Assembly: GCF_021398735.1 (NCBI RefSeq)
Contig: NZ_CP090349.1
Coordinates: 5,227,001 to 5,291,000 of the forward strand
DNA: 64,000 bases
Origin: Methylobacterium oryzae
GTDB taxonomy: Bacteria > Pseudomonadota > Alphaproteobacteria > Rhizobiales > Beijerinckiaceae
Direction: 5' to 3'
Below, piece after piece: positions 1 to 64,000 of the stretch. Under the pieces are notes generated by a model. It saw only the letters and a program-made list of their open reading frames with translations, had not been told where the DNA came from and ran no database searches. Position 1 is the stretch's first letter, and each line of letters begins with the position of its first letter. The position numbers were made by a program, and so were the translations under genes.

Positions 1-602
1 AGATCGAGCCCCGCCGAGACCCCGGCCGCGGTGACGCGGTCGCGGTCGAAGACGACGCGCTCGGCCACCGGACGGGCGCCCAGGAGCGGCAGCACCGCGT
101 CGCGCACGCTCCAGTGGGACGTCGCGCGGTAGCCGCGCAGCAGGCCCGCCGCCCCGAGGATCAGCGACCCGGTGCAGACGCTGGCGATCCAGCCGGCCCG
201 CGCGGCGCGGTCGCGCAGGAAGGCGAGGAGCGCAGCGTCGCCCATCTGTGCGGGGGTGCCGTCGCCTCCGGGGACGAACAGGACGTCGAGGTCCGCCGGG
301 CAGGTCGCGAAGCCGTGGGTCGCCACCAGGACGAGGCCGGTGTCGCTCGTCACCGGCCCGGGCTCCGCGCCGACGAGGTGGAGGCTGCCGGGGGCGAGGC
401 CGGCGAGGAAGGTCTGCGGCCCCACGAGATCGAGCGCGGTGAGGCCCGGATAGACCAGCATGGCGATCCGGACGGGCCGATCCGGCGGGATCGGCGCCGG
501 ATCGCCGGCGCCGGCGGCCAGGGCCGGACGGAGCGGCGCGGCGAGGGCTGCAGCGAGCGCGGCGGCGACGAGATCGCGGCGGCTGGCGTCCGGCGCGGTC
601 AC
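1..602 (-). CDS. DJ-1/PfpI (GlxA/ThiJ-like) family protein with Tat-like signal, 3' end missing
   Basis: The reading frame starts at GTG 602 and runs off the left edge, so the C-terminus is not seen. The N-terminus carries a twin-arginine (DASRRDLVAA) followed by an Ala/Leu-rich stretch, which looks like a Tat signal, so export is inferred. From about residue 47 the frame reads MLVYPGLTALDLVGP, then VLFVPGGDGT, then ASVCTGSLILGAAGLL. This is the class I glutamine-amidotransferase-like fold of the PfpI/isonitrile hydratase group, with the nucleophilic-elbow cysteine in SVCTGS. It follows tenA by 16 bp and is probably the last visible gene of that operon. The substrate cannot be told; isonitrile hydratase, protease-like or regulatory roles are all known in the family. 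Confidence 0.8.
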   Translation of the reverse strand, partial: MTAPDASRRDLVAAALAAALAAPLRPALAAGAGDPAPIPPDRPVRIAMLVYPGLTALDLVGPQTFLAGLAPGSLHLVGAEPGPVTSDTGLVLVATHGFATCPADLDVLFVPGGDGTPAQMGDAALLAFLRDRAARAGWIASVCTGSLILGAAGLLRGYRATSHWSVRDAVLPLLGARPVAERVVFDRDRVTAAGVSAGLD

Positions 603-618
603 GGGCGCGCCGGGCGGG

Positions 619-1302
619 TCACAGGGCCCAGGCCGCGTCGCGGTAGGCGCTGTCCCAGAACTGCCACTCGAGCCGGGTGGCCTGCGTGAACGCCCGGTGC
701 ATCCGCGCGCGCTCGGCCTCCGACGCGTCCCGCGCCGCGCAGTCGGTGGCGGCGATCATGGCCGCGACCGCTGCGGCGAAATCGTCGCCCGCGTAGGTGT
801 CGATCCAGGCGCGATACGGGTTGTCGGGCTGCGCGCGGGCGAAGATGTCGTCGCCGACCGCCTTGTAGATCCAGAAGCAGGGCAGCAGGGCCGCGCAGAG
901 GACCGCGTAGGGCTCGGCGTAGGCGGTGGCCGTGAGGTAGCTGACGTAGTGGTCGCAGGCCGGCGTCAGGGGCGTGGCCGCGAAGGTGTCCGGCCCGATG
1001 CCGTAGTCGCGGAAGAAGCCGCCGTGGAGGGCGCGCTCGACCACGATCGCCTCCTGCGCGGCGCGGGAGAACTGCACGATCGTGTCCGGATCCGGCGCCT
1101 TCGCGGCGGCGAGGCTCAGCGCCCGGCCGAAGCCGATCAGGTAGTGCGCGTCCTGCACGATGTAGTGCCGGAACCGGTCCTGCGGCAGCGTGCCGGCGGC
1201 GAGCTCGGCGTTGAACGGCATCGACCGGATGGTCTCGTAGGCGGCGGCGTTGCGCGCCCAGGCCTCCCAGGAGAAGGCGTCGTCAGGTCCGGGGGATGCC
1301 AC
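619..1302 (-). CDS. tenA: TenA family thiaminase II / aminopyrimidine aminohydrolase
   Basis: 227 residues with a GTG start 3 bp after the regulator's stop codon. TenA proteins hydrolyse degraded thiamine pyrimidines (aminomethyl-HMP) for salvage. Aligned by eye with the Bacillus TenA catalytic set (D44, C135, E205), this protein has D51 (IVQDAHYL), C142 (LLPCFWIY) and E212 (RLEWQFWD), a constant offset of +7, so the active site looks intact. The length is normal for the family. No other thi gene is nearby, and the linkage to a two-component system is unusual. No TPP riboswitch is evident upstream; transcription probably begins ahead of the sensor kinase. Confidence 0.92.
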   Translation of the reverse strand: MASPGPDDAFSWEAWARNAAAYETIRSMPFNAELAAGTLPQDRFRHYIVQDAHYLIGFGRALSLAAAKAPDPDTIVQFSRAAQEAIVVERALHGGFFRDYGIGPDTFAATPLTPACDHYVSYLTATAYAEPYAVLCAALLPCFWIYKAVGDDIFARAQPDNPYRAWIDTYAGDDFAAAVAAMIAATDCAARDASEAERARMHRAFTQATRLEWQFWDSAYRDAAWAL

Positions 1303-1305
1303 GGC

Positions 1306-1980
1306 TTAGCCCTGCCGCTGCGCGTGGGTGACGGCGACGTGGATCAGCTCGGCGAGGGTGCGCACGCCGAGCTTCTGGCGCATCTGCGAGCAGGCGTTCG
1401 TCACGGTCTTGTAGCTCACCGACAGGTCGGCCGCGATGGCTCCGTAGGAGCGGCCCTGCGCGAGGCGCGCCAGGATCTGCTGCTCGCGGGGGGTCAGCTG
1501 CGATTCCGGCGCGCGGCGGGCGTCGGCGCGCAGCATCGCCACCTCGGTGGCGAGGCGCCGGTCGAGGTAGACCTCGCCGACGCGGACCTTGGCGAAGGCC
1601 TCGAACAGCTCGGCCGAGGCGTGGTCCTTGAGGACGTAGCCCAGGGCCCCCGCCTCGAGGGCGCGGGCGACGATCACCGGGTCGTTGTGCATGCTGAAGA
1701 CCAGGATGCGCGTCTCGGGCGCGACCGCCCGGATCCGCCGGATCAGGCCGAGCCCGGCCATGCCGCTGCCCTGGAAGGTCAGGTCGCAGATCACGACCGG
1801 CGGGCGGAGCCGGTGGAAGATCCGGTAGCCGCCGACGACTGTCGTCGCCTCCGCGATGGTCTCGACGCCGGAATCCTCCAGCACGCGTCGACAGCCCTGC
1901 AGGACGATGGGGTGATCATCGATGACGAGAACCGGCAGGCGCGTGGCGGCGGCGTCGATCTGGGATGCGATGGCGTTCAT
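1306..1980 (-). CDS. NarL/FixJ-type LuxR-family response regulator
   Basis: 224 residues. The receiver domain occupies about residues 16-135 with the acidic pair D21/D22, phospho-acceptor D66 (VVICDLTF) and a conserved Lys in GYVLKDHAS. A LuxR-type helix-turn-helix follows at about 155-215 (LTPREQQILARLAQG ... YKTVTNACSQMRQKL). It is a DNA-binding output protein for the kinase encoded just upstream; its ATG overlaps the kinase stop codon by 4 bp (ATGA), which suggests translational coupling. The target genes are unknown; the co-transcribed tenA and PfpI genes are obvious candidates. Confidence 0.93.
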   Translation of the reverse strand: MNAIASQIDAAATRLPVLVIDDHPIVLQGCRRVLEDSGVETIAEATTVVGGYRIFHRLRPPVVICDLTFQGSGMAGLGLIRRIRAVAPETRILVFSMHNDPVIVARALEAGALGYVLKDHASAELFEAFAKVRVGEVYLDRRLATEVAMLRADARRAPESQLTPREQQILARLAQGRSYGAIAADLSVSYKTVTNACSQMRQKLGVRTLAELIHVAVTHAQRQG

Positions 1981-3434
1981 GCGCTCGGCGCGGTGTTGTT
2001 CTCGTCGCCCCGGTCGGGCGGAACGGGGATCGTGATCCGGACGATCGCCCCGGGGCCGGCATTGTCAAGGGCGAAGGTGCCGTCGAGGGCCTCCACGCGC
2101 TCGCGCATCCCCGACAGACCGAGCCCGGTACCGTGTTCCGGCGGGATTCCGGTGCCGTTGTCGCGGATGGTGAGGTCGATCCGGCCGCCGGTCTCGGCTG
2201 CCTCGGCCTCCACCCGGGTCGCGGCGCCGTGCCGCACGGCGTTGGTGGCGCTCTCCTGAACGCAGCGGAACACCGTGAGGTCGACGAGGTCGCCGTAGCC
2301 CCGGGCCAGCCCGTCGAAGCGGCCCGCGAAGGTGATGCCGGGATGGCGCTGCTCGAAGCCGCGCAGGAGTAGGTCGAGGCAGGTCGCCAGGGGCGCCTGC
2401 CCGAGGCCGTGCGGCCGCAGGCGGTTCAGGAGTTCCCGGTTGACGGTCTGGACCTGCCCGACGATCGCGCTGATCTCGGCCGCCCGGGCGGCGAGCTTCT
2501 CGCGGCTCGGCTCGGCCGTGCCGGAGGCGATGCGGCCGATCGAGGCGGCGTTGGCCTCAAGGGCGAACAGGCACGGACCAAACTCGTCGTGCAGCTCCAG
2601 GGCCGTCCGGCGGCGCTCGTCGTCCTGCGCGGTCAGGAGCTGGCGGTTGAGGCGGCCGTTGGCGGCCCGGACCTCGCCCAGGGCCTCGGCGACCTTGTTG
2701 AACCGCTCGGCGATCACGGCCAGCTCCCGGGCGCCGGGCGGCTCCAGGCGGGCGGTGTAGTCGTGGTGCTCCAGCTGGGTCAGGCCGGCGCCGAGCCGCC
2801 GCAGCGGCGCGAGGATCCGGCCCAGCGCGATGTAGAGCGCGATCAGCATCGCGGCGTTGATCGCCAGGGTGGTCAGCGAGAGCGCCCGGGCGTAGCCCCA
2901 GATCTCGTCGATCTCGTCCATCGGCTGCGTGGTGATCTGCGCCGTGCCGAGCCGCCGCCCGTTGACGACGATCGGAAGGGCGTGGCGCTCGATCGGCGGC
3001 ATGATCAGGTCGGCGAACCAGCGCGGCGCCTCCCGGTCGGCGCGCGGCGGCGGCAGCGGCCGGCCGACCTCGTCGCCGTCCGCGTCGAGCACAGCGACCC
3101 GGACGTGCCGGAGGACCTTGAAGCGCAGGTCGAGGGTCTGGAGCAGCGTGTCGGGCGCGGCCGTGTCGGACAGGCGGATCGTGTCGGCCACTAGCGACTC
3201 GACGGTCGCGAGCGACGCGCGGGTCTCGACGCGCACGGCCGACCGGGCGTTCAGGACGATGACCGCGCAGGAGATCACGGCCGCGAAGGCGTCGATCAGC
3301 AGGACCACCGCGACGAGCCGCGCGCGGGTGGACCACGCCGACCAGGGCCAGCGGCGGAGCCGGGGAGCGTCCGGCGCTTCGGCCGTCTCGGTACGCGGGG
3401 ACAGGTTCGGGCGGGTATCCACGCGCTGACGCAT
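1977..3434 (-). CDS. HisKA_3-type membrane sensor histidine kinase
   Basis: About 485 residues from ATG 3434; another ATG at 3458 would add 8 residues, and neither has a strong ribosome site. The protein has an N-terminal membrane segment (about residues 40-61), a periplasmic region of ~120 residues, a second membrane segment (about 183-203), a HAMP linker (RILAPLRRLGAGL onward), the HisKA_3 phospho-site ELHDEFGPCLFAL and a HATPase domain (ATNAVRHG, DNGTGIPP, GLGLSGMRERV). This is the NarX/UhpB-like class that pairs with LuxR-type regulators, consistent with the gene directly downstream. The signal sensed is not deducible. Confidence 0.9.
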   Translation of the reverse strand: MRQRVDTRPNLSPRTETAEAPDAPRLRRWPWSAWSTRARLVAVVLLIDAFAAVISCAVIVLNARSAVRVETRASLATVESLVADTIRLSDTAAPDTLLQTLDLRFKVLRHVRVAVLDADGDEVGRPLPPPRADREAPRWFADLIMPPIERHALPIVVNGRRLGTAQITTQPMDEIDEIWGYARALSLTTLAINAAMLIALYIALGRILAPLRRLGAGLTQLEHHDYTARLEPPGARELAVIAERFNKVAEALGEVRAANGRLNRQLLTAQDDERRRTALELHDEFGPCLFALEANAASIGRIASGTAEPSREKLAARAAEISAIVGQVQTVNRELLNRLRPHGLGQAPLATCLDLLLRGFEQRHPGITFAGRFDGLARGYGDLVDLTVFRCVQESATNAVRHGAATRVEAEAAETGGRIDLTIRDNGTGIPPEHGTGLGLSGMRERVEALDGTFALDNAGPGAIVRITIPVPPDRGDENNTAPSA

Positions 3435-3746
3435 AGCGACCGCGCCGGCGAAGTCCATGGCGCCCGCCGCGGGCGGCCGGCGGAGTGGCGACCCGGACGT
3501 GCTCAGGCCGCCCCGCCCCCAGTGCCGCGGACGGGGCGAACACCGATTCTTAAGCGGCGTGGCGTAATCTTGTGGATAGCCGCGCCAGGACTGGCTGGGC
3601 AGGCAATTCGGACCGACATCATTGCGCCGTATTGCAGCTCCTCTATCGCCACCAGAGTCGAACCAGCTTCGAATCCTCGGAGTGTGGCGGCCGGTGAAGG
3701 GGAGCCCGGTCGCGCGCGGCGTGTATCGTGTCAGAGACCCCGGCCT
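3435..3746. other. Divergent intergenic region
   Basis: This 312 bp stretch separates the leftward kinase operon from the rightward Lys/Glu-repeat gene and should hold both promoters. It is a little less GC-rich than its surroundings around 3540-3690. I could not identify a convincing -35/-10 pair, and a TTCGAATCC string near 3669 is not part of a tRNA. Confidence 0.4.
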
Positions 3747-4676
3747 ATGATCGATCTCAACCTCGACCCGTCCGAGACCCGGCCTGACCGGACGCCGTCG
3801 GCCAAGCCCGGGCCGTCGCTGAACCTCAAGGTCGTGCTGTTCAGCGTGGCCGGCGCGAGCGCGCTGGTCGGCTTCGGCGTCGCCGCCTCGACGGTGATGG
3901 CCGGCCTGGCGGCGCCGACCCCCGTGAAGATCATCGCGTCCCGGCAGGCCGCGGACTGGCCGGAGCTGAAGGACGGGCTGCCCGCCATCAAGGGCTCCGT
4001 CCAGGCGGCGGCCGCCCCGGCGCAGCCCGCCAAGCCGGAGACACCGGCGCTCAGGATGGTGTCGCTGCCGGAGGCGTTCGCGGCGATCACGCCCGCGCCG
4101 ACGCCGCCCGCGCCCGACGCCCCGCGGCCGGCGGCCCCGCGGCCCGCGAAGGTCGCCGCCGCCCCCGTCGCGCCGACGCAGCGCATCCCGGTTCCGACGC
4201 CCGTCACGCCGGTCGCGGCCGCGCGGGAAGTCGCGCCGCTGGCGCCGGGCCGCACGGCCGCGCTTCAGACGCCCCGCGCCTCCGAGACGGTCCGGGCCCG
4301 CGAGCTCGTCGAGCCGGCCGCGCCGAAGCCGGTGGCGGAGAGCACCGAGCGCGCGGAGAAGGCCGAGCGTCCCGAGAAGAAGGAGCGGGCCGAGAAGACG
4401 GAGCGCTCCGGGAAATCGGAGAGGACGGAGCGCGCCGAGAAGATCGAGCGCCCCGAGAAGCCCGTGCCCAAGGCGGCGACCCGCCAAACGCCCGCGCCGA
4501 CGCGGACCGCCGATAAGGCGAAGGGCGCCGCCACCGCGACCGTTGCCCAGGCGGAGCCCGCCGAGGCTGAGGATACCGAGGTGCTCGGCATCAAGCTCCC
4601 GTCCCTGGCGCCGGCCGGGCGGAAGCTGAAGGAGAGCGTCGACGCCCTCGGTGACGCCGTCAAGAACGTCTTCTGA
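3747..4676 (+). CDS. Hypothetical membrane-anchored Pro/Ala-rich protein with Lys/Glu repeat segment
   Basis: 309 residues from ATG 3747. I do not recognise a family. The N-terminal ~25 residues are polar, then one hydrophobic segment (about 30-57, VVLFSVAGASALVGFGVAAS) probably anchors it in the inner membrane. After this comes a long Pro/Ala-rich spacer (about 90-190) and a highly charged repeat (about 195-245) built from units such as EKAERPEKKERAEK. The extreme C-terminus (KLKESVDALGDAVKNVF) looks like an amphipathic helix. The layout (anchor, flexible spacer, charged rod, terminal helix) recalls TonB-like or cell-envelope spanning proteins, but no TonB domain is visible. The repeat is Lys/Glu-biased despite the GC-rich genome. 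Confidence 0.7.
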   Translation: MIDLNLDPSETRPDRTPSAKPGPSLNLKVVLFSVAGASALVGFGVAASTVMAGLAAPTPVKIIASRQAADWPELKDGLPAIKGSVQAAAAPAQPAKPETPALRMVSLPEAFAAITPAPTPPAPDAPRPAAPRPAKVAAAPVAPTQRIPVPTPVTPVAAAREVAPLAPGRTAALQTPRASETVRARELVEPAAPKPVAESTERAEKAERPEKKERAEKTERSGKSERTERAEKIERPEKPVPKAATRQTPAPTRTADKAKGAATATVAQAEPAEAEDTEVLGIKLPSLAPAGRKLKESVDALGDAVKNVF

Positions 4677-4687
4677 TCCGCCGCGGC

Positions 4688-4705
4688 GGCCCCGCTCACG
4701 GGGCC
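4688..4705. terminator. Hairpin between convergent genes
   Basis: GGCCCCG-CTCA-CGGGGCC forms a perfect 7 bp stem with a 4 nt loop, lying 12 bp after the Lys/Glu-repeat gene and before the convergent helicase stop. No T-run follows on either strand, so a terminator role is an inference from position. Confidence 0.35.
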
Positions 4706-4727
4706 GGACGTCTGCCGGGGCCGGCGC

Positions 4728-6479
4728 TCAGGCCCGGCCCGTCTGGCGCCCGGCCTTGTCGCCCTTCGGCCCGGTGCGCTCGGCCTTGCGCTGGTGCTTG
4801 CCGGCCCGCGGGCTCGCGAATCCCTTCGGCCCGGCGGGCGGGCCCCGGCGCTCGGCCGGCGCCCCATCGCCCGCGAGCGCTTCGACCTGGATCTCCGGCG
4901 AGCCGTTGCGGGCGAAGGATTCGGCGAAGCGCGCCGCCGCGTTGCCACGCACCTCGAACTTGGTCTCGCGGTCGAAGATCCGGATGGCGCCGATCTCCTG
5001 GCGCCCGATCCCGCCCCGACGGGTCAGCATCGGCAGCAGCCGGCGCGGGTCGGCGTTGTCGCGGCGGCCGAGGTTCAGCCGGAACCAGACCGCCGGGCCC
5101 ATGGCGGCGATCCGCTCCGGGTCCATCGGGTCGTAGGGCGGACGCTCGCCGCGGGGCGCGCGGCCCTCGCCCGGATCGCTGACCTCCTCGGGGGCCGGCA
5201 GGCGGGTGCGGTACACGCGGGCCAGGAGCGCGGCGAGCTCCTCGGGGCTCTTGCCGGCGAGCAGCGTCTCGGCCAGCGCGACGTCCTCCTCGGCCGGCGG
5301 CTCGGCGAAGAGCGGGTCGGAGAGCATGCGCTCGCCGTCGAGCCGGCGGATCTCGTCGGCCGAGGGCGGTCCCGACCATTCGGGGCTCACCTTGGCGATG
5401 GCGAACATCTGCTCGGCCCGGCGCCGCCGGGAATTGGGGATCAGCAGCACCGAGGTGCCCTTGCGGCCGGCGCGGCCGGTGCGGCCGCTGCGGTGCTGGA
5501 GCACCTCGGCGTCGTGCGGGAGATCCGCGTGGATGACGAGGCTGAGCGACGGCAGGTCGATGCCGCGGGCGGCCACGTCGGTGGCGACGCAGACGCGGGC
5601 GCGGCCATCGCGCAGGGCCTGGAGCGCGGCGTTGCGCTCGCCCTGCCCCAGCTCGCCCGAGAGCGCCACCACCGAGAAGCCCCGCTCGGTCAGGCTGGCC
5701 TGGAGGTGCCGGACGGCGTTGCGGGTGTTGCAGAAGACGATCGCGGTCTTGGCGTCCGCCTCGCGCAGAAGGTTGAGCACCACGTGCTCGGTCTCCCGCG
5801 GCATGATCCGCACCGCGCGGTAGGCGATGTCGGCGTGGCCCTTGGTCTCGCCCTTGATCGCGAGCCGGAGGGCCCCGCGCTGGTAGCGCTCGGCCAGCGT
5901 CTCGATCGCCTTCGGCAGGGTCGCGGAGAACAGGTAGGTGGCCCGCTCCGCGGGCGTCGCCGAGAGGATGAACTCGATGTCCTCGCGGAAGCCGAGATCG
6001 AGCATCTCGTCCGCCTCGTCGAGGACCACGGCGCGCAGCGCCGTCGGGTCGAGGTTGCGGCGCTCGAGGTGGTCGCGCAGGCGGCCCGGCGTCCCGACCA
6101 CGATGTGGGTGCCGTCCGCGAGCATCCGGCTCTCCCGGCGCGGATCCATGCCGCCGACGCAGGCCGCAACCCGGCCACCGGCCGGGCCGTAGAGCCAGGA
6201 CAGCTCCCGCTGGACCTGCAGGGCAAGTTCCCGGGTCGGGGCGATCACGAGGGCGAGGGGCGCCGCCGGGGGCGGCAGATGCTCGGCCTCCCCGATCAGC
6301 ATGCTGGCCATGGCGAGGCCGTAGGCCACGGTCTTGCCGGACCCGGTCTGGGCCGAGACGAGGAGGTCGCGGGAGCCGGCGGCGGCTTCCAGCACGGCGG
6401 CCTGGACCGGCGTCGGGTCGGCGTAGCCGCGGTCGCTCAGGGCCCGCGCGAGGGGGGCGGGCAGGGTCGGGAAAGGCAA
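4728..6479 (-). CDS. DEAD-box ATP-dependent RNA helicase with DbpA-like C-terminal RNA-binding domain
   Basis: 583 residues; the start is a TTG at 6479 (no ATG or GTG gives a sensible N-terminus). It unwinds structured RNA, probably in ribosome assembly or RNA decay in the cytoplasm. All helicase motifs are present in order: Walker A AQTGSGKT, PTRELALQ, TPGRL, DEADEML, SAT, and in the second RecA lobe ARGIDLP and HRSGRTGRAGR. A DbpA-like fold follows at about 460-535 (LLPMLTRRGGIGRQEIGAIRI), then a basic Lys/Arg-rich tail that could bind RNA. The order resembles DeaD/CsdA, but orthology is not proved. It is monocistronic and convergent with its left neighbour. Confidence 0.93.
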   Translation of the reverse strand: MPFPTLPAPLARALSDRGYADPTPVQAAVLEAAAGSRDLLVSAQTGSGKTVAYGLAMASMLIGEAEHLPPPAAPLALVIAPTRELALQVQRELSWLYGPAGGRVAACVGGMDPRRESRMLADGTHIVVGTPGRLRDHLERRNLDPTALRAVVLDEADEMLDLGFREDIEFILSATPAERATYLFSATLPKAIETLAERYQRGALRLAIKGETKGHADIAYRAVRIMPRETEHVVLNLLREADAKTAIVFCNTRNAVRHLQASLTERGFSVVALSGELGQGERNAALQALRDGRARVCVATDVAARGIDLPSLSLVIHADLPHDAEVLQHRSGRTGRAGRKGTSVLLIPNSRRRRAEQMFAIAKVSPEWSGPPSADEIRRLDGERMLSDPLFAEPPAEEDVALAETLLAGKSPEELAALLARVYRTRLPAPEEVSDPGEGRAPRGERPPYDPMDPERIAAMGPAVWFRLNLGRRDNADPRRLLPMLTRRGGIGRQEIGAIRIFDRETKFEVRGNAAARFAESFARNGSPEIQVEALAGDGAPAERRGPPAGPKGFASPRAGKHQRKAERTGPKGDKAGRQTGRA

Positions 6480-6782
6480 GCTTCGGGAACTCTCAACGGC
6501 CGTGCCGCGCCCGGCAGCGCGCCATCGCGCGGCGGGGGAATCAGGCGCCGGACTTTATTCGGGTGCCGGGAAGGTAACGCCAACCGGGCCGACTGACCAC
6601 TCCCGTCGCAGCATGGGGCGGTTGCGCGCGCTCGATCCGGGATCCGGCCCGCCTCATCGGCGCGCGAATGGACCCGCGGCCGATCGGCCGTCGACGCCGA
6701 CACTGGTCCGACGACCTGCTAAGGCTCCCGTGAATCGCGCACGTCGAGGCCCGACGCGAACCGAGCGGAGTACACGTTCATC
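6480..6782. other. Divergent promoter region
   Basis: 303 bp between the helicase and the antiporter gene, which are transcribed away from each other. Several GC-rich palindromic words are present, but I could not assign a promoter or a small gene. Confidence 0.35.
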
Positions 6783-7880
6783 ATGATGGCAGCCCTGCGG
6801 GTGGCGGTAGCCTGGGCGACGGTTCTCGCCTTCACGTGGTTCGGCAAGGACTGGCTCGGGGACCTGTCTCAGCCGCTGTTCGCGGGGGGCCTGTTCGCGT
6901 GGCTGCTCGCCGTGATCGTCTGGGCCGCCTTCGGCGTGGTGCACGAGGCCGAAGAACTGGCACACCGCCTCGGCGAGCCCCTCGGGACGCTGGTCCTGAC
7001 GCTGGCGATCGTCATCATCGAGGTGGCGCTGATCTCCGCCGTGATGCTGTCGGCCAAGGACGCGCCGACCCTCGGTCGCGACACGATGTTCGCGGTGCTG
7101 ATGATCGTGCTGAACGGCGTCGTCGGGCTGGGCCTCCTGGTCGGCGGCCTGCGCCACCACCAGCAGCGGTACAACCTCCAGGGTGCCTCGGCCTTCATGG
7201 CGGTGATCATCCCGCTCACCACGATCGCGCTGATCATCCCGAACTTCACCAGTTCCACCAGCGACGGGACCCTGACGACGCTTCAGGCGGTCACGTTCTC
7301 GGTGTTCACCCTCGCCCTCTACGGCGTGTTCCTGCTCATCCAGACCGGGCGCCACAGCGAGTTCTTCATCGACGCGGAGATCCCCGAGGCGACGGAGCCG
7401 CCGCACGGCGCGGATCCGGTCTCGGGCGGCAGCGTCGCCAAGCATGTCGGCCTGCTGCTCGCCAACGTCCTGCCGATCGTGATCCTGGCCAAGAGCCTCG
7501 CGGTGATCCTCGACCACGGCATCGCGGCGCTCGGCGCGCCGACGGCGCTGGGCGGCGTGCTGATCGCCGCCATCGTGTTCACGCCGGAGGGGATCTCGGC
7601 GCTCAAGGCGGTGGCCCGCAACGAGCTCCAGCGGGCGATCAACCTGTGCCTGGGGGCGGCCACCTCCACGGTCGGCCTCACCGTGCCGGCGATCCTGACC
7701 ATCGGGCTGCTCACCGGCCAGACCGTGGTGCTCGGCCTCAAGCCGACCGAGATGACCCTGCTGGCCGTGACGCTGATCCTCAGCGCCCAGACCTTCTCGG
7801 GCTCGCGCACCACCGTGCTGGAGGGCGCGGTGCACCTCGTGCTGTTCTTCGTCTACCTCGTGCTGATCTTCAGCCCCTGA
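6783..7880 (+). CDS. ChaA-like Ca2+(Na+)/H+ antiporter
   Basis: 365 residues, nearly all hydrophobic, with about 11 membrane helices. Two pseudo-symmetric halves each carry the acidic alpha-repeat of the Ca2+/cation antiporter (CaCA) superfamily: GVVHEAEELAHRLGEPLGTL followed by IVIIEVALI in the first half, and VFTPEGISALKAVARNELQ in the second. These acidic residues bind the exchanged cation. It would extrude Ca2+ or Na+ across the inner membrane in exchange for protons. ChaA is the nearest named family from the motifs; ion preference is unknown. The start has a GGAG about 11 nt upstream, and a palindromic repeat follows the gene. Confidence 0.87.
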   Translation: MMAALRVAVAWATVLAFTWFGKDWLGDLSQPLFAGGLFAWLLAVIVWAAFGVVHEAEELAHRLGEPLGTLVLTLAIVIIEVALISAVMLSAKDAPTLGRDTMFAVLMIVLNGVVGLGLLVGGLRHHQQRYNLQGASAFMAVIIPLTTIALIIPNFTSSTSDGTLTTLQAVTFSVFTLALYGVFLLIQTGRHSEFFIDAEIPEATEPPHGADPVSGGSVAKHVGLLLANVLPIVILAKSLAVILDHGIAALGAPTALGGVLIAAIVFTPEGISALKAVARNELQRAINLCLGAATSTVGLTVPAILTIGLLTGQTVVLGLKPTEMTLLAVTLILSAQTFSGSRTTVLEGAVHLVLFFVYLVLIFSP

Positions 7881-7921
7881 TTCGGCTTCCGGCGGAACGC
7901 TTCGGTCGGCGCAACCCGCTC

Positions 7922-8012
7922 CGTCATCGCGAGCGCAGCGAAGCGACCCGGGGCGGCGCGACGTTGGAGAATGTGGCGCACTCTGGATTGCTTCGCTTCG
8001 CTCGCAACGACG
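7922..8012. repeat. Dispersed palindromic repeat, copy 1
   Basis: The left arm contains GCGAGCGCAGCGAAGCGACC and the right arm GGATTGCTTCGCTTCGCTCG, an imperfect inverted repeat around a GC-rich centre. Copies with the same outer arms occur at 40014-40085, 42790-42882 and 59684-59775. This copy lies between the convergent antiporter and flavin-reductase genes, where it could act as a bidirectional terminator or stabilise 3' ends. Confidence 0.85.
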
Positions 8013-8052
8013 ACAGAGCCGAGATCCTCGACCGGAAAGCGCCAGGCCTCGT

Positions 8053-8850
8053 TCAGGCGCCGAAGCGCTCGGTGCGGATCAGGCCCGGCGCGACGCCCTG
8101 CGCCAGGATCAGGTCCGAGGCCGCGGCCACGAACCGGTTCGAGCCGCAGAGGAACACCTTCCCGGGCGCCCCGATCCGCGCCAGCGCGTCGGCGACGAGG
8201 TGCGCGTCGATCCGCTTGCCGCCGGGCTCGCGCGTGGTGGCGAGATGCAGGGAGAAGTTGGGATCCGTCTCGGCGAGCCGCTCCAGCTCGGCGACCGCGA
8301 TCGCCTCCGCGCGGGTGCGGGCCGAGTAGATCAGCGCCGCCGGGATCGCCCGCCAGTGCTGCGCCCGCCGCCGCAGCATCGCCAGGAGCGGCACCACGCC
8401 GGACCCGCCGCCGCCCAGGAGCAGCGGCCCGCCGTCGGACCCGTCCCAGGAGAACGAGCCGCCGATCGGCCCGCGCAGCTCGACCCGGTCGCCGACCTCG
8501 GCGCAGTGCGAGAACCAGCCCGAGACCTCGCCGTCCGGCAGGGCCTCGATCATCAGCTCCAGGGTGCCGCTGCCGTCCTGCGCCGAGGCGATGGAATAGC
8601 TCCGCTGCGCTTGGTAGCCGTCCTCGGCGGTGAGCCGGACATCGACGTGCTGCCCGGCCCGGTAGGACTCGGCGAGGCCGCAGCGCAGCCGGACGCTCTT
8701 CACGTGCGGCGTCACCGGCGCGATCGCGGTGATCTCCGCCTCGTGCCAGCGGAAGACGATGGGCTCGAACGCCGGGTCAGTCACTGTGTCCGTCACCGCG
8801 TCAGTCACCACCTCAGGAACCGCCTCAGTCACCGATGTAGCGCTGCTCAC
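8053..8850 (-). CDS. Ferredoxin-NADP+ reductase-like FAD/NAD(P)H oxidoreductase
   Basis: 265 residues from GTG 8850, overlapping the upstream gene by 26 bp; a second GTG at 8832 overlaps it by only 8 bp (GTGACTGA) and is equally plausible. The FAD-binding barrel shows RSYSIAS at about residue 84 and the pyridine-nucleotide domain shows LLGGGGSGVVPLLAML and FLCGSNRFV. There is no iron-sulfur cysteine cluster. The N-terminus contains a short VTD(A/T) tandem repeat that may be untranslated if the later GTG is used. It probably supplies electrons to the sulfite-oxidase-like protein encoded immediately upstream; this pairing is inferred from the overlap. Confidence 0.88.
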   Translation of the reverse strand: MSSATSVTEAVPEVVTDAVTDTVTDPAFEPIVFRWHEAEITAIAPVTPHVKSVRLRCGLAESYRAGQHVDVRLTAEDGYQAQRSYSIASAQDGSGTLELMIEALPDGEVSGWFSHCAEVGDRVELRGPIGGSFSWDGSDGGPLLLGGGGSGVVPLLAMLRRRAQHWRAIPAALIYSARTRAEAIAVAELERLAETDPNFSLHLATTREPGGKRIDAHLVADALARIGAPGKVFLCGSNRFVAAASDLILAQGVAPGLIRTERFGA

Positions 8851-9430
8851 GCCAGGGATCCCCGTACATGTGGTAGCCGCGCAATTCCCAGAAACCGGCC
8901 GTGTCGGTCTGAGTGAACCGCAGGCCCTTCACCCACTTGGCGCTCTTCCAGAAATAGAGGTGCGGCACGAACAGCCGCGCCGGGCCGCCGTGATCCGGAT
9001 GGATCGGCTGACCCTCGTAGCGCGTCGCCACCAGGGCGCGACCGCCCACGAGGTCGGCCACCGGGACATTCGTGGTGTAGTCGTCGTGGGATTCCGCCAG
9101 GAGGTAGCCGGTCGGTGCCGTGATCCCGGCATCGGCCAGGATGTCGTCGAAGCTGACGCCCTCCCAGGTCGTGTCGAACTTCGACCACTTGGTGACGCAG
9201 TGGATGTCGCCGCGCCAGGTGGTGCGGGGCAGCGCCTCGAACTCCGCCCAGCTCCACGCCTTGATCGGCCGGGATCCCTCGCGCAGCGTGAACCGCCACG
9301 TCGCCATGTCGACGGTCGGGTTGGGGCCGATCTGGAGGATCGGGAAATCGTCGGTGAGATATTGACCCGGCGGCAGGCGCGCGCCGGTCTCGGGCGGCTG
9401 CCTGCGTCCGACGAAGCCCCGTGTCACCAT
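8825..9430 (-). CDS. Sulfite-oxidase-like molybdopterin oxidoreductase
   Basis: 201 residues, a compact soluble version of the sulfite oxidase fold. The molybdenum-coordinating cysteine is in DIHCVTKWS (about residue 97), with the family's typical Trp/Arg residues around it (TWRGDIHC) and HGGPARLFVPHLYFWKSAKW near the C-terminus forming the pterin pocket. Related MsrP/YedY proteins reduce methionine sulfoxide, but this one lacks a Tat signal, so it is probably cytoplasmic. It overlaps a flavin reductase gene, which suggests a two-component reductase. The substrate is unknown. Confidence 0.88.
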   Translation of the reverse strand: MVTRGFVGRRQPPETGARLPPGQYLTDDFPILQIGPNPTVDMATWRFTLREGSRPIKAWSWAEFEALPRTTWRGDIHCVTKWSKFDTTWEGVSFDDILADAGITAPTGYLLAESHDDYTTNVPVADLVGGRALVATRYEGQPIHPDHGGPARLFVPHLYFWKSAKWVKGLRFTQTDTAGFWELRGYHMYGDPWREQRYIGD

Positions 9431-9556
9431 GACGGTCGCCGCTCCTCTCGCTCGCCCTCCGGCTCGCCCCCGGGTTTGGTGCGGCGGAGCACCTCACGTC
9501 AAGCCGGCACGTGCGGCCGAACAAACGCCCCAAAGCTCGGGTGTGCTAGCAGCTCT

Positions 9557-9574
9557 GTGCCGATCGATCGGCAC
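9557..9574. promoter_or_regulatory. Perfect 18 bp palindrome upstream of small exported protein
   Basis: GTGCCGATCGATCGGCAC is a perfect dyad ending 26 nt before the ATG at 9601. It could be an operator or a leader hairpin; the position just ahead of the start codon is seen, the function is inferred. Confidence 0.5.
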
Positions 9575-9600
9575 GAATCGCCTGCTTTCAGGGGGATGTC

Positions 9601-9903
9601 ATGAAGTACCTTCTCGCGACGAGCCTTGTCGTCGGGAGCCTCGCCACGCTCGCGCCGGCCGCCCAGGCCCGCGACGGCATCGGCGCCGGCGGCGCGGCCG
9701 CCCTCGGCGTGCTCGGCGGCCTGGCCGTCGGCGGCGCCATCGCGTCGGCCAACAACGGCTACTACCCGGGCCGCCCGGTCTACCGCGCCCCGCCGCCGGT
9801 CTACGTCGAGGAGGATTACGGCCCGGTCTGCCACTTCGAGCGCCGCCGGACCTACGATGCCTACGGCGACGTCTACATCCGCCGCGTCCGCGTCTGCGAG
9901 TAG
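9601..9903 (+). CDS. Small exported protein with Gly-rich segment
   Basis: 100 residues with a GGGGG ribosome site 5 nt before ATG. A cleavable signal peptide is clear (MKYLLATSLVVGSLATLAPAA, cleavage after AQA). The mature part has a Gly/Ala-rich stretch (about 27-50), a Pro/Tyr-rich segment (YYPGRPVYRAPPPVY) and two cysteines (CHFERRRTYD, VRVCE) that could form a disulfide. I do not recognise a family; similar short Tyr/Pro-rich envelope proteins are common in Rhizobiales. Its 3' end overlaps the convergent transporter gene by 31 bp. Confidence 0.78.
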   Translation: MKYLLATSLVVGSLATLAPAAQARDGIGAGGAAALGVLGGLAVGGAIASANNGYYPGRPVYRAPPPVYVEEDYGPVCHFERRRTYDAYGDVYIRRVRVCE

Positions 9904-10841
9904 GCGGCTTCCGGAGTCGCCTCTGCGGCGGGCGCCGGTTTCAGGCGCTCGGCGCAGGCGATCCCGGCCAGCACCAGGGCCAGGGCGACCCCTTCCGTCG
10001 CGCCGAACGGCTCGCCGACCAGCAGGACGGCGAGGATCGCGCCGAAGATCGGCACGAGGTTGACGAACAGGCCGGCGCGGTTCGGGCCGATGATCTCGAC
10101 GCCGCGCATGAAGAAGAGCTGCGCCAGCAGCGACGGCCCGAGGCCCACGAAGGCGACCATCAGCCAGCCCTCGCGGTTGGGCCAGACGGCGTGGCCCGTC
10201 GCCCACTCGACGGCGAGCGGCGGCAGCGAGGTGACGAAGGCCGCGACCGCCATCGCGGCGAAGAACACCAGGGCCGGCACCTTCGGGCGCGTCGGCAGGA
10301 AGATCGTGTAGCCCGCGTAAAGCAGGCAGGCGCCGAAGACGAGCACGTCGCCGCGGTTGAACGCGAGGGTCGTGAGCACCGACAGGTCGCCGTGCGTGGC
10401 GGCGAGGCCGGCGCCGACCAGGGTCAGCGCCACGCCCAGGACCTGCCCCGGCGTGACCGGCACCCGGTAGGCGAGCCGGTTCAGGACGATCACCAGCACG
10501 GGGATCGCCCCCTGGAACAGGGCGAGGTTGATCGCGCCGGTATGCACACCGGCCGCGTAGAACAGGCAGTTGAAGGCCGTGTAGCCGAGGCCGCCCATCA
10601 GCAGGATGCGCAGCCAGTGCGGCCGCAGGAGCGGCCACGCGGCGGCGAGCCGGCGCGCGGCGAAGGGCATGAGCACCAGGCAGGCGACCGCCCATCGGAG
10701 CGTCGTGATGACCTGGGGCGACACGTGACCGGGCGCCCAGCGGCTGGTGACGGCGTTGCCGGCCCAGAGCAGCGCCGTGACGGTCAAGAGCAGGTAGGCG
10801 GGCGCGGCCGGGGAAGCCCGGCGCGCGCGCCCGGTCGTCAA
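9873..10841 (-). CDS. EamA-type drug/metabolite (DMT) transporter
   Basis: 322 residues from a TTG at 10841 whose bases overlap the IF-1 stop codon (TTGA), so it is probably translationally coupled. It has ten predicted membrane helices in two EamA repeats; landmarks are [12 protein letters not shown] in helix 1, [13 protein letters not shown], and [22 protein letters not shown] in the second repeat. This superfamily exports amino acids, nucleobases or drugs across the inner membrane; the substrate is unknown. Its last 31 bp overlap the end of the small exported-protein gene on the other strand. Confidence 0.9.
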
Positions 10842-11113
10842 CGGCGGCGGAACTGACCGCCGCGCACCGGCGGGCGGGGTCCGGACGAGCGCTCGTCCTT
10901 GTGGCGGAACACGAGGCGGCCCTTCTCAAGGTCGTAGGGCGACATCTCGACCGTCACCCGGTCGCCCGCCAGCGTCTTGATGCGGTTCTTCTTCATCTTG
11001 CCGGCCGTGTAGGCCACGATCTCGTGGCCCTGGTCGAGCTGCACGCGGTAGCGCGCATCCGGCAGGATCTCGATCACGAGACCATCGAACTGCATCAATT
11101 CTTCTTTCGCCAT
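10838..11113 (-). CDS. infA: Translation initiation factor IF-1 paralogue with basic C-terminal tail
   Basis: 91 residues from ATG 11113, with GGAGAAGG just upstream. Residues 1-72 are a full S1-like OB fold typical of IF-1 ([53 protein letters not shown]). IF-1 binds the 30S A site during initiation. Usual bacterial IF-1 is about 72 residues; here an extra ~19 residues rich in Arg, Pro and Gly ([10 protein letters not shown]) follow. This longer form suggests a second, specialised IF-1 beside a canonical copy elsewhere, but that copy cannot be seen. It is followed by a coupled DMT transporter. Confidence 0.93.
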
Positions 11114-11324
11114 GCACCTTCTCCAGTCGGACCGTCCGGCAGCAGGCGTTCCGGCAATGCGTGTTCGGCTGTCATCGAGCTCGGGAAACGCCGCAGGGCG
11201 CGGATCCGATCCGGTGGACCGCCCGCGCCAGCTCAGCAGCACCGCCCGCATGTAGTCCCCGCGGGAACCGGCCGCAAGTCACGGACACCGAACACGTTCC
11301 GTCATCGACACGATTTGCCGGCTC

Positions 11325-12458
11325 TCAGGGCTCGGCGTCGTTGCCGGCATAGTCGAGGCGACCGTCCGGCGTCCGGCGCCAGATCCGCAGGGCGATCGGT
11401 GCTCCGGCGCGGTCGCCCCGCGCGTCGAAGGCCACCGATCCGAGCAGCGTCCGGGACGGCCCCGTCCGCACGGCCTCGGCCACCTTGTGGCCGTCCGCGA
11501 TGCGGCCGGTCCTCGGGTCGGCGGCGCGGGTGCGCTCGGTCGCCTGCGCCAGGAGCTCCACGGCCGCGTAGGCGTTGGCCGCGACGCTCTCCGCCTCGGG
11601 CGAGCGCGGCACCGGGCGAGCGCCGCGGATCTCGGGCAGGCGCGGCGGATCGGGAACCAGGGTCATGACCGTCCCCTCCCCGTCCCCGTCGACCGCGGCG
11701 AAGGCGGGGTCGAGGATGCCGTCGCTCGCCACCAGCGTCGCGCCGAGGCCGGCCTCGCGCATGGCGCGGAGCAGGGTCGCGGCCTCGGGCGCGAGGCCGC
11801 CGAAATACACCGCGTCGGGGCGCGCCGCCTTCAGCCGCGCGACGAGGTCCGCGAGGTCGCGGGTGCCCCGGGGGAAGCCGTCGAACAGCACCTCCGGCGT
11901 GCCGGCCTCCTTCAGCCGCGCCGCCACCGCGTCGGCGAGGCCGCGGCCGAAGGTCGAGCGGTCGCTGAGGATCCCGACCCGGCGTCCCGCGAAGGCCTTC
12001 GCCAGGTAGGCCCCGGCCGCCCGACCCTGCTGGGCGTCGCTCGGTCCGAGGCGGAACAGGTTCCACAGACCCCGGCCGGTCAGCGGCCCGTAGGACGCCC
12101 CCGGCGCGACCATGACTGCGCCCGCCTCCTCGTAGACGGGCGCCGCGGCCGCGACCGCCCCGGATTCAAGCGGTCCGACGACGAGGCGCACCCCGTCGGC
12201 GGCGAACTTCTTCGCGACGGCGACGGCCTGCCGGGCCTCGCCGCCGTCGTCGGCCGGGACGAGGACCCAGCGCGAGCGGCCGCCCGCGGCGCGGTTGAGA
12301 TCGGCCACCGCCTGCTCGGCGCCCTGCCGGAGCCCCTGGCCGAAGGCGGAATCCGGACCGGTCAGCGGCGCCGACAGGCCGATCCGCACCGGTGCCTGCG
12401 CGACGGCCGGGGCGGCCGCGAGGAGAAGGGCGAGGAACGGGAGGAGGCGACGGATCAT
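11325..12458 (-). CDS. Branched-chain amino-acid type ABC transporter substrate-binding protein
   Basis: 377 residues with a signal peptide (MIRRLLPFLALLLAAAPAVAQA). The mature protein opens with VRIGLSAPLTGPDSAFGQGLRQGAEQA, the typical start of the Leu/Ile/Val-binding (Peripla_BP_6) family, and contains the two-lobed features VVGPLESGAVAAAAPVYEEAGAV and DAVYFGGLAPEA. It would bind a ligand in the periplasm for an ABC importer. No permease or ATPase genes are adjacent, so it is an orphan or serves a transporter elsewhere. Ligands of this family also include aromatic acids and amides. Confidence 0.88.
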   Translation of the reverse strand: MIRRLLPFLALLLAAAPAVAQAPVRIGLSAPLTGPDSAFGQGLRQGAEQAVADLNRAAGGRSRWVLVPADDGGEARQAVAVAKKFAADGVRLVVGPLESGAVAAAAPVYEEAGAVMVAPGASYGPLTGRGLWNLFRLGPSDAQQGRAAGAYLAKAFAGRRVGILSDRSTFGRGLADAVAARLKEAGTPEVLFDGFPRGTRDLADLVARLKAARPDAVYFGGLAPEAATLLRAMREAGLGATLVASDGILDPAFAAVDGDGEGTVMTLVPDPPRLPEIRGARPVPRSPEAESVAANAYAAVELLAQATERTRAADPRTGRIADGHKVAEAVRTGPSRTLLGSVAFDARGDRAGAPIALRIWRRTPDGRLDYAGNDAEP

Positions 12459-12696
12459 GGCGGCACTCTAGGACCGTCTCCGCCCCGACCGGAAGGGCGC
12501 CGCTCCCGGATCGCCCGGACTATCGTCGGGCGCAGCGTCGCGCAGATCGTTGAGCGGATCGGGACGCTGATGCGCGCGGAAGCGCTGGCGGGCGAGCGCG
12601 ATGTGCGGAATAAGGGCGTCGGCCCGGCCCGTCGCCGGGCGTGCCGGCGCCCCTCCGCGCGTCGCCGGCCGAGACCCTCTGGGACGATTGACGATC

Positions 12697-13902
12697 ATGA
12701 CCTCGCTGTTCGCCGGCATCCAGGACGCGCCGCTCGACCCGATCATGCGCCTGTTCGAGGCCTTCAACGCCGACCCGAGCCCCAAGAAGCTCAACCTCGT
12801 GGTCGGCGTGTACACGGACGCGGACGGCAAGGTGCCGCGCCTGCGCGCCGTGCAGACCGCCGAGAAGCGCTGGATCGAGAAGGGCCTGCCGAAGACCTAC
12901 CGGCCGATCGAGGGCACCAAGCCGTTCCGCGACGCGGTCCAGGAACTCCTGTTCGGCAAGGGCGCGCCGATCCTGTCCCAGAACCGGGCCGCGACGCTCC
13001 AGAGCATCGGCGGCACCGGCGCGCTGAAGACCGGCGCCGACCTGCTCGCCAAGCTCTACCCGAACGCCACCGTGGCGGTGAGCAACCCGAGCTGGGAGAA
13101 CCACAAGGCGCTGTTCAGCCAGGCCGGCTTCACCGTGGTCGACTATCCCTACTTCTCGGCCGAGACCGGCGGCGCCGACTACCCGGCCATGAAGGCCTAT
13201 CTCCAGGATCTGCCGAAGGGCTCGATCGTGGTGCTGCACGCCTGCTGCCACAACCCGACCGGCGCCGATCTCGGCCTCGACGAGTGGCGGGACCTCGTGC
13301 CCCTGATGGCCGAGCGCGGCCTGATCCCGTTCCTCGACATCGCCTACCAGGGCTTCGGCAACGGCCTCGACGCCGACGCCGAGCCGGTGCGCCTGTTCGC
13401 CGAGTCGGGCCAGGAATTCCTGGTCGCCTCCTCGTTCTCGAAGTCGTTCTCGCTCTACGGCGAGCGCGTCGGCGCGCTCACCATCGTGGCCGAGAACCCG
13501 GCCGCGAAGGCCAAGGTCGAGGCCTTCGCCAAGCGGCTGGTGCGGGCGAGCTACTCGAACCCGCACACCCACGGCGCGGCGATCGTCGAGATCGTGCTCA
13601 CCGACCCGGAGCTGCGCGCCGACTGGGAGCGGGAACTCGGCGAGATGCGCGACCGGATCCGCGCCATGCGCGAGCGGATGGCCGACAGCCTGCAGCAGCG
13701 TCACCCGGAGCGCGGCTTCGACGCCATCAAGGCGCAGAAGGGCATGTTCTCCTACACGGGCCTGAGCCCCGCCGAGGCCACCCGCCTGCGCGAGGACCAC
13801 GAGGTCTACGCCCTGGAGACGGGCCGGATCTGCGTCGCCGCCGTCAACACCCACAACATCGACCACGTCATCGACGCGATCGACGCGGTGGTGAAGGGCT
13901 GA
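12697..13902 (+). CDS. Aromatic-amino-acid / aspartate aminotransferase (class I PLP)
   Basis: 401 residues from ATG 12697. The protein matches the TyrB/AspC group from its N-terminus (LFAGIQDAPLDPIMRLFEAFNADPS) and has the PLP-binding lysine in SSFSKSFSLYGERVG at about residue 248, the substrate Asn in HNPTGADL and a C-terminal Arg region near GRICVAAVNTHNI. It transfers amino groups between aromatic amino acids or aspartate and 2-oxoglutarate in the cytoplasm. The 2-hydroxyacid dehydrogenase gene begins 5 nt after its stop, so the two are likely one transcript and may act on the same keto acid. Confidence 0.92.
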   Translation: MTSLFAGIQDAPLDPIMRLFEAFNADPSPKKLNLVVGVYTDADGKVPRLRAVQTAEKRWIEKGLPKTYRPIEGTKPFRDAVQELLFGKGAPILSQNRAATLQSIGGTGALKTGADLLAKLYPNATVAVSNPSWENHKALFSQAGFTVVDYPYFSAETGGADYPAMKAYLQDLPKGSIVVLHACCHNPTGADLGLDEWRDLVPLMAERGLIPFLDIAYQGFGNGLDADAEPVRLFAESGQEFLVASSFSKSFSLYGERVGALTIVAENPAAKAKVEAFAKRLVRASYSNPHTHGAAIVEIVLTDPELRADWERELGEMRDRIRAMRERMADSLQQRHPERGFDAIKAQKGMFSYTGLSPAEATRLREDHEVYALETGRICVAAVNTHNIDHVIDAIDAVVKG

Positions 13903-13907
13903 ACCGG

Positions 13908-14945
13908 GTGTCGGCCACCAAGCGCGTCTGCCGATTCAACGTCTGGATCAATCCGGTCTTCGACGCGCGCCTGGGGGCCGAGCCCGACATCGACCTGCAG
14001 GTCGGCGACCTGCAGGGACCGGAGGACGCGCTCGCGGCGCTGCTGGCGCGGGCCCACGTCCTCCACGTATCGCCGGCGCGGGACGAGCTGCCGCGCCGCT
14101 GGCACGTGACCGACGCGCTGCTCGCCGAATGCCCGAATCTGATCGCGGTCTCGTCGGCCGGGGCGGGCTTCGACACGGTGGACGCCGCCGCCTGCACCCG
14201 GGCCGGCGTCGCGGTGGTGAACCAAGTGGGCGGCAATGCCCGCTCGGTGGCGGAACTGGCGATCGGCCTGATGCTCGCCGTCTCGCGCAAGATCTGCGTC
14301 TCCGACCGCCTGCTCCGGACCGCGCGCGGCTTCACCCGCGAATCGCTGATGGGCCACGAGATCGGCGGCGCGACCCTGGGCCTCATCGGGATCGGTCATA
14401 CCGGCCGGGAGGTCGCCAAGCTGGCCCGCGGCTTCGACATGCGGGTCCTCGCCCACGATCCCCTCCTCCCGGACGCGGAGATCCGGGCCCGCGGCGCGGA
14501 GCCGGTGGACCGGGCGCGGCTGCTCGCCGAGTCCGACATCGTGTCCCTTCACTGCCCCCTCGACGACACCACCCGGGGCAGCTTCGACGCCGCGTCCTTC
14601 GCGGCGATGAAGCCGGGGGCGCTGTTCATCACCACCGCCCGGGGCCGGGTCCACGACGAGGCGGCGCTCGCCGCCGCGCTCACCGCCGGCCATCTCGCCG
14701 GCGCGGGCCTCGATGTCTGGTCGCCGGAACCGCCGTGCCTCGACGCGGCCCTGCTGCAGCTCGACACCGTGGTGGCGACCTACCACACCGCCGGCGTCAC
14801 CCACGAGGCGCGGCGCAACGTGGCCGCCTGGGGGGCCGAGCAGATCGTCGGCCTGCTCCGGGGCGAGACGCCGCCGCGGCTCGTCAATCCCGAGGTCTGG
14901 CCCACGGTCCTCGAGCGCCGGGCGCGGCTGCTCGGCGGCGCCTGA
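13908..14945 (+). CDS. D-2-hydroxyacid dehydrogenase
   Basis: 345 residues; GTG 13908 is chosen because it follows the aminotransferase stop by 5 nt. The NAD-binding motif is LGLIGIGHTGREVAKL (about residues 155-170). The catalytic set is visible: Arg in TTARGRVHDEAAL, and the catalytic His in ATYHTAGVTHEA. It reduces 2-keto acids to D-2-hydroxy acids or the reverse. Next to an aromatic aminotransferase, the likely substrates are aryl-pyruvates (inference). The family also includes phosphoglycerate and glyoxylate/hydroxypyruvate reductases, so specificity is open. Confidence 0.9.
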   Translation: MSATKRVCRFNVWINPVFDARLGAEPDIDLQVGDLQGPEDALAALLARAHVLHVSPARDELPRRWHVTDALLAECPNLIAVSSAGAGFDTVDAAACTRAGVAVVNQVGGNARSVAELAIGLMLAVSRKICVSDRLLRTARGFTRESLMGHEIGGATLGLIGIGHTGREVAKLARGFDMRVLAHDPLLPDAEIRARGAEPVDRARLLAESDIVSLHCPLDDTTRGSFDAASFAAMKPGALFITTARGRVHDEAALAAALTAGHLAGAGLDVWSPEPPCLDAALLQLDTVVATYHTAGVTHEARRNVAAWGAEQIVGLLRGETPPRLVNPEVWPTVLERRARLLGGA

Positions 14946-14979
14946 GCGGGAACAGGTCCCGCTCCGCCCTTTCTGGGCG
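14944..14979 (+). terminator. Tandem hairpins after the aminotransferase-dehydrogenase pair
   Basis: GAGCGGGA-ACAGG-TCCCGCTC is a perfect 8 bp stem overlapping the dehydrogenase stop codon. It is followed at once by CGCCC-TTTCT-GGGCG. There is no long T-run, so termination strength is uncertain. Confidence 0.4.
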
Positions 14980-15254
14980 GCGCGCGAACCGGTCACGATC
15001 GCTCGGACGACGCGAGAGGCGTCGTCTGTGCAGATGCCCCGCGACCCGGCGTGTTGAGAGCCCGTGCGCCGGAGCGACCCTCCCCTTCCCTCACCGCTCG
15101 AACCGGCGACGACGGCGTCTTCGCGCGCTTCGTGCGGGCGCACCGTCGATCCCGATCAGATTGTAGTTATTCAAAATCTAGTCTGGAGGCTCCGCCGGCG
15201 ATCAAGCTTGACCGTGAATGTTTCCGCACCGTATCTGGCGCCACTCGAAACAGA
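14980..15254 (+). promoter_or_regulatory. Upstream region of the TonB-dependent receptor with an AT-rich island
   Basis: Most of this stretch is GC-rich with no gene, but 15158-15182 (GATTGTAGTTATTCAAAATCTAG) is a sharp AT-rich island about 75 nt before the receptor start. Such islands in high-GC alphaproteobacteria often hold promoters or Irr/RirA/Fur sites. No exact iron box can be claimed by eye. Confidence 0.4.
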
Positions 15255-17435
15255 ATGGTCGACATCGTGGTACGGCGTAACTGTGCAAGGTCTTGCACGC
15301 GGTCTTCGCGCGCCGTTTCCGGGCGCGCAGCCAGAATCTCCCTCTTCCTCGCTCCGGTATTGCTCCCGTCTCCAGGCTGGGCTCAACTTGCCATTGACAG
15401 TTCCCAGGAAGTCCAGCTGGAGGAGCTGTCGGTGGCGGGGACCGGCGACGGGACGTCCCGCGTCGACGGTTACCGGGCCACGCGGGCAGTGAGCGCCACG
15501 CGGACCGACACGCCCGTCCGCGAGGTGCCGCAGACCATCGTGGCGGTGCCGCAGGAGGTGCTGGAGGACGCGGCGGCGACGCGGATCGACAGCGCCCTCG
15601 ACCTCGCGGGCGTCGGCCGCGGCAACAATTTCGGCGGTCTCGGCCTGACCGAGTTCACGATCCGCGGCGTGGCGACCGGCGAGTATTACCGCAACGGGTT
15701 CCCGATCAACCGCGGCTACCCCAACAGCCCCGACATCGTCTCCATCGAGCGCATCGAGGTCCTCAAGGGCCCCTCGGCCTTCCTGTACGGTCGCGGCGAT
15801 CCCGGCGGCACCTTCAACATTGTGACCAAGCAGCCGCTGGCGGCGCGCTCCCTCACGGTCGGCACGCAGTACGGCAGCTTCGGCGCCAAGCGGAGCACCT
15901 TCGACGCCACCGGCGCCCTCGATGAGAGCGGGCAGGTGCTGGCCCGCGTCACCGGCGCTGTCGAGGACAACGGCAGCTTCCGGGACTTCGTCACCAGCGA
16001 CCGCTACGCCCTCGCCCCGGTCATCGCCTGGAAGCCGACGACGGACACGACCGTCACCCTGGAGGGCGACTTCGTCAGCACGGCGCAGACCTTCGACCGC
16101 GGCATCGTCCCGCTGGGGGGCAACGTGCGCGCCCTGCCGCGCAGCCGCTTCATCGGCGAGCCGGGCCTGCCGCCGGCCCATGTCGACAACGCCCTCGGCC
16201 AGCTGCGCGTCGAGCACCGGTTCGACCAGGACTGGGTGCTGAACGTCGGTGCCCAGGTTCTCGGCGGGAACCTGTCGGGCTACGGGGTCGGCGCCATCGG
16301 CCTGCTGCCGGATGGCCGGACCCAGCGGCGGACCCTGGAATGGCGGGACCTGACGTGGTCCGACCTCGACCTGCAGGCGAATCTCGCGGGCAAGTTCGAG
16401 ACCGGCCCGTTCCGCCACACGCTCCTGCTCGGGCTGGAATACGACAGCTACCGCTACCGGGAGGTGTTCAACCGCTCGAACGTGGCGACGAACCCGTTCC
16501 TCCTCGACCTGCTGGCGCCGCGCTACGGCCAGCCGCTGCCGCCGATCACCGCGCAGGTCACGAACTTCCTGCAGAAGACCGAGAGCTACGCCGGCTACGT
16601 GCAGGACCAGATCGACCTCACGCCCCGCCTCCACGCCCTCCTGGGTGTCCGGGTCGAGGACCTCGGGCTGGTCTCGACGAACAACCTCACGAAGAGCACC
16701 ACCAGCCTCCAGGGTCTGGTTGCGACGCCGCGCTTCGGCCTGCTCTACGACCTGACCGACACGGTCGCGCTCTACGGCAACTACGCGCGCTCGTTCCGGC
16801 CCAATATCGGCACGGATCGCAGCGGCCGGCCCTTCGCGTTCGAGGAGGGTGAGGGCTACGAGGCCGGCGCGAAGGTCAGCCTGCTCGACGGGCGCCTCGA
16901 CGCCACCGCCGCCCTGTTCGAGATCCGGCGCTCCAACGTCCTGAGCACCGATCCGGTCGACCCGAACTTCAGCGTGGCCACCGGCACGGTGCGCAGCCGC
17001 GGCTTCGACCTGACCGCCGCCGGCTACCTGGCCCCGGGCTGGCGCGTGATCGGGACCTACACGCGCGTCGACGCGGCCGTCGCCCGCGACAACACCCTGC
17101 CGGTCGGCACGCGCATCGCCAACGTGCCCGCCAACAGCCTCGCGTTCCAGACCGTCTACGAGTTCCAGAGCGGCGACCTGAAGGGGCTCGGCCTGGGCGG
17201 CGGCCTCGACTTCGTCGGCCGGCGCGCCGCGGGGACGGCGCTCGCGACCTTCAACCTGCCGCAATACACGCTGGTCAACCTGATCTCGTACTACCAGATC
17301 GCGCCGGGCGTGCGGATCTACCTCAACGTCGACAACGTGTTCGACGCGACGTTCTACGACCGCGCGTTCCAGAACCGCTACGCGACGCCGGGGCAGCCCC
17401 GCACGATCATCGGCGGCGTCGCCGCCCGGTTCTGA
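15255..17435 (+). CDS. TonB-dependent outer-membrane receptor (siderophore type)
   Basis: 726 residues from ATG 15255. A long signal sequence ends near PSPGWAQ (about residue 45). A TonB-box-like segment (EELSVAG) is followed by the plug domain (VREVPQTIVAVPQEVLEDAAATRI, then RIEVLKGPSAFLYGRGDPGG, the classic plug signature) and a ~550-residue beta-barrel ending in the expected aromatic residue (GGVAARF). It lacks the N-terminal signalling (STN) extension seen in FecA/FpvA-type receptors. The family imports ferric siderophores using TonB energy. No biosynthesis, ABC importer, FecI or FecR gene is adjacent, so the ligand is unknown. Confidence 0.93.
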   Translation: MVDIVVRRNCARSCTRSSRAVSGRAARISLFLAPVLLPSPGWAQLAIDSSQEVQLEELSVAGTGDGTSRVDGYRATRAVSATRTDTPVREVPQTIVAVPQEVLEDAAATRIDSALDLAGVGRGNNFGGLGLTEFTIRGVATGEYYRNGFPINRGYPNSPDIVSIERIEVLKGPSAFLYGRGDPGGTFNIVTKQPLAARSLTVGTQYGSFGAKRSTFDATGALDESGQVLARVTGAVEDNGSFRDFVTSDRYALAPVIAWKPTTDTTVTLEGDFVSTAQTFDRGIVPLGGNVRALPRSRFIGEPGLPPAHVDNALGQLRVEHRFDQDWVLNVGAQVLGGNLSGYGVGAIGLLPDGRTQRRTLEWRDLTWSDLDLQANLAGKFETGPFRHTLLLGLEYDSYRYREVFNRSNVATNPFLLDLLAPRYGQPLPPITAQVTNFLQKTESYAGYVQDQIDLTPRLHALLGVRVEDLGLVSTNNLTKSTTSLQGLVATPRFGLLYDLTDTVALYGNYARSFRPNIGTDRSGRPFAFEEGEGYEAGAKVSLLDGRLDATAALFEIRRSNVLSTDPVDPNFSVATGTVRSRGFDLTAAGYLAPGWRVIGTYTRVDAAVARDNTLPVGTRIANVPANSLAFQTVYEFQSGDLKGLGLGGGLDFVGRRAAGTALATFNLPQYTLVNLISYYQIAPGVRIYLNVDNVFDATFYDRAFQNRYATPGQPRTIIGGVAARF

Positions 17436-17445
17436 GGCCCCGGCG

Positions 17446-18243
17446 CTACGCCGCTGCCGCCCGCATCCAGCCGAGCCCTGCCTCGGTGCCGGCCGCGGGA
17501 TGGTACTCGCAGCCGACGAAGCCGGAATAGCCGACCTCCTCCAGGGCGGCGAAGATCGGGTCGAAGGCGATCGTGCCGGTCCCCGGCTCGTGCCGCCCGG
17601 GATCGTCGGCGATCTGGACATGGGCGATGAGCGGCGCGTGCGCGCGGATCAGCGCCGCCGGGTCATGGCCGAGGCACACGCAGTGATAGGCGTCGAACAG
17701 CAGCTTGACGTTGTCGCGGCCGATCGCCCGGATCGCCTCGACCGCCAGCAGCGGGTCGTCGATCGCGTAGTCGGTGATCGAACCGGGACCGATCGGCTCG
17801 ACGATCACCGTCATGCCGCGCGCGCCGGCGGCGTCGGCTGCGAAGGCGAGGTTGTCGAGATAGGTGTCCCAGAGCCGCGCCCGCTCGACTCCCGCGGGCC
17901 GGACGCCCGCCATCGGGTGGACCATCCGGCAGCCGAGCTGCGCGACGTAGTCCAGGGTCGGCTCGATCGTGGAGCGGAAGTAATCGATCCGGTCGGGCAG
18001 CGCCGCGAAGCCCTTCTCGCCCTTGGCGGCGTCCCCCGCCGGGAAGCCGGTCTGGACCAGCGGCACGCCCGCCCGCTCCAGCCAGCCCGCGACCTCCCGG
18101 GCCGGCGTCGCGAACAGGTTGGGATGCTCGACCGCGCGGAACCCGGCACGGGCCGCGGCCGCGAAGCGCTCGGCCAGCGGCAGCTCCGTGAACAGGAAGC
18201 CGCAATGGCCGCTGAGACGATCCTTGTAGGCACCGAGCTTCAT
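17446..18243 (-). CDS. Hydroxypyruvate isomerase-like TIM-barrel sugar-acid isomerase
   Basis: 265 residues of the xylose-isomerase-like TIM-barrel family. Landmarks are GHCGFLFTELPLAERFAAAARAGFRAVEHPN at the start, VIVEPIG (metal-binding Glu), LLFDAYHC (Asp/His metal site), HVQIADDPGRHEPGTG and GFVGCEYHPA (last metal Glu). These match hydroxypyruvate isomerase (Hyi) and 2-oxo-tetronate isomerase (OtnI), which interconvert short 2-keto acids and semialdehydes using a divalent metal. It is encoded 3 bp after the racemase-fold gene and shares its LacI-type operator. Which short sugar acid it acts on is not deducible. Confidence 0.85.
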   Translation of the reverse strand: MKLGAYKDRLSGHCGFLFTELPLAERFAAAARAGFRAVEHPNLFATPAREVAGWLERAGVPLVQTGFPAGDAAKGEKGFAALPDRIDYFRSTIEPTLDYVAQLGCRMVHPMAGVRPAGVERARLWDTYLDNLAFAADAAGARGMTVIVEPIGPGSITDYAIDDPLLAVEAIRAIGRDNVKLLFDAYHCVCLGHDPAALIRAHAPLIAHVQIADDPGRHEPGTGTIAFDPIFAALEEVGYSGFVGCEYHPAAGTEAGLGWMRAAAA

Positions 18244-18246
18244 GGG

Positions 18247-18918
18247 TCAGGCGCTCCCGCCGGTCTCGATCATCGCCCGCATCCGGTCCACCGCCGCGTG
18301 GGGCGCGGTCAGAACCGGGACGTCGACGGCCTTCCGCACGGCCTCGGCCGCGCGCGAGGTGGAGAAATGCGCGAGCATGATCGCGTCGCAGTCGCGCAGG
18401 TCCGGCGCCCGCTCGGCGATCAGCCGGTTGTGGGTCTCGGCGTCGCCGGCGCGCAGCCGCGCCATCGCGTCGTCCACCAGGACCGTCCGCAGACTCGCCG
18501 GGCGCCCGGACTCGGCGACGAACTCCTCGAACTCGTCCGTCATCGTGCCGACCGAGGGCCCGAAGGTCGCCAGCATGCCGATGCGCGCGCCCTGCGCGAT
18601 CGCCGCGCGGAACATCGCCTCGTTGGGCTTGAGCACCGGGACCGGTACGGTCTCGATCAGCCGGTCGATGGCCGGACCGAAGGCCGAGCAGGTGATCAGG
18701 ATGCCGTCGGCGCCCATGTCGTGGCCGTAGCGGCCGAACCGCACGAAGCGCTCGATCATCGTCTCCGAGATCGCGCCCGGCTCCCTCGCCCGATCGAGGG
18801 ACAGGCCGTCGTCGAGCAGGTTGACGGTCTCGGCCTCCGGCCAGCGCTCGGCGAAGGCGGCCTGGATCGGCGCCATGGCGACCGGCGTCGCGTGCAGGAG
18901 GACGATGCGGGGAGCCAT
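18247..18918 (-). CDS. Asp/Glu/hydantoin racemase-fold protein with one active-site Cys
   Basis: 223 residues from ATG 18918. The fold is recognised from the N-terminal strand and helix (RIVLLHATPVAMAPIQAAFAERWP) and the first active-site loop GILITCSAFGPAIDRL with a Cys at about residue 79. At the second active-site position, where racemases have Cys (as in GCTE/GCTH), this protein reads IMLAHFSTSRA and has no Cys. A two-base racemase mechanism is therefore doubtful; decarboxylase- or isomerase-like activity, or a non-catalytic role, is possible. It is the first gene of the leftward operon under a LacI-type operator. Confidence 0.8.
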   Translation of the reverse strand: MAPRIVLLHATPVAMAPIQAAFAERWPEAETVNLLDDGLSLDRAREPGAISETMIERFVRFGRYGHDMGADGILITCSAFGPAIDRLIETVPVPVLKPNEAMFRAAIAQGARIGMLATFGPSVGTMTDEFEEFVAESGRPASLRTVLVDDAMARLRAGDAETHNRLIAERAPDLRDCDAIMLAHFSTSRAAEAVRKAVDVPVLTAPHAAVDRMRAMIETGGSA

Positions 18919-18966
18919 GCTGTGTTCCGGAGAGTCTACGGAGCCGGACGGGGCCGGTCCGCATGT

Positions 18967-18980
18967 TGTAAGCGATTTCA
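18967..18980. promoter_or_regulatory. LacI-family operator upstream of racemase-isomerase operon
   Basis: On the minus strand this reads TGAAATCGCTTACA, matching the perfect palindrome at 20187-20200 in 12 of 14 positions, including the central CGCTT that LacI-family proteins contact. It lies 48 bp upstream of the racemase-fold start codon. Confidence 0.72.
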
Positions 18981-19003
18981 ACTGGGTGGCAAGATAGCGC
19001 AGG

Positions 19004-20053
19004 TCAGGCGTCGGCACGCCGCGGCGGAGCCGTGCTGGCGCGCAGGATCAGCTCGGCGTCGATCTCGGTGAGACGGACCATCGGCCGCCCCTGGATCCGG
19101 GCGATCAGGTGGTCGCCGGCGGCGTGGCCGATCTCGGCGGAGTGGATGCGGATCGTCGTCAGCGCCGGGTCGAGGAAGGGCGCGAAGTCGGAATCGTTGT
19201 GGCCGATCACCGACAGGTCGCCGGGAATGGAGAGCCCCCTTGCCCGCGCCTCGATCATCGCCCCGAAGGCGATCTGGTCGGTGCCGCAGATGATCGCGGT
19301 CGGGGGCGGGCCGCCGGCCAGCATCTGGCGGAACCCGTCGCGGCCGCCGCCGATCCCGTAGGAGATCTCGATGTCGTGCTCCGGGGCGAGCCGCAGGCCG
19401 CGGGCCGCGAGCGCCGCCGCGATGCCCGTCACCCGGGCGCCGCCGCGGTCGTTGTCCTTGCGCAGGCCCGAGATCACCCCGATCCGGCGATGGCCGAGAT
19501 CCATCAGGTAGTTGGCCGCCCGGGCCGCCGAGGCAGCGTTGTCGAAGCCCACGCAGGGGCGCTCGCGGGACAGACTGAAGGTCTGCACCATCGGGATGCC
19601 GGCGCGGGCGATCCGGGCGTGGAGGTCCGGGTGGTGGATGTCGCCGACCAGCATCAGTCCGTCGACGCCGCGCTCCAGCAGGAAGGTCGCCTCGCGGAGC
19701 TCGTCCTCCAGGTCGTAGCCGGCATTGGCCGCCACCAGGGTGTAGCCCGCCTGCCGCAGCCGGTCCTGGAAGCTCGACAGGACGCGCACGAAGGCCTCGT
19801 TCTCGATGTTCGGCACGACGGCGCCGACGGCCATGAAGCGGCGCGTCGAGAGCGCCCGGGCCGCCCCGTTGGCGACGAAGCCGAGATCCTGCGCGGCCCG
19901 CATCACCGCCGCGCGCTTGTCGGCCCGGACGCCGGCGGAGCCGTTCAGCACCCGGGACACCGTCGCAGTCGAGACGCCGGCGCGGCGGGCGACGTCCCGG
20001 GCAACCGGGCTGCGCGTCGGCGGCTCGAGGATCTCCTCCGGCAGGTCCAGCAC
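19004..20053 (-). CDS. LacI-family transcriptional repressor of the sugar-acid locus
   Basis: 349 residues from GTG 20053, chosen because GGAGG lies about 10 nt upstream. The N-terminal HTH is canonical (ARDVARRAGVSTATVSRVLNG) followed by the hinge helix (ARALSTRRFM). The ligand domain is a periplasmic-binding-protein fold (VGAVVPNIENEAFVRVLSSF, GVDGLMLVGDIHH, VGFDNAASAARAANYLMDLGHRRIGVISG, ICGTDQIAFGAM). It likely represses the two flanking transcription units through the operators at 18967-18980 and 20187-20200, and a sugar acid or keto acid should release it. The gene lies between its two targets. Confidence 0.92.
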   Translation of the reverse strand: MLDLPEEILEPPTRSPVARDVARRAGVSTATVSRVLNGSAGVRADKRAAVMRAAQDLGFVANGAARALSTRRFMAVGAVVPNIENEAFVRVLSSFQDRLRQAGYTLVAANAGYDLEDELREATFLLERGVDGLMLVGDIHHPDLHARIARAGIPMVQTFSLSRERPCVGFDNAASAARAANYLMDLGHRRIGVISGLRKDNDRGGARVTGIAAALAARGLRLAPEHDIEISYGIGGGRDGFRQMLAGGPPPTAIICGTDQIAFGAMIEARARGLSIPGDLSVIGHNDSDFAPFLDPALTTIRIHSAEIGHAAGDHLIARIQGRPMVRLTEIDAELILRASTAPPRRADA

Positions 20054-20158
20054 TGAGATCGATCCTCCTCCCGAACGGCCCCGCGGGGCAGCGCGTCGGC
20101 CCCGGATACGCGACGCGGCGATGCCCGGCCAGCAGAAGCGGGCCGAACCGGCAGTATA

Positions 20159-20188
20159 TTGACACCCCACCCGACCGCTGGCTATCTG
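20159..20188 (+). promoter_or_regulatory. Putative sigma-70 promoter of the rightward sugar-acid operon
   Basis: A perfect -35 box TTGACA at 20159-20164 is followed after 18 nt by TATCTG at 20183-20188, a moderate -10 box. The palindromic operator begins at 20187, so a bound repressor would block this promoter. Confidence 0.55.
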
Positions 20189-20200
20189 AAAGCGCTTTCA
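20187..20200. promoter_or_regulatory. Perfect LacI-family operator
   Basis: TGAAAGCGCTTTCA is a perfect 14 bp palindrome with the central CG typical of LacI/GalR-family operators. It lies 37 bp before the alpha-hydroxy-acid oxidase start and overlaps the putative promoter; the repressor gene diverges from here. Confidence 0.82.
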
Positions 20201-20237
20201 AGAGGCTGCTCGATCGGGCGGCCCACAGGAGGATCCG

Positions 20238-21545
20238 ATGGCGACGCTCGACCGGCCGGCCTCCGGACTGGGAGCCCCAGAGCGCGCCGCGCCGACCGTC
20301 GGCGGCGCGGACGCCGCGGCGCCGGGCATCGCGGCCCCGCAGGCCATCATCACCAGCCTGAAGCGCAGCGACGCGGTCACGCCCTACCGGTTCCGCGACC
20401 TGCTGGCCCTCGACGATTTCGAGCGGCACGCCCGCAAGCTCCTGCCGCCGATGATCTTCCAGTACGTGGCCGGCGGGGTCGAGACCGGCTCGGCCCTGGC
20501 GCAGAGCCGCGGCGCCTACGCCGACTACGCCCTGGTCCCCCGCCTGATGCGGGACACCTCGGCGCGGGACACCGCCACCACGCTGTTCGGCCAGACCTAC
20601 GCGGCGCCGTTCGGGATCGGGCCGCTGGGCGGGGCCGCCTTCATCGCCTACCGGGGCGACCTCGTGCTCGCCGAGGCGGCCCGGCGGATGAACCTGCCGA
20701 TGTGCCTGAGCGCGTCCTCGCTGATCAGGCTGGAGGACGTCCACGCCCAGAACCCGCAGGCCTGGTTCCAGGGCTACCTGCCGGGCGACCAGAACCGGAT
20801 CGACCGCCTCCTCGACCGGGTCGAAGCCACCGGCTACCGGACCTTCGTGGTGACCGCCGACACGCCGACCCTCGGCAACCGCGAGCACAACATTCGCAGC
20901 GGCTTCTCCATGCCGATCAAGGTCACGCCGAAGGTGGCGTGGCAGAGCGCCACCCACCCGCGCTGGCTGCTCGGAACCGTCGCCCGGACCTTCCTCAAGC
21001 ACGGGGCCCCGCACTTCGAGAACACCGAGGCCGAGCGCGGGCCGCCGATGATGTCCCAGGGCGCGGTGCGCAACACCATCGCCCGCGACCAGCTCTCGTG
21101 GAAGAACCTGGAGGCGATCCGCAAGCGGTGGTCCGGCAACCTGCTGGTGAAGGGCCTGCTGGCGCCCGAGGACGTCGACATCGCGCGGGAGTGCGGCGCC
21201 GACGGCGTGATCCTGTCGACCCACGGCGGCCGCCAGCTCGACTACGCCGTCGCCCCCCTCGACGTGCTGCCGGAGATCGCCGCCCGGAAGGGCGGGCTGA
21301 AGATCATCGTCGACAGCGGCATCCGCCGGGGCACCGACGTGATGAAGGCGCTGGCGCTGGGCGCCGACTTCGTCCTGCTCGGCCGGCCCTTCATGTTCGC
21401 CGCGGCGCTCGGGGGCGCCGCGGGGGTCGAGCACGCGATGCGGATCCTCAAGGAGGAACTCAACCGCGACATGGCGCTGATCGGGGTGAATCGCCTGTCC
21501 GAACTCAATCCCGACTTCCTGCGCCGCACCCCGCGGCGGGCCTGA
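20238..21545 (+). CDS. FMN-dependent alpha-hydroxy-acid oxidizing protein (L-lactate dehydrogenase/glycolate oxidase family)
   Basis: 435 residues; AGGAGG lies 5 nt before the ATG. The FMN TIM barrel shows MIFQYVAGGVETGSALAQSR near residue 74, YLPGDQNRI, VVTADTP, LLVKGLLAPEDVDIA, the catalytic His in LSTHGGRQLDYA, VDSGIRRGTDVMKALALGADFVLLGR. Members oxidise L-2-hydroxy acids to 2-keto acids. The first ~45 residues are an Ala/Pro-rich extension not usual for the family. It is the first gene of the rightward operon with a LacI-type operator, so its substrate is probably a hydroxy acid in the sugar-acid pathway rather than plain lactate (inference). Confidence 0.9.
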   Translation: MATLDRPASGLGAPERAAPTVGGADAAAPGIAAPQAIITSLKRSDAVTPYRFRDLLALDDFERHARKLLPPMIFQYVAGGVETGSALAQSRGAYADYALVPRLMRDTSARDTATTLFGQTYAAPFGIGPLGGAAFIAYRGDLVLAEAARRMNLPMCLSASSLIRLEDVHAQNPQAWFQGYLPGDQNRIDRLLDRVEATGYRTFVVTADTPTLGNREHNIRSGFSMPIKVTPKVAWQSATHPRWLLGTVARTFLKHGAPHFENTEAERGPPMMSQGAVRNTIARDQLSWKNLEAIRKRWSGNLLVKGLLAPEDVDIARECGADGVILSTHGGRQLDYAVAPLDVLPEIAARKGGLKIIVDSGIRRGTDVMKALALGADFVLLGRPFMFAAALGGAAGVEHAMRILKEELNRDMALIGVNRLSELNPDFLRRTPRRA

Positions 21546-21722
21546 GCCGATGGCGGGAGGATCGACCGTGATCGGCTTCCCGGACACGCGCGGCGCGCCG
21601 GCGAGCGGCAGCGGGACAGCCGCCCGGGGCGCCGGGGCCGCCGCGCCCGGGCGCCCGGCATCCCTGCACCGTCGATCCCGCCGGCTGTCCCCGCAGCCCC
21701 GTCCCCGATCCGGATGCTCCGC

Positions 21723-22778
21723 ATGACCGACCCCGCCCCCCGCGGCCTCGCCTTCGTGGGCTGCTTCACCACCGAGCGGCGCCGGGCGCGCGGCCGGGGC
21801 ATCGACATCTACCGGACCGGTCGCGACCTCGGCGACTGGACGCATCTCGGCCGGGTCGAGAACCTGACGAACCCGTCCTTCCTGGTGACCGACCCGGCGC
21901 GCGCGATCCTCTACACGGTCCAGGGCGACGGCGAGGCAGCGAGCGCCTTCGCGCTGGAGCCCGACGGCACCCTGCGTGGCCTCGGCAGCGCCGCCACCGG
22001 CGGCACCAACAGCGTGCACCAGGCCCTCGACCCCGGGGGTCGGTTCCTGATCGTGGCCAACTACGCCAGCGGATCGGTCGCCCTCATGCCGGTGCGCGCC
22101 GATGGCGGCCTGGAGCCCGCGTGCCAAGTGCTGCCGCTCCCGGGCGAGCCGGGCCCGCACCGAACCGAGCAGGCCTGCGCCCACCCGCACCACGTGGTCC
22201 TGTCACCCGACGGTCGCCACGTCATCGTCCCCGACAAGGGCCTCGACCGCGTCTTCGTCCTGAAGCTCGCGGGTGAGCGGCTCGCCATCGTCTCGGAAAC
22301 CGCCATGCGTCCCGGCGCCGGCCCGCGCCACATCGCGTTCCACCCGCATGAGCCGCTCGCCTTCCTGGTCAACGAGCTCGACTCGAGCGTCGCCACCTGC
22401 CGGTGGGACGCGGACGCCGGAGCGCTGACGCCCCTGCACCTCGTCTCGACCCTGCCGCCGGACTTCTTCGGCGCGAGCACCGCCGCGGCCATCGCGGTCA
22501 CGCCCGACGGACGATTCGTCTACGCGTCGAACCGCGGACAGGACGGGATCGCGCGGTTCCGGGCGGACCCGGCCGGGCGCCTCGAACCCGCGGGCTGGAC
22601 GTCCTCCGGCGGCCGCGACCCGCGCTTCATGGTCCTGGCACCGGACGGAGGCCACCTGCTCGTCGCCAACGAGCAGGGCGACTGCCTCGTCGCCTTCGCC
22701 ATCGATCCCGAGAGCGGAGACCTCACTCGGACCGGTTCGCGCCCGAGCCTCAGTCCCTGCACGATCGCGTTCCTGTAG
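21723..22778 (+). CDS. Lactonase family protein (YbhE-type seven-bladed beta-propeller)
   Basis: 351 residues from ATG 21723 (an ATG at 21714 is also possible). It has the repeated blade pattern of the 6-phosphogluconolactonase/carboxy-cis,cis-muconate cyclase family: NPSFLVTDPARAILYTVQ, NYASGSVALMPV, HPHHVVLSPDGRHVIVPDKGLDRV, PRHIAFHPHEPLAFLVNEL, AIAVTPDGRFVYASNRG, DPRFMVLAPDGGHLLVANE. No signal peptide is seen. Such enzymes open sugar lactones; beside a uronate dehydrogenase, the aldarolactone it produces is a natural substrate (inference). It is separated by 177 bp from the oxidase gene, with no second promoter evident. Confidence 0.86.
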   Translation: MTDPAPRGLAFVGCFTTERRRARGRGIDIYRTGRDLGDWTHLGRVENLTNPSFLVTDPARAILYTVQGDGEAASAFALEPDGTLRGLGSAATGGTNSVHQALDPGGRFLIVANYASGSVALMPVRADGGLEPACQVLPLPGEPGPHRTEQACAHPHHVVLSPDGRHVIVPDKGLDRVFVLKLAGERLAIVSETAMRPGAGPRHIAFHPHEPLAFLVNELDSSVATCRWDADAGALTPLHLVSTLPPDFFGASTAAAIAVTPDGRFVYASNRGQDGIARFRADPAGRLEPAGWTSSGGRDPRFMVLAPDGGHLLVANEQGDCLVAFAIDPESGDLTRTGSRPSLSPCTIAFL

Positions 22779-22823
22779 GAGGCGCCGACGCGTTCAGGCC
22801 CGCGCCGCGCGCGGGCCCGACCA

Positions 22824-22840
22824 TGCCCCTCGAAGGGGCA
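22824..22840 (+). terminator. Intra-operon hairpin between lactonase and MFS genes
   Basis: TGCCCCT-CGA-AGGGGCA forms a perfect 7 bp stem with a tight loop. No T-run follows; it may be a weak terminator or an mRNA-processing or stabilising element within the operon. Confidence 0.35.
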
Positions 22841-22927
22841 AGAGAGGCGGAACCGGCGGCGGTCGAGCCGTGACCTCTGACCGCCGGGCCGCACCAAGCA
22901 AACAAGAAAAGAAAATCATAAATATTC

Positions 22928-22939
22928 TGGAGGATGCCC
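22928..22939 (+). promoter_or_regulatory. Strong ribosome-binding site deciding the MFS start
   Basis: TGGAGG (22928-22933) follows an unusually A-rich leader (22895-22925). An ATG directly abuts it at 22934, which is too close to be used; the next in-frame ATG at 22940 has the ideal 6 nt spacing and is taken as the start. Confidence 0.65.
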
Positions 22940-24235
22940 ATGTTCGCCAAGCGTTACAGGTTCCTGATCGCGTTCCTGCTGTTCATCGCCGGTATCATCA
23001 ACTACATGGACCGAGCCGCGCTCGGCGTCGCCGCGCCCTTCGTCAAGCAGGACCTGAACCTGTCGCCCTCGGAGCTGGGGGTGATCTTCAGCACGTTCTT
23101 CTTCGGCTACGCGCTGTTCGCCTTCGTGGGCGGGCAGCTCGCCGACCGCTACGGGCCGCGCAGCGTCTACAGCTGGGCGGCGGCCTCCTGGTCGGTCCTG
23201 TGCATGCTCACAGGGGCGGTGACCGGCTTCGCCCAGATGTTCATCGTCCGCGCCCTGTTCGGCTTCGCCGAGGGGCCGATGAACTCCACCACGAACCGCA
23301 CCATCACCACGTGGTTCCCCCGCGAGGAGACCGCTCGGACCATCGGCTTCACCTTCTCGGGCCAGACGGTGGGCAGCGCCATCGCGGCGCCGGTCGTCGG
23401 CCTGCTGGCGATCCAGTACGGCTGGCGCGTGGCGTTCGTGGCCATCGGCGCCGTCGGCCTGCTGTGGGTCGTGGCGTGGCGGATGCTGATGACCGACCGG
23501 CCGCAGGACAACCCGCGGGTCCATCCGGAGGAGATCGCCCTCGTGGAGCGCAGCCGGGCGGTCACGCACCTCGCGCCCTCCGACCATGCCCGCTCGCTGA
23601 AGGAGTACCTGTTCCTGCCGAGCACCCTGTCGCTCGGGCTCGGCATGTTCGCGGTGAATTACACCCTCTACATCTTCCTCTCGTGGCTCCCGAGCTATCT
23701 CACCGACGCGCTGCACATGCCGGTGAAGGAGATGGCGCTCGTGGCGTCGATCCCCTGGGCCTGCGGCTTCGTCGGCTATGTCGGCGGGGGCGTGGTGGCG
23801 GACTTCGTCTACACGCGCATGGGCGACAAGCTCGCCGCGCGGAAGATCACCACGATCGTGCCGCTCGCCATCGCGGGGGTGGCCCTGATCATGGTCAACG
23901 CCGCGACCAGCACCGCCATGGCGGTCTCGCTGATCGCGCTCGCCGTGCTGATGCTGACCAGCTCGGTGCAATCCTGCTGGGCGACGATCCACGAGCTGGT
24001 GCCCGAGGCCCGGGTCGGCGGCGTCAGCGGCTTCATCCACCTCCTGAGCAACATCTCGGGCATCATCGGGCCGACTGCCACGGGACTGGCCGTGCAGTAT
24101 CTCGGGGGCTACGCCAGCGCCTTCGTGATCGCCGCCCTGATCGCGGCGGCCGGCGTCGTCGCGATGGCGATCTTCGTGCGGCGGCCGCGCAACCCGGCGG
24201 AAGCCGGCCCCCTCACCGCGGCCAAGGCCGTCTGA
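22940..24235 (+). CDS. MFS transporter, anion:cation symporter (ACS) family
   Basis: 431 residues with 12 predicted membrane helices. The beginning (FAKRYRFLIAFLLFIAGIINYMDRAALGVAAPF) and the loop motif GGQLADRYGPRSVYSWAAASWS are typical of the ACS family, which includes glucarate/galactarate (GudP) and hexuronate (ExuT) permeases. It would import a sugar acid with protons across the inner membrane. Other landmarks are EGPMNSTTNRTITTWFPREE and a second-half VGYVGGGVVADF. Its place between lactonase and uronate dehydrogenase genes supports a uronate or aldarate substrate. The A-rich leader with strong SD suggests good translation. Confidence 0.9.
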   Translation: MFAKRYRFLIAFLLFIAGIINYMDRAALGVAAPFVKQDLNLSPSELGVIFSTFFFGYALFAFVGGQLADRYGPRSVYSWAAASWSVLCMLTGAVTGFAQMFIVRALFGFAEGPMNSTTNRTITTWFPREETARTIGFTFSGQTVGSAIAAPVVGLLAIQYGWRVAFVAIGAVGLLWVVAWRMLMTDRPQDNPRVHPEEIALVERSRAVTHLAPSDHARSLKEYLFLPSTLSLGLGMFAVNYTLYIFLSWLPSYLTDALHMPVKEMALVASIPWACGFVGYVGGGVVADFVYTRMGDKLAARKITTIVPLAIAGVALIMVNAATSTAMAVSLIALAVLMLTSSVQSCWATIHELVPEARVGGVSGFIHLLSNISGIIGPTATGLAVQYLGGYASAFVIAALIAAAGVVAMAIFVRRPRNPAEAGPLTAAKAV

Positions 24236-24280
24236 CCGAGGCTGTCCGATCAAGTCCGCCGGAATCTGGAGCAGCGTCCC

Positions 24281-25111
24281 ATGAGCCCCGAGACCGTCCC
24301 GCCCAAACCCGTCCTCCTGACCGGAGCCTCCGGCGCCCTCGGGCGCGTCCTGACCCGCGCGCTCGGCGCGCAGGGCTGGACGCTCCGGCTCACGGACCGC
24401 GTCCCCTTCCCCGACCCGTTGCCGGAGGGGGCGCGGTTCCAGGTCGCCGACCTGGAGGACGGGCCGGCGATCCTCCGGCTGGCAGAGGGCTGCGGCACGA
24501 TCCTCCATTTCGGGGGGATCTCGGTGGAGCACCCGTTCGAGACCGTGATCGGCCCGAACATTCGCGGCCTCTACCACGCCTACGAGGCGGCCCGGCGCGA
24601 GGGCGCCCGGATGATCTTCGCCTCGTCGAACCACGCGATCGGCTTCCACCCGCGGTCCGAGGTGCTGGACGACGATTGCGGCCTCGCGCCCGACGGCTAT
24701 TACGGCCTGTCCAAGGCCTACGGCGAGCTGATGGGCGGCCTCTACCGCGACAAGCACGGGGTCGAGAGCGTCTTCCTGCGGATCGGCTCGTGCTTCCCGG
24801 AGCCGACCGACGCGCGGATGCTGGCCACGTGGCTGTCCTACGCCGACCTGACCCGGCTGATCACCCGCGCCACCCTGGCCCCGGACCTCGGCCCGACGGG
24901 CTCGGTGGTGATCTGGGGCGCCTCGAACAACAGCCGCATGACCTGGTGGCGGAAGGACGGGCGCGCCGTCATCGGCTGGACGCCGCAGGACAGCGCCGAT
25001 TCCCACGCGGCGGCGCTGGAGGGGAAGACCAGCGGCAACCCGGTGGTGGAGCGCTACCAGGGCGGCGGCTTCACGGCGATCGACTATTCCCGCGCCGCGC
25101 CGCCGCGGTGA
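24281..25111 (+). CDS. udh: Uronate dehydrogenase-like NAD(P)-dependent epimerase/dehydratase family protein
   Basis: 276 residues; a GGAG lies 9 nt before ATG. It is a short-chain (extended) Rossmann protein with LTGASGALGRVLTRAL, the active-site segment FASSNHAIGFHPR, catalytic YYGLSKAYGE, then RIGSCFPEPTDARMLATWLS and a C-terminal WWRKDGRAVIGWTPQDSAD. These match characterised uronate dehydrogenases (Agrobacterium, Pseudomonas) from memory, which oxidise glucuronate or galacturonate to aldarolactone with NAD+. The lactonase gene upstream could open the product. Related NAD-dependent enzymes acting on other hexoses cannot be excluded. Confidence 0.82.
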   Translation: MSPETVPPKPVLLTGASGALGRVLTRALGAQGWTLRLTDRVPFPDPLPEGARFQVADLEDGPAILRLAEGCGTILHFGGISVEHPFETVIGPNIRGLYHAYEAARREGARMIFASSNHAIGFHPRSEVLDDDCGLAPDGYYGLSKAYGELMGGLYRDKHGVESVFLRIGSCFPEPTDARMLATWLSYADLTRLITRATLAPDLGPTGSVVIWGASNNSRMTWWRKDGRAVIGWTPQDSADSHAAALEGKTSGNPVVERYQGGGFTAIDYSRAAPPR

Positions 25112-25175
25112 CGGACCGCTTCTTCGGCGCGCGGCCGCCCGACCGCTCCTCCCGAGACGAGAGACTGGACACACG

Positions 25176-25877
25176 ATGCCGAACGAGCGACCCGAGACAC
25201 GCCTCAAATGCGCCCTGGTGGTGCGCGGCGCCTTCGACGCCCACGTCGTCCCGGCCTTCGAGGCCGCGGGGGGCCGGACGGCGATCCACTGGGCGCCGAC
25301 CACGGTCATCATGAAGACCCTCGCCGAGGGCGAGACCGCCGACGCGGTGCTCGTCCTGTCGGATGCCATGGATCGGCTCGTCGCCGAGGACCGCGTCGAG
25401 CCCGAGAGCCGGGTCGACGTGGTGCGCTCGCGCTACGGCATCGCCGTCAAGGCCGGGGCTCCGCATCCGGACATCGCGACCGTCGAGGCGCTGAAGCGCA
25501 CCCTGGTGGAGGCGCGGTCGGTGGCCTACTCGCGGACCGGCGCCAGCGGGATCTACTTCGCCGGCCTGCTGCCGCGGCTCGGCCTTGCCGACGCGGTGAA
25601 CGCCCGGGCGACGATCATCCCGCAGGGCTTCACGGCCGAGAAGCTGGTCTCCGGGGAGGCCGACATCGCCGTCCAGCAGATCAGCGAGCTGATGGTCGTG
25701 CCCGGCATCGAGGTGGTCGGCCCCCTCCCCGACCCGGTGCAGGAGATGACGACCTTCGCGGCGGCGATCCTGCGCGGCGCGACGGACCGGGACGGCGCGG
25801 CCCGATTCCTCGCCGGGCTGACGACGCCGCAGGCGGCCGAGGCCTATCGGACCAGCGGGCTGGAGCCGGCCTACTGA
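25176..25877 (+). CDS. ModA-like type 2 substrate-binding protein lacking a signal peptide
   Basis: 233 residues. The fold is that of molybdate-binding-like extracellular solute-binding proteins (DAVLVLSDAMDRLVAEDRV, SVAYSRTGASGIYFAGLLPRLGL, AEKLVSGEADIAVQQISELMVVPGIEVVGPLP, ATDRDGAARFLAGLTTPQAAEAYRTSGLEP). The N-terminus (MPNERPETRLKCALVV) has no hydrophobic signal and I see no earlier start, so it seems cytoplasmic. There is no permease or ATPase gene nearby. As the apparent last gene of the sugar-acid operon it may bind a pathway intermediate inside the cell; this is inference. Confidence 0.8.
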   Translation: MPNERPETRLKCALVVRGAFDAHVVPAFEAAGGRTAIHWAPTTVIMKTLAEGETADAVLVLSDAMDRLVAEDRVEPESRVDVVRSRYGIAVKAGAPHPDIATVEALKRTLVEARSVAYSRTGASGIYFAGLLPRLGLADAVNARATIIPQGFTAEKLVSGEADIAVQQISELMVVPGIEVVGPLPDPVQEMTTFAAAILRGATDRDGAARFLAGLTTPQAAEAYRTSGLEPAY

Positions 25878-26031
25878 CGGCGGCCGACGCCCCCGACCGC
25901 GCGCATTCCGGCCCCGCTCTGCGCCGCTTAAGTTGAAGCGGCGGGGTGGGACCGGGGTTCGCGACCGCAAAAAAGTCCTTATGCTCGTGCTGTCCGGACG
26001 CCCAATCCCGTCCGACCGGATCGCTCCATTC

Positions 26032-27663
26032 ATGCTGAAGACAGCCTTCGTTGCCGCCCGCGACCGCCAGCGGCTGTCGGAGATCGCGACGATCCTCATC
26101 GGCTTCGGCGTCACCCGCGTCGTGGACCGGCTCGGCCTGCGCTACCTGCCGCTCCTGCCGCGCCGGCAGCCCCGGGTCGACGTCACGCGCCTGTCCGAGC
26201 CGGAGCGGCTGCGCCGGGCGATCGAGGCGCTCGGGCCGACCTTCATCAAGTTCGGGCAGGTGCTGGCGAGCCGGCCGGACCTCCTGTCGCCGGCCTGGAC
26301 CGAGGAGCTGCAGAAGCTCCACAGCCAGGTCGTGCCGGTGACGTGGGAGCAGATCGGCCCGCAGCTCGAGCTCGATCTCGGCGCCTCGCCCATGGAGGTG
26401 TTCGCCGAGTTCGACACCAACCCGATCGCCTCGGCGTCGATCGCACAGGTCTACCGGGCGCGACTGCACTCGGGCGAGGACGTCATCGTCAAGGTGCTGC
26501 GGCCGAATCTGCGCAAGATCATCGAGGCGGATCTGCGCCTCATGGCGCACGGTGCCCGCATCGTCGAGAACGAGTGGCCCGACATGGCCCGCTACCAGCC
26601 GCGGGAGCAGATGCGCCACCTCGCGGAGGGTCTCAACGGCGAGCTCGACCTGCTCAACGAGGCGCGCAACTGCGAGCTGCTGGCCCAGATCTTCGAGGAC
26701 CGCGACGACATCGTCTTCCCGAAGATCCACTGGGAGTACTGCTCCGAGCGGGTGCTGGTGCAGGACTTCATCCACGGCATCCCGCCCAACGACGAGGCGG
26801 CCCTCCGCGCGGCGGGTATCGACAAGAAGCTGCTCGCCCAGAAGGGAACCGACGCGTTCCTGCAGATGGCGCTGATCGAGGGCGTGTTCCACGCCGACCC
26901 GCATCCCGGCAACATGCTGGCCCTGCCCGGCAACAAGATCGGCTTCATCGATTTCGGGATCATCGGGCGGCTGTCGCAGCGGCGGCGCTCGCAGCTGCTC
27001 GTGCTGATTGGCGCCATGCTCAAGCAGGACGCCGACGGCCTCATGGCCGTGCTCCTCGACTGGACCGGCACCAGCAACCCGGACCTCACCCGCCTCCAGG
27101 TCTCGGCCCAGTCCTTCGTGGAGAGCCACTCGTCGATCCCGCTGAACCTCGGGCTGGTGCTGACCGACTTCATGAACATGGCCCGCGAGAACGACCTCGC
27201 GATGCCGACCGACCTGGCCATCCTGTTCAAGGGGCTGGTCACCGCCGACGGCGTCATGCGCCACCTCGACCCGAATTTCGACCTGTTCGCCGCCGCGGGC
27301 CCCACGGTCCGGGCGAGCATGCAGACGCAGTTCTCGCTCTCCGCCCTCAAGCAGAAGGCCGAGGCCCTGGGCGTCGGCCTCTACGGCGCCGCCTCGGAGC
27401 TGCCGACCCTGATCCACCTGATGCTGGTGCGGCTGAAGCAGGGCCGCGTCACTGTCGAGATCGAGGTGAAGGGCCTCGACAAGGTCACCCGCGGCATCGA
27501 GCGCGCGGCCGCGCGGGTCGCCGTGGCCCTGGTGGTGGCGGCCTTCGCCACGCAGCTCGCACCCCGCCTCATCGATCTCGGCACGCCCGTCTTCGTCTCG
27601 ATCGGATTGATAATTTTTATCCTCGGGATCGGCTGGCTCGTGCTGCTGATGCGAAACAAGTAA
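26032..27663 (+). CDS. ubiB: ABC1/UbiB family atypical kinase
   Basis: About 543 residues from ATG 26032; ATG 25981 and TTG 25933 are in frame and would add 17 or 33 residues, but none of the three has a clear ribosome site. The ABC1 signature KxGQ is in FIKFGQVLASRPDLLS, followed by ASIAQVYRARLHSGEDVIVKVLRP (Ala-rich nucleotide loop and Lys), NEARNCELL, FHADPHPGNML (catalytic loop) and GFIDFGIIGRL (metal-binding Asp). Two hydrophobic helices end the protein (VFVSIGLIIFILGIGWLVLLM). UbiB proteins are membrane-bound ATPases needed for ubiquinone biosynthesis. The gene stands alone, not beside ubiE, so a paralogue is possible. Confidence 0.88.
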   Translation: MLKTAFVAARDRQRLSEIATILIGFGVTRVVDRLGLRYLPLLPRRQPRVDVTRLSEPERLRRAIEALGPTFIKFGQVLASRPDLLSPAWTEELQKLHSQVVPVTWEQIGPQLELDLGASPMEVFAEFDTNPIASASIAQVYRARLHSGEDVIVKVLRPNLRKIIEADLRLMAHGARIVENEWPDMARYQPREQMRHLAEGLNGELDLLNEARNCELLAQIFEDRDDIVFPKIHWEYCSERVLVQDFIHGIPPNDEAALRAAGIDKKLLAQKGTDAFLQMALIEGVFHADPHPGNMLALPGNKIGFIDFGIIGRLSQRRRSQLLVLIGAMLKQDADGLMAVLLDWTGTSNPDLTRLQVSAQSFVESHSSIPLNLGLVLTDFMNMARENDLAMPTDLAILFKGLVTADGVMRHLDPNFDLFAAAGPTVRASMQTQFSLSALKQKAEALGVGLYGAASELPTLIHLMLVRLKQGRVTVEIEVKGLDKVTRGIERAAARVAVALVVAAFATQLAPRLIDLGTPVFVSIGLIIFILGIGWLVLLMRNK

Positions 27664-27923
27664 CCGTCTTCGCACCCGCACAGGGCTCCAACATAAGTTT
27701 TCACCCGCAGGCGAATACCGAGCTGATTTGATAATCCTGCGCGCCATGCTAGCGTGAGACATCCAACGATTCGCTCGGCTGCGGGCGGGGAACCGGCACC
27801 AGAAGCGGTCTGAACCGCCGGTGCGGCCCTGCCATCGACATCCGTTGCCGCGCCGCGCGGTCGGGGAGCTCCGACGGCGCGCCGCGCACGGGCGCCCCGT
27901 CGGGATGACGAGGGGGGCGGGCG

Positions 27924-29165
27924 ATGGAAGTGGACATCGTACGGCCGCGGATCGACGGGGCGGAGCGCCGCGTCGAGACGCTCGAGGCGGAGAACATCCG
28001 CCTGCGCAGCCTGCTCAGCCAGGCGACCGCCCAGGCCGACTGGGAGCGGCAGCGGAGCCGGCGGCTCGGCCGAATCATCGAGACGGCGAGCCGCGTCGAG
28101 GCCGGTCGCATGGCGGCCGAGCGGGTCGAGGCGCCCCGCGGGCCGTCGCCCCGCGAACCGGCCGGACTCGGGCTCGAGGCGAGGCCGCGCCCCTCCGGCC
28201 GCGCGCGCGCGATCGGCCTGCCGCAGGCCCCGAACGATTACCTGGAACTGCTGGACCGCGACGGGCGCCTGATCACCGCCAGCGAGGACGGTCCGGCCCT
28301 GTCCGCCGCCGGGGACGAGGCGGACGCCATCGGCCGGCCCTGGATCGACGCCTGGACGCGCCCCGAGGACCGGGAGGCGGTGGCCGAGGCGCTCGATCGG
28401 GCCCGGATCGGCCGCCCGAGCCGGTTCCAGGCCCAGTCGGAATCCGGCGGCGCGCTCCGCTGGTGGGACGTGGCCGTCACGCCGATCGGCGCGGCGCCGG
28501 ACCGGCCCGAGCGGATCCTGGCGGTGTCGCGCGACATCACCGACCAGAAGCTGTCCGAGGCGCGCCAGACGCTGTTGATGCAGGAACTCGCCCACCGGAT
28601 GAAGAACACCATGGCCATGGTTCAGGCCGTCGCGACGCAGACCATGCGCAACGCGCCGTCGCTGGAGGCAGCCGGCGAGGCCCTGGCCGCGCGGCTCCTG
28701 GCGCTCGCGAAGGCGCACGACGTGCTGCTCCAGGGCTCCTTCACCCGGGCCTCCCTGAGTGGCCTGGTCGAGGGCGCCGTGTCGCTCCACGGGGACGGCG
28801 TCGCGGGCCGGTTCCGCATCGCCGGTCCCGAGCTGACGCTCGGACCGCGCCACGGCATGACCCTGGCGCTGATGCTGCACGAGCTCGGAACCAACGCGGC
28901 CAAGTACGGCGCGCTGTCGGTGGCCGCCGGCTGGGTCTGCATCACGTGGAACGTGGCCGAGGCAGAGGGCGGCCAGACCCTCCGGTTCCGCTGGGAGGAG
29001 AGCGGCGGACCGCCGGTCACGCCACCGACCCGCACGGGGTTCGGCACACGGCTCATCGCCCGCAGCCTCGCCCACAGCTTCGGCGGGACCGCCCGCATGA
29101 GCTACCCGCGCGAGGGGGCGGTGCTGACCTTCGAGGCGCCCCTCGACGCGGTGATGGTCGCCTGA
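27924..29165 (+). CDS. HWE/HisKA_2-type histidine kinase with PAS domain
   Basis: 413 residues, soluble. An N-terminal coiled coil (about 8-65, RRVETLEAENIRLRSLLSQ) leads to a Pro/Arg-rich linker, one PAS fold (about 100-215, ending RILAVSRDITDQKLSEARQ), the phospho-site LMQELAHRMKNTMAMVQAVA and an HWE-type ATPase domain with MLHELGTNAAKYGALS, the defining WEE (FRWEESGGPP) and GFGTRLIARSLAHSFGG. This family commonly works in light, redox or general-stress signalling in alphaproteobacteria. The sensed signal is unknown; PAS cofactor residues are not clear. An Hpt gene faces it 21 bp away. Confidence 0.92.
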   Translation: MEVDIVRPRIDGAERRVETLEAENIRLRSLLSQATAQADWERQRSRRLGRIIETASRVEAGRMAAERVEAPRGPSPREPAGLGLEARPRPSGRARAIGLPQAPNDYLELLDRDGRLITASEDGPALSAAGDEADAIGRPWIDAWTRPEDREAVAEALDRARIGRPSRFQAQSESGGALRWWDVAVTPIGAAPDRPERILAVSRDITDQKLSEARQTLLMQELAHRMKNTMAMVQAVATQTMRNAPSLEAAGEALAARLLALAKAHDVLLQGSFTRASLSGLVEGAVSLHGDGVAGRFRIAGPELTLGPRHGMTLALMLHELGTNAAKYGALSVAAGWVCITWNVAEAEGGQTLRFRWEESGGPPVTPPTRTGFGTRLIARSLAHSFGGTARMSYPREGAVLTFEAPLDAVMVA

Positions 29166-29186
29166 TCCCGACGCGGCCGCGCGGCC

Positions 29187-29528
29187 CTAGGCGCTCAGCC
29201 GGGTCTCCGCCTGCAGGTCCCGCAGGGCCGCGACGGTCCGGTCGCGCAGGGTCCTCAGGTCGACCAGCGAACGGGTCAGATCGTCGCCCGACAGGGCCGA
29301 TTCCTCGAGGCCGCGGCAGGCCCGGGACAGCTCGGCGCAGCCCAGCATGCCGGACATCGAGACCAGTGTGTGCGCCTCGCGGCCGTAATCGTCGTTCGCG
29401 CGATCCGGTCCCTCGAAGGCGGTGGTCAGGCTGACGACGAACCGATCGAGGATGCGGACGAGCTTTTCCGTGCCGATCACGGCCGTCAGTTCCTCGAGCG
29501 CGTCCCGGTTCACCAGGGAGTGCGACAC
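29187..29528 (-). CDS. Hpt (histidine phosphotransfer) domain protein
   Basis: 113 residues from GTG 29528, selected because GGAG lies about 9 nt upstream. The Hpt motif is REAHTLVSMSGMLGCAELSRACRGLE with the phospho-accepting His near residue 58. The canonical H-x-L-K-G has Val-Ser in place of Lys-Gly, a tolerated but notable change. The domain makes up nearly the whole protein, so it is a free-standing phosphotransfer shuttle. The convergent neighbour is an HWE kinase; a relay between them through a response regulator elsewhere is a reasonable guess. Confidence 0.85.
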   Translation of the reverse strand: MSHSLVNRDALEELTAVIGTEKLVRILDRFVVSLTTAFEGPDRANDDYGREAHTLVSMSGMLGCAELSRACRGLEESALSGDDLTRSLVDLRTLRDRTVAALRDLQAETRLSA

Positions 29529-29995
29529 CGTCGGTCTCCAAGTACGGATCCGCGACAGCGATCCGAGAGAGGCGCGCAACCGAGGCGCCGCCCAACGGCC
29601 CAGTTTGCAGCGAAGTGTTTACACCGCGTTGCGTCAGCTTTTCAACGAAGCGTGACCGTTCCCCAGGCTCCGCAGGGTTGACCCGGGTGCATGGATCGGC
29701 CGTCGCGACTGGCCGAAGCTTCGCGATGGTCGTTGCGAATCAGTTCGGGCTCTCCTAGCCTCGTGCTCCTGTCGCGCTCGTACCAGGGAGGGAGCTGCAT
29801 GATCGCTGTGTTTGCCACCCTCCGAGCAGGATTCGTCGGCGCCCCCGCGCGGGTCGGCTAGCCTCTTCCCGCTCTCGCCCGGCCCTGCCGCCCGGCGCCT
29901 CTGAACCCGATCCTGCCTGATCTCGCCGGCGCGCATCGTTCGCGATGGGACGCGGCGTCACCCGGAGCCGACGCTCGCCCGCGTCGGGCACTCGC
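29529..29995. other. Divergent intergenic region without a supported gene
   Basis: 467 bp between the Hpt gene and the ABC exporter, transcribed away from each other. The left part (29600-29650) is less GC-rich (GCGAAGTGTTTACACCGCG ...) and probably holds the Hpt promoter. Open frames here show poor codon character. Nothing else recognisable is seen. Confidence 0.4.
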
Positions 29996-31783
29996 ATGTC
30001 TCTGTCGTCTCCCCGGAAGGCGGACGCGGTCCGTCGCGTCCTGGCCTTCGTCGTCCGCAGCTGGCGCAGGCGCTGGCCCCTCGTCGCCGGTCTCACCGGC
30101 GCGATCACGCTCGCCACCCTGGCGGAGGTGCTGCTGCCGCTCTTCGCGGGCCGCTTGGTCGACGCGCTCTCCGGGAGCGACCGACGCGCGGCGCTGGACG
30201 CGGCCTGGCCGGCCTTCCTGGCGATGACCGGGCTCGGCCTCGCCACCGCGCTGCTGCGGCACGTCGCCTGGAGCCTCGTGGTGCCGCTCTCCCTGCGCAC
30301 CATGAGCGACATCGTCGGCAACGGCTTCGCCCGGGTCCAGCGCTTCTCGACGGAGTGGCACGCCAACACCTTCTCGGGCTCGACCGTCCGGAAGATCTCC
30401 CGCGGCATGTGGGCGATCGACGGGCTCAACGACACGCTGCTGCTGTCGCTCCTGCCCGCGCTCGTCGTCCTCGTGGGCACGGCCCTGGTCCTCGGCCTGC
30501 ACTGGCCGGCCCTCGGCGCGACGGTCGCGATCGGCGCGGGCGCCTATGTCGGCGCGACCGCGCTGCTCGCGACCCGCGTCATCGCGCCCGCGGCCGCGCT
30601 CTCGAACGCCCTCGACACCCGCCTCGGCGGCGCGCTGAGCGACGCGATCGGCAACAACGCCGTCGTCAAGGCCTTCGGCGCGGAGGCGCGGGAGGAGGCG
30701 CGGCTCGGCCGGCTGCTGGCGAAGTGGCAGCGGCGGACCCGGCGCACGTGGATGATCGTCACCTGGGGCGGCACCGGCCAGCTCGGGCTGCTGCTCGTCC
30801 TGCGCACCGCCATCGTCGCCATCGCCCTGTGGCTGTGGTGGCGGGAGCGGGCGAGCCCGGGCGACGTCGCCTACGTCCTGACCGCGACCTTCGTGGTGCA
30901 CGGCTACCTCCGCGACATCGGCGGCCACATCAACCACCTGCAGCGGGCCATCAACGAGATGGAGGAGCTGGTCGCCCTGGAGGCCGAACCCGTCGGCGTC
31001 GCCGACCGGCCCGGCGCGGTCCCGCTCGCGGTCACGGGCGGGGCGATCCGGTTCGAGACCGTGCGCTTCCACTACGGCGACCACACGCGGCCCCTCTACG
31101 ACGGGCTGACCGTGACGATTCCGGCCGGCCAGCGCGTCGGGCTGGTCGGGCGCTCGGGCTCCGGCAAGACGACCTTCGTCAAGCTGATCCAGCGGCTCTA
31201 CGACGTGTCGGGCGGGCGCGTGACGATCGACGGGCAGGACGTGGCGTCGGCGAGCCAGGCGAGCCTGCGCGCGCAGGTCGCCATCGTGCCCCAGGAGCCG
31301 GTGCTGTTCCACCGCTCCCTGGCCGAGAACATCGCCTACGCCCGGCCCGGCGCCTCGGCGCAGGAGATCGAGCGGGCGGCGCGCCTCGCCAACGCGCACG
31401 ACTTCATCGCGCGGCTGCCGAAGGGCTACGCGACGCTGGTGGGCGAGCGCGGGGTCAAGCTGTCGGGCGGCGAGCGCCAGCGGGTGGCGCTCGCCCGCGC
31501 CTTCCTGGCGGACGCGCCGATCCTGATCCTCGACGAGGCGACCTCGAGCCTGGATTCCGAGTCGGAAGCTCTGGTGCAGGAGGCCATGGCGCGGCTGATG
31601 CGCGGGCGAACCGCCATCGTCATCGCCCACCGCCTGTCCACGGTGCGGGCCCTCGACCGGATCCTCGTCTTCGACCGCGGTCGCATCGTCGAGGACGGGC
31701 CTCACGCCGCCCTGCTGCGCCGCCCGAACGGGGCGTACCGCGCCCTGTTCGAGCGGCAAGCCGACCTCGCGGAGAGCGCGTGA
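29996..31783 (+). CDS. ABC exporter, fused permease and ATPase (MsbA/lipid-A-like)
   Basis: 595 residues from ATG 29996 (an earlier ATG at 29945 is in frame). The N-terminal ~330 residues hold six membrane helices (WPLVAGLTGAITLATLAEVLLPLFAGR onward), followed by a nucleotide-binding domain with GLVGRSGSGKTTFVKLIQRLY (Walker A), VPQEPVLFHRSLAENI (Q-loop), KLSGGERQRVALARAF (signature), ILILDEATSSLD (Walker B) and VIAHRLSTV (switch His). It works as a homodimeric exporter in the inner membrane. Substrates of this type range from lipids to peptides. The next gene, a small tyrosine phosphatase, overlaps it by 4 bp. Confidence 0.92.
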   Translation: MSLSSPRKADAVRRVLAFVVRSWRRRWPLVAGLTGAITLATLAEVLLPLFAGRLVDALSGSDRRAALDAAWPAFLAMTGLGLATALLRHVAWSLVVPLSLRTMSDIVGNGFARVQRFSTEWHANTFSGSTVRKISRGMWAIDGLNDTLLLSLLPALVVLVGTALVLGLHWPALGATVAIGAGAYVGATALLATRVIAPAAALSNALDTRLGGALSDAIGNNAVVKAFGAEAREEARLGRLLAKWQRRTRRTWMIVTWGGTGQLGLLLVLRTAIVAIALWLWWRERASPGDVAYVLTATFVVHGYLRDIGGHINHLQRAINEMEELVALEAEPVGVADRPGAVPLAVTGGAIRFETVRFHYGDHTRPLYDGLTVTIPAGQRVGLVGRSGSGKTTFVKLIQRLYDVSGGRVTIDGQDVASASQASLRAQVAIVPQEPVLFHRSLAENIAYARPGASAQEIERAARLANAHDFIARLPKGYATLVGERGVKLSGGERQRVALARAFLADAPILILDEATSSLDSESEALVQEAMARLMRGRTAIVIAHRLSTVRALDRILVFDRGRIVEDGPHAALLRRPNGAYRALFERQADLAESA

Positions 31784-32103
31784 GGATCCTGTTCGTCTGC
31801 GGCCGGGCGCGTGCCCGCAGCCCGACCGCGGAACAGATCTTCGCGCGGCTGCCCGGCATCGAGACCGCCAGCGCGGGGGTGTCACCCGACGCCGACGAGC
31901 CGGTGGACGCCGATCATCTCGCCTGGGCGGAGATCGTCGTCGTCATGGAGCGCGCGCACCGGCGCAAGCTGATGCGCCGCTTCGGGGCCGCCCTGCGCGG
32001 GACCCGCCTCGTCTGCCTCGACATCCCCGACGTGCACGACTTCATGGCGCCGGCGCTGGTGGCGCTGCTCGACGCGCGCGCCGGCCGCTTCCTGCCGCGC
32101 TGA
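31780..32103 (+). CDS. Small predicted protein-tyrosine phosphatase (COG4551-like)
   Basis: 107 residues; its GTG overlaps the exporter's stop codon (GTGA), so the two are coupled. The CX5R phosphatase loop is at the N-terminus (RILFVCGRARARSPTAEQIF) and an acidic loop CLDIPDVHDFM near residue 87 could supply the general acid. It is shorter than classic low-molecular-weight phosphatases (~150 residues) but matches the length of the small predicted family. The target is unknown; regulation of the exporter or of a polysaccharide tyrosine kinase is possible. Confidence 0.82.
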   Translation: MRILFVCGRARARSPTAEQIFARLPGIETASAGVSPDADEPVDADHLAWAEIVVVMERAHRRKLMRRFGAALRGTRLVCLDIPDVHDFMAPALVALLDARAGRFLPR

Positions 32104-32263
32104 GACCCGCCGCGCCGACACCCGCCACGCCCGGCGGCGCATTGCCGTTCTTTAATCTTCCGGTCATGCGACCAAATGGCGGCCGATCTATTATCTGAAC
32201 ACGGAATGAATGAGGCCAATGCAGATGAAGGCCTTATCTCCGGCACTAGAGGGAGATATTACT

Positions 32264-33061
32264 ATGTCCTATCGCAAATCTATGGCTGCGGCTCTCGTGC
32301 TCACCACAATCCTCGGTGGAACCGCCTACGCGGCGGAGCAGGCCGCCCAGACCAACGGCACGCAGATCAGCGCGAGCCAGGCGGCGGTCGACAAGGATGT
32401 CGGCAAGCTCTCGAAGGACGGCGCACAGGGCTTCAGGGATCTTCAGCTCACCCGCCTCGCGATCTTCGAGGCCAATCCCGGCCAGGCCAAGGACATGATC
32501 GCCAAGGCGCAGGCCGCCTTCGCCAAGGCCAAGACCGACGACGCGGTCTTCACCAAGGCCGAGGCCGACCTCAAGTCGCCGGCCGACATGGCCGCCCACA
32601 AGGCGACTGCGCCGAGCGCCAAGGCCGACACTAAGGCCGATACCAAGACGGCCTCCAAGGAGCAGGTGGCCTGGGTCCCGGTCGACGCGCAGCTGACCCT
32701 CGGCGACGACTTCGTGGCCACGCCCGCCAAGGCCTCCGCGGTGACCGAGGCGAACAAGAACCTCGCTCAGGGCGACCAGAAGGGGGCCCTGGAGAAGCTC
32801 AAGCTCGCCCATGTCGACGTCAACTTCACCATGGCGGTCCTGCCCCTGAACAAGACCATCACCGACGTCGATCAGGCCGCGACGCTGATCAATCAGGGCA
32901 AGTATTACGAGGCCAACGCCGCCCTGAAGTCGGCCCAGGACAACATGCGCTTCGACGTGATCGACGCGATCGCGGTGCCCCAGAAGGCGGCCGCCGCGAC
33001 GGCCGACAAGGGCGCGCCGCAGGCCACCGGCACGACGGCGGGTGCCAAGACCAGCAAGTGA
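32264..33061 (+). CDS. YfdX family exported protein
   Basis: 265 residues from ATG 32264 with AGGGAGA upstream. A signal peptide (MSYRKSMAAALVLTTILGGTAYAA) precedes a Lys/Ala-rich helical protein. The YfdX family is recognised from DVGKLSKDGAQGFRDLQLTRLAIFEANP, VAWVPVDAQLTLGDDF and LINQGKYYEANAALKSAQDNMRFDVIDA. An insert with short KADT repeats (about residues 123-136) makes it longer than the E. coli homologue. YfdX is linked to acid or multidrug stress in enterics, with no known enzymatic activity; a periplasmic chaperone-like role is a suggestion only. Confidence 0.92.
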   Translation: MSYRKSMAAALVLTTILGGTAYAAEQAAQTNGTQISASQAAVDKDVGKLSKDGAQGFRDLQLTRLAIFEANPGQAKDMIAKAQAAFAKAKTDDAVFTKAEADLKSPADMAAHKATAPSAKADTKADTKTASKEQVAWVPVDAQLTLGDDFVATPAKASAVTEANKNLAQGDQKGALEKLKLAHVDVNFTMAVLPLNKTITDVDQAATLINQGKYYEANAALKSAQDNMRFDVIDAIAVPQKAAAATADKGAPQATGTTAGAKTSK

Positions 33062-33133
33062 CCGAACGCCGACGACGGCCGCGCCTGACGGATCTCGGGC
33101 GCGGCCCGGTCGGCGCACAGGAGGGAGGGTCGC

Positions 33134-33487
33134 GTGCGGCGATTCTGGATCTCGACCATCCTGGGACTCGAACTGCTCCTCGGCGGGACCCTGGCGGCCT
33201 CCGCCCGGACGGCGGGGGTTCCGGACTTCAACATCCGGGCGATCTGCGCGCCGGAGCACCGGGCGGGATCGACCGCCGTCGACCGGGCGAGCTACCGCGG
33301 CTGCCTGTCCGACGAGGCCGCCGCCCGGCGCACCCTGATCAAGCGCTGGGCGACGTTCGACGTGGCGGAGCGCCGGACCTGCGCGACGGAGAGCCAGATC
33401 GGCGGAGCGCCGTCCTACGTGGCGATGCTGACCTGCGTGCAGCTCGGAAGCGACGCCCTGCCGATCAACCCGTCGGGCCAGCCCTGA
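33134..33487 (+). CDS. Small exported Cys-containing hypothetical protein
   Basis: 117 residues from GTG 33134 with a very strong AGGAGGGAGG site 5 nt upstream. The signal peptide is MRRFWISTILGLELLLGGTLAASA. The mature part contains four cysteines (IRAICAPEHR, YRGCLSDEAA, ERRTCATESQ, MLTCVQLG), enough for two disulfides. I do not recognise a family; the pattern of CAPEH, then CLxDE, then a C-terminal Cys pair resembles small secreted Rhizobiales proteins of unknown role. It lies 72 bp after yfdX in the same direction. Confidence 0.78.
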   Translation: MRRFWISTILGLELLLGGTLAASARTAGVPDFNIRAICAPEHRAGSTAVDRASYRGCLSDEAAARRTLIKRWATFDVAERRTCATESQIGGAPSYVAMLTCVQLGSDALPINPSGQP

Positions 33488-33535
33488 GACGAGACCATCC
33501 GCGCGACGGATCGCACGCCCGTGATCCGCGCATGA

Positions 33536-33561
33536 GGAACCGGCGGCATCGCCAAGACGTC
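33536..33561 (+). promoter_or_regulatory. Candidate EcfG (general stress sigma) promoter
   Basis: GGAAC at 33536-33540 and CGTC at 33558-33561 are separated by 17 nt, close to the GGAAC-N16/17-CGTT consensus of alphaproteobacterial EcfG promoters; the last base differs. The start codon lies 30 nt downstream. Confidence 0.45.
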
Positions 33562-33591
33562 CTGCAATATCGATTGAGTGGAGGAGGCATC

Positions 33592-33795
33592 ATGTTCAAG
33601 ACTACGGCGCGCGCTGCTCTTTGCCTGGCCTGTCTCTGGTCGGTCACGCCGGCCCTGGCGGCCCCGAAGGAGATGCCTCAGGGCAAGCGTGACGAGATGT
33701 CGATGAAGGACACCAAGCACGAAGTGGTGATGCAACGGAAGGAGAATAAGGAAGCCAACAAGAACGTCGACAGCCTCATCACGAACCGCAAGTGA
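33592..33795 (+). CDS. Very small exported charged protein
   Basis: 67 residues with a strong GGAGGAGG site 5 nt before ATG. A signal peptide (MFKTTARAALCLACLWSVTPALA) is followed by a 44-residue mature peptide rich in Lys, Glu, Asp and Met (KEMPQGKRDEMSMKDTKHEVV...). The composition suggests an unstructured or single-helix periplasmic peptide. No family is recognised. A candidate EcfG-type promoter lies just upstream, which would place it in the general stress response. Confidence 0.72.
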   Translation: MFKTTARAALCLACLWSVTPALAAPKEMPQGKRDEMSMKDTKHEVVMQRKENKEANKNVDSLITNRK

Positions 33796-34023
33796 GCGCG
33801 CGCGCCGACGACTGATCGATCGTACGTCCGAGAGGGGTGCCGGACGCGGCGCCCCTCTCCCGGCGGTCCCGGGCCCGGCCCGGGGCCGTAAGCGCGCGTC
33901 GCCCCGTCACCGTGGGACCCGCGCAGTCTCCGCGTGGTCGGGGACCGGACAATGGCTTAGGAACGGGGTCCGGGCGCGCGACGCCGCCGCAGGAGCCACC
34001 GCCATGCCGGGTCGGACACCGCC

Positions 34024-35487
34024 GTGACGGCCTACAGCCTGCGCGCCCGGCTGCTCGCGCTCTGGGTCCTGCTGGTCGCCTCCGCGGCCGCCACCGCCTA
34101 CCTGATGCTCGGCGTCTACGATCAGTCGACGGGCGTCCAGGTGGCGCAGGCCGATCTCGCGGTCGGGCGGGCCTGCCGCGAGATCATCGACCGGTACGCC
34201 GCTCTGGTCCGAGCCCGCGGCCCGAGGATCGCGGAGGCCGATCTCGTCGGCACCGTGTCGGCCGCGCTGACGCGCTTCCCGGGGATCGAGGGCGGGATCT
34301 GGAGCACCGCGCGCGGGTCGGTGGCTTACGCCTATCCGACCTACGAGGGATCCGGGCCGAAGACCGACTTTCCGGCGGCCGAGCGCGACGCCATCGCGGC
34401 GCTGAACGCGCAGGCTCTGCGGGTCGACCACGCGGCCTCGGAGCGGCGGCCGAGCCGGACCCAGGTTCTCATGCTCCAGGCCTGCCCGCTGCACGGGCCG
34501 GAGGCCGGCCTGACCGCGTGGTCGATGACGCGCGCGCACGTGAACGACGGCCCCACCTACACGCGCTTCCTCGCGGGCCTGGGCTTCCTCGCCGCCACGG
34601 TACTCGGATCGGCCGCGTTCCTGAGCTGGTTCCTGTACGGGTTCTCGGGGCGGATCGCCCGGCTCGAGGCCGCGCTCGCCGCGCCGCGTCCGGACGGCCA
34701 GGACCTGCCCCATCTCGACCGCACCGGCGAGCACGAGCTCGACCGGCTGGTCGACGCCCTCAACGCCGCCGGCGGGCGGCTGCGGGAGGCCCAGGCCCGG
34801 ATCGTGGCGACCGAGCGCCTCGCCGCCGTCGGCCGTCTGGCGGCGAGCATCGCCCACGAGATCCGCAATCCCATCGCGGCGATGCGGCTGAAGGCCGAGA
34901 ACGCCCTCGTCAGCGGTGATCCGCAGCGCGCCGCCGTCGCCCTCGAGACCGTTCTCGGCCAGATCGCCCGGGTCGACACGCTGCTGCGCGACCTCCTCAA
35001 CCTGACGCAGGCGCGGCCGCTCAATCGGATGCCCACACCCGTGGCACCGCTCCTGGCCGAGTGCGCGGGCCTGCACGAGGACCTGGCGCGCGCGCGCGCG
35101 GTCCGGATCGCGGTCGAGGCCGACGGGCTGCCCGCCGCGGACCACCCGCATCTCGACCGGGCGCAGGTCGCCCGCGCCGTCGACAACCTGCTGCTGAACG
35201 CCCTGCAACACGCGCCGCCGGGCGGGCGGGTCCGCCTCGGCGCCGAGCGCGTGACGGTCGACGGCGCGCTGCGGCTGCGCCTCAGCGTCGCCGACACCGG
35301 CGGCGGGGTCGACCCGGCGATCCGCGCCAGCCTGTTCGAGCCCTTCGTCACCGGCCGGCCCGACGGGACCGGTCTGGGGCTCGCGATCGTGCGCGAGATC
35401 GCCGTAGCGCATCGGGGCGAGGCGAGGCTGGTCGAGGGCGCGCCGGAGACCACCTTTGTCCTGGATCTGCCATGGCAACCATCCTGA
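34024..35487 (+). CDS. NtrB-like membrane sensor histidine kinase
   Basis: 487 residues from GTG 34024. There are two membrane helices (about 9-30 and 180-205) around a ~150-residue periplasmic sensor region (QADLAVGRACREIIDRYAALV onward). Next come a short linker, the HisKA phospho-site AASIAHEIRNPIAAMRLKAENAL and a HATPase domain (VDNLLLNALQHAP, VADTGGGVD, GTGLGLAIVREI). It should phosphorylate the regulator whose gene overlaps its 3' end by 16 bp. The signal is unknown. The neighbouring MFS transporter may be the regulated function. Confidence 0.92.
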   Translation: MTAYSLRARLLALWVLLVASAAATAYLMLGVYDQSTGVQVAQADLAVGRACREIIDRYAALVRARGPRIAEADLVGTVSAALTRFPGIEGGIWSTARGSVAYAYPTYEGSGPKTDFPAAERDAIAALNAQALRVDHAASERRPSRTQVLMLQACPLHGPEAGLTAWSMTRAHVNDGPTYTRFLAGLGFLAATVLGSAAFLSWFLYGFSGRIARLEAALAAPRPDGQDLPHLDRTGEHELDRLVDALNAAGGRLREAQARIVATERLAAVGRLAASIAHEIRNPIAAMRLKAENALVSGDPQRAAVALETVLGQIARVDTLLRDLLNLTQARPLNRMPTPVAPLLAECAGLHEDLARARAVRIAVEADGLPAADHPHLDRAQVARAVDNLLLNALQHAPPGGRVRLGAERVTVDGALRLRLSVADTGGGVDPAIRASLFEPFVTGRPDGTGLGLAIVREIAVAHRGEARLVEGAPETTFVLDLPWQPS

Positions 35488-36872
35488 TCGTCGACGACGA
35501 CAGAGCCCTGCGCGACGGGCTCGCCGAGACGGTGACCGATCTCGGGCACACCGCGCTCCCGGTCGCCTCCGGGTCGGAGGCGCTGGCGCGGCTGGGCGAG
35601 GGTCCGGTGGCGGCGGTGCTCCTCGACCTGCGCATGCCCGGAGACCTCGACGGCATGGCCACGCTGGAACGGATCCGGGCCCTGCCGGAGCCGCCGCCCG
35701 TGACGGTCCTGACGGCCTTCGCGAGCCCGGCCAACACGATCGAGGCGATGCGCCTCGGGGCGCACGACCACCTGACCAAGCCGATCGGCCGGGCCGACCT
35801 CGCCGCCGTCCTCGACGCGATGCTGCGCGATGCCCGCTCCGATCCCGTCGGCGCTGCCCCGCCGCCGGACCACCCGGTCCTGATCGGGTCGAGCGCGGGC
35901 ATGCGGAAGGTCCAGAAGACCATCGGTCTCGTCGCCGACAACGCGTCCACGATCCTGGTCCAGGGCGAGACCGGCACAGGCAAGGAGGAGGTCGCCCGGG
36001 CCCTGCACGCCTTCTCGCGGCGGCGCGCGCGGCCGTTCGTCCCGGTCAACTGCGCGGCGATCCCGGCCGAGGCTCTGGAGAGCGAGCTGTTCGGCCATGT
36101 CCGGGGCGCCTTCGCGGTCGCGACCGCCGACCGCGCGGGCGCCTTCCACGAGGCCCAGGGCGGCACCCTGTTCCTGGACGAGATCGGCGACATGCCGGCG
36201 GCGATGCAGGCGAAGATCCTGCGGGTGATCCAGGACGGCGTCGTGACCCCGCTGGGGGGCCGGCCTGCCCGGGTCGATGTCCGCCTCGTGGCGGCGACGC
36301 ATCGCGACCTGCCGGCGCTCGTCGCCGCGGGCGGGTTCCGCGCCGACCTGTACTACCGTCTGAACGTCGTTCCGATCACCCTGCCGCCCCTGCGCGAGCG
36401 CCTGGCCGACATCGTGCCGCTCGCCGAGCACTTCCTGGTCCCTTCGGGCAAGCGCCTGAGCGGTGGGGCCGCCTCGCGCCTGCTCGCCTACGAGTGGCCC
36501 GGCAATGTCCGCGAGCTGCGCAACGTCGTGGAGCGCTCCGCCATGCTGGTGCGCGGCGGCGTGATCGCGGCCGAGGCCATCGATCTGCCGGCCGCGCGAC
36601 TCGACCGCCGCGGCGAGGACGGCGCGGCCGACTGGCTCGCCGGCGACCTGCCCGGGGCCGTGGCTCGCCTGGAGCGGACCATGATCGCGGCCGCGCTCCG
36701 CGAGGCCGACGGCAACCGCGCCCGGGCCGCCCGCCGGCTCGGCATCCAGCGGCAGCTCCTCTACGCCAAGATCGAGCGCTACGGCCTCGGCGCGCCGGGC
36801 ACCGATCTGTCGGAAGAGACGACAGACGCTGTCGGGAATTCCGACGCTTCGGCCGGCACCGACACGGCCTGA
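35472..36872 (+). CDS. NtrC-like AAA+ response regulator with degenerate GAFTGA loop
   Basis: 466 residues from ATG 35472. The receiver domain (about 1-120) has ILIVDDDRALRDGL, phospho-site VLLDLRMPG and HLTKPIG. The AAA+ domain (about 138-370) has Walker A VQGETGTGKEEVARA, Walker B GGTLFLDEIGDMP and the arginine region RADLYYRLNVVP. A Fis-type HTH ends the protein (GNRARAARRLGIQRQLLYAKI). At the sigma-54 contact loop the sequence is FGHVRGAFAVATADRAG, so GAFTGA is GAFAVA; both the critical Thr and Gly are replaced. It may therefore act without sigma-54. The gene overlaps its kinase gene. Confidence 0.93.
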   Translation: MATILIVDDDRALRDGLAETVTDLGHTALPVASGSEALARLGEGPVAAVLLDLRMPGDLDGMATLERIRALPEPPPVTVLTAFASPANTIEAMRLGAHDHLTKPIGRADLAAVLDAMLRDARSDPVGAAPPPDHPVLIGSSAGMRKVQKTIGLVADNASTILVQGETGTGKEEVARALHAFSRRRARPFVPVNCAAIPAEALESELFGHVRGAFAVATADRAGAFHEAQGGTLFLDEIGDMPAAMQAKILRVIQDGVVTPLGGRPARVDVRLVAATHRDLPALVAAGGFRADLYYRLNVVPITLPPLRERLADIVPLAEHFLVPSGKRLSGGAASRLLAYEWPGNVRELRNVVERSAMLVRGGVIAAEAIDLPAARLDRRGEDGAADWLAGDLPGAVARLERTMIAAALREADGNRARAARRLGIQRQLLYAKIERYGLGAPGTDLSEETTDAVGNSDASAGTDTA

Positions 36873-37020
36873 GGCCCGTGCGGGCCGGAGAACCGTTCAC
36901 ATCCCGCATGAGGCCCGCGCCGCGCGGGAACCGATGGCGCGCGCGGGCGTCGAGCCCCGCATGCGACGGTACGGCTTGGATCGGGGCCGCGCCGTCCGTC
37001 GGTCGGGGGATCGCGGCAGG

Positions 37021-38340
37021 ATGAACAGCATCGAGACGGGCGCCCGCGGCGCCGGCGGCCGGACACCCTCGGCCAAGGCCCTGCGCGGCCTCGACGCGCT
37101 CAACTTCTTCCTCGCCGACGTGCGCGACGGCCTCGGCCCCTACCTCGCCATCTACCTGATCGCCGTGCGCGGCCCCGACCAGGGCTGGAACGAGGCCACG
37201 ACCGGCCTCGTGATGACCATCGCGGGCATCCTCGGCCTCGTGGCGCAGACGCCCGCCGGCGCGCTGATCGACGCCACCAACCACAAGCGCGCGGTGGTGA
37301 TCGGCGGCGCCATCGCGGTGACGGCCAGCTGCCTCGTCCTGCCGTTCATCACGAACTTCTACCTCGTCACCGCCACCCAATCGATCGCCCACGTCGCCGG
37401 GACGATCTTCCCGCCGGCGCTGGCCGCGATCACGCTCGGCCTCGTCGGGCCGAAGATGTTCGCCAAGCGGATCGGCCGGAACGAGGGCTTCAACCACGCC
37501 GGCAACGCGGTCTCCGCCGCCCTGGCGGGCGGGCTCGCCTACTTCTTCGGGCCGGTGGTCGTGTTCTGGCTGATGGGCATCCTGGCGGCGCTGTCGATCG
37601 GCGCCATGCTGATGGTGCCGGCCGACGCCATCGACAACGACCTCGCCCGCGGCATGACCGAGGCGGAGGAGCAGGCGCAGGAGAAGCCCTCCGGCCTCGC
37701 CACCCTGCTACAGAACCGGGCGCTGCTGATCTTCGCGGTGCTCTGCGCGATCTTCCACCTCGCCAACGCGGCGATGCTGACCTCGGTGGGCCAGCTCCTG
37801 ACGCACATCTCGGGCAAGGACCACGCGACCTCGCTGATCGCGGTCTGCATCGTGGCGGCGCAGTGCGTGATGGTGCCGGTGGCGATCTTCGTGGGCGCGA
37901 AGGCCGACGTGATCGGCCGCAAGCCGATCTTCCTCACCGCCTTCGGCATCCTGGCGCTGCGCGGCGTCCTGTACACGCTGTCGGACAACCCGTTCTGGCT
38001 GGTGGGCGTCCAGCTCCTCGACGGCATCGGGGCCGGCGTCTACGGCGCGCTGTTCCCGATCGTCGTCGCCGACCTGACCCACGGCGGCGGCCGGTTCAAC
38101 GCGGCCCAGGGCGCCGTGGCGACGGCCCAGGGGATCGGCGCCTCCCTGAGCGCGACGCTGGCCGGCGTGATCATCGTGTCGGCGGGTTACTCCACCGCCT
38201 TCCTGGCGCTGGCGGCCATCGCGGCGCTCGGCTTCGTCCTCTACTTCGCGCTGATGCCAGAGACCCGCGAGGCGGTGCGCGCGGGCAGCGAGCCCGAGAG
38301 CGGCGCCGGCATGCCGCCGGCCGTGCCGGCGAGCGCCTGA
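37021..38340 (+). CDS. MFS transporter
   Basis: 439 residues from ATG 37021 (GGCAGG 0-6 nt upstream; an ATG at 36934 is also in frame but gives a non-conserved-looking Arg-rich N-terminus). Twelve membrane helices are predicted. Landmarks are ALRGLDALNFFLADVRDGLGPYLAIYL, GLVAQTPAGALIDATNHKRAVV (MFS loop 2-3), GFNHAGNAVSAALAGGLAYFFG and IFVGAKADVIGRKPIFLTAFG in the second half. The substrate is unknown. It lies 148 bp after the two-component genes in the same direction and could be their target. A short GGCCCG-TG-CGGGCC hairpin lies between. Confidence 0.88.
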   Translation: MNSIETGARGAGGRTPSAKALRGLDALNFFLADVRDGLGPYLAIYLIAVRGPDQGWNEATTGLVMTIAGILGLVAQTPAGALIDATNHKRAVVIGGAIAVTASCLVLPFITNFYLVTATQSIAHVAGTIFPPALAAITLGLVGPKMFAKRIGRNEGFNHAGNAVSAALAGGLAYFFGPVVVFWLMGILAALSIGAMLMVPADAIDNDLARGMTEAEEQAQEKPSGLATLLQNRALLIFAVLCAIFHLANAAMLTSVGQLLTHISGKDHATSLIAVCIVAAQCVMVPVAIFVGAKADVIGRKPIFLTAFGILALRGVLYTLSDNPFWLVGVQLLDGIGAGVYGALFPIVVADLTHGGGRFNAAQGAVATAQGIGASLSATLAGVIIVSAGYSTAFLALAAIAALGFVLYFALMPETREAVRAGSEPESGAGMPPAVPASA

Positions 38341-38368
38341 GCGCCGCGATCGGATCCGGAGGCCGGGC

Positions 38369-38611
38369 TCAGGACGCGGCGGCCAGCTCCGGCACGACTT
38401 CGCCCGGCACGACTTCGCCTGACCCGAGTTGGCCCGGCACGGTCGCCTCCGGCGGGGCCTTCCGCGAGACGTAGTAGATGTCGACGGCGCGCCAGAACGC
38501 GCCCTGCTCCTCCGTCGAGCGGCGCGCGAGGGAGGTCTCGAGGATCGACATCGCGGCCCGCGCGGGCTCGCTCCGCTCGAGTTCCTCGAGCAGGCCGGCG
38601 AGATGCAGCAT
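38369..38611 (-). CDS. Hypothetical small protein with tandem C-terminal repeat
   Basis: 80 residues from ATG 38611, preferred because GGAG lies 9 nt upstream; ATG 38644 would add 11 residues. The body is predicted helical (MLHLAGLLEELERSEPARAAMSILETSLARRSTE...). Near the end a 15 bp direct repeat encodes GEVVPGEVVPE. I do not recognise a family. It is convergent with the MFS gene and diverges from asparaginase; coding character is acceptable but it may not be expressed. Confidence 0.6.
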   Translation of the reverse strand: MLHLAGLLEELERSEPARAAMSILETSLARRSTEEQGAFWRAVDIYYVSRKAPPEATVPGQLGSGEVVPGEVVPELAAAS

Positions 38612-38664
38612 GGGATCTATCTCCGAGCGGACAGCAACCTCCATCAACGCCCGAGCTTGCGTAA

Positions 38665-39903
<1,239 letters not shown>

Positions 39904-40300
39904 GGCCAGGGACGTGCTGGGTCTCTGAGGTTCGACCCCATCCTGCAGCATGCCTCGAACGAGCGCTTCGAGGCGTGGCGACGTCGGGCGTCCGGGCAAA
40001 GGCGGGCGGTCACCGTCTTTGCGGGCGCGGCGAAGCACTCCAGGGTCGCGCTGCCCTGGGTCACTTCGCTCCGCTCGTGATGACGATGCGGGCGGCATCG
40101 GTCGAACGCGACAGCGACCGCGGCCTCGGACTTGGGGTTTCCTGAGCCGGCGGGCAGACCTCATGTCAGCGTCGGCGCCCGCCCCGGGTTACATCCCGCG
40201 GCGCACTCCTTAGATACCGGCCACCGACGCGGGCGCGCGGCCGATCCCGACTCGCGGCCTCGGCCGCGCGCCCGTCGGCACCGAGCCTGGAGGAACGAGC
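39904..40300. other. Intergenic region holding a palindromic repeat and the edd promoter
   Basis: 397 bp between asparaginase and edd. Its middle is the palindromic repeat described separately at 40014-40085. The last ~200 bp before edd are GC-rich; AGGA (about 9 nt before ATG 40301) serves as the ribosome site. No small gene or clear promoter motif is seen. Confidence 0.45.
40014..40085. repeat. Dispersed palindromic repeat, copy 2 (short form)
   Basis: The arms read CGAAGCACTCCAGGGTCGCG and CCCTGGGTCACTTCGCTCCG; the central part is reduced compared with the other copies. Unlike the others it lies between two genes in the same direction (asparaginase and edd). Confidence 0.8.
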
Positions 40301-42127
40301 ATGACCGAGCTTCATCCCGAGGTCGCGGCGGTCACCGAGCGCGTCGTGGCGCGCTCCCGCGAGACCCGGCGCGCCTATCTCGACCTGATCGCCCGCGAGC
40401 GCGAGGCGGGGGTCCGGCGCGGGAAGCTCGCCTGCGGCAACCTCGCCCACGGCTTCGCGGCCTCCGGCGAGGACAAGGCGGCGATCCGCGACGAGCGGAC
40501 GGTGATGAACATCGGCATCGTCACCGCCTACAACGACATGCTCTCGGCCCATCAGCCGTACGGGCGCTACCCGGAGCAGATCAAGCTGTTCGCCCGAGAG
40601 CGCGGCGCCACCGCGCAGGTCGCGGGCGGCACGCCGGCCATGTGCGACGGCGTCACGCAGGGGCAGAGCGGCATGGAGCTGTCGCTGTTCTCCCGGGACA
40701 CGATCGCGCTCTCCACCGCGGTCGCGCTGAGCCACGGCATGTTCGACGGCGCGGCGCTGCTCGGCATCTGCGACAAGATCGTGCCGGGCCTGCTGATCGG
40801 GGCGCTCCGCTTCGGCCACCTGCCGACGATCCTGATCCCGGCCGGGCCCATGCCGTCGGGCCTCGCCAACAAGGAGAAGCAGCGGATCCGCCAGCTCTAC
40901 GCCGAGGGCAAGGTCGGCCGGGCGGAGCTGCTCGAATCCGAGTCCGCCTCCTACCACGCGGCCGGGACCTGCACGTTCTACGGCACGGCCAACTCCAACC
41001 AGATGATGATGGACATGATGGGCCTGCACATGCCGGGCTCGTCCTTCATCAACCCCGGCACCAAGCTGCGCCAGGCCGTGACCCGGGCGGCGATCCACCG
41101 GCTCACCGAGATCGGCGGCGCCGGCAACGACTACCGGCCGCTGGGCCTCTGCGTCGACGAGAAGGCGATCGTCAACGCCGCGGTCGGCCTGCTCGCGACG
41201 GGCGGATCCACCAACCACGCGATCCACCTGCCGGCCATCGCGCGCGCGGCCGGCATCGTCATCGACTGGGAGGACATCGACCGCCTGTCCAGCGCCGTGC
41301 CGCTGATCGCCCGCGTCTACCCGAACGGCGCCGGCGACGTGAACCACTTCCACGCCGCGGGCGGCATGAGCTTCGTGATGGCGGCCCTGCTCGACGCGGG
41401 CCTCCTGCACGACGACATCCTGACCGTGTCGGGCCAGACGCTGCGCGACCACGCCCGCGACCCGAAGCTCGACGGCGAAGAGCTGGTCTTCGAGGACGCC
41501 GTGCCGGAGAGCCTGGACGACACGATGCTGCGCCGGCCCGGCAACCCGTTCCAGCCCGACGGCGGCATGCGGCTCGTGAAGGGCAATCTCGGCCGGGCGA
41601 CGTTCAAGACCAGCGCCGTCGAGGAGCATCGCCGCACCATCGAGGCCCCGGCCCGGGTCTTCTCCGACCAGGACGAGGTGCTGAAGGCGTTCAAGGCCGG
41701 TGAGCTGGAGCGCGACGTCGTGGTCGTGGTCCGGTTCCAGGGCCCGAAGGCGAACGGCATGCCGGAGCTCCACAAGCTCACGCCGCCGCTCGGCGTGCTG
41801 CAGGACCGCGGCCACAAGGTCGCCCTGGTGACGGACGGGCGGATGTCGGGCGCGTCCGGCAAGGTGCCGGCCGCCATCCACCTGAGCCCCGAGGCGCTCG
41901 GCGGCGGCCCGATCGGGCGGATCCGCGACGGCGACATCGTCCGCCTCAGCGCGGCCGACGGGCTGCTGGAGGTGCTGGTCGACGAGGCAGAGCTTGCCAC
42001 CCGCCCCGAGGCCGAGGCGCCGGAGCCCGCGCAGGGCACCGGGCGGGAGCTGTTCGCGTTCATGCGTCACGGGGCCGACACGGCGGAGCGGGGCGCCTCC
42101 GCGATGCTCGCCGCCGCCGGCCTCTGA
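40301..42127 (+). CDS. edd: Phosphogluconate dehydratase
   Basis: 608 residues of the IlvD/Edd family. It converts 6-phosphogluconate to 2-keto-3-deoxy-6-phosphogluconate (KDPG) in the Entner-Doudoroff pathway. Iron-sulfur cluster ligands and conserved blocks are present: [79 protein letters not shown], and the C-terminal [23 protein letters not shown]. Length equals that of characterised Edd proteins. The eda gene follows after 22 bp, so the two form an operon. Confidence 0.96.
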
Positions 42128-42149
42128 AAGCGAGAGGGAGTTGCCGACC

Positions 42150-42776
42150 ATGAACGATCTGACCAGCATCGACGCGCTGATGCGCTCCGTGCCCGTCATT
42201 CCGGTCCTGGTGATCGACGACGCGGCGCAGGCGCGGCCCATCGCCGAGGCCCTGGTGAAGGGCGGCCTGACCGCCCTGGAGGTCACCCTGCGGACCCCGG
42301 CCGCCCTCGACGTCATCCGGGAGATGACCCGGGTCGAGGGCGCGGTGGTGGGCGCCGGGACGGTGCTCAACCCGCGCGATCTCGAGAAGGCCCTGGCGGC
42401 GGGGGCCGAGTTCATCGTCTCGCCGGGCCTCACCGAGCCGCTGACCGACGCCGCCAAGGCCAACGGCGTGCCCTACCTGCCCGGCGTCGCGACGGCGGCC
42501 GACATCATGCGCGGCCTCGACCACGGGCTCGACCGGTTCAAGTTCTTCCCGGCGGAGGCCGCGGGCGGGATCAAGGCGCTGAAGGCGCACGCGGCGGTGT
42601 TCGGCGCGGTGCGGTTCTGCCCGACGGGCGGGATCACCGAGCTGAGCGCCCCGGACTGGCTGTCGATCCCGTCCGTGCTCTGCGTCGGCGGCAGCTGGGT
42701 GGTGAAGCCCGGCACGCCGGATCCGGCGGCGATCGAGCGGGCGGCCCGGGCCGCCGCGGGGTTGCGCAAGGCGTAA
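42150..42776 (+). CDS. eda: KDPG / 4-hydroxy-2-oxoglutarate aldolase
   Basis: 208 residues from ATG 42150, with GAGAGGGAG 9 nt upstream. It cleaves KDPG to pyruvate and glyceraldehyde-3-phosphate. The class I aldolase signature is intact: active Glu in [39 protein letters not shown], and the Schiff-base Lys in [16 protein letters not shown]. It follows edd directly, completing the Entner-Doudoroff branch. Eda can also receive KDPG derived from uronates, so it may serve the sugar-acid locus at 17-26 kb (inference). A palindromic repeat follows the gene. Confidence 0.95.
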
Positions 42777-42789
42777 GCCTCACGACCGA

Positions 42790-42882
42790 CGTCCTTGCGA
42801 GCGGAGCGAAGCAATCCAGGGTCGCGCCACATCTCCAGGATGTCGCGCGACCCTGGGTCACTTCGCTGCGCTCGTGATGACG
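42790..42882. repeat. Dispersed palindromic repeat, copy 3
   Basis: The arms GCGAGCGGAGCGAAGCAATC and GACCCTGGGTCACTTCGCTG flank a central segment with its own CGCGAC/GTCGCG dyad. It lies between convergent eda and the SbmA-like transporter gene. Outer arms match copies 1, 2 and 4. Confidence 0.85.
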
Positions 42883-42930
42883 GAGAGGGCGCGGCCCCGC
42901 CCGCAGAGAGGTGGGAGCTGTTGCAGCCCC

Positions 42931-45042
42931 TCACTCCGCCGGCAGCGGCTGCCTCTGCACCCGCGGGACGAAGACACCGCTTTCCGGCTCGAGCGCGATG
43001 CGCCGGTCGTGGAAGGCGTCCAGCGTCGAGCGGTGGCCGATCGACACGATCGTCGTGCCGGGGAGCTGCTCGCGCAGCATCCGGTAGAGGGCGGCCTCGG
43101 AGGGCTCGTCGAGGGAGGCCGTCGCCTCGTCGAGGAACAGCCATTCGGGCTTGGCCAGCAGCGCGCGGGCGATGGCGAGCCGCTGCTGCTCGCCACCCGA
43201 CAGCCGCCGCTCCCAGGTGTCGCTCTCGTCGAGATGGTCGACGAGGTGGGGGAGCTGCGCGGCCGTCAGGGCGTCCCGGATCGCCGCGTCCGAGAACTGG
43301 TCGGTGGTGTTCGGGTAGACAACGGCGCCGCGCAGGGTCCCCTGCGGAATGTAGGGCCGCTGCGGCAGCAGCAGGGCCGACTGCCCGGCGGGCACGTCGA
43401 CCCGGCCCTTGCCGAACGGCCAGATCCCCGCGATCGCCCGGAACAGGGTCGACTTGCCGGAGCCGGAGGGACCCGTGACCAGGGTCGCGCCGCCGCGCGG
43501 CAGGGTTAGCGCGTCGGCGGTGACGATCGGCTTCCCGTTCGGCAGGGCGAGGACGAGGCCGCGCGCGGTGACGTCGCCGGTGCTCTCGTTCCCCTGGACG
43601 AGGCCGTAGCCCGCCGCCTCCAGCGCCTCGGCCTTCGTCATGGCCCTTCGGAACGAGCCGAGACGGATGGTATTGGCCTTGTAGGCGGCCAGCGTCGTGT
43701 ACGAGTCCACGAAGAACGACAGCGAGCTCTGCACCTGGCTGAACGCCTGGGACGTCTGCTGGAGCGCGCCCAGCGTGATCTTCTTGGCGAAGAAGGACGG
43801 GGCCGCCAGCACCATCGGGAAGATGACGCTCGCCTGCCGGTAGCTGAACGTGAAGGCGATCAGCTTGATGCGGCGGAAGATGATCCCGACGTAGTTGTCG
43901 ATCACGCTGTGGAACAGGCTCGAGAGCCGCGAGGCTTCCGCCCGCTCGCCGCGCAGCAGGGCGATCTGCTCGGAGTAGATGCGGTTCCGGGCCAGCGCGA
44001 AGCGGAAATTCGCCTCGACCTGCTCCTGCCGGAAGTCCAGCCCGATGAGCGGCCGGCCGATCAGGTGGGTGAGCCACGTGCCGACCACCGCGTAGGCGAT
44101 CACCAGCCAGACCAGGAAGCCCGGGATCACCGTGTCGGTGAACGGCACGACGAAGTCGCGCGACAGGGTCCAGAGGATCACGATGAACGACACGAGCTGC
44201 GCGGCCTGGCTGAGGAGCCGGATCGACAGCGTCGTGGTCTGCACGATGAAGCTGTTGACGTCGGCCTGGATGCGCTGGTCCGGGTTGTCCGCTTCCTCGT
44301 CGGTGAACGGGATCCGGTAATGCGTGCCGTTGCCGAGCCAGCGCTCGTACAGGCTGTGGGTCAGCCACGTGCGCCAGCGGATGAGCAGCGAGGAATCGAC
44401 GAACAGGTCGAACATGCCGATGGCGATGTTCAGCGTGGCCAGCGGCACGAACACCCAGAGCAGCTGGTACCAGAACGCGTTCGCGTCGTATTCCTGGAGC
44501 GAGTTGTAGATGTCGCGGTAGAAGAAGTTGAACCGCAGCGTCAGCGCCACGTCGGCGAAGTTCACGAAGATCGACAGCGCCACGAGGTTGCGGCCGATCC
44601 GGCCCTCGGTGGTGCCGAACCAGCGGAACAGGCCGATCTCCTTGGTCGGCTTGTCGCGATTGGCGAAGTACGGGTCGGCGATGTTGGTGATCGCGCGGAT
44701 CGGCTCGAGATGCGAGATGCCGAGCACGATGGCGGCGAAGACCACCGCGCCGGTGGCGGCGAAGGCCGGCGGGAGCAGCGCGGCGATCACCGGCGGCAGC
44801 AGTCCCATGGCGGCGATCGTCTTCGATCCGGCGAGCAGCAGGTAGCCGACGCCGTAGACCGAGACGAAGACCTTCAGGTAGGCCGAGATGCCGTTCGCGG
44901 CGATCAGGATGCCCGCCATGGCGAAGCCGGCGAGGGAGACGTAGAGCGGCGGGCTCGGGATTCCGGGAAACGCCAGCAGGATCAGCGCGGCCAGGGCCGT
45001 GAGCACGGCCTGGATGCCCAGTCCGGTCCTGAGTGCTGCCAC
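42931..45042 (-). CDS. ABC transporter with SbmA/BacA-like permease fused to ATPase (YddA/BacA family)
   Basis: 703 residues. The first ~110 residues add several extra hydrophobic helices, then the SbmA-like permease (GLFRWFGTTEGRIGRNLVAL, YRDIYNSLQEYDANAFWYQL, RWRTWLTHSLYERWLGNGTHYRI, NPDQRIQADVNSF) and a C-terminal ATPase with TGPSGSGKSTLFRAIAGIWP, LPQRPYIPQGTLRGAVVYP, RLSGGEQQRLAIARALL, WLFLDEATASLDE and SIGHRSTL. Homologues import antimicrobial peptides, B12-like molecules or act on very-long-chain fatty acids and lipid A modification in rhizobia. The extra N-terminal helices are unusual. It is transcribed alone. Confidence 0.9.
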   Translation of the reverse strand: MAALRTGLGIQAVLTALAALILLAFPGIPSPPLYVSLAGFAMAGILIAANGISAYLKVFVSVYGVGYLLLAGSKTIAAMGLLPPVIAALLPPAFAATGAVVFAAIVLGISHLEPIRAITNIADPYFANRDKPTKEIGLFRWFGTTEGRIGRNLVALSIFVNFADVALTLRFNFFYRDIYNSLQEYDANAFWYQLLWVFVPLATLNIAIGMFDLFVDSSLLIRWRTWLTHSLYERWLGNGTHYRIPFTDEEADNPDQRIQADVNSFIVQTTTLSIRLLSQAAQLVSFIVILWTLSRDFVVPFTDTVIPGFLVWLVIAYAVVGTWLTHLIGRPLIGLDFRQEQVEANFRFALARNRIYSEQIALLRGERAEASRLSSLFHSVIDNYVGIIFRRIKLIAFTFSYRQASVIFPMVLAAPSFFAKKITLGALQQTSQAFSQVQSSLSFFVDSYTTLAAYKANTIRLGSFRRAMTKAEALEAAGYGLVQGNESTGDVTARGLVLALPNGKPIVTADALTLPRGGATLVTGPSGSGKSTLFRAIAGIWPFGKGRVDVPAGQSALLLPQRPYIPQGTLRGAVVYPNTTDQFSDAAIRDALTAAQLPHLVDHLDESDTWERRLSGGEQQRLAIARALLAKPEWLFLDEATASLDEPSEAALYRMLREQLPGTTIVSIGHRSTLDAFHDRRIALEPESGVFVPRVQRQPLPAE

Positions 45043-45190
45043 CGTCGATCCCCCATCCGTGCGCGCCCGCCCGGGGCGCCGCCGGCGGCCTTGGCCCCGG
45101 CAGATGGCCAGATAGTGGCACTCGGCCCGCGCTGTCGCGTGAAACTTTGGTCACGTTCCGGCGGTGCGGCGATTTACGCGGGCACCGCGG

Positions 45191-45508
45191 CTACCAGTTC
45201 CACTCCTCGAAGCCGGGCTCGCGGCAATGGTAGCCGATCGGGCATTGCGGGTTGTCGCGCGTCGGGGCGAAGCGCAGCTCGGCGATCTCCGCGCCGCTGC
45301 ACTGGCCGGGATTGCTGACGAACCGCTCCGGCGCCGCCCCGGCGGCGATGATCACGTCGCCCTCGTTCTTCACCAGGGCCATCGCCTCGGAGCAGGTCAT
45401 GCGGGCCGTCATCGAGCCGCGCGGCGGCCGCGACTGCGCACGGGCCTCGACCCCGGCCGCGACGGCGGCGAGGTGGGCGAACAGCAGAGCGAGGGCCAAC
45501 GGCCTCAT
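45191..45508 (-). CDS. Small exported hypothetical protein with four cysteines
   Basis: 105 residues. A signal peptide (MRPLALALLFAHLAAVAAGVEARA) is followed by a ~80-residue domain with cysteines in MTCSEAMALVKNEGDVIIAAG, NPGQCSGAEI, NPQCPIGYHC, probably two disulfides. The ending GYHCREPGFEEWNW is distinctive. Short exported proteins with the pattern TCxxA...GxVV...C...C..GY.C occur widely in Rhizobiales, with no known function. It stands alone between two plus-strand or convergent neighbours. Confidence 0.78.
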   Translation of the reverse strand: MRPLALALLFAHLAAVAAGVEARAQSRPPRGSMTARMTCSEAMALVKNEGDVIIAAGAAPERFVSNPGQCSGAEIAELRFAPTRDNPQCPIGYHCREPGFEEWNW

Positions 45509-45799
45509 CGGTTACGGGTTCCGGTACACACCCGGGAAGAAAGCCCGCGGGTCTGGCGCCATCCTGCACAAGCGGGCCGCCCGAGACTGTCACCGGAATG
45601 CGCCACCGGGCCGCTTTCGCCGTCGGACCGCCGCAATCGGCGGATTAGGAGATTCCGGGATCGCCGGAAGCAGCAGTAGATTTGTGGTCGTGGACGCCTG
45701 CGCGGGCGGCCCCGGCACGACGGCTGGACCGGCCCCCCGGCACGCGTCTCCGGCGCCCCGCGTGCCGGCCGACCGGCGCCGGAGCCAAGGGACCCAGCG

Positions 45800-46432
45800 A
45801 TGTCCGCTCTCTCGATCCTCGACATCTCCGCCGTGCGCGCCGCGCCCGTCTCCCGCGAGCCCTACGCCTACACGCTCGGCAGCAACGTCCTGAATCCCGA
45901 CGCGATCGACGACATCCGGCGCGACTTCCCGGACATCGCCAAGCCCGGCTACCTCACGGTCGACGAGATCACCCTGAAGGGCCGGTTCAAGGCGCTGATC
46001 GACGAGCTGGAGAGCGACGCCTTCTCGAAGATCCTCGGCGAGAAGTTCGGCATCGACCTCGTCTCCTGCCCGCGCCTGACGACCATCATGCGCCGCAGCC
46101 AGCTGAAATACGGCTCGATCCACACCGACGGCCCGTCGAAGGTGCTCACCCTGCTCGTCTACATGAACGACGCCTGGGACGCCCCGGCGGCCGGCCGCCT
46201 GCGGGTGCTCTACGACGGCCGCAACTACGAGCCCTTCGCGGTGGAGGTCCCGCCGACCATGGGCACGATGTTCGCGTTCCTGCGGGCGGACAATTCCTGG
46301 CACGGCCACGAGCCCTTCGAGGGCGAGCGGCGCGTGGTCCAGGTGGCGTGGCTCAGGGACGCGTCGGAGCTGGAGCGCAAGCGCAAGCGCAACCGCACGG
46401 CGCAGTTCCTGAAGGGCATCTTCGGCCGCTGA
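45800..46432 (+). CDS. 2-oxoglutarate/Fe(II)-dependent oxygenase family protein
   Basis: 210 residues. The double-stranded beta-helix iron site is seen as HxD in YGSIHTDGPSKVLTLLVYMND (about residue 114) and the distal His in NSWHGHEPFEGERRVVQVAWL, with the Arg (ERRVVQ) for 2-oxoglutarate. The C-terminal RKRKRNRTAQFLKGIFGR is basic. These enzymes hydroxylate small molecules or proteins, and homologues sit in polysaccharide or capsule loci. The substrate cannot be deduced. The next gene begins 22 nt later in the same direction, so the two may be co-transcribed. Confidence 0.85.
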   Translation: MSALSILDISAVRAAPVSREPYAYTLGSNVLNPDAIDDIRRDFPDIAKPGYLTVDEITLKGRFKALIDELESDAFSKILGEKFGIDLVSCPRLTTIMRRSQLKYGSIHTDGPSKVLTLLVYMNDAWDAPAAGRLRVLYDGRNYEPFAVEVPPTMGTMFAFLRADNSWHGHEPFEGERRVVQVAWLRDASELERKRKRNRTAQFLKGIFGR

Positions 46433-46454
46433 GCGGACGAGAGGGGGGCAGACC

Positions 46455-47132
46455 ATGGGGGCGGTCGTTCTGGCGGATCCGGGCGACGGGGCGCGTTCCG
46501 GCTCCTGGCGTCGCTTCGCCTTGCCGACCCTCCTCGTCCTCGGCTGGGTGGGCCTCTTCGCCTACAGCGCCGCCTACCTCACCGAGGACCTGCCGTTCCG
46601 CCCGTCCCCGCCGGAAGCGAGCCCGTCCGCGGCGAGGTCCGCCGCGCCGCGCCCCGCGCGCCGCGTCGTGATGCTCGACGAGCCCGACCCGCTCACCGCC
46701 CCGGCCGAGCCGCCCGGCCAGACCGCCATGGCGGCCTCGCCGGCGCCGGCGGCCCCGCAGAGTGCCGCGGCGCCGCCCGCGACCACGGCGAATGCCCGCC
46801 CCGCCCCGGGCGCCGCTCCGGCCGCCGCCGTGCCCGCCGCCGAGTATGTCGGTGTCTGGGGCCCGACGCCCGAGGCCTGCGGAGCGCGCTCGCGCCGCCG
46901 CGGCTACATCCCGGCCACGATCACGCAGGACCGCGCCCGCGCGGGCCGCACGCTGTGCCTGTTCCACGACGTGCGGCGAAGCGGCGGCGCCTGGGTCACG
47001 GCCGCCGAGTGCAGCGATCGCGGCCGCCACTGGTCGTCGCAGGTCCGCCTGCAGGTGGATGGCGAGCACCTGACCTGGTCGAGCAGCCGCGGGACCTCGA
47101 CCTATATCCGCTGCGGCCGCCGCGCCGGCTGA
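46455..47132 (+). CDS. Hypothetical single-pass membrane protein with Ala/Pro linker and Cys-rich C-terminal domain
   Basis: 225 residues; GAGAGGGGGG just upstream. One membrane helix (about 22-42, LPTLLVLGWVGLFAYSAAYL) precedes an Ala/Pro linker of ~90 residues and a compact C-terminal domain (about 128-223) beginning YVGVWGPTPEACGARSRRRGYIPATI and ending TSTYIRCGRRAG, with four cysteines. The opening YVGVWG(P)...AC resembles small periplasmic domains found in Rhizobiales proteins of unknown role. The C-terminal domain should face the periplasm. No function is known to me. Confidence 0.75.
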   Translation: MGAVVLADPGDGARSGSWRRFALPTLLVLGWVGLFAYSAAYLTEDLPFRPSPPEASPSAARSAAPRPARRVVMLDEPDPLTAPAEPPGQTAMAASPAPAAPQSAAAPPATTANARPAPGAAPAAAVPAAEYVGVWGPTPEACGARSRRRGYIPATITQDRARAGRTLCLFHDVRRSGGAWVTAAECSDRGRHWSSQVRLQVDGEHLTWSSSRGTSTYIRCGRRAG

Positions 47133-47141
47133 GCGGCGCCG

Positions 47142-48320
47142 TCACGCCGCCGGATCCGCTCCCTGCCCCTCGGCCGCGCGCAGGACGATCCGCGCCGCGG
47201 CCCGGCTCGGCGTGTCCGCCGCGGCGAGCCGCATCCGCCCGTCGATGCGGCCGAGGGCGGCGAGCTGGACGTCGCGCTCGGCACCGCCGGCCAGGAGCGG
47301 CCGCAGGGCGCCGGCGAGGCGCTCCGGGGTGCAGTCGGCCTGGACGAATTCCGGCATCGCGTTCTCGGCGAGGATCAGGTTCGGCAGCACGATGCTCGGG
47401 ACCTGGATCAGCCGGCGGGCGATGAACTCCTCCGCCCGCGAGACCTTGTAGGCGACGACCATCGGGACGCCCGCGAGCGCCAGCTCCAGCGTGACCGTGC
47501 CGGAGGCGGCGAGCGCCGCCCGGGCCTCCCGGAAGGCCGCGTATTTCGGCGCCTCGCCGGTGACGATGCGGACCGGCACCGGCCACCCGGCCGACAGCCG
47601 CTCGATCAGGGCCCTGTGCCGGGTCACGGCGGGCAGCACCGCCTCGACCGCCAGGCCCTCGGCGACGCGGGCCAGCGCCGCACCGAAGACCGGCATCAGC
47701 CGCTCGATCTCGGACCGGCGGGAGCCCGGCAGGACCACGAGGCTGTAGGGAACGGCCTCGCGCCGCCCCCGCTCGGCCGCGCCGGGCCGCAGTTCCGGGA
47801 GGCGCTCGATCAGCGGATGCCCGACATAGGTGCAGGGGGGACCGCCGAGCCGCAGATGCGCGTCGGGCTCGAAGGGGAGCAGGGCCAGCACGTGGTCGAT
47901 GAACGGCCGCATGCCCTTCGCCCGCCACGGCCGCCACGCCCACACGCTCGGGGACACGTAGTCGATGATCGGGATGCCGGGGGCCGCCCTGCGCACGCGC
48001 CGCGCCACCGCGTGGGTGAAGCCCGGGCTGTCGATGATCACCAGCACGTCGGGCCGCGCGCGGATCGTCGCCTCGACGGTCTCGCGGATGCGGCGGAGCA
48101 GGGTCCGCGCGCGGGCGAGGACCGGCAGGTAGCCCATCACCGCCACGTCATCGAGGGGGAACAGGGACGCGAACCCCGCCTCCGCCATGGCCTCGCCGCC
48201 GACGCCGCCGAAGACGGTGTCGGGCGCGGCCTCGCGCAGGGCGCGCATCAGCTTGGCGCCGAGCTGGTCGCCGGAATCCTCGCCGGCCACGAGCCAGATC
48301 GTGCGGGGCCGGCCGGTCAC
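47142..48320 (-). CDS. lpxB: Lipid-A-disaccharide synthase
   Basis: 392 residues from GTG 48320, overlapping lpxI's stop codon by 4 bp (GTGA). It joins UDP-2,3-diacylglucosamine and lipid X to give the lipid A disaccharide at the inner membrane. Family blocks include IWLVAGEDSGDQLGAKLMRAL, GVGGEAMAEAGFASLFPLDDVAVMGYLPVL, VIIDSPGFTHAVARRV, YVSPSVWAWRPWRAKGM, PFEPDAHLRLGGPPCTYVGHPL, LPGSRRSEIERLMPVFGAAL and SGTVTLELALAGVPMVVAYK. It is the last gene of the envelope cluster. Confidence 0.96.
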   Translation of the reverse strand: MTGRPRTIWLVAGEDSGDQLGAKLMRALREAAPDTVFGGVGGEAMAEAGFASLFPLDDVAVMGYLPVLARARTLLRRIRETVEATIRARPDVLVIIDSPGFTHAVARRVRRAAPGIPIIDYVSPSVWAWRPWRAKGMRPFIDHVLALLPFEPDAHLRLGGPPCTYVGHPLIERLPELRPGAAERGRREAVPYSLVVLPGSRRSEIERLMPVFGAALARVAEGLAVEAVLPAVTRHRALIERLSAGWPVPVRIVTGEAPKYAAFREARAALAASGTVTLELALAGVPMVVAYKVSRAEEFIARRLIQVPSIVLPNLILAENAMPEFVQADCTPERLAGALRPLLAGGAERDVQLAALGRIDGRMRLAAADTPSRAAARIVLRAAEGQGADPAA

Positions 48321-49180
48321 GGCGCGCCCCCGTACCCGACCACGAACAGGCCGAGGCGGTCGGCCTCCGCGGCCGTCGCCGCCCGGTCGATGACCAGGGT
48401 CCCGCCGGCCTCCAGGGCGAGCCCGGCGCAGCCCGCCCGGGCCGCGTTGCGCACGGTGCGGGCGCCGACGGCCGGGAGATCGATGCGGCGGTCCTGGCCG
48501 ACCTTCGGGGCCTTCACCAGCACGGTCGCGGGCATCGCCCGGCCGAACCCGAAGGGGCGCCGCCCCAGGGCCCGGGCCCGGGCCAGCATGCGGTCCGTGC
48601 CCTCCGGCCCCTCCACGGCGAGGATCCGGTCGCCGGCCAGGACGACCGCCTGCCCCAGATCGTAGGGCGAGAGGGCGTCGAGGACGCCGCGCCCGGTGCG
48701 GATCGAGGCGGCCGCCTCCGCGTCCGGGGCCCGGCGCCCGAGCGGGCCGTCCGGGCAGAGCAGGTCCGGCGCGGCCTCGTGGACGCCGACGACCCGGTGG
48801 CCCGCCTCCTCGACCAGCGTGACCGCCGCCCGCAGCAGGCGGTCGTCCCCGCCGCCGGCGATCGCCAGCAGGGCCTCGCGGTTGCGCAGGGCGGCGCCCG
48901 CGTTGAGGATCGCGGCCGGGCTCGGGCGGGAGACGCCGCCCGCCGGCACCACGGTCGCCGGCCCCCAGAGCCGCAGCAGCTTCAGGGTGGCCGCGAGATC
49001 GAGGAGGTCGACCGTGGCGTCGGCGCCGGCGCGCAGGGCCGGGCCGGTGAAGCCGCGCAGCGCGATCACCCGGAAGGGCCGGCGCGCCCGGCGGAGCGAC
49101 TCGGCGACGAGCTCCGGCAGGCGCCCCGCCCCCGCGATCAGGACCAGGGCCCCCTCGGGGGCGGGATCGGCCTCGGTCAC
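48317..49180 (-). CDS. lpxI: UDP-2,3-diacylglucosamine diphosphatase (LpxI type)
   Basis: 287 residues from GTG 49180, 11 bp after lpxA. LpxI removes UMP from UDP-2,3-diacylglucosamine to give lipid X, replacing the unrelated LpxH of enterics. Typical features are LIAGAGRLPELVAESL at the start, the second-domain LLRAAVTLVEEAGHRVVGVHE, and LPAVGARTVRNAARAGCAGLALEAGGTLVIDR near the end; the conserved Asp in KVGQDRRIDLPAVG belongs to the catalytic site. Presence of LpxI between lpxA and lpxB is the standard alphaproteobacterial order. Confidence 0.93.
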   Translation of the reverse strand: MTEADPAPEGALVLIAGAGRLPELVAESLRRARRPFRVIALRGFTGPALRAGADATVDLLDLAATLKLLRLWGPATVVPAGGVSRPSPAAILNAGAALRNREALLAIAGGGDDRLLRAAVTLVEEAGHRVVGVHEAAPDLLCPDGPLGRRAPDAEAAASIRTGRGVLDALSPYDLGQAVVLAGDRILAVEGPEGTDRMLARARALGRRPFGFGRAMPATVLVKAPKVGQDRRIDLPAVGARTVRNAARAGCAGLALEAGGTLVIDRAATAAEADRLGLFVVGYGGAP

Positions 49181-49191
49181 GGCCCGGCCGC

Positions 49192-50010
49192 TCAGGCGGC
49201 GCTGATCGGGGTCGGGACCTCGCGCGGCGTGCAGATCGAGCGCTTGCCGCCGAGGCGGATGAAGTCGAGGATCTCGGCGACCGCCGCGTGGGACTCGAAG
49301 GTCGCGGCCACGTCCTCCACCCGCTCCATCAGCGTGCCCTCGGGGGCGAAGAGCAGGCGGTAGGCGCGCCGCAGCGCGTGGATGTCCTCGCGGGCGAAGC
49401 CGCGGCGCTGCAGCCCGATGATGTTGAGCCCCGACAGGTAGGCCCGGTTGCCGAGCACCATGCCGTAGGGGATGCAGTCGTTCTCCAGGCCCGACAGGCC
49501 GCCCACGAAGGCGTGCGCGCCGACCCGCGCGAACTGGATCACGGCGGCGCCGCCGCCCAGGATCGCGTAGTCGCCGACGCTGCAATGGCCCGCCAGCATG
49601 ACGTTGTTGGAGAAGATCACGTGGGCGCCGACCCGGCAATCGTGGCCGACATGCGAGTTGGCCAGGAAGGTGCAGTGGTCGCCGACCACGGTCTCCAGGC
49701 CGCCGCCGCTGGTGCCCGGGTTCATGGTGACGCCCTCGCGGATCAGGCAGTCGGCGCCGATCGTCAGGGTCGAGGCCTCGCCCCGGTATTTCAGGTCCTG
49801 CGGCTGGTGGCCGATGGACGCGAAGGGGAAGATCCGGGTGCGGGGGCCGATCGCGGTGCGGCCCGCCAGGACCACGTGGCTGATGAGTTCGCAGTCCGCG
49901 CCGAGCACGACCTCGGGCCCGACATGGCAGAAGGGGCCGATCCGCGCCCCGTCGCTGATGCGGGCGCCGGTCTCGATCACCGCGCTCGGGTGGATGACGG
50001 GGGCGGTCAC
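49192..50010 (-). CDS. lpxA: UDP-N-acetylglucosamine acyltransferase
   Basis: 272 residues from GTG 50010, whose GTGA overlaps the fabZ stop by 4 bp. It performs the first step of lipid A synthesis, placing a 3-hydroxyacyl chain on UDP-GlcNAc. The left-handed beta-helix hexapeptide repeats (about residues 3-190) are clear, with the catalytic His region [21 protein letters not shown], then [14 protein letters not shown] and [36 protein letters not shown], and a C-terminal helical domain. It is co-transcribed with lpxD-fabZ upstream and lpxI-lpxB downstream. Confidence 0.96.
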
Positions 50011-50483
50011 TCCGTCACCAGCATGGCACTGATCTCGGCCTCCGCGACCAGCGTGCCGTCGACCCGGGCCTCGCCGCGGAACCACCACATGGTCCGGCGC
50101 TGGTTCAGCTTCGTCATATGGAAGCGCACTTGGTCGCCGGGGGTGACGGGCTTGCGGAACTTGCACTTGTCGATGGTCATGAAGAACACCTGCTTGGTGT
50201 TCCGCCCGTCCGCCCGGATGTGGCGGCAGCAGATCGCCCCCGCCGTCTGCGCCATACCCTCGATCAGGAGCACGCCCGGGAAGACCGGCATGTCGGGGAA
50301 GTGGCCCATGAACTGCGGCTCGTTGGCCGTGACGTTCTTGATGCCGACGCAGGATTCGTCCCGGTCGATCTCGACGATGCGGTCGACCATCAGGAACGGG
50401 TAGCGGTGCGGCAGCAGCTCCAGCAGCGTCTGGATATCGGCTATGCCCAGCTCGCTGCCGGTCTCGCGCGCCGCCTCACTCAT
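50007..50483 (-). CDS. fabZ: 3-hydroxyacyl-ACP dehydratase FabZ
   Basis: 158 residues from ATG 50483 (a GTG at 50495 would add 4 residues). FabZ dehydrates 3-hydroxyacyl-ACP in fatty acid elongation, competing with LpxA for the same substrate. The hot-dog signature is intact: [40 protein letters not shown] with the catalytic His and Glu. The gene overlaps lpxA by 4 bp, so translation of the two competitors is coupled. Confidence 0.95.
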
Positions 50484-50592
50484 CGAAATCCGCACCTCGA
50501 CTTGCCGCCATCGGCGGCCCGCAATCCGGCCGCCACCGGGGCGCCGACCGCCCTATTCGGAAGAAATCGCCGGAAGCGCAAGGCCTTCCCGG

Positions 50593-51651
50593 TCAGGCGT
50601 CGTCTCCGGCGGGCTCCTTGCCCGAGCGTTCCGCGAGCCGCGCGAGCGTCGTCAGCTCGCGGAACCAAGCCCGCACCGGCTTGGCGGGCGTCCCGCCCCA
50701 GCGGCTGCCCGGCGGCACGTCGCGGTTGACGTTGGACGAGCCGGCGATCTGCGCGCCGCGACCGATGCGCAGGTGGCCGACGACGCCGACCTGCCCGCCG
50801 AGGACGACGTAATCCTCCAGCGTGGTCGAGCCCGAGATGCCGACCCCCGACACGATGACGCAGTGGCGCCCGATCACGACGTTGTGGGCGATCTGCACGA
50901 GGTTGTCGATCTTGGTGCCCTCCCCGATCACCGTGTCGCGCGAGGCGCCCCGGTCGACCGTGGTGTTGGCACCGATCTCGACGTCGTCCTGCACGATGAC
51001 CCGCCCGACTTGCGGCACCTTGAGGTGGGTGGCGCCCATGGCGAAGCCGAACCCGTCCTGTCCGAGCCGGGCCCCCGGATGCAGGATCACCCGGTTGCCG
51101 AGGAGGGCGTGGCTGAGGGTCGTGCCCGCGCCGATCGCGCAGTCGCGCCCGATCCGGACCCCCGGCCCGATGACGGCGTTCGGCCCGATCACCGTGCCGG
51201 CGCCGATCTCGGCTCCCGGCCCGATCACCGCGCCGGGATCGACCGTGACCCCGTCCTCGAGCCGGGCCTCGGGATGGACGTGGGCGCCGGAGGCGACGCC
51301 GCGGACCGCGAACTGGGAACCGGGACGCAACGCGTCCGGGTGCAGGCGGCCGAGCAGGGCCGCGTAGGCGCGGTAGGGATCGCGGCTGACGAGGGCGACG
51401 GTTCCGGCGGGGCAGCGCGCCGCGAAGCGGGGCGAGATGAGGCACACGCCCGCACGCGTCGCCGCGAGGGCGTCGCCGTAGCGGGCATTGTCCATGTAGG
51501 CGAGGTGGTCTGGACCGGCACTCTCCAGGGAGGCCGCGCCGCTGAACCGGCGATCCGGATCCGCTCCCTCGGGGAGGCCGAGGCCGGCGGCGGCCGCGAT
51601 CTCGGCCAGGGTGAGGCCGGTGGCGGCGGTGAAGAAGACGGGATCTGTCAT
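50593..51651 (-). CDS. lpxD: UDP-3-O-(3-hydroxyacyl)glucosamine N-acyltransferase
   Basis: 352 residues from ATG 51651. LpxD adds the N-linked acyl chain in the third step of lipid A assembly. An N-terminal uridine-binding domain (about 1-100, [24 protein letters not shown]) is followed by many hexapeptide repeats ([23 protein letters not shown] ...), the catalytic-His block [19 protein letters not shown], and [29 protein letters not shown] perfect hairpin lies 9 nt before the start codon. Confidence 0.96.
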
Positions 51652-51660
51652 GTCCGACAA

Positions 51661-51700
51661 CGCGCCGGCCGGGAGAATCCGGCCGGCGCGCGTGTTTTTT
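51661..51700 (+). terminator. Perfect hairpin with U-tract on the strand opposite to the genes
   Basis: CGCGCCGGCC and GGCCGGCGCG (51661-51690) form a 10 bp stem, 12 bp with the inner pairs, followed by CGTG and six T on the plus strand. The flanking genes bamA and lpxD run on the minus strand, where no U-tract follows the stem. It is thus a textbook intrinsic terminator for plus-strand transcription and only a hairpin for the operon. Confidence 0.6.
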
Positions 51701-51701
51701 A

Positions 51702-54272
51702 TCAGAAGCGCGAGCCGCCGGAGAAGCGGAAGGCCTGGACCTGATCCGCGCCGATATGGCCGAACTTGCCGAGGATCGGGACGAACACCTTCTGACCCTC
51801 GTCCTTGGACAGAGCGTAGGCGTAGTCGAACCGGATCGGGCCGAGCGGCGAGTTCCACAGGATGGACGCGCCGATCGAGGAGCGGATCGCCGCCGTGTCG
51901 CGGACGTTCACGCATTCCGGCTCCACGCCGATCGTGAAGGCGTTGAAGTTGCACTTCCCGGTCGTCGGCGAAATGCCGTTGATGAAGGCGTCGCCGTTCA
52001 CGTTGAAGTTCCGCTGGCCGTGATAGCCGAACAGCGTGCCGGCATCGGCGAAGAGCGCGCCTTTCAGGCCCAGATCCCGCGGAACGAGGGGCAGCGGGAA
52101 CTGCACTTCGAGGGTGCCGCCGACGTAGGTCGAGCCGCCGATGGCGTTCGAGCGGGCGTCGGCGATGCCGACGTCGCGCGGACCGATGCCGTTCGGCGCG
52201 AAGCCGCGGACCAGCGACGGGCCGAGGAAGAACTGGTCGGTCACCCGCAGCGGGTCGTTGTTGAGCGACGAGATGTGGCCGCCCTGGAAGCGGATGAAGC
52301 CGACCACGTCCTCGAAGATCTCCTTGTAGTACCGCGCGTCGGCGGTCACGCGGAAGAACTTGGAGTCGCCGCCCAGGCCCGCGACGTCGGGCTTCAGCTC
52401 GGCGTAGAGACCGTTGCGGGGCGCGCCGATCACGTCGAGGGTCGAGTAGGCGAGCGTCAGGCCGGCCAGCGAGGTCAGCGTGTTGCCCTGCGAGCCCTTG
52501 ATGGCGATCGAGGCCTCGCCGTCATACGCGCAGTTCGGGTAGATCGACTGGCCGCCGATGTTGCGGCCGGTGTTCGGGTCGATCGTGCCCGCCGCGTAGG
52601 TGGCGGTGTAGCCGGGGATCGGGATCGAGCAGTCGTTGTACGGCCGCTTGAGGGTGTTCGGCACCTTCAGCTCGGTGTTGTACAGCGAGTAGCGCAGCGT
52701 GATGCCGAACTCCTCGGTGATCGGCAGGCCGAGGCGCAGCTGACCGCCGTACACCGTGGTCTCGTAGCGCGAGTACCGGGTCAGGTCGGAGTACTTGTAG
52801 AAGGCATCGAAGCCCGCCGCGAGGCGGTAGCCGAGGAAGTACGGCTCGGTGAACGAGAAGTCGACGCCGCGCGAATACTGGCCGCCCGTACCGGCGAGCC
52901 GGACGTACTGGCCACGACCGAGGAAGTTCGACTCGGAGACCGAGACCTCGCCGATGATGCCGTCCTGGGTGGAGTAGCCGCCCGCCACCGAGAACGAGCC
53001 CGTGGGCTGATCCTCGACATCGATGTTGATGACCACCCGGTCCGGGGCCGAGCCCGGCTCGTTCGAGAAGCGGACCTTCTTGAAGAAGCCTAGGCCGTTC
53101 AGGCGCCGCTCGGCGCGGTCGGTCAGCACGCGGTTGTAGGCATCGCCCTCCGCGATATCGAGCTCGCGGCGGATGACGTAGTCGCGGGTGCGGGTGTTGC
53201 CGCGGATGTTGATGCGCTCGACGTAGACGTGCGGGCCGTCCTCGACCACGAAGCCCAGGGAGACTTGGTGGCTCGCCGGGTCGCGCTGGCCGGTCGGGCG
53301 GACCTGCGCGAACGGGTAGCCGGCGCGGTTGACCTGGCGGGTGACGTTGTTGAGCGTCTTCTCGACGTCGTCGGCGTTGTAGACGTCGCCCACGGAGGTG
53401 GCGATGTCGCTGTCGAGCTTCGCGGTGTCGAGGCCCGGCAGGCGGGAATCCACCTGGACGGCGCCGACCCGATACTGCTCGCCCTCGCTCACCGTGATGG
53501 TGATGACGTAGCCGGACTTGTCGCCCTCGACGTAGCGCGCGTCGGCGCTGACCACCTGGAAGTCGGCGTAGCCGTTCTTCAGGTAGTAGCGGCGGACTTG
53601 GTCGAGGTCGTTGGTGATGCGGTCGGGATCGTAGACGTCGGAGGTCTTGATGAACGACAGGAAGTTCATCTCCGAGGAGCTCATCAGCCCCTTCAGCGTC
53701 CGCTCCGAGTAGGCGTTGTTGCCGACGAAGTTGATCGAGAGGATACCGGTCTTGTCGCCCTCGTCGATCTGGTAGATCACGTCGACGCGGCCGTTGGGCA
53801 GGTCGACGGTCCGGTAGGTCACCTTGGCGGTGCCGCGGCCGAAGCGCTTGTAGACGTCGCGGATGCGCGCGAGGTCGGCGTTGATGATCGCCTCGCTGTA
53901 GGGCCCGCGCGACTTGGCCTCGACCACCCCTTCCAGGGTGGCCTTCTCGATCTTCTTGTTGCCCTCGAAGACCACGCGGTTGATCAGGTTGTTCTCGCGG
54001 ACGGTCACCACCGTGCGGCCACCCGACTGGGCGACCTTCACGTCGGAGAACATCCCGCTCGCGAGCAGGTTGCGGCGGGCCTCCTCGGCGGAGCCGGACG
54101 CCGTCCCGGTCACGTAGGACCGGATCGTGTCGGCATCGACGCGCTGGTTGCCCTGGACGACGATCTGCTGCGCCTGGGCAGCCCCGCTCAGGACGACACC
54201 CAGACCGGCAGTGACTAGGACGATGGTTTTCCGCACCGACTTACGTCGGGGCTTCCCCGTCAACGACATCAT
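51702..54272 (-). CDS. bamA: Outer membrane protein assembly factor BamA
   Basis: 856 residues from ATG 54272 (a second ATG follows at once). The signal peptide ([22 protein letters not shown]) precedes five POTRA domains (about 32-430; [77 protein letters not shown]) and a 16-stranded barrel with the conserved loop [14 protein letters not shown] and a terminal Phe (FRFSGGSRF). It inserts beta-barrel proteins into the outer membrane. It follows rseP and precedes lpxD, the standard order. Confidence 0.96.
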
Positions 54273-54694
54273 GCAATCGCCCGTTTCTGTTCTGGTCGCG
54301 GGGGTTAGCCCGTCACGGGCGACCGTTGATCGGCCGTCCCGTCACCTGGTCCAAGCGTGGCTTCGGTCCAAGCGTAGCTCTTAGCGGGATTCCCCTGCCA
54401 AGCAAACGCGCGGGAGGCCATCGTCAGGGGATTTTGGGGGGTCGTGGCCTTCGCGCCACTTAACGGTGCGGTCAGCTTACGGGCAAACCGCGGATCATGG
54501 TGAACGCGCCGTAAACGCCTGAGCGACCGGCCCTTTTTCGCGCCGCTCACGGTCGCGTGAACGTCCCGTTAACCCCGTTTCGACGCTTCGGCGGGGCGTC
54601 ATCCGGGCGGTGTCCGGGCGAGATCGCGGCGGGATTGGGGCAGTGTTTCCGGTGGAGATCCGGCGGCGATCCTCGGATCCCCGCCGGCCCCGGA
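54273..54694 (-). other. Intergenic region upstream of bamA
   Basis: 422 bp between rseP and bamA, both leftward. The gap is large for this cluster and probably holds a separate bamA promoter. The part at 54360-54480 is less GC-rich. A possible 81-residue frame here has no recognisable features, so no gene is called. Confidence 0.4.
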
Positions 54695-55849
54695 TCAGGT
54701 GTTCCGCCAGGAGGCGCCGAGGTTGAGGATGTCGTTCCAGGCGGCGAACAGCATCAGCATCAGCACGAGGGCGAGGCCGATGCGGAAGCCGATCTCCTGG
54801 GCCCGCTCGCTCAGCGGGCGGCCGCGCACCACCTCGAAGGCGTAGAACAGCAGGTGGCCGCCATCGAGCAGTGGCACCGGGAACAGGTTGAGCAAGCCGA
54901 TCGAGACGGAGAGCAGGGCGATCAGCCCGACCAGGCCGCCGACGCCGCCGGTCTTGGCGACCTCGCCGGAGACGCGGGCGATGCCGATCGGACCCGAGAG
55001 CTGGTCGGCGGATTCCCGCCCGGTCACGAGCTTGCCGAGATACGAGAAGGTGCGCTCGACGACGAAGTAGGTCTCCTTCACGCCGAGATTGAGCGAGTCG
55101 AGCGCCCCGTACTGCACCAGTCGCGCCTCGGAGCCCGCGGGCGAGCGGATGCCGAGCCGGCCGATCCGGTGGCGGCCGAACGGCGTCTTCTCCTCGAAGG
55201 TGGCCGGCGTCGCCTGGATGGTGATGGGCTGGTCGTTGCGCTCCACCGTGAAGGTCAGCGGCGTCCCGGCGCTGCCGGTCACCGTGCGGTACATGGCGTT
55301 GAAGTCGCCGATCTTCTCGCCGTCGATCGCGGTGATCACGTCGCCGGGCTGGAAGCCGGCCTGGGCGGCGACGCTGTTCGGCTCCACCGACGAGACCCGG
55401 GCGGGCAGCTCGTAGCGGCCGCCGAGCCAGATGGCGCCCGCGAAGAGCAGGATCGCCAGGATGAAGTTGGCCACCGGGCCCGCGGCGACGATCGCGGCGC
55501 GCTTGGACACGGGCTGGGTCGGGAAGCTGATCGCCCGCTCGTGCGGGCTCATCCGGGCGACCGCTTCGGGATCGGGCATGCTGGCGCCGTTCACGTCGCC
55601 GTGGAACTTCACGTAGCCGCCGAGCGGGATCGCGCAGACCTTCCAGCGGGTGCCGCGCCGGTCGTTGAACCCGAACAGCTCGGGACCGAAGCCGAGCGAG
55701 AAGGCGTGCACGCCGACCCCGCACCAGCGCCCGACCAGGAAGTGGCCCATCTCGTGTACGAACACCACGACGGTGAGCACGAACAGGAACGGGATCACGG
55801 CGCCGAAGAAACCGCCGGCGGTTCCGCCCATCGCGTTGAGGAAGTCCAT
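54695..55849 (-). CDS. rseP: RseP-type site-2 zinc metalloprotease
   Basis: 384 residues from ATG 55849, preferred over an upstream start that would add an Arg-rich stretch. The zinc motif is FVHEMGHFLVGRWCG near residue 33, with the second site NLFPVPLLDGGHLLFY near residue 335; one PDZ domain lies between (ARVSSVEPNSVAAQAGFQPGDVITAIDGEKI). It is an intramembrane protease that cuts anti-sigma factors or signal-peptide remnants. Normally it directly follows dxr; here an efflux operon separates them. Confidence 0.95.
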   Translation of the reverse strand: MDFLNAMGGTAGGFFGAVIPFLFVLTVVVFVHEMGHFLVGRWCGVGVHAFSLGFGPELFGFNDRRGTRWKVCAIPLGGYVKFHGDVNGASMPDPEAVARMSPHERAISFPTQPVSKRAAIVAAGPVANFILAILLFAGAIWLGGRYELPARVSSVEPNSVAAQAGFQPGDVITAIDGEKIGDFNAMYRTVTGSAGTPLTFTVERNDQPITIQATPATFEEKTPFGRHRIGRLGIRSPAGSEARLVQYGALDSLNLGVKETYFVVERTFSYLGKLVTGRESADQLSGPIGIARVSGEVAKTGGVGGLVGLIALLSVSIGLLNLFPVPLLDGGHLLFYAFEVVRGRPLSERAQEIGFRIGLALVLMLMLFAAWNDILNLGASWRNT

Positions 55850-56029
55850 AAGCCGTATCCTGGCCGTCTCGGCGCCGGCTTCTCGGGCCGGCCATCCGCC
55901 CTGTCTAGCAGATCGGCGGTGCCGACCGCCAACGCAATCCTGCGGCCCGGCCGCGGAAGGTCGCACGCGCCGTCCGATTCCGCACCGGCCGATCGCGCGG
56001 GGTCGGTCCCGCCCGTCGGGGACCGCCCG

Positions 56030-57616
56030 TCAGTGGCCGCCGCCCCCGCCCGCGCCGGCATTCGGCCGCCGGATCATGGGGACCGCGCAGGCCATCGCGA
56101 GGAACAGGACGGTGAGGGACAGGAACACGTCCTCGAAGGCCATGACGAGCCCCTGGATCCGCACCGTGTTGGTCATCGCCTTCAGCGCCATGTCGGAGGC
56201 GGCGCTGCCGTAGGCGTCGAAGCCGCGCTGCATCGCGTCGAGCCGCTCCAGCGCGGCCGTGTTCGCCCAGGTGAAGCGCTCGTGCAGCCGGGCGAGGTGC
56301 AGGTCCCAGCGGTCGTTGAGGATCGTGTTGATCAGCGCGAGCCCGACCGCGCCGCCGAGGTTGCGGGTCAGGTTGAACAGCCCCGACGCGTTCTTCATCC
56401 GCGCCGGCGGCAGCGTGCCCAGCGCGATGTTGTTGATCGGGATCATGCACAGCATCAGCGAGCAGCCGCGCAGGATCTGCGGCACGAGCAGCTCGTAGAA
56501 GTCCCAGTCCTTGGTGAGCCCGGTGACGATCCACGTGCCGCAGGCGAAGCCGACGAAGCCGATCCCCATCATGATCCGGGGATCGACCTTGCCCGAGAGC
56601 CGGCCGGCGATCGGCGCGGTGGCGAACATGCACAGGCCGGAGACGAACATCGTCTCGCCGATCATCAGCGCCGAGTAGCCGCGCACCCGGGCGAGGTAGA
56701 CCGGGTAGATGTAGGTCAGCCCGTAGAGGCCGATGCCCAGCACGAAGCTCGCCACGCAGCCGCTGGCGAAGTTCCGGTCCGAGAAGGCCCTGAGATCGAC
56801 GATCGGCTGCTTCGCCGTGAACACCCGCCAGAAGAACAGCAGCGCCGACGTCCCGCAGACGACCGCGCAGGCGAAGACCGCCTCGTCCTGCAGCCAGTCG
56901 TGGTTGGGCCCCTCCTCCAGCACGTATTCGAGGCAGCCGAGGAAGCCGGCCATGAAGGCGAGTCCGGCCCAGTCGAACGACCGGATCAGGCCGTAATTGG
57001 GCTCGTCGAAATCGACTAGGATCCAGGTCGAGACCGTCACGAAGATGCCCGGCACGACGTTGATCAGGAACAGCCAGTGCCAGGACATCAAGTCGGTCAG
57101 GTAGCCGCCCACCGTCGGCCCGATCGTCGGCGCCAGCGTCGCCACGAGGCCGATCATCGGCGAGACGATGGTCCGCTTCGAGGGCGGGAAGATCGTGAAG
57201 GCCGCGGCGAAGACGGTCGGGATCATGCCGCCGCCGATGAAGCCCTGGAGCGCCCGCCAGACGATCATCTCGCCGATCGACGAGGAGGTGGCGCACATCA
57301 GGCTCATCAGGGTGAAGCCGCCCGCCGAGATGGCGAACATCCAGCGCGTCGAGAGCACCCGCGACAGGGTGCCGGAGAGCGGGATCGAGATGACCTCGGC
57401 GATCAGGTAGCTGGTCTGGACCCAGGGGATCTCGTCGCCGGAGGCCGAGAGGCCGGCCTGGATCTCGTTCAGGGAGGCCGAGACGATCTGGATGTCCAGG
57501 ATCGCCATGAACATGCCGAAGACCATGCAGACGAACGCCACCATGCGGCGGCGGTCGAGGGGCGGCTCGGCGGCGCGGATCGGCGCGCCGGGCGCGAGGG
57601 CGGCACTGGCGGCCAT
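56030..57616 (-). CDS. emrB: DHA2 family multidrug efflux MFS permease (EmrB type)
   Basis: 528 residues from ATG 57616, 8 bp after emrA. Fourteen membrane helices are predicted as expected for DHA2. Characteristic blocks are VFGMFMAILDIQIVSASLNEIQAGL in helix 1, WVQTSYLIAEVISIPLSGTLSRVL, WRALQGFIGGGMIPTVFAAAF and GLVATLAPTIGPTVGGYLTDLMSWHWLFLINVVPG. With EmrA and an outer-membrane TolC-like channel it would expel hydrophobic compounds using protons. The C-terminus is Gly-rich. The operon is controlled by the divergent TetR gene. Confidence 0.94.
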   Translation of the reverse strand: MAASAALAPGAPIRAAEPPLDRRRMVAFVCMVFGMFMAILDIQIVSASLNEIQAGLSASGDEIPWVQTSYLIAEVISIPLSGTLSRVLSTRWMFAISAGGFTLMSLMCATSSSIGEMIVWRALQGFIGGGMIPTVFAAAFTIFPPSKRTIVSPMIGLVATLAPTIGPTVGGYLTDLMSWHWLFLINVVPGIFVTVSTWILVDFDEPNYGLIRSFDWAGLAFMAGFLGCLEYVLEEGPNHDWLQDEAVFACAVVCGTSALLFFWRVFTAKQPIVDLRAFSDRNFASGCVASFVLGIGLYGLTYIYPVYLARVRGYSALMIGETMFVSGLCMFATAPIAGRLSGKVDPRIMMGIGFVGFACGTWIVTGLTKDWDFYELLVPQILRGCSLMLCMIPINNIALGTLPPARMKNASGLFNLTRNLGGAVGLALINTILNDRWDLHLARLHERFTWANTAALERLDAMQRGFDAYGSAASDMALKAMTNTVRIQGLVMAFEDVFLSLTVLFLAMACAVPMIRRPNAGAGGGGGH

Positions 57617-57624
57617 CGCCGGTC

Positions 57625-58887
57625 TCAGCGGCTGGCGGTGCTGACCGGCCGCGGCGCGGAGGCGCGGTCGAGGACGGAGCGGTCCGCGCCGGTGCGGGTA
57701 TCGACCCGGACCACCGCCGACAGGCCCGGCCGCAGCAGGCCCTCGCGGGCGACCTCCTCGGGCACGCGCACCCGCACGGGCAGGCGCTGGACGATCTTGG
57801 TGAAGTTGCCGGTGGCGTTGTCGGGCGGCAGCAGGCTGAACACCGAGCCGGAGGCCGGCGAGAACGATTCCACCACGGCGTGGATCTCGCGGTCCGGATA
57901 GGCGTCGACCGTCACGGTCACCGGCTGGCCGGGACGCATGCGCTCGACCTGGGTCTCCTTGAAGTTCGCGTCGATCCGGACGCTCTGGAGCGGGACCAGG
58001 GCGGCGATCCGCGTGCCGGGCCCGACATAGGCGCCGGCCTCGACGGCCTTGTTGCCGACCACCCCGTCGAAGGGCGCGCGGATCGCCGTGAAGTCGAGGT
58101 CGCGCCGGGCCCGGTCGACGGCGGTGCGGAGCTCCGCCGCGAGGCTCTCCGCCTCGCGCTTCTGCGCCTGGAGCACGTCCACGTTGGCGCGGGCCGCGAG
58201 GAGGCCGGCCTCCATGGCCTTCACGGAGGCCTCGGTGCGGTCGCGGTCGGCGCGGGTCTGGTCGATGCGCGACTTGGCGACGTAATCCGCCTGCATCTGC
58301 GTCGACCGGGCGAAGTCGGCCTGGGCGCGGACGGCGTCGGCGCGGGTCGCGTCGAGCTGCGCGGCGGCCTGGGCGACCTGGGCCTGCGCCGCCTCGGCCT
58401 GCCGGCCGATCCGCGCGATCGTGCTCTCCTGGGTGGCGAGCTTGTCCTGCGCCGCCTGCAGCGCGAGGCGGTAGTCGCCGTCGTCGAGCTTGGCGATGAC
58501 GTCGCCCTTCTTCACCGCGAGGCCGTTCACGACCGGGACCGACTGGAGATAGCCCGGGATCTTGGCCGCCAGGACCGAGATGTCGGCCTGGACGTAGGCG
58601 TCGTCGGTCGAGACGAAGAACCGCCCGACGGTCCACCACTGCCATCCCTGATACGCGCCGCCGCCCAGGGAGGCCGTCAGCAGTCCGAGCAGGACGAGCC
58701 GCTTCACGGAGCGCTTGCGGGCGGGCGGCGCCTCGACCGGCACGGGTGTCGGCAGGGACGCCGCGGCGGGGGCCGGCGCGGCCGGCGCCGTGCGCTCGGC
58801 GCGCGCCTCGTCCCCGGCCTCGATTCGGGCCTCAATAGCGGCATCGAGACCGGAATTCGGCCGATCGGCGTCCTCGCGGAGGGACAT
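57625..58887 (-). CDS. emrA: EmrA/HlyD-type membrane fusion protein
   Basis: 420 residues. The N-terminal ~55 residues are polar/Ala-rich, then one membrane helix (LVLLGLLTASLGGGAYQGWQWW, about 66-87). Next are the barrel-sandwich start (FFVSTDDAYVQADISVLAAKIPGYLQSVPVVNGLAVKKGDVIAKLDD), a long coiled-coil hairpin (about 135-255) and the second half (FTAIRAPFDGVVGNKAVEAGAYVGPGTRI, ETQVERMRPGQPVTVTVDAYPD). It bridges the EmrB pump to an outer-membrane channel across the periplasm. Two perfect TetR-type operators lie just upstream. Confidence 0.94.
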   Translation of the reverse strand: MSLREDADRPNSGLDAAIEARIEAGDEARAERTAPAAPAPAAASLPTPVPVEAPPARKRSVKRLVLLGLLTASLGGGAYQGWQWWTVGRFFVSTDDAYVQADISVLAAKIPGYLQSVPVVNGLAVKKGDVIAKLDDGDYRLALQAAQDKLATQESTIARIGRQAEAAQAQVAQAAAQLDATRADAVRAQADFARSTQMQADYVAKSRIDQTRADRDRTEASVKAMEAGLLAARANVDVLQAQKREAESLAAELRTAVDRARRDLDFTAIRAPFDGVVGNKAVEAGAYVGPGTRIAALVPLQSVRIDANFKETQVERMRPGQPVTVTVDAYPDREIHAVVESFSPASGSVFSLLPPDNATGNFTKIVQRLPVRVRVPEEVAREGLLRPGLSAVVRVDTRTGADRSVLDRASAPRPVSTASR

Positions 58888-58906
58888 ATCAGCGCCTCGA
58901 CATCAA

Positions 58907-58925
58907 TGACCGAACCGTTCGGTCA
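58907..58925. promoter_or_regulatory. TetR operator 1 (emrAB side)
   Basis: A perfect inverted repeat TGACCGAAC-C-GTTCGGTCA lies 19 bp upstream of the emrA start codon. Its half-site is identical to operator 2. Confidence 0.85.
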
Positions 58926-58972
58926 ATAACGAGGCACGGCTTGACGCGCCCCCGAAGAAGCCGCAGGTTATT

Positions 58973-58993
58973 TTGACCGAACGGTTCGGTCAA
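58973..58993. promoter_or_regulatory. TetR operator 2 (tetR side)
   Basis: A perfect inverted repeat with half-site TTGACCGAAC around a central G, 31 bp before the tetR start codon. It shares 9 bp half-sites with operator 1, so one regulator probably governs both divergent promoters. Confidence 0.85.
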
Positions 58994-59024
58994 GCGTGAC
59001 GGTGTCACGGTGCGGAGCGGGATC

Positions 59025-59663
59025 ATGGCTCAGGGTGCGGCGTTGGAGCGGGGTCAGGCCCAGCACGAGGGCGACAAGCGGCAGCAGATCCTCGAGGGCG
59101 CGCGGACGGTGTTCCTGGCGGCGGGGTTCGACGGCGCCAGCATGGGCGAAATCGCACGGGCGGCCGGGGTCTCGAAGGGCACGCTCTACGTCTACTTCGA
59201 GAACAAGGAAGACCTGTTCGAGGCGCTGACCATCCAGGAGAAGGCCAGCCTCGCCGAGGCCCTGTTCACCCTGGACGCGGACGATCCCGACGTGCCGGGC
59301 GTCCTGACCCGGCTCGGAAGCAGCTTCCTGACCGAGATGTGCCGGCCGGCGCACGTCTCGCTGGTCCGCATGGTCATCGGCGCGAGCGAGAAGTTTCCGC
59401 GCTTCGGGCAAGTCTACTACCAGGCCGGTCCGGCCTGCGGCGTCGAGCGCCTCTCGCGCTACCTCGACGCGCAGGTCCAGGCGGGACGCCTGACGATCGC
59501 CGACACCGAGCTCGCGGCCCGGCACTTCCTGCATCTCTGCCAGGCGGGTCTGCTGACCCGCCTGCTGTTCGCGGCGGGCGGCATCGCCGGCGAGGCCGAG
59601 ATGCGCCATCAGGTCGACGAGGCGGTGCGGGTGTTCCTGGCCGGGTACGGCCCCGCGCGCTGA
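59025..59663 (+). CDS. TetR/AcrR family repressor of the emrAB operon
   Basis: 212 residues from ATG 59025, chosen because GGAGCGGG lies about 5-12 nt upstream (GTG 59010 is the alternative). The HTH is at residues ~20-65: KRQQILEGARTVFLAAGFDGASMGEIARAAGVSKGTLYVYFENKEDLF. The C-terminal ligand domain belongs to the AcrR-C group (RFGQVYYQAGPACGVERLSRYLDAQV). It likely represses emrAB and itself by binding the two palindromes between the genes; inducers would be pump substrates. Confidence 0.93.
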   Translation: MAQGAALERGQAQHEGDKRQQILEGARTVFLAAGFDGASMGEIARAAGVSKGTLYVYFENKEDLFEALTIQEKASLAEALFTLDADDPDVPGVLTRLGSSFLTEMCRPAHVSLVRMVIGASEKFPRFGQVYYQAGPACGVERLSRYLDAQVQAGRLTIADTELAARHFLHLCQAGLLTRLLFAAGGIAGEAEMRHQVDEAVRVFLAGYGPAR

Positions 59664-59683
59664 GGCGCGGCTCAGGCGGGAAA

Positions 59684-59775
59684 CGTCTCTGCGAGCGCAG
59701 CGAAGCAACCCAGCGGCGCCACGCTCGCAGAATGTTGCGCCGCCCTGGGTTGCTTCGCTACGCTCGCAATGACGG
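59684..59775. repeat. Dispersed palindromic repeat, copy 4
   Basis: The arms GCGAGCGCAGCGAAGCAACC and GGTTGCTTCGCTACGCTCGC pair closely, around a centre with GCGGCGCC/GGCGGC-like pairing. It lies between convergent tetR and dxr, ending 2 bp before the dxr stop codon. Confidence 0.88.
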
Positions 59776-59776
59776 C

Positions 59777-60955
59777 TCAGCCGGCGGCGCGCAGCTCCGG
59801 CAGGGCCTCGGCGCTCCAGATCCGCACGTGGGCGTCGATGGCGAGCGCCTCGTCGACGTCGGCGGGTGCGGCCCGGTACTGGCCGGCGAAGTGGGTGCAG
59901 GCGCGCTCGACCAGATCGCTGATCCCGTAGAAGCCGATCCGGCCGGCGATGAAGGCCGCCACCGCGATCTCGTTGGCGGCGTTCATCACGGTGGGCGCCG
60001 CGCCTCCGGCGGCCAGGGCCGCGCGGGCGATCCGCAGGCACGGGAAACGCGCCTCGTCCGCGGCCTCGAAGGTCAGCGAGCCGAGCTTCACGAGGTCGAG
60101 GGGCCGGCCGCGCTCGATCGTCAGCCGGTCGCCGAGGCCGAGGCAGTGCGAGATCGGCACGCGCATGTCGGGCAGCGCCAGCTCGGCGGTCACCGCCCCG
60201 TCGAGCCAGTAGACCAGGCCGTGGATCACCGATTGCGGGTGCACGACCACGTCGAGGCGCTCGGGCTCGATGCCGAACAGGTGGTGCGCCTCGATCAGCT
60301 CGAGCCCCTTGTTCATCAGGCTGGCCGAATCGATGTTGATCTTCATGCCCATCGACCAGGTCGGATGGGCGGCGGCCTCGGCCGCGGAGGCGGCGGCGAT
60401 CCGCTCGCGGGTCCAAGTCCGGAACGGGCCGCCCGAGGCCGTGATCATCATGGTGCGGACGTCGGCGAGCGGCCGGCCGGCCAGCGCCTGGCTCAGCGCG
60501 TCGTGCTCGGAATCCATCGGCAGGATCGTGGCGCCGTAGCGGGCGGCGTCGCGCATGAAGGCGTCGCCGGCGCAGACCAGGCTCTCCTTGTTGGCGAGCG
60601 CGACCTTGCGGCCGAGCCGGAGGGCGGCGTGGGTCGATTTCAGCCCGGCCGCCCCGCTCACGGCGGCGACGACGATGTCGGCGTCGCGGGCGGCGGCCTC
60701 CATGACGGCCGCCTCCCCCGCCCCGCTCGGGATGCCGGAGCCCGACAGGGCCTCGGCGAGCGCCGGGCCGGCGGCCTCGTCGGCGAGCGCCGCGAAGGAG
60801 GCGTTGAGCTCGCGGGCGACCTTGGCCAGGGCGACGGGATCCTTGCCGCCGACCAGGGCGCCGACGCGGAACCGGTCGGCGTGCTGCGCCAGGAGGTCGG
60901 CGGTGGAGCGGCCGATCGAGCCGGTGGCGCCGAAGACGGTGACGACCTGGGTCAC
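59777..60955 (-). CDS. dxr: 1-deoxy-D-xylulose 5-phosphate reductoisomerase
   Basis: 392 residues. Dxr makes 2-C-methyl-D-erythritol 4-phosphate, the committed step of the MEP isoprenoid pathway. The NADPH motif is TVFGATGSIGRSTADLLAQH; other blocks are ALANKESLVCAGDAFM, ILPMDSEHDALSQAL (metal-binding Asp and Glu), ITASGGPFR, NPTWSMG-type region (AHPTWSMGMKINIDSASLMNKGLELIEAHHLF) and VVHPQSVIHGLV. It follows cdsA by 19 bp. The family's usual downstream gene rseP is displaced by the efflux operon. Confidence 0.96.
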   Translation of the reverse strand: MTQVVTVFGATGSIGRSTADLLAQHADRFRVGALVGGKDPVALAKVARELNASFAALADEAAGPALAEALSGSGIPSGAGEAAVMEAAARDADIVVAAVSGAAGLKSTHAALRLGRKVALANKESLVCAGDAFMRDAARYGATILPMDSEHDALSQALAGRPLADVRTMMITASGGPFRTWTRERIAAASAAEAAAHPTWSMGMKINIDSASLMNKGLELIEAHHLFGIEPERLDVVVHPQSVIHGLVYWLDGAVTAELALPDMRVPISHCLGLGDRLTIERGRPLDLVKLGSLTFEAADEARFPCLRIARAALAAGGAAPTVMNAANEIAVAAFIAGRIGFYGISDLVERACTHFAGQYRAAPADVDEALAIDAHVRIWSAEALPELRAAG

Positions 60956-60974
60956 GGGTTCAACTCCCTCATCG

Positions 60975-61832
60975 TCACGTGATCAGACCGCCGCCGCGCA
61001 GGGCGAGATAGACGGCCGCCAGCACGGCGACCGCGAAGAATCCGTCGAGCCGGTCCATGACGCCGCCATGGCCGGGGATGATCTTGCCCGAATCCTTGAC
61101 GCCGTAATGGCGCTTCAGTCCGGATTCGATCAGGTCGCCGGCCTGACTCAGCACCGAGGCGAGCGCGCTCACGCCCGCCACGACCGGGAGAGAGGCGGCG
61201 CTGGGCAGGGTCATCCCGGCGAGGTCGGCGACCACCGGGACCAGCGTCCCGGCGGCGACCGCGCCGACGAGGCCGCCGAGTGCGCCCGACCACGTCTTGT
61301 TGGGCGAGACCCGGGGCATCAGCTTGGGGCCGCCGATCTTCCGGCCGGCGAAGTAGGCCGCGATGTCGGTGGACCAGACCACCGCGAACATCCAGGCCGG
61401 CCCGACCAGGCCGATGGCGGGGTCGTCGCGCAGGGCCACCGGCACCGCCGCGATCGCCGCCGCGCCGAGCACGCCGAGGAAGGCGCGGAGCCGGCCCCGT
61501 CCGGTCCGCGCCACCGTGGCGCAGGCCGCGGCGCCGAGCAGCAGGACCGCGAGGCAGGCCGGCGTCGGGGCGCCGCCGCGCTGGCAGAGCAGCAGGGCGC
61601 CGAGCGTCGCCGCGCCCAGCGCGATCAGCACCTCGCGGGGCTCGGTGCGGCTCATCACCATCCACTCGGCGAAGCCGACGATGCCGGCGGCGAGCCAGAT
61701 CCCCGCGAAGGGCCAGCCGCCATAGACCAGAGCGGCCAGCACGCCGGCGCCGAGCACGAGGCCCGAGGCAACGCGCAGCCACAGCTCGCGCCGTCCCGAG
61801 GGACGCGCGGCCGGTGCGGCGGCGGAGGTCAC
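60975..61832 (-). CDS. cdsA: Phosphatidate cytidylyltransferase
   Basis: 285 residues from GTG 61832, 19 bp after frr. It makes CDP-diacylglycerol, the precursor of bacterial phospholipids, at the inner membrane. Seven or eight membrane helices are predicted. The family signature is complete near the C-terminus: SGLKRHYGVKDSGKIIPGHGGVMDRLD, preceded by MFAVVWSTDIAAYFAGR and SPNKTWSGALGG. In many alphaproteobacteria uppS lies directly upstream; here there is no room for it. Confidence 0.95.
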   Translation of the reverse strand: MTSAAAPAARPSGRRELWLRVASGLVLGAGVLAALVYGGWPFAGIWLAAGIVGFAEWMVMSRTEPREVLIALGAATLGALLLCQRGGAPTPACLAVLLLGAAACATVARTGRGRLRAFLGVLGAAAIAAVPVALRDDPAIGLVGPAWMFAVVWSTDIAAYFAGRKIGGPKLMPRVSPNKTWSGALGGLVGAVAAGTLVPVVADLAGMTLPSAASLPVVAGVSALASVLSQAGDLIESGLKRHYGVKDSGKIIPGHGGVMDRLDGFFAVAVLAAVYLALRGGGLIT

Positions 61833-61851
61833 GCGCGTCCTGCCCTTCGCC

Positions 61852-62415
61852 TCAGACCTGCATGATCTCCTTCTCCTTGGACGCCAGCACGCCGTCGATC
61901 TCGGCGATGTACTGGTCGGTCGCCTTCTGCACGTCGGTGGCCTGACGCTTCTCGTCATCCTCCGAGATGGCGCTGTCCTTCAGGAGCTTCTTGAGATGGT
62001 CGAGGCCGTCCCGGCGCACGTGGCGCACGGCGACGCGGGCCTCCTCGGTGTACTTGTGGGCGACCTTGACCATCTCCTTGCGGCGCTGCTCGTTCATCTC
62101 GGGGATGCGGAGCCGGATGGTCTGCCCCTCGGTCTGCGGGTTGAGGCCGAGGTCGGATTCGCGGATCGCCTTCTCGACGGCCGTGACCATGCTGCGGTCC
62201 CAGACCGAGATCGACAGGAGCCGCGGCTCCGGCACGCTGACGGTGGCGACCTGGGCCATCGGCATCATCGAGCCGTAGGCGTCGACCTGGATCGGGTCGA
62301 GGAGCGACGGCGTGGCGCGCCCGGTGCGCAGCGAGCCGAGATCCTTCGAGAGCGAGGACACAGCGCCCTGCATGCGGCGCTTGATGTCGTTGAGATCGAA
62401 TTCCGGTGTGGCCAT
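61852..62415 (-). CDS. frr: Ribosome recycling factor
   Basis: 187 residues, standard length. It splits post-termination ribosomes with EF-G. The three-helix bundle and middle domain are recognised from [104 protein letters not shown]. It follows pyrH by 113 bp and precedes cdsA directly. Confidence 0.97.
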
Positions 62416-62528
62416 GAGGGTCGTCCCGAGACGTCTGACGTGGTCTTGAGCCCGGCGCGGGCAGTCGCGGCCTCAATGGACGAATTTTTTCAGGGCCGCA
62501 AACGGTCGCGGCCCGGTCGTGCCGCGCG

Positions 62529-63251
62529 TCAGGGCGCCACGAGGGTCGAGGGCGCGTCGCCCGACAGGATCGCGGCGATCGAGCTCGGCGGGTGGAGCGA
62601 GCCGACCACGATCGACAGGCGGCTCTCCCGGGCCAGCGCGAAGGCGGCGGTGTCCATCACCTTCAGGTCGCGGGCGATCGCCTCGTCGTGGGTGATGCGG
62701 TCGTAGCGCGTGGCGCTCGGATCCTTCTTCGGATCCGCCGAGTAGACGCCGTCCACCTGCGTCGCCTTGAGGACCGCGTCGCAGCGCAGCTCGGCGGCGC
62801 GCAGCACCGCGGCGGTGTCGGTGGTGAAGAACGGGTTGCCGGTGCCGCCGGCGAGGACGACGACCTGGCCCTTGTCCAGGTGGTGCAGGGCCGGCTGGCG
62901 GGCATAGGTCTCGCAGATGGTCGGCATCGAAACCGCCGACATGGTCCGCGCCTGCACGCCCGCGGCGTTGAGCGCCGTCTCGATCGCCAGCGAGTTCATC
63001 ACCGTGGCCATCATGCCGAGCGAATCCCCGGTCGCCCGGTCGATCCAGCCGGCCGCGGAGATCCGCGCCCCGCGGATCATGTTGCCGCCGCCCACCACGA
63101 TGGCGATCTCGGCGCCCGACTCGATCGTGCGGGCGATGTCCTCGGCGAGCGCCGCCAGCGTCGGCGGATGCAACCAGTAGCCGTCGGGAGCGGCGAGCGC
63201 CTCCCCCGACAGCTTCACGAGGATACGGCGAAACGGCGTCGTCTCCGGCAT
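62529..63251 (-). CDS. pyrH: UMP kinase (uridylate kinase)
   Basis: 240 residues from ATG 63251; ATG 63269 would add 6 residues. It phosphorylates UMP to UDP with ATP. The amino-acid kinase fold is evident from RRILVKLSGEALAAPDGY, IAIVVGGGNMIRGARISAAGWIDRATGD, MMATVMNSLAIETAL, VVVLAGGTGNPFFTTDTAAVLRA and KATQVDGVYSADPKKDPSA. It sits in the conserved tsf-pyrH-frr order, with a tiny hydrophobic-peptide frame between tsf and pyrH. Confidence 0.96.
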   Translation of the reverse strand: MPETTPFRRILVKLSGEALAAPDGYWLHPPTLAALAEDIARTIESGAEIAIVVGGGNMIRGARISAAGWIDRATGDSLGMMATVMNSLAIETALNAAGVQARTMSAVSMPTICETYARQPALHHLDKGQVVVLAGGTGNPFFTTDTAAVLRAAELRCDAVLKATQVDGVYSADPKKDPSATRYDRITHDEAIARDLKVMDTAAFALARESRLSIVVGSLHPPSSIAAILSGDAPSTLVAP

Positions 63252-63492
63252 CTGGGCCCCCGGCTCCATCCCGCATCGCGTGAGCGGGGAGGCTTCTACG
63301 TCAACCGCCCGAGCGCCGTCGAGGGGCCCGGCCCGGATCCGGCGGGGATCGTGGGTACAAGGCCTGCGCCGCGCGAACGGCGCGCGGCCGTGGAGGATGT
63401 CTGCGCCGCCTTCGCGGTCCGGGTCCGGAACGGCGGGATCCCGGTCGATGCGGTGCCGGCGTGACGGCGATCCGCCGCGCCGGCGCCCGTTC

Positions 63493-63591
63493 TCAACTGC
63501 CAGCCAGGACGCCGACGGCGCCGAAGACGGTCATGGCGAGGCCGGAGGCGAACACGCCGATCATGAGGTAGGAGAAGGGCTTCAGAGGCAT
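63493..63591 (-). CDS. Putative 32-residue membrane peptide between tsf and pyrH
   Basis: Start ATG 63591, stop TGA at 63493-63495. The product is MPLKPFSYLMIGVFASGLAM followed by TVFGAVGVLAGS, essentially one membrane helix with a short basic N-terminus. TAAGGT lies about 9 nt upstream and could be a ribosome site. It has the character of a real small membrane protein (hydrophobic face, no rare codons), but no family is recognised and coding is not proved. It lies in the tsf-pyrH gap of the cluster, where it could be translated from the operon mRNA or its own promoter. Confidence 0.5.
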   Translation of the reverse strand: MPLKPFSYLMIGVFASGLAMTVFGAVGVLAGS

Positions 63592-63678
63592 GCCCGGACC
63601 TTAGCGCGGCGCCGCACGGCGGGGTGTGCGGCGCAACACGACCCCGCGCGGATCGATCGGGCGCCTCCGGAAACGCGA

Positions 63679-63708
63679 AGCCCCGCCCGGCGCGTGCCGG
63701 ACGGGGCT
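63679..63708 (-). terminator. Intrinsic-terminator-like hairpin after tsf
   Basis: AGCCCCG and CGGGGCT with inner CCGGC/GCCGG form a 12 bp stem with one mismatch. On the minus strand it is followed by TCGCGTTTCC, a short U-rich tail. It lies 45 bp after the tsf stop, so it would end or attenuate rpsB-tsf transcription before pyrH. Confidence 0.65.
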
Positions 63709-63753
63709 GATCTCACGATGACGGCCCGGCAAACCGGGCGTTCGCGGTCGGTG

Positions 63754-64000
63754 TCAGGCGCGGCCGGCCTGCTGGGCGACCTCGGTGGCGAAGTCCGGAC
63801 CCTCTTCCTTCTCGATGCCGTCGCCCAGCGCGTAGCGGACGAAGCCCGTCAGGGTCACGGGGCCGCCGACCTTGGAGCCGGCCTCCTTGAGGACCTGGCT
63901 CACGGTCTTGGAGCCGTCGTGCACGAAGGGCTGCTCCAGGAGGGTGACCTCCTTGTAGTAGCTCTTCAGGCCGCTCTCGACGATCTTGGCCATCACGTGG
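63754..64000 (-). CDS. tsf: Elongation factor Ts, C-terminal part only
   Basis: The frame enters from the right edge and ends at 63754, giving about the last 82 residues. It matches the C-terminal region of EF-Ts ([39 protein letters not shown], then [30 protein letters not shown]). EF-Ts recycles EF-Tu from GDP to GTP. rpsB should lie beyond the edge. Confidence 0.95.

Follow-up and report, generated by a model that had tools for sequence, protein, structure and literature searches.

A LacI-linked sugar-acid locus of Methylobacterium oryzae as a probable variant of four-carbon sugar-acid catabolism

The 64,000-nucleotide stretch of the Methylobacterium oryzae genome analysed here (the window) carries at 17446-25877 a locus in which a uronate-dehydrogenase-like protein and a lactonase stand beside an FMN-dependent oxidase, an isomerase and a racemase-fold protein, which raises the question of the route by which the locus would degrade a sugar acid. 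The oxidative uronate pathway employs uronate dehydrogenase, a lactonase, an aldarate dehydratase and KdgD; the locus has a short-chain-type dehydrogenase (SDR) and a lactonase in common with it but contains neither the dehydratase nor KdgD, both of which are encoded elsewhere in the genome. On balance, we think that the locus serves as an accessory unit of sugar-acid catabolism, with a flavin-linked entry into 3-oxo-tetronate and from there to dihydroxyacetone phosphate (DHAP) via the 3-oxo-tetronate kinase OtnK and its partner decarboxylase OtnC. The cluster is probably an unusual variant of a four-carbon sugar-acid route that converts a sugar acid into an intermediate of glycolysis. The gene families, the operators, the conserved co-occurrence of the genes and the presence of OtnK, OtnC, LtnD and DenD in the genome were computed.

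Profile searches and a pattern scan confirmed the genes and the near-identical operator pair named in a preliminary description of this DNA. On the reverse strand lie a Hyi/OtnI-like isomerase with a xylose-isomerase-like TIM barrel (Hyi, 17446-18243, 265 aa, PF01261 at 146 bits), an Asp/Glu-racemase-fold protein with one catalytic-site cysteine, Cys77 (AGR, 18247-18918, 223 aa, PF01177 at 64.2 bits, cut-off 31), and a LacI-family repressor (19004-20053, 349 aa, PF00356 at 53.8 and PF13377 at 106 bits), whose GTG start was picked by its ribosome-binding site with GGAGGAGG upstream. The forward strand encodes an FMN-dependent 2-hydroxy-acid dehydrogenase/oxidase (FMNox, 20238-21545, 435 aa, PF01070 at 409 bits), a 7-bladed beta-propeller lactonase (21723-22778, 351 aa, PF10282 at 311 bits), an MFS permease of the ACS/D-galactonate type (22934-24235, 433 aa, TIGR00893 at 293 bits, cut-off 395) and the uronate-dehydrogenase-like extended SDR (24281-25111, 276 aa), followed by a gene that had been left unnamed, encoding a ModA-fold protein of PBP type II (SBP, 25176-25877, 233 aa, PF13531). 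An alternative ATG start of the lactonase is possible at 21714, and no signal peptide was seen when its sequence was read.

The pattern scan and conservation placed LacI-type operators upstream of the AGR-Hyi unit (TGTAAGCGATTTCA, 18967-18980) and between the LacI and FMNox genes (TGAAAGCGCTTTCA, a perfect palindrome, 20187-20200), differing from each other at 2 of 14 bases. These were the sole matches to the pattern TGNAAGCGNTTTCA in the 6,652,319-base genome, in which about 0.14 sites would be expected by chance (independent bases, assumed GC content of 69%). Moreover, an operator-like site with at most 3 mismatches was present 5' of the AGR gene in all 22 AGR-carrying Methylobacterium loci and 5' of the FMNox gene in 21 of them; the cluster, together with its operator sites, recurs in the genus. 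These data support the earlier view of a LacI-linked two-unit sugar-acid locus, and both units would be under common regulation by LacI.

FMNox belongs to the PF01070 family, with HGGRQLD and DSGxRRG stretches present in the alignment, and aligned end to end with (S)-mandelate dehydrogenase (6bfg, 247 bits). It shares the FMN family with LldD and (S)-mandelate dehydrogenase but differs from them by an N-terminal extension of about 50 residues, and its score against the NCBIfam LldD model (244.9 bits) was under the cut-off of 550. SBP likewise has the fold of the molybdate-binding protein ModA but scored 20.6 bits against the modA equivalog (cut-off 62.5); reading of 17446-25877 revealed neither a signal peptide of SBP nor permease/ATPase (ModBC) partners, and a role as part of a transporter was set aside as the locus lacks such partners. 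Among the 50 matches listed per fold search, those of the SBP model were binding proteins and effector domains of regulators and included no enzyme, a result that excludes nothing. Near-identical SBP proteins are on record for M. oryzae and M. radiotolerans. Aconitate isomerase may be ModA-like; molybdate and binding proteins go unmentioned in the excerpts of the literature consulted on this point.

The enzymes that would complete the proposed route are encoded 1.5 Mb away, in a separate threonate/erythronate locus (C1:3762987-3770386) containing OtnC and the only OtnK of the genome over the cut-off (C1:3768120), with LtnD (420) and DenD (366) at C1:3.77 Mb; neither OtnK nor OtnC nor any dehydrogenase of the LtnD or DenD family was found in the window locus, which has the FMN enzyme instead. 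DenD starts the D-erythronate branch of the four-step pathway (also in NCBIfam). The four-step L-threonate pathway consists of LtnD, OtnI, OtnK and OtnC (Zhang et al. 2016, summarised in the excerpted text of PMC12540250). With the four-step L-threonate/D-erythronate pathway our cluster has in common an OtnI-like TIM barrel, OtnK and OtnC in relatives, a 2-oxo acid as the first intermediate and DHAP as the likely product, whereas it differs in using an FMN dehydrogenase instead of the NAD-dependent LtnD or DenD, in adding AGR, SBP and an upstream SDR and lactonase, and in having OtnK and OtnC outside the locus. The three-step L-threonate pathway, with 2-OtnK and a 2-OtnC of the FBP-aldolase type (Guo et al. 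2024, summarised in the same excerpted source), also leads from a C4 acid to DHAP, but the OtnC proteins tested from cluster relatives belong to Aldolase_II (NF043034 in L049, L063 and L105; PF00596 in A. vitis).

Relatives of the cluster were collected through searches with SBP, AGR or FMNox, and the co-occurrence of these three genes is therefore partly a product of selection. The core of FMNox, AGR and SBP recurs in other proteobacteria: the nine loci outside the genus with FMNox of at least 58% identity contained AGR in nine cases, SBP in eight, OtnK in six and OtnC in five. Both OtnK and OtnC also occur in three Methylobacterium loci, among them L049 (OtnK 544.5, OtnC 323.8) and L105 (524.8 and 270.2), and in Arthrobacter L063 (451.8 and 264.7), which has AGR and SBP without FMNox; the NCBIfam cut-offs are 350 for OtnK and 250 for OtnC. 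Erwinia E602 gave an OtnK score of 535.9. FMNox matched 44 plasmid records, and all four with at least 60% identity carry AGR, SBP and OtnK; no AGR or OtnK was found in four opened of the 40 records below 60%, and FMNox homologues of 50-54% identity seem to belong to another subfamily. Among 16 opened AGR plasmid loci (15 of 86 AGR plasmid records plus H41 from the FMNox plasmid search), 14 contained OtnK and OtnC, 11 of these in stretches that lacked an OtnI homologue. All 21 genomes of the genus with FMNox of at least 76% identity had an OtnK homologue, as did 26 without FMNox (counts that ignore relatedness), and in G025 and G033 the OtnK of the cluster was the only one found. Genes of triose-phosphate metabolism were neighbours in A. 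vitis (fba and a bisphosphatase) and Rhizobium CB3060 (tpiA).

The association with OtnK is not universal. OtnK and OtnC were absent from all 18 SDR-bearing Methylobacterium loci tabulated and from L047, as well as, beyond the genus, from the three FMNox loci L054, L056 and L057. Of the loci outside the genus, 28 had AGR of at least 60% identity, and OtnK was present in the stretch in 8 of them; 15 of the other 20 are AGR-SBP pairs of one family (L170, L171, L174-L185 and L193), and the remaining ones are L052-L054, L056 and L057. At the phylum level OtnK matched in 5 of 20 stretches and in none of the other 15; the match was weak in L119 (32%), and in L117 and L120 OtnK lay 4.9-7.1 kb from an AGR homologue of 23-28% identity.

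According to the reading that we favour, the LacI protein would repress the locus and the MFS permease would import the sugar acid; alternatively, the SDR could oxidise a uronic-type sugar to a lactone, which the lactonase would open. FMNox would then oxidise the acid at its 2-hydroxy group, with the electrons perhaps passing to the respiratory chain, and Hyi and AGR, together with SBP, would convert the 2-oxo acid to 3-oxo-tetronate, which OtnK and OtnC from the distant locus would turn into DHAP. The size of the substrate and the order of the reactions are those that we infer. If this is true, C4 sugar-acid catabolism would gain an entry step linked to flavin and one or two enzyme functions that are new, and a testable role would fall to two protein families whose names in the databases (aspartate racemase, arylsulfatase, molybdate-binding protein) could be misleading. 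Plants that break down ascorbate form L-threonate as a major product (PMC12540250, abstract), and C4 sugar-acid routes would therefore bear on the feeding of plant-associated bacteria. In literature searches limited to open access we found no published description of the cluster.

AGR has the PF01177 family profile and fold, and Cys77 was kept in 100 of 100 sequences, whereas the second catalytic site read [AG]-[HQ]-x-S in all 100, with Ser186 invariant; Cys77 was aligned to 2eq5 by profile, and the second site was placed from the strand order of the model, not by residue-level superposition. According to the excerpts seen, two-base racemases of this fold use two cysteines (PMC12661438), and decarboxylation, as in arylmalonate decarboxylase (AMDase), uses one (PMC6563808). 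As the second cysteine is replaced in AGR, an ordinary two-cysteine racemase was set aside; with one catalytic-site cysteine kept and the other missing, AGR is likelier to be an isomerase or a decarboxylase than a racemase. It does not fit the AMDase pattern either: the lone cysteine of that enzyme is at the second site with Gly at the first, whereas that of AGR is at the first (a Gly74Cys-Cys188Ser AMDase mutant is known from the title of a structure entry). A wider interpretation, about which we are doubtful, is that AGR is a natural single-cysteine racemase-fold maker of 3-oxo-tetronate, either a decarboxylase of a C5 3-oxo-diacid or a non-TIM-barrel 2-oxo/3-oxo-tetronate isomerase, with SBP acting in the cytosol as an enzyme of that step. 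AGR would then be a module common to varied oxidation fronts (FMN dehydrogenase, DRL/SAF oxidoreductase, aconitase plus isocitrate-dehydrogenase-like), and the routes so formed, leading to DHAP from sugar acids that are branched or polycarboxylic, would make up a family not yet described.

A polycarboxylate version is unlikely, though it draws on the same cysteine pattern: the SDR and lactonase would convert a penturonate into a five-carbon aldarate, FMNox would yield the 2-oxo acid and Hyi the 3-oxo acid, AGR as a single-cysteine decarboxylase would release CO2 to give 3-oxo-tetronate, and OtnK and OtnC would finish. It is consistent with the end-to-end alignment of the SDR with uronate dehydrogenase (3rft, 211 bits), whose sequence family the SDR joins by its SSNH and YxxxK stretches (against the DenD model it scored 28.1, cut-off 325, and LtnD was not among its matches), and with the polycarboxylate-type modules of related AGR-OtnK-OtnC clusters, which are TTT transporters or AcnA together with isocitrate/isopropylmalate-dehydrogenase-like genes. 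However, wild-type AMDase has its cysteine at the opposite site, the transporters of several clusters are of the MFS or TRAP kind, some loci contain AGR but no OtnK, and a natural five-carbon aldarate substrate is undocumented here.

Slightly less probable is classical uronate oxidation, in which the SDR and lactonase would turn glucuronate or galacturonate into glucarate or galactarate for KdgD and galactarate-pathway enzymes elsewhere, with FMNox, AGR, Hyi and SBP doing something else. The genome does encode KdgD (427 bits, cut-off 374), galactarate dehydratase (910, cut-off 731) and tartronate-semialdehyde reductase (393, cut-off 341), as well as a GarL/HpaI-like aldolase. The reported absence of aldarate dehydratases and a KDG-type aldolase thus holds for the locus but not for the genome, and the label of an incomplete uronate route loses force because these enzymes are present elsewhere. 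However, the SDR is missing from sister clusters that keep FMNox, AGR and SBP, the stretches of the SDR-bearing L037, L039 and L050 revealed no lactonase or permease, and in Rhizobium Q54 an SDR relative (36%) stands in one gene series with FMNox, SBP, AGR, OtnK and OtnC.

The preliminary description had proposed a downstream route through a short keto acid. Its difference from the classical aldarate route stood, but the exit itself, with Hyi as a hydroxypyruvate isomerase and tartronate semialdehyde reduced to glycerate, is improbable: although Hyi scored slightly better as hydroxypyruvate isomerase (TIGR03234, 260.8 bits) than as 2-oxo-tetronate isomerase (OtnI, NF043033, 240 bits) and the genome does encode a tartronate-semialdehyde reductase, both values were under the cut-offs (353 and 325), no reductase of this kind belongs to the eight locus genes, and several relatives have OtnK and OtnC instead. 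The exit would rather be through 3-oxo-tetronate to DHAP than through hydroxypyruvate and glyoxylate. The ascorbate benzilic-rearrangement and apionate pathways, the other known sugar-acid routes considered, were set aside, the five kinases scanned giving 97-129 with the OiaK model (cut-off 700). The Hyi proteins of cluster relatives scanned with the OtnI model scored 234.7-269.5, likewise under its cut-off.

The locus at 17446-25877 comprises eight genes in two units. On the minus strand, a Hyi/OtnI-like isomerase (Hyi) and an Asp/Glu-racemase-fold protein (AGR) are encoded with 3 bases between them; the plus-strand unit encodes an FMN 2-hydroxy-acid dehydrogenase (FMNox), a lactonase, an MFS permease, a uronate-dehydrogenase-like protein (SDR) and a ModA-fold protein without a signal peptide (SBP), with gaps of 45-177 bases, and the repressor gene (LacI) lies between the units. 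The families named in the preliminary description are present, but SBP, the eighth gene, had been missed. The upstream TonB receptor gene (15051-17435), the 2-hydroxyacid-dehydrogenase-family and aminotransferase-like genes before it and the downstream UbiB-family gene (25933-27663) were left out of the locus.

The predicted operator TGTAAGCGATTTCA lies 49 bases 5' of AGR, and TGAAAGCGCTTTCA lies 38 bases 5' of FMNox and 134 bases 5' of LacI. These two sites were the only whole-genome matches to the pattern TGNAAGCGNTTTCA. When up to three mismatches were allowed, the AGR-side site was found in 22/22 Methylobacterium loci and the FMNox-side site in 21/22, the sole exception (L039) having lost the LacI gene too. 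The shared near-identical operators noticed earlier are a genome-unique pair kept in nearly all of these Methylobacterium loci, through which LacI very probably controls both units, judging from sequence. In Gluconobacter, whose LacI is 51-59% identical to that of the window (in pieces), similar sites precede SBP and AGR, and in one locus (L056) also the permease. The operator-like sites of enterobacterial loci carry 1-3 mismatches, and chance may explain some of them.

A search with SBP yielded 48 named loci, 28 with AGR and 25 with FMNox (at least 58%). FMNox and AGR were both present in 22 of the 24 loci titled Methylobacterium, and SDR in 19; one locus (L035) stops at a contig end and another (L033) has SBP alone. 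All 22 loci carrying FMNox and AGR also encode Hyi and SBP, so this core recurs in other Methylobacterium genomes. The lactonase and permease look dispensable, because neither was found in the stretches of L037, L039 and L050. The cluster consists of ordinary gene families in an unusual yet conserved combination. No description of it was found in the largely open-access literature searched, to which its novelty is limited; the available portion of PMC12540250 covers the canonical threonate routes, and a term search of the main text of PMC9007349 found neither tetronate nor threonate.

The locus is most likely a flavin-linked accessory entry into the 3-oxo-tetronate/DHAP route. In three Methylobacterium loci lacking SDR (L048, L049 and L055), the decarboxylase OtnC and the 3-oxo-tetronate kinase OtnK sit between Hyi and AGR; OtnK was not found in the 12 kb of L047, which also lacks SDR. 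Outside the genus, OtnK adjoins AGR in L105 and L169, in L106 (whose genome is from the window's order), in Erwinia E602, Agrobacterium vitis and Rhizobium Q54, in two clusters of Pantoea At-9b, and in Arthrobacter L063, whose AGR is just 31% identical; each of these stretches except L169 contains OtnC as well. The L105 and L169 genomes belong to a single family, and their match to the Erwinia and Pantoea clusters suggests that they are gamma-proteobacterial. NCBIfam cut-offs were exceeded by OtnK and OtnC of L049, L063 and L105 and by the Erwinia OtnK, the remaining identities being by similarity or record names. In Rhizobium Q54 the series SDR-FMNox-SBP-AGR-OtnK-OtnC is preceded by an SMP-30 lactonase and a TRAP transporter, and its SDR is 36% identical to that of the window. 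OtnC is followed by aldolase and fructose-bisphosphatase in A. vitis and by tpiA in Rhizobium CB3060, which fits DHAP as the product. The gene table, which omits pseudogenes, has no full-length gene in the A. vitis kinase stretch. A dihydroxy-acid-dehydratase-family gene was seen near some clusters (L049:14748-18985, NF004784, 849 bits; relatives in L048, L055, L054, L106 and L196), and L049 and L054 additionally have a DapA-like aldolase, an RraA-like protein and an SDR. On Erwinia and Pantoea plasmids (L195, L198), the same cluster has a GMC dehydrogenase, its small subunit and cytochrome c, and the substrate may there be oxidised outside the cytoplasm.

The window's genome encodes one OtnK above the cut-off (564 bits, C1:3768120-3769367), within a threonate/erythronate locus (G000:C1:3762987-3770386) that comprises OtnC (334 bits, cut-off 250), a LacI-type regulator, an MFS permease, LtnD (420, cut-off 350), a gene homologous to OtnI (39% to Hyi, by similarity rather than model score), OtnK and DenD (366, cut-off 325). 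Across 119 genomes searched for OtnK homologues (E <= 1e-10) and FMNox (at least 76%), in raw counts ignoring kinship, all 21 genus genomes with FMNox encoded an OtnK homologue, 26 further genus genomes had the homologue without FMNox, and none of the 20 listed as OtnK-negative had FMNox. The cluster copy was the sole OtnK found in G025 and G033. In G007 (C2:2008007-2009277) the homologue matches as two overlapping pieces, which may reflect a broken frame or wrong sequence.

AGR recurs beside different oxidation fronts. We opened 16 plasmid AGR loci (15 of 86 matching records and one FMNox match; Pantoea At-9b counted twice), where the fronts were FMNox, a DRL/SAF-domain oxidoreductase with a TTT transporter, or an isocitrate/isopropylmalate-dehydrogenase-like gene. 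OtnK and OtnC were present in 14 of the 16, 11 of these without an OtnI homologue in the stretch. With the fronts varied, OtnK/OtnC kept and OtnI often absent, the AGR step may come directly before that of OtnK. The second front, with PF21135 and PF08666, occurs with AGR, OtnK and OtnC on plasmids of A. tumefaciens Yub001 and Ancylobacter (L204, L205); the third accompanies them in Pantoea, Rhizobium, Shinella and A. pusense (L199, L207-L209, L211). Aconitase AcnA occurs in 4/5 clusters of the third kind and was not seen in the fifth (L207, the stretch examined of Rhizobium CB3060); such clusters could use a hydroxylated tricarboxylic acid. The two plasmid loci without OtnK are from Roseomonas haemaphysalidis and Cupriavidus taiwanensis, the latter with enolase, PEP carboxylase, a glyceraldehyde-3-phosphate dehydrogenase and pyruvate kinase.

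Outside the genus, OtnK was in the stretch in 8 of 28 loci with AGR at least 60% (L105, L106, L169, L194-L198); 15 of the other 20 are AGR and SBP pairs of one family, the rest being L052-L054, L056 and L057. Those two-gene pairs (L170, L171, L174-L185, L193) have neither OtnK nor FMNox in the stretch. Stretches from the phylum gave an OtnK match in 5/20, one weak and two several kb off. Since OtnK is missing from many AGR loci, AGR is not exclusive to the OtnK exit. OtnK accompanies 6 of 9 FMNox clusters outside the genus, and the exit has stronger support for FMNox clusters than for AGR alone. Gathering loci via SBP, AGR or FMNox favoured finding these three together, the FMNox plasmid search being the least biased sample: all four records of at least 60% carried AGR, SBP and OtnK, and neither AGR nor OtnK was found in the 4 of 40 records below 60% that were opened.

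FMNox aligns over its full length with (S)-mandelate dehydrogenase 6bfg, including the central segment, which we take to be membrane-binding. D-threonate and L-erythronate are 2S acids. The FMN 2-hydroxy-acid family acts on L-2-hydroxy acids (available text of PMC10153336), and if FMNox shares this preference, either acid would be a better substrate than L-threonate. The full length of SDR can be aligned with 3rft, a uronate dehydrogenase whose SSNH, YxxxK and RIGSC stretches it keeps. The aldarate enzymes described as missing are indeed absent from the locus, but the genome encodes KdgD (427 bits, cut-off 374) and galactarate dehydratase (910, cut-off 731) elsewhere, along with tartronate-semialdehyde reductase (393, cut-off 341) and a GarL/HpaI-like aldolase under both cut-offs (295 of 407; 325 of 369). 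The galactarate dehydratase, aldolase and reductase genes lie together (L221:6910-10224) with a TonB-receptor-like gene close by, and KdgD adjoins an MFS permease at a separate locus (L220:9770-12068).

The predicted models have a ModA fold for SBP (pLDDT 95.8) and a racemase fold for AGR (pLDDT 91.9). All 100 distinct AGR sequences from the fetched loci, the window's included, have Cys77, Ser78 and Ser186; at position 184, 66 have His and 34 have Gln. The portions available of PMC12661438 and PMC6563808 describe, respectively, a two-cysteine rule for racemases and decarboxylation with a single cysteine. Several AGR homologues are labelled arylsulfatase in UniProt or GenBank; profile and fold are those of an Asp/Glu racemase.
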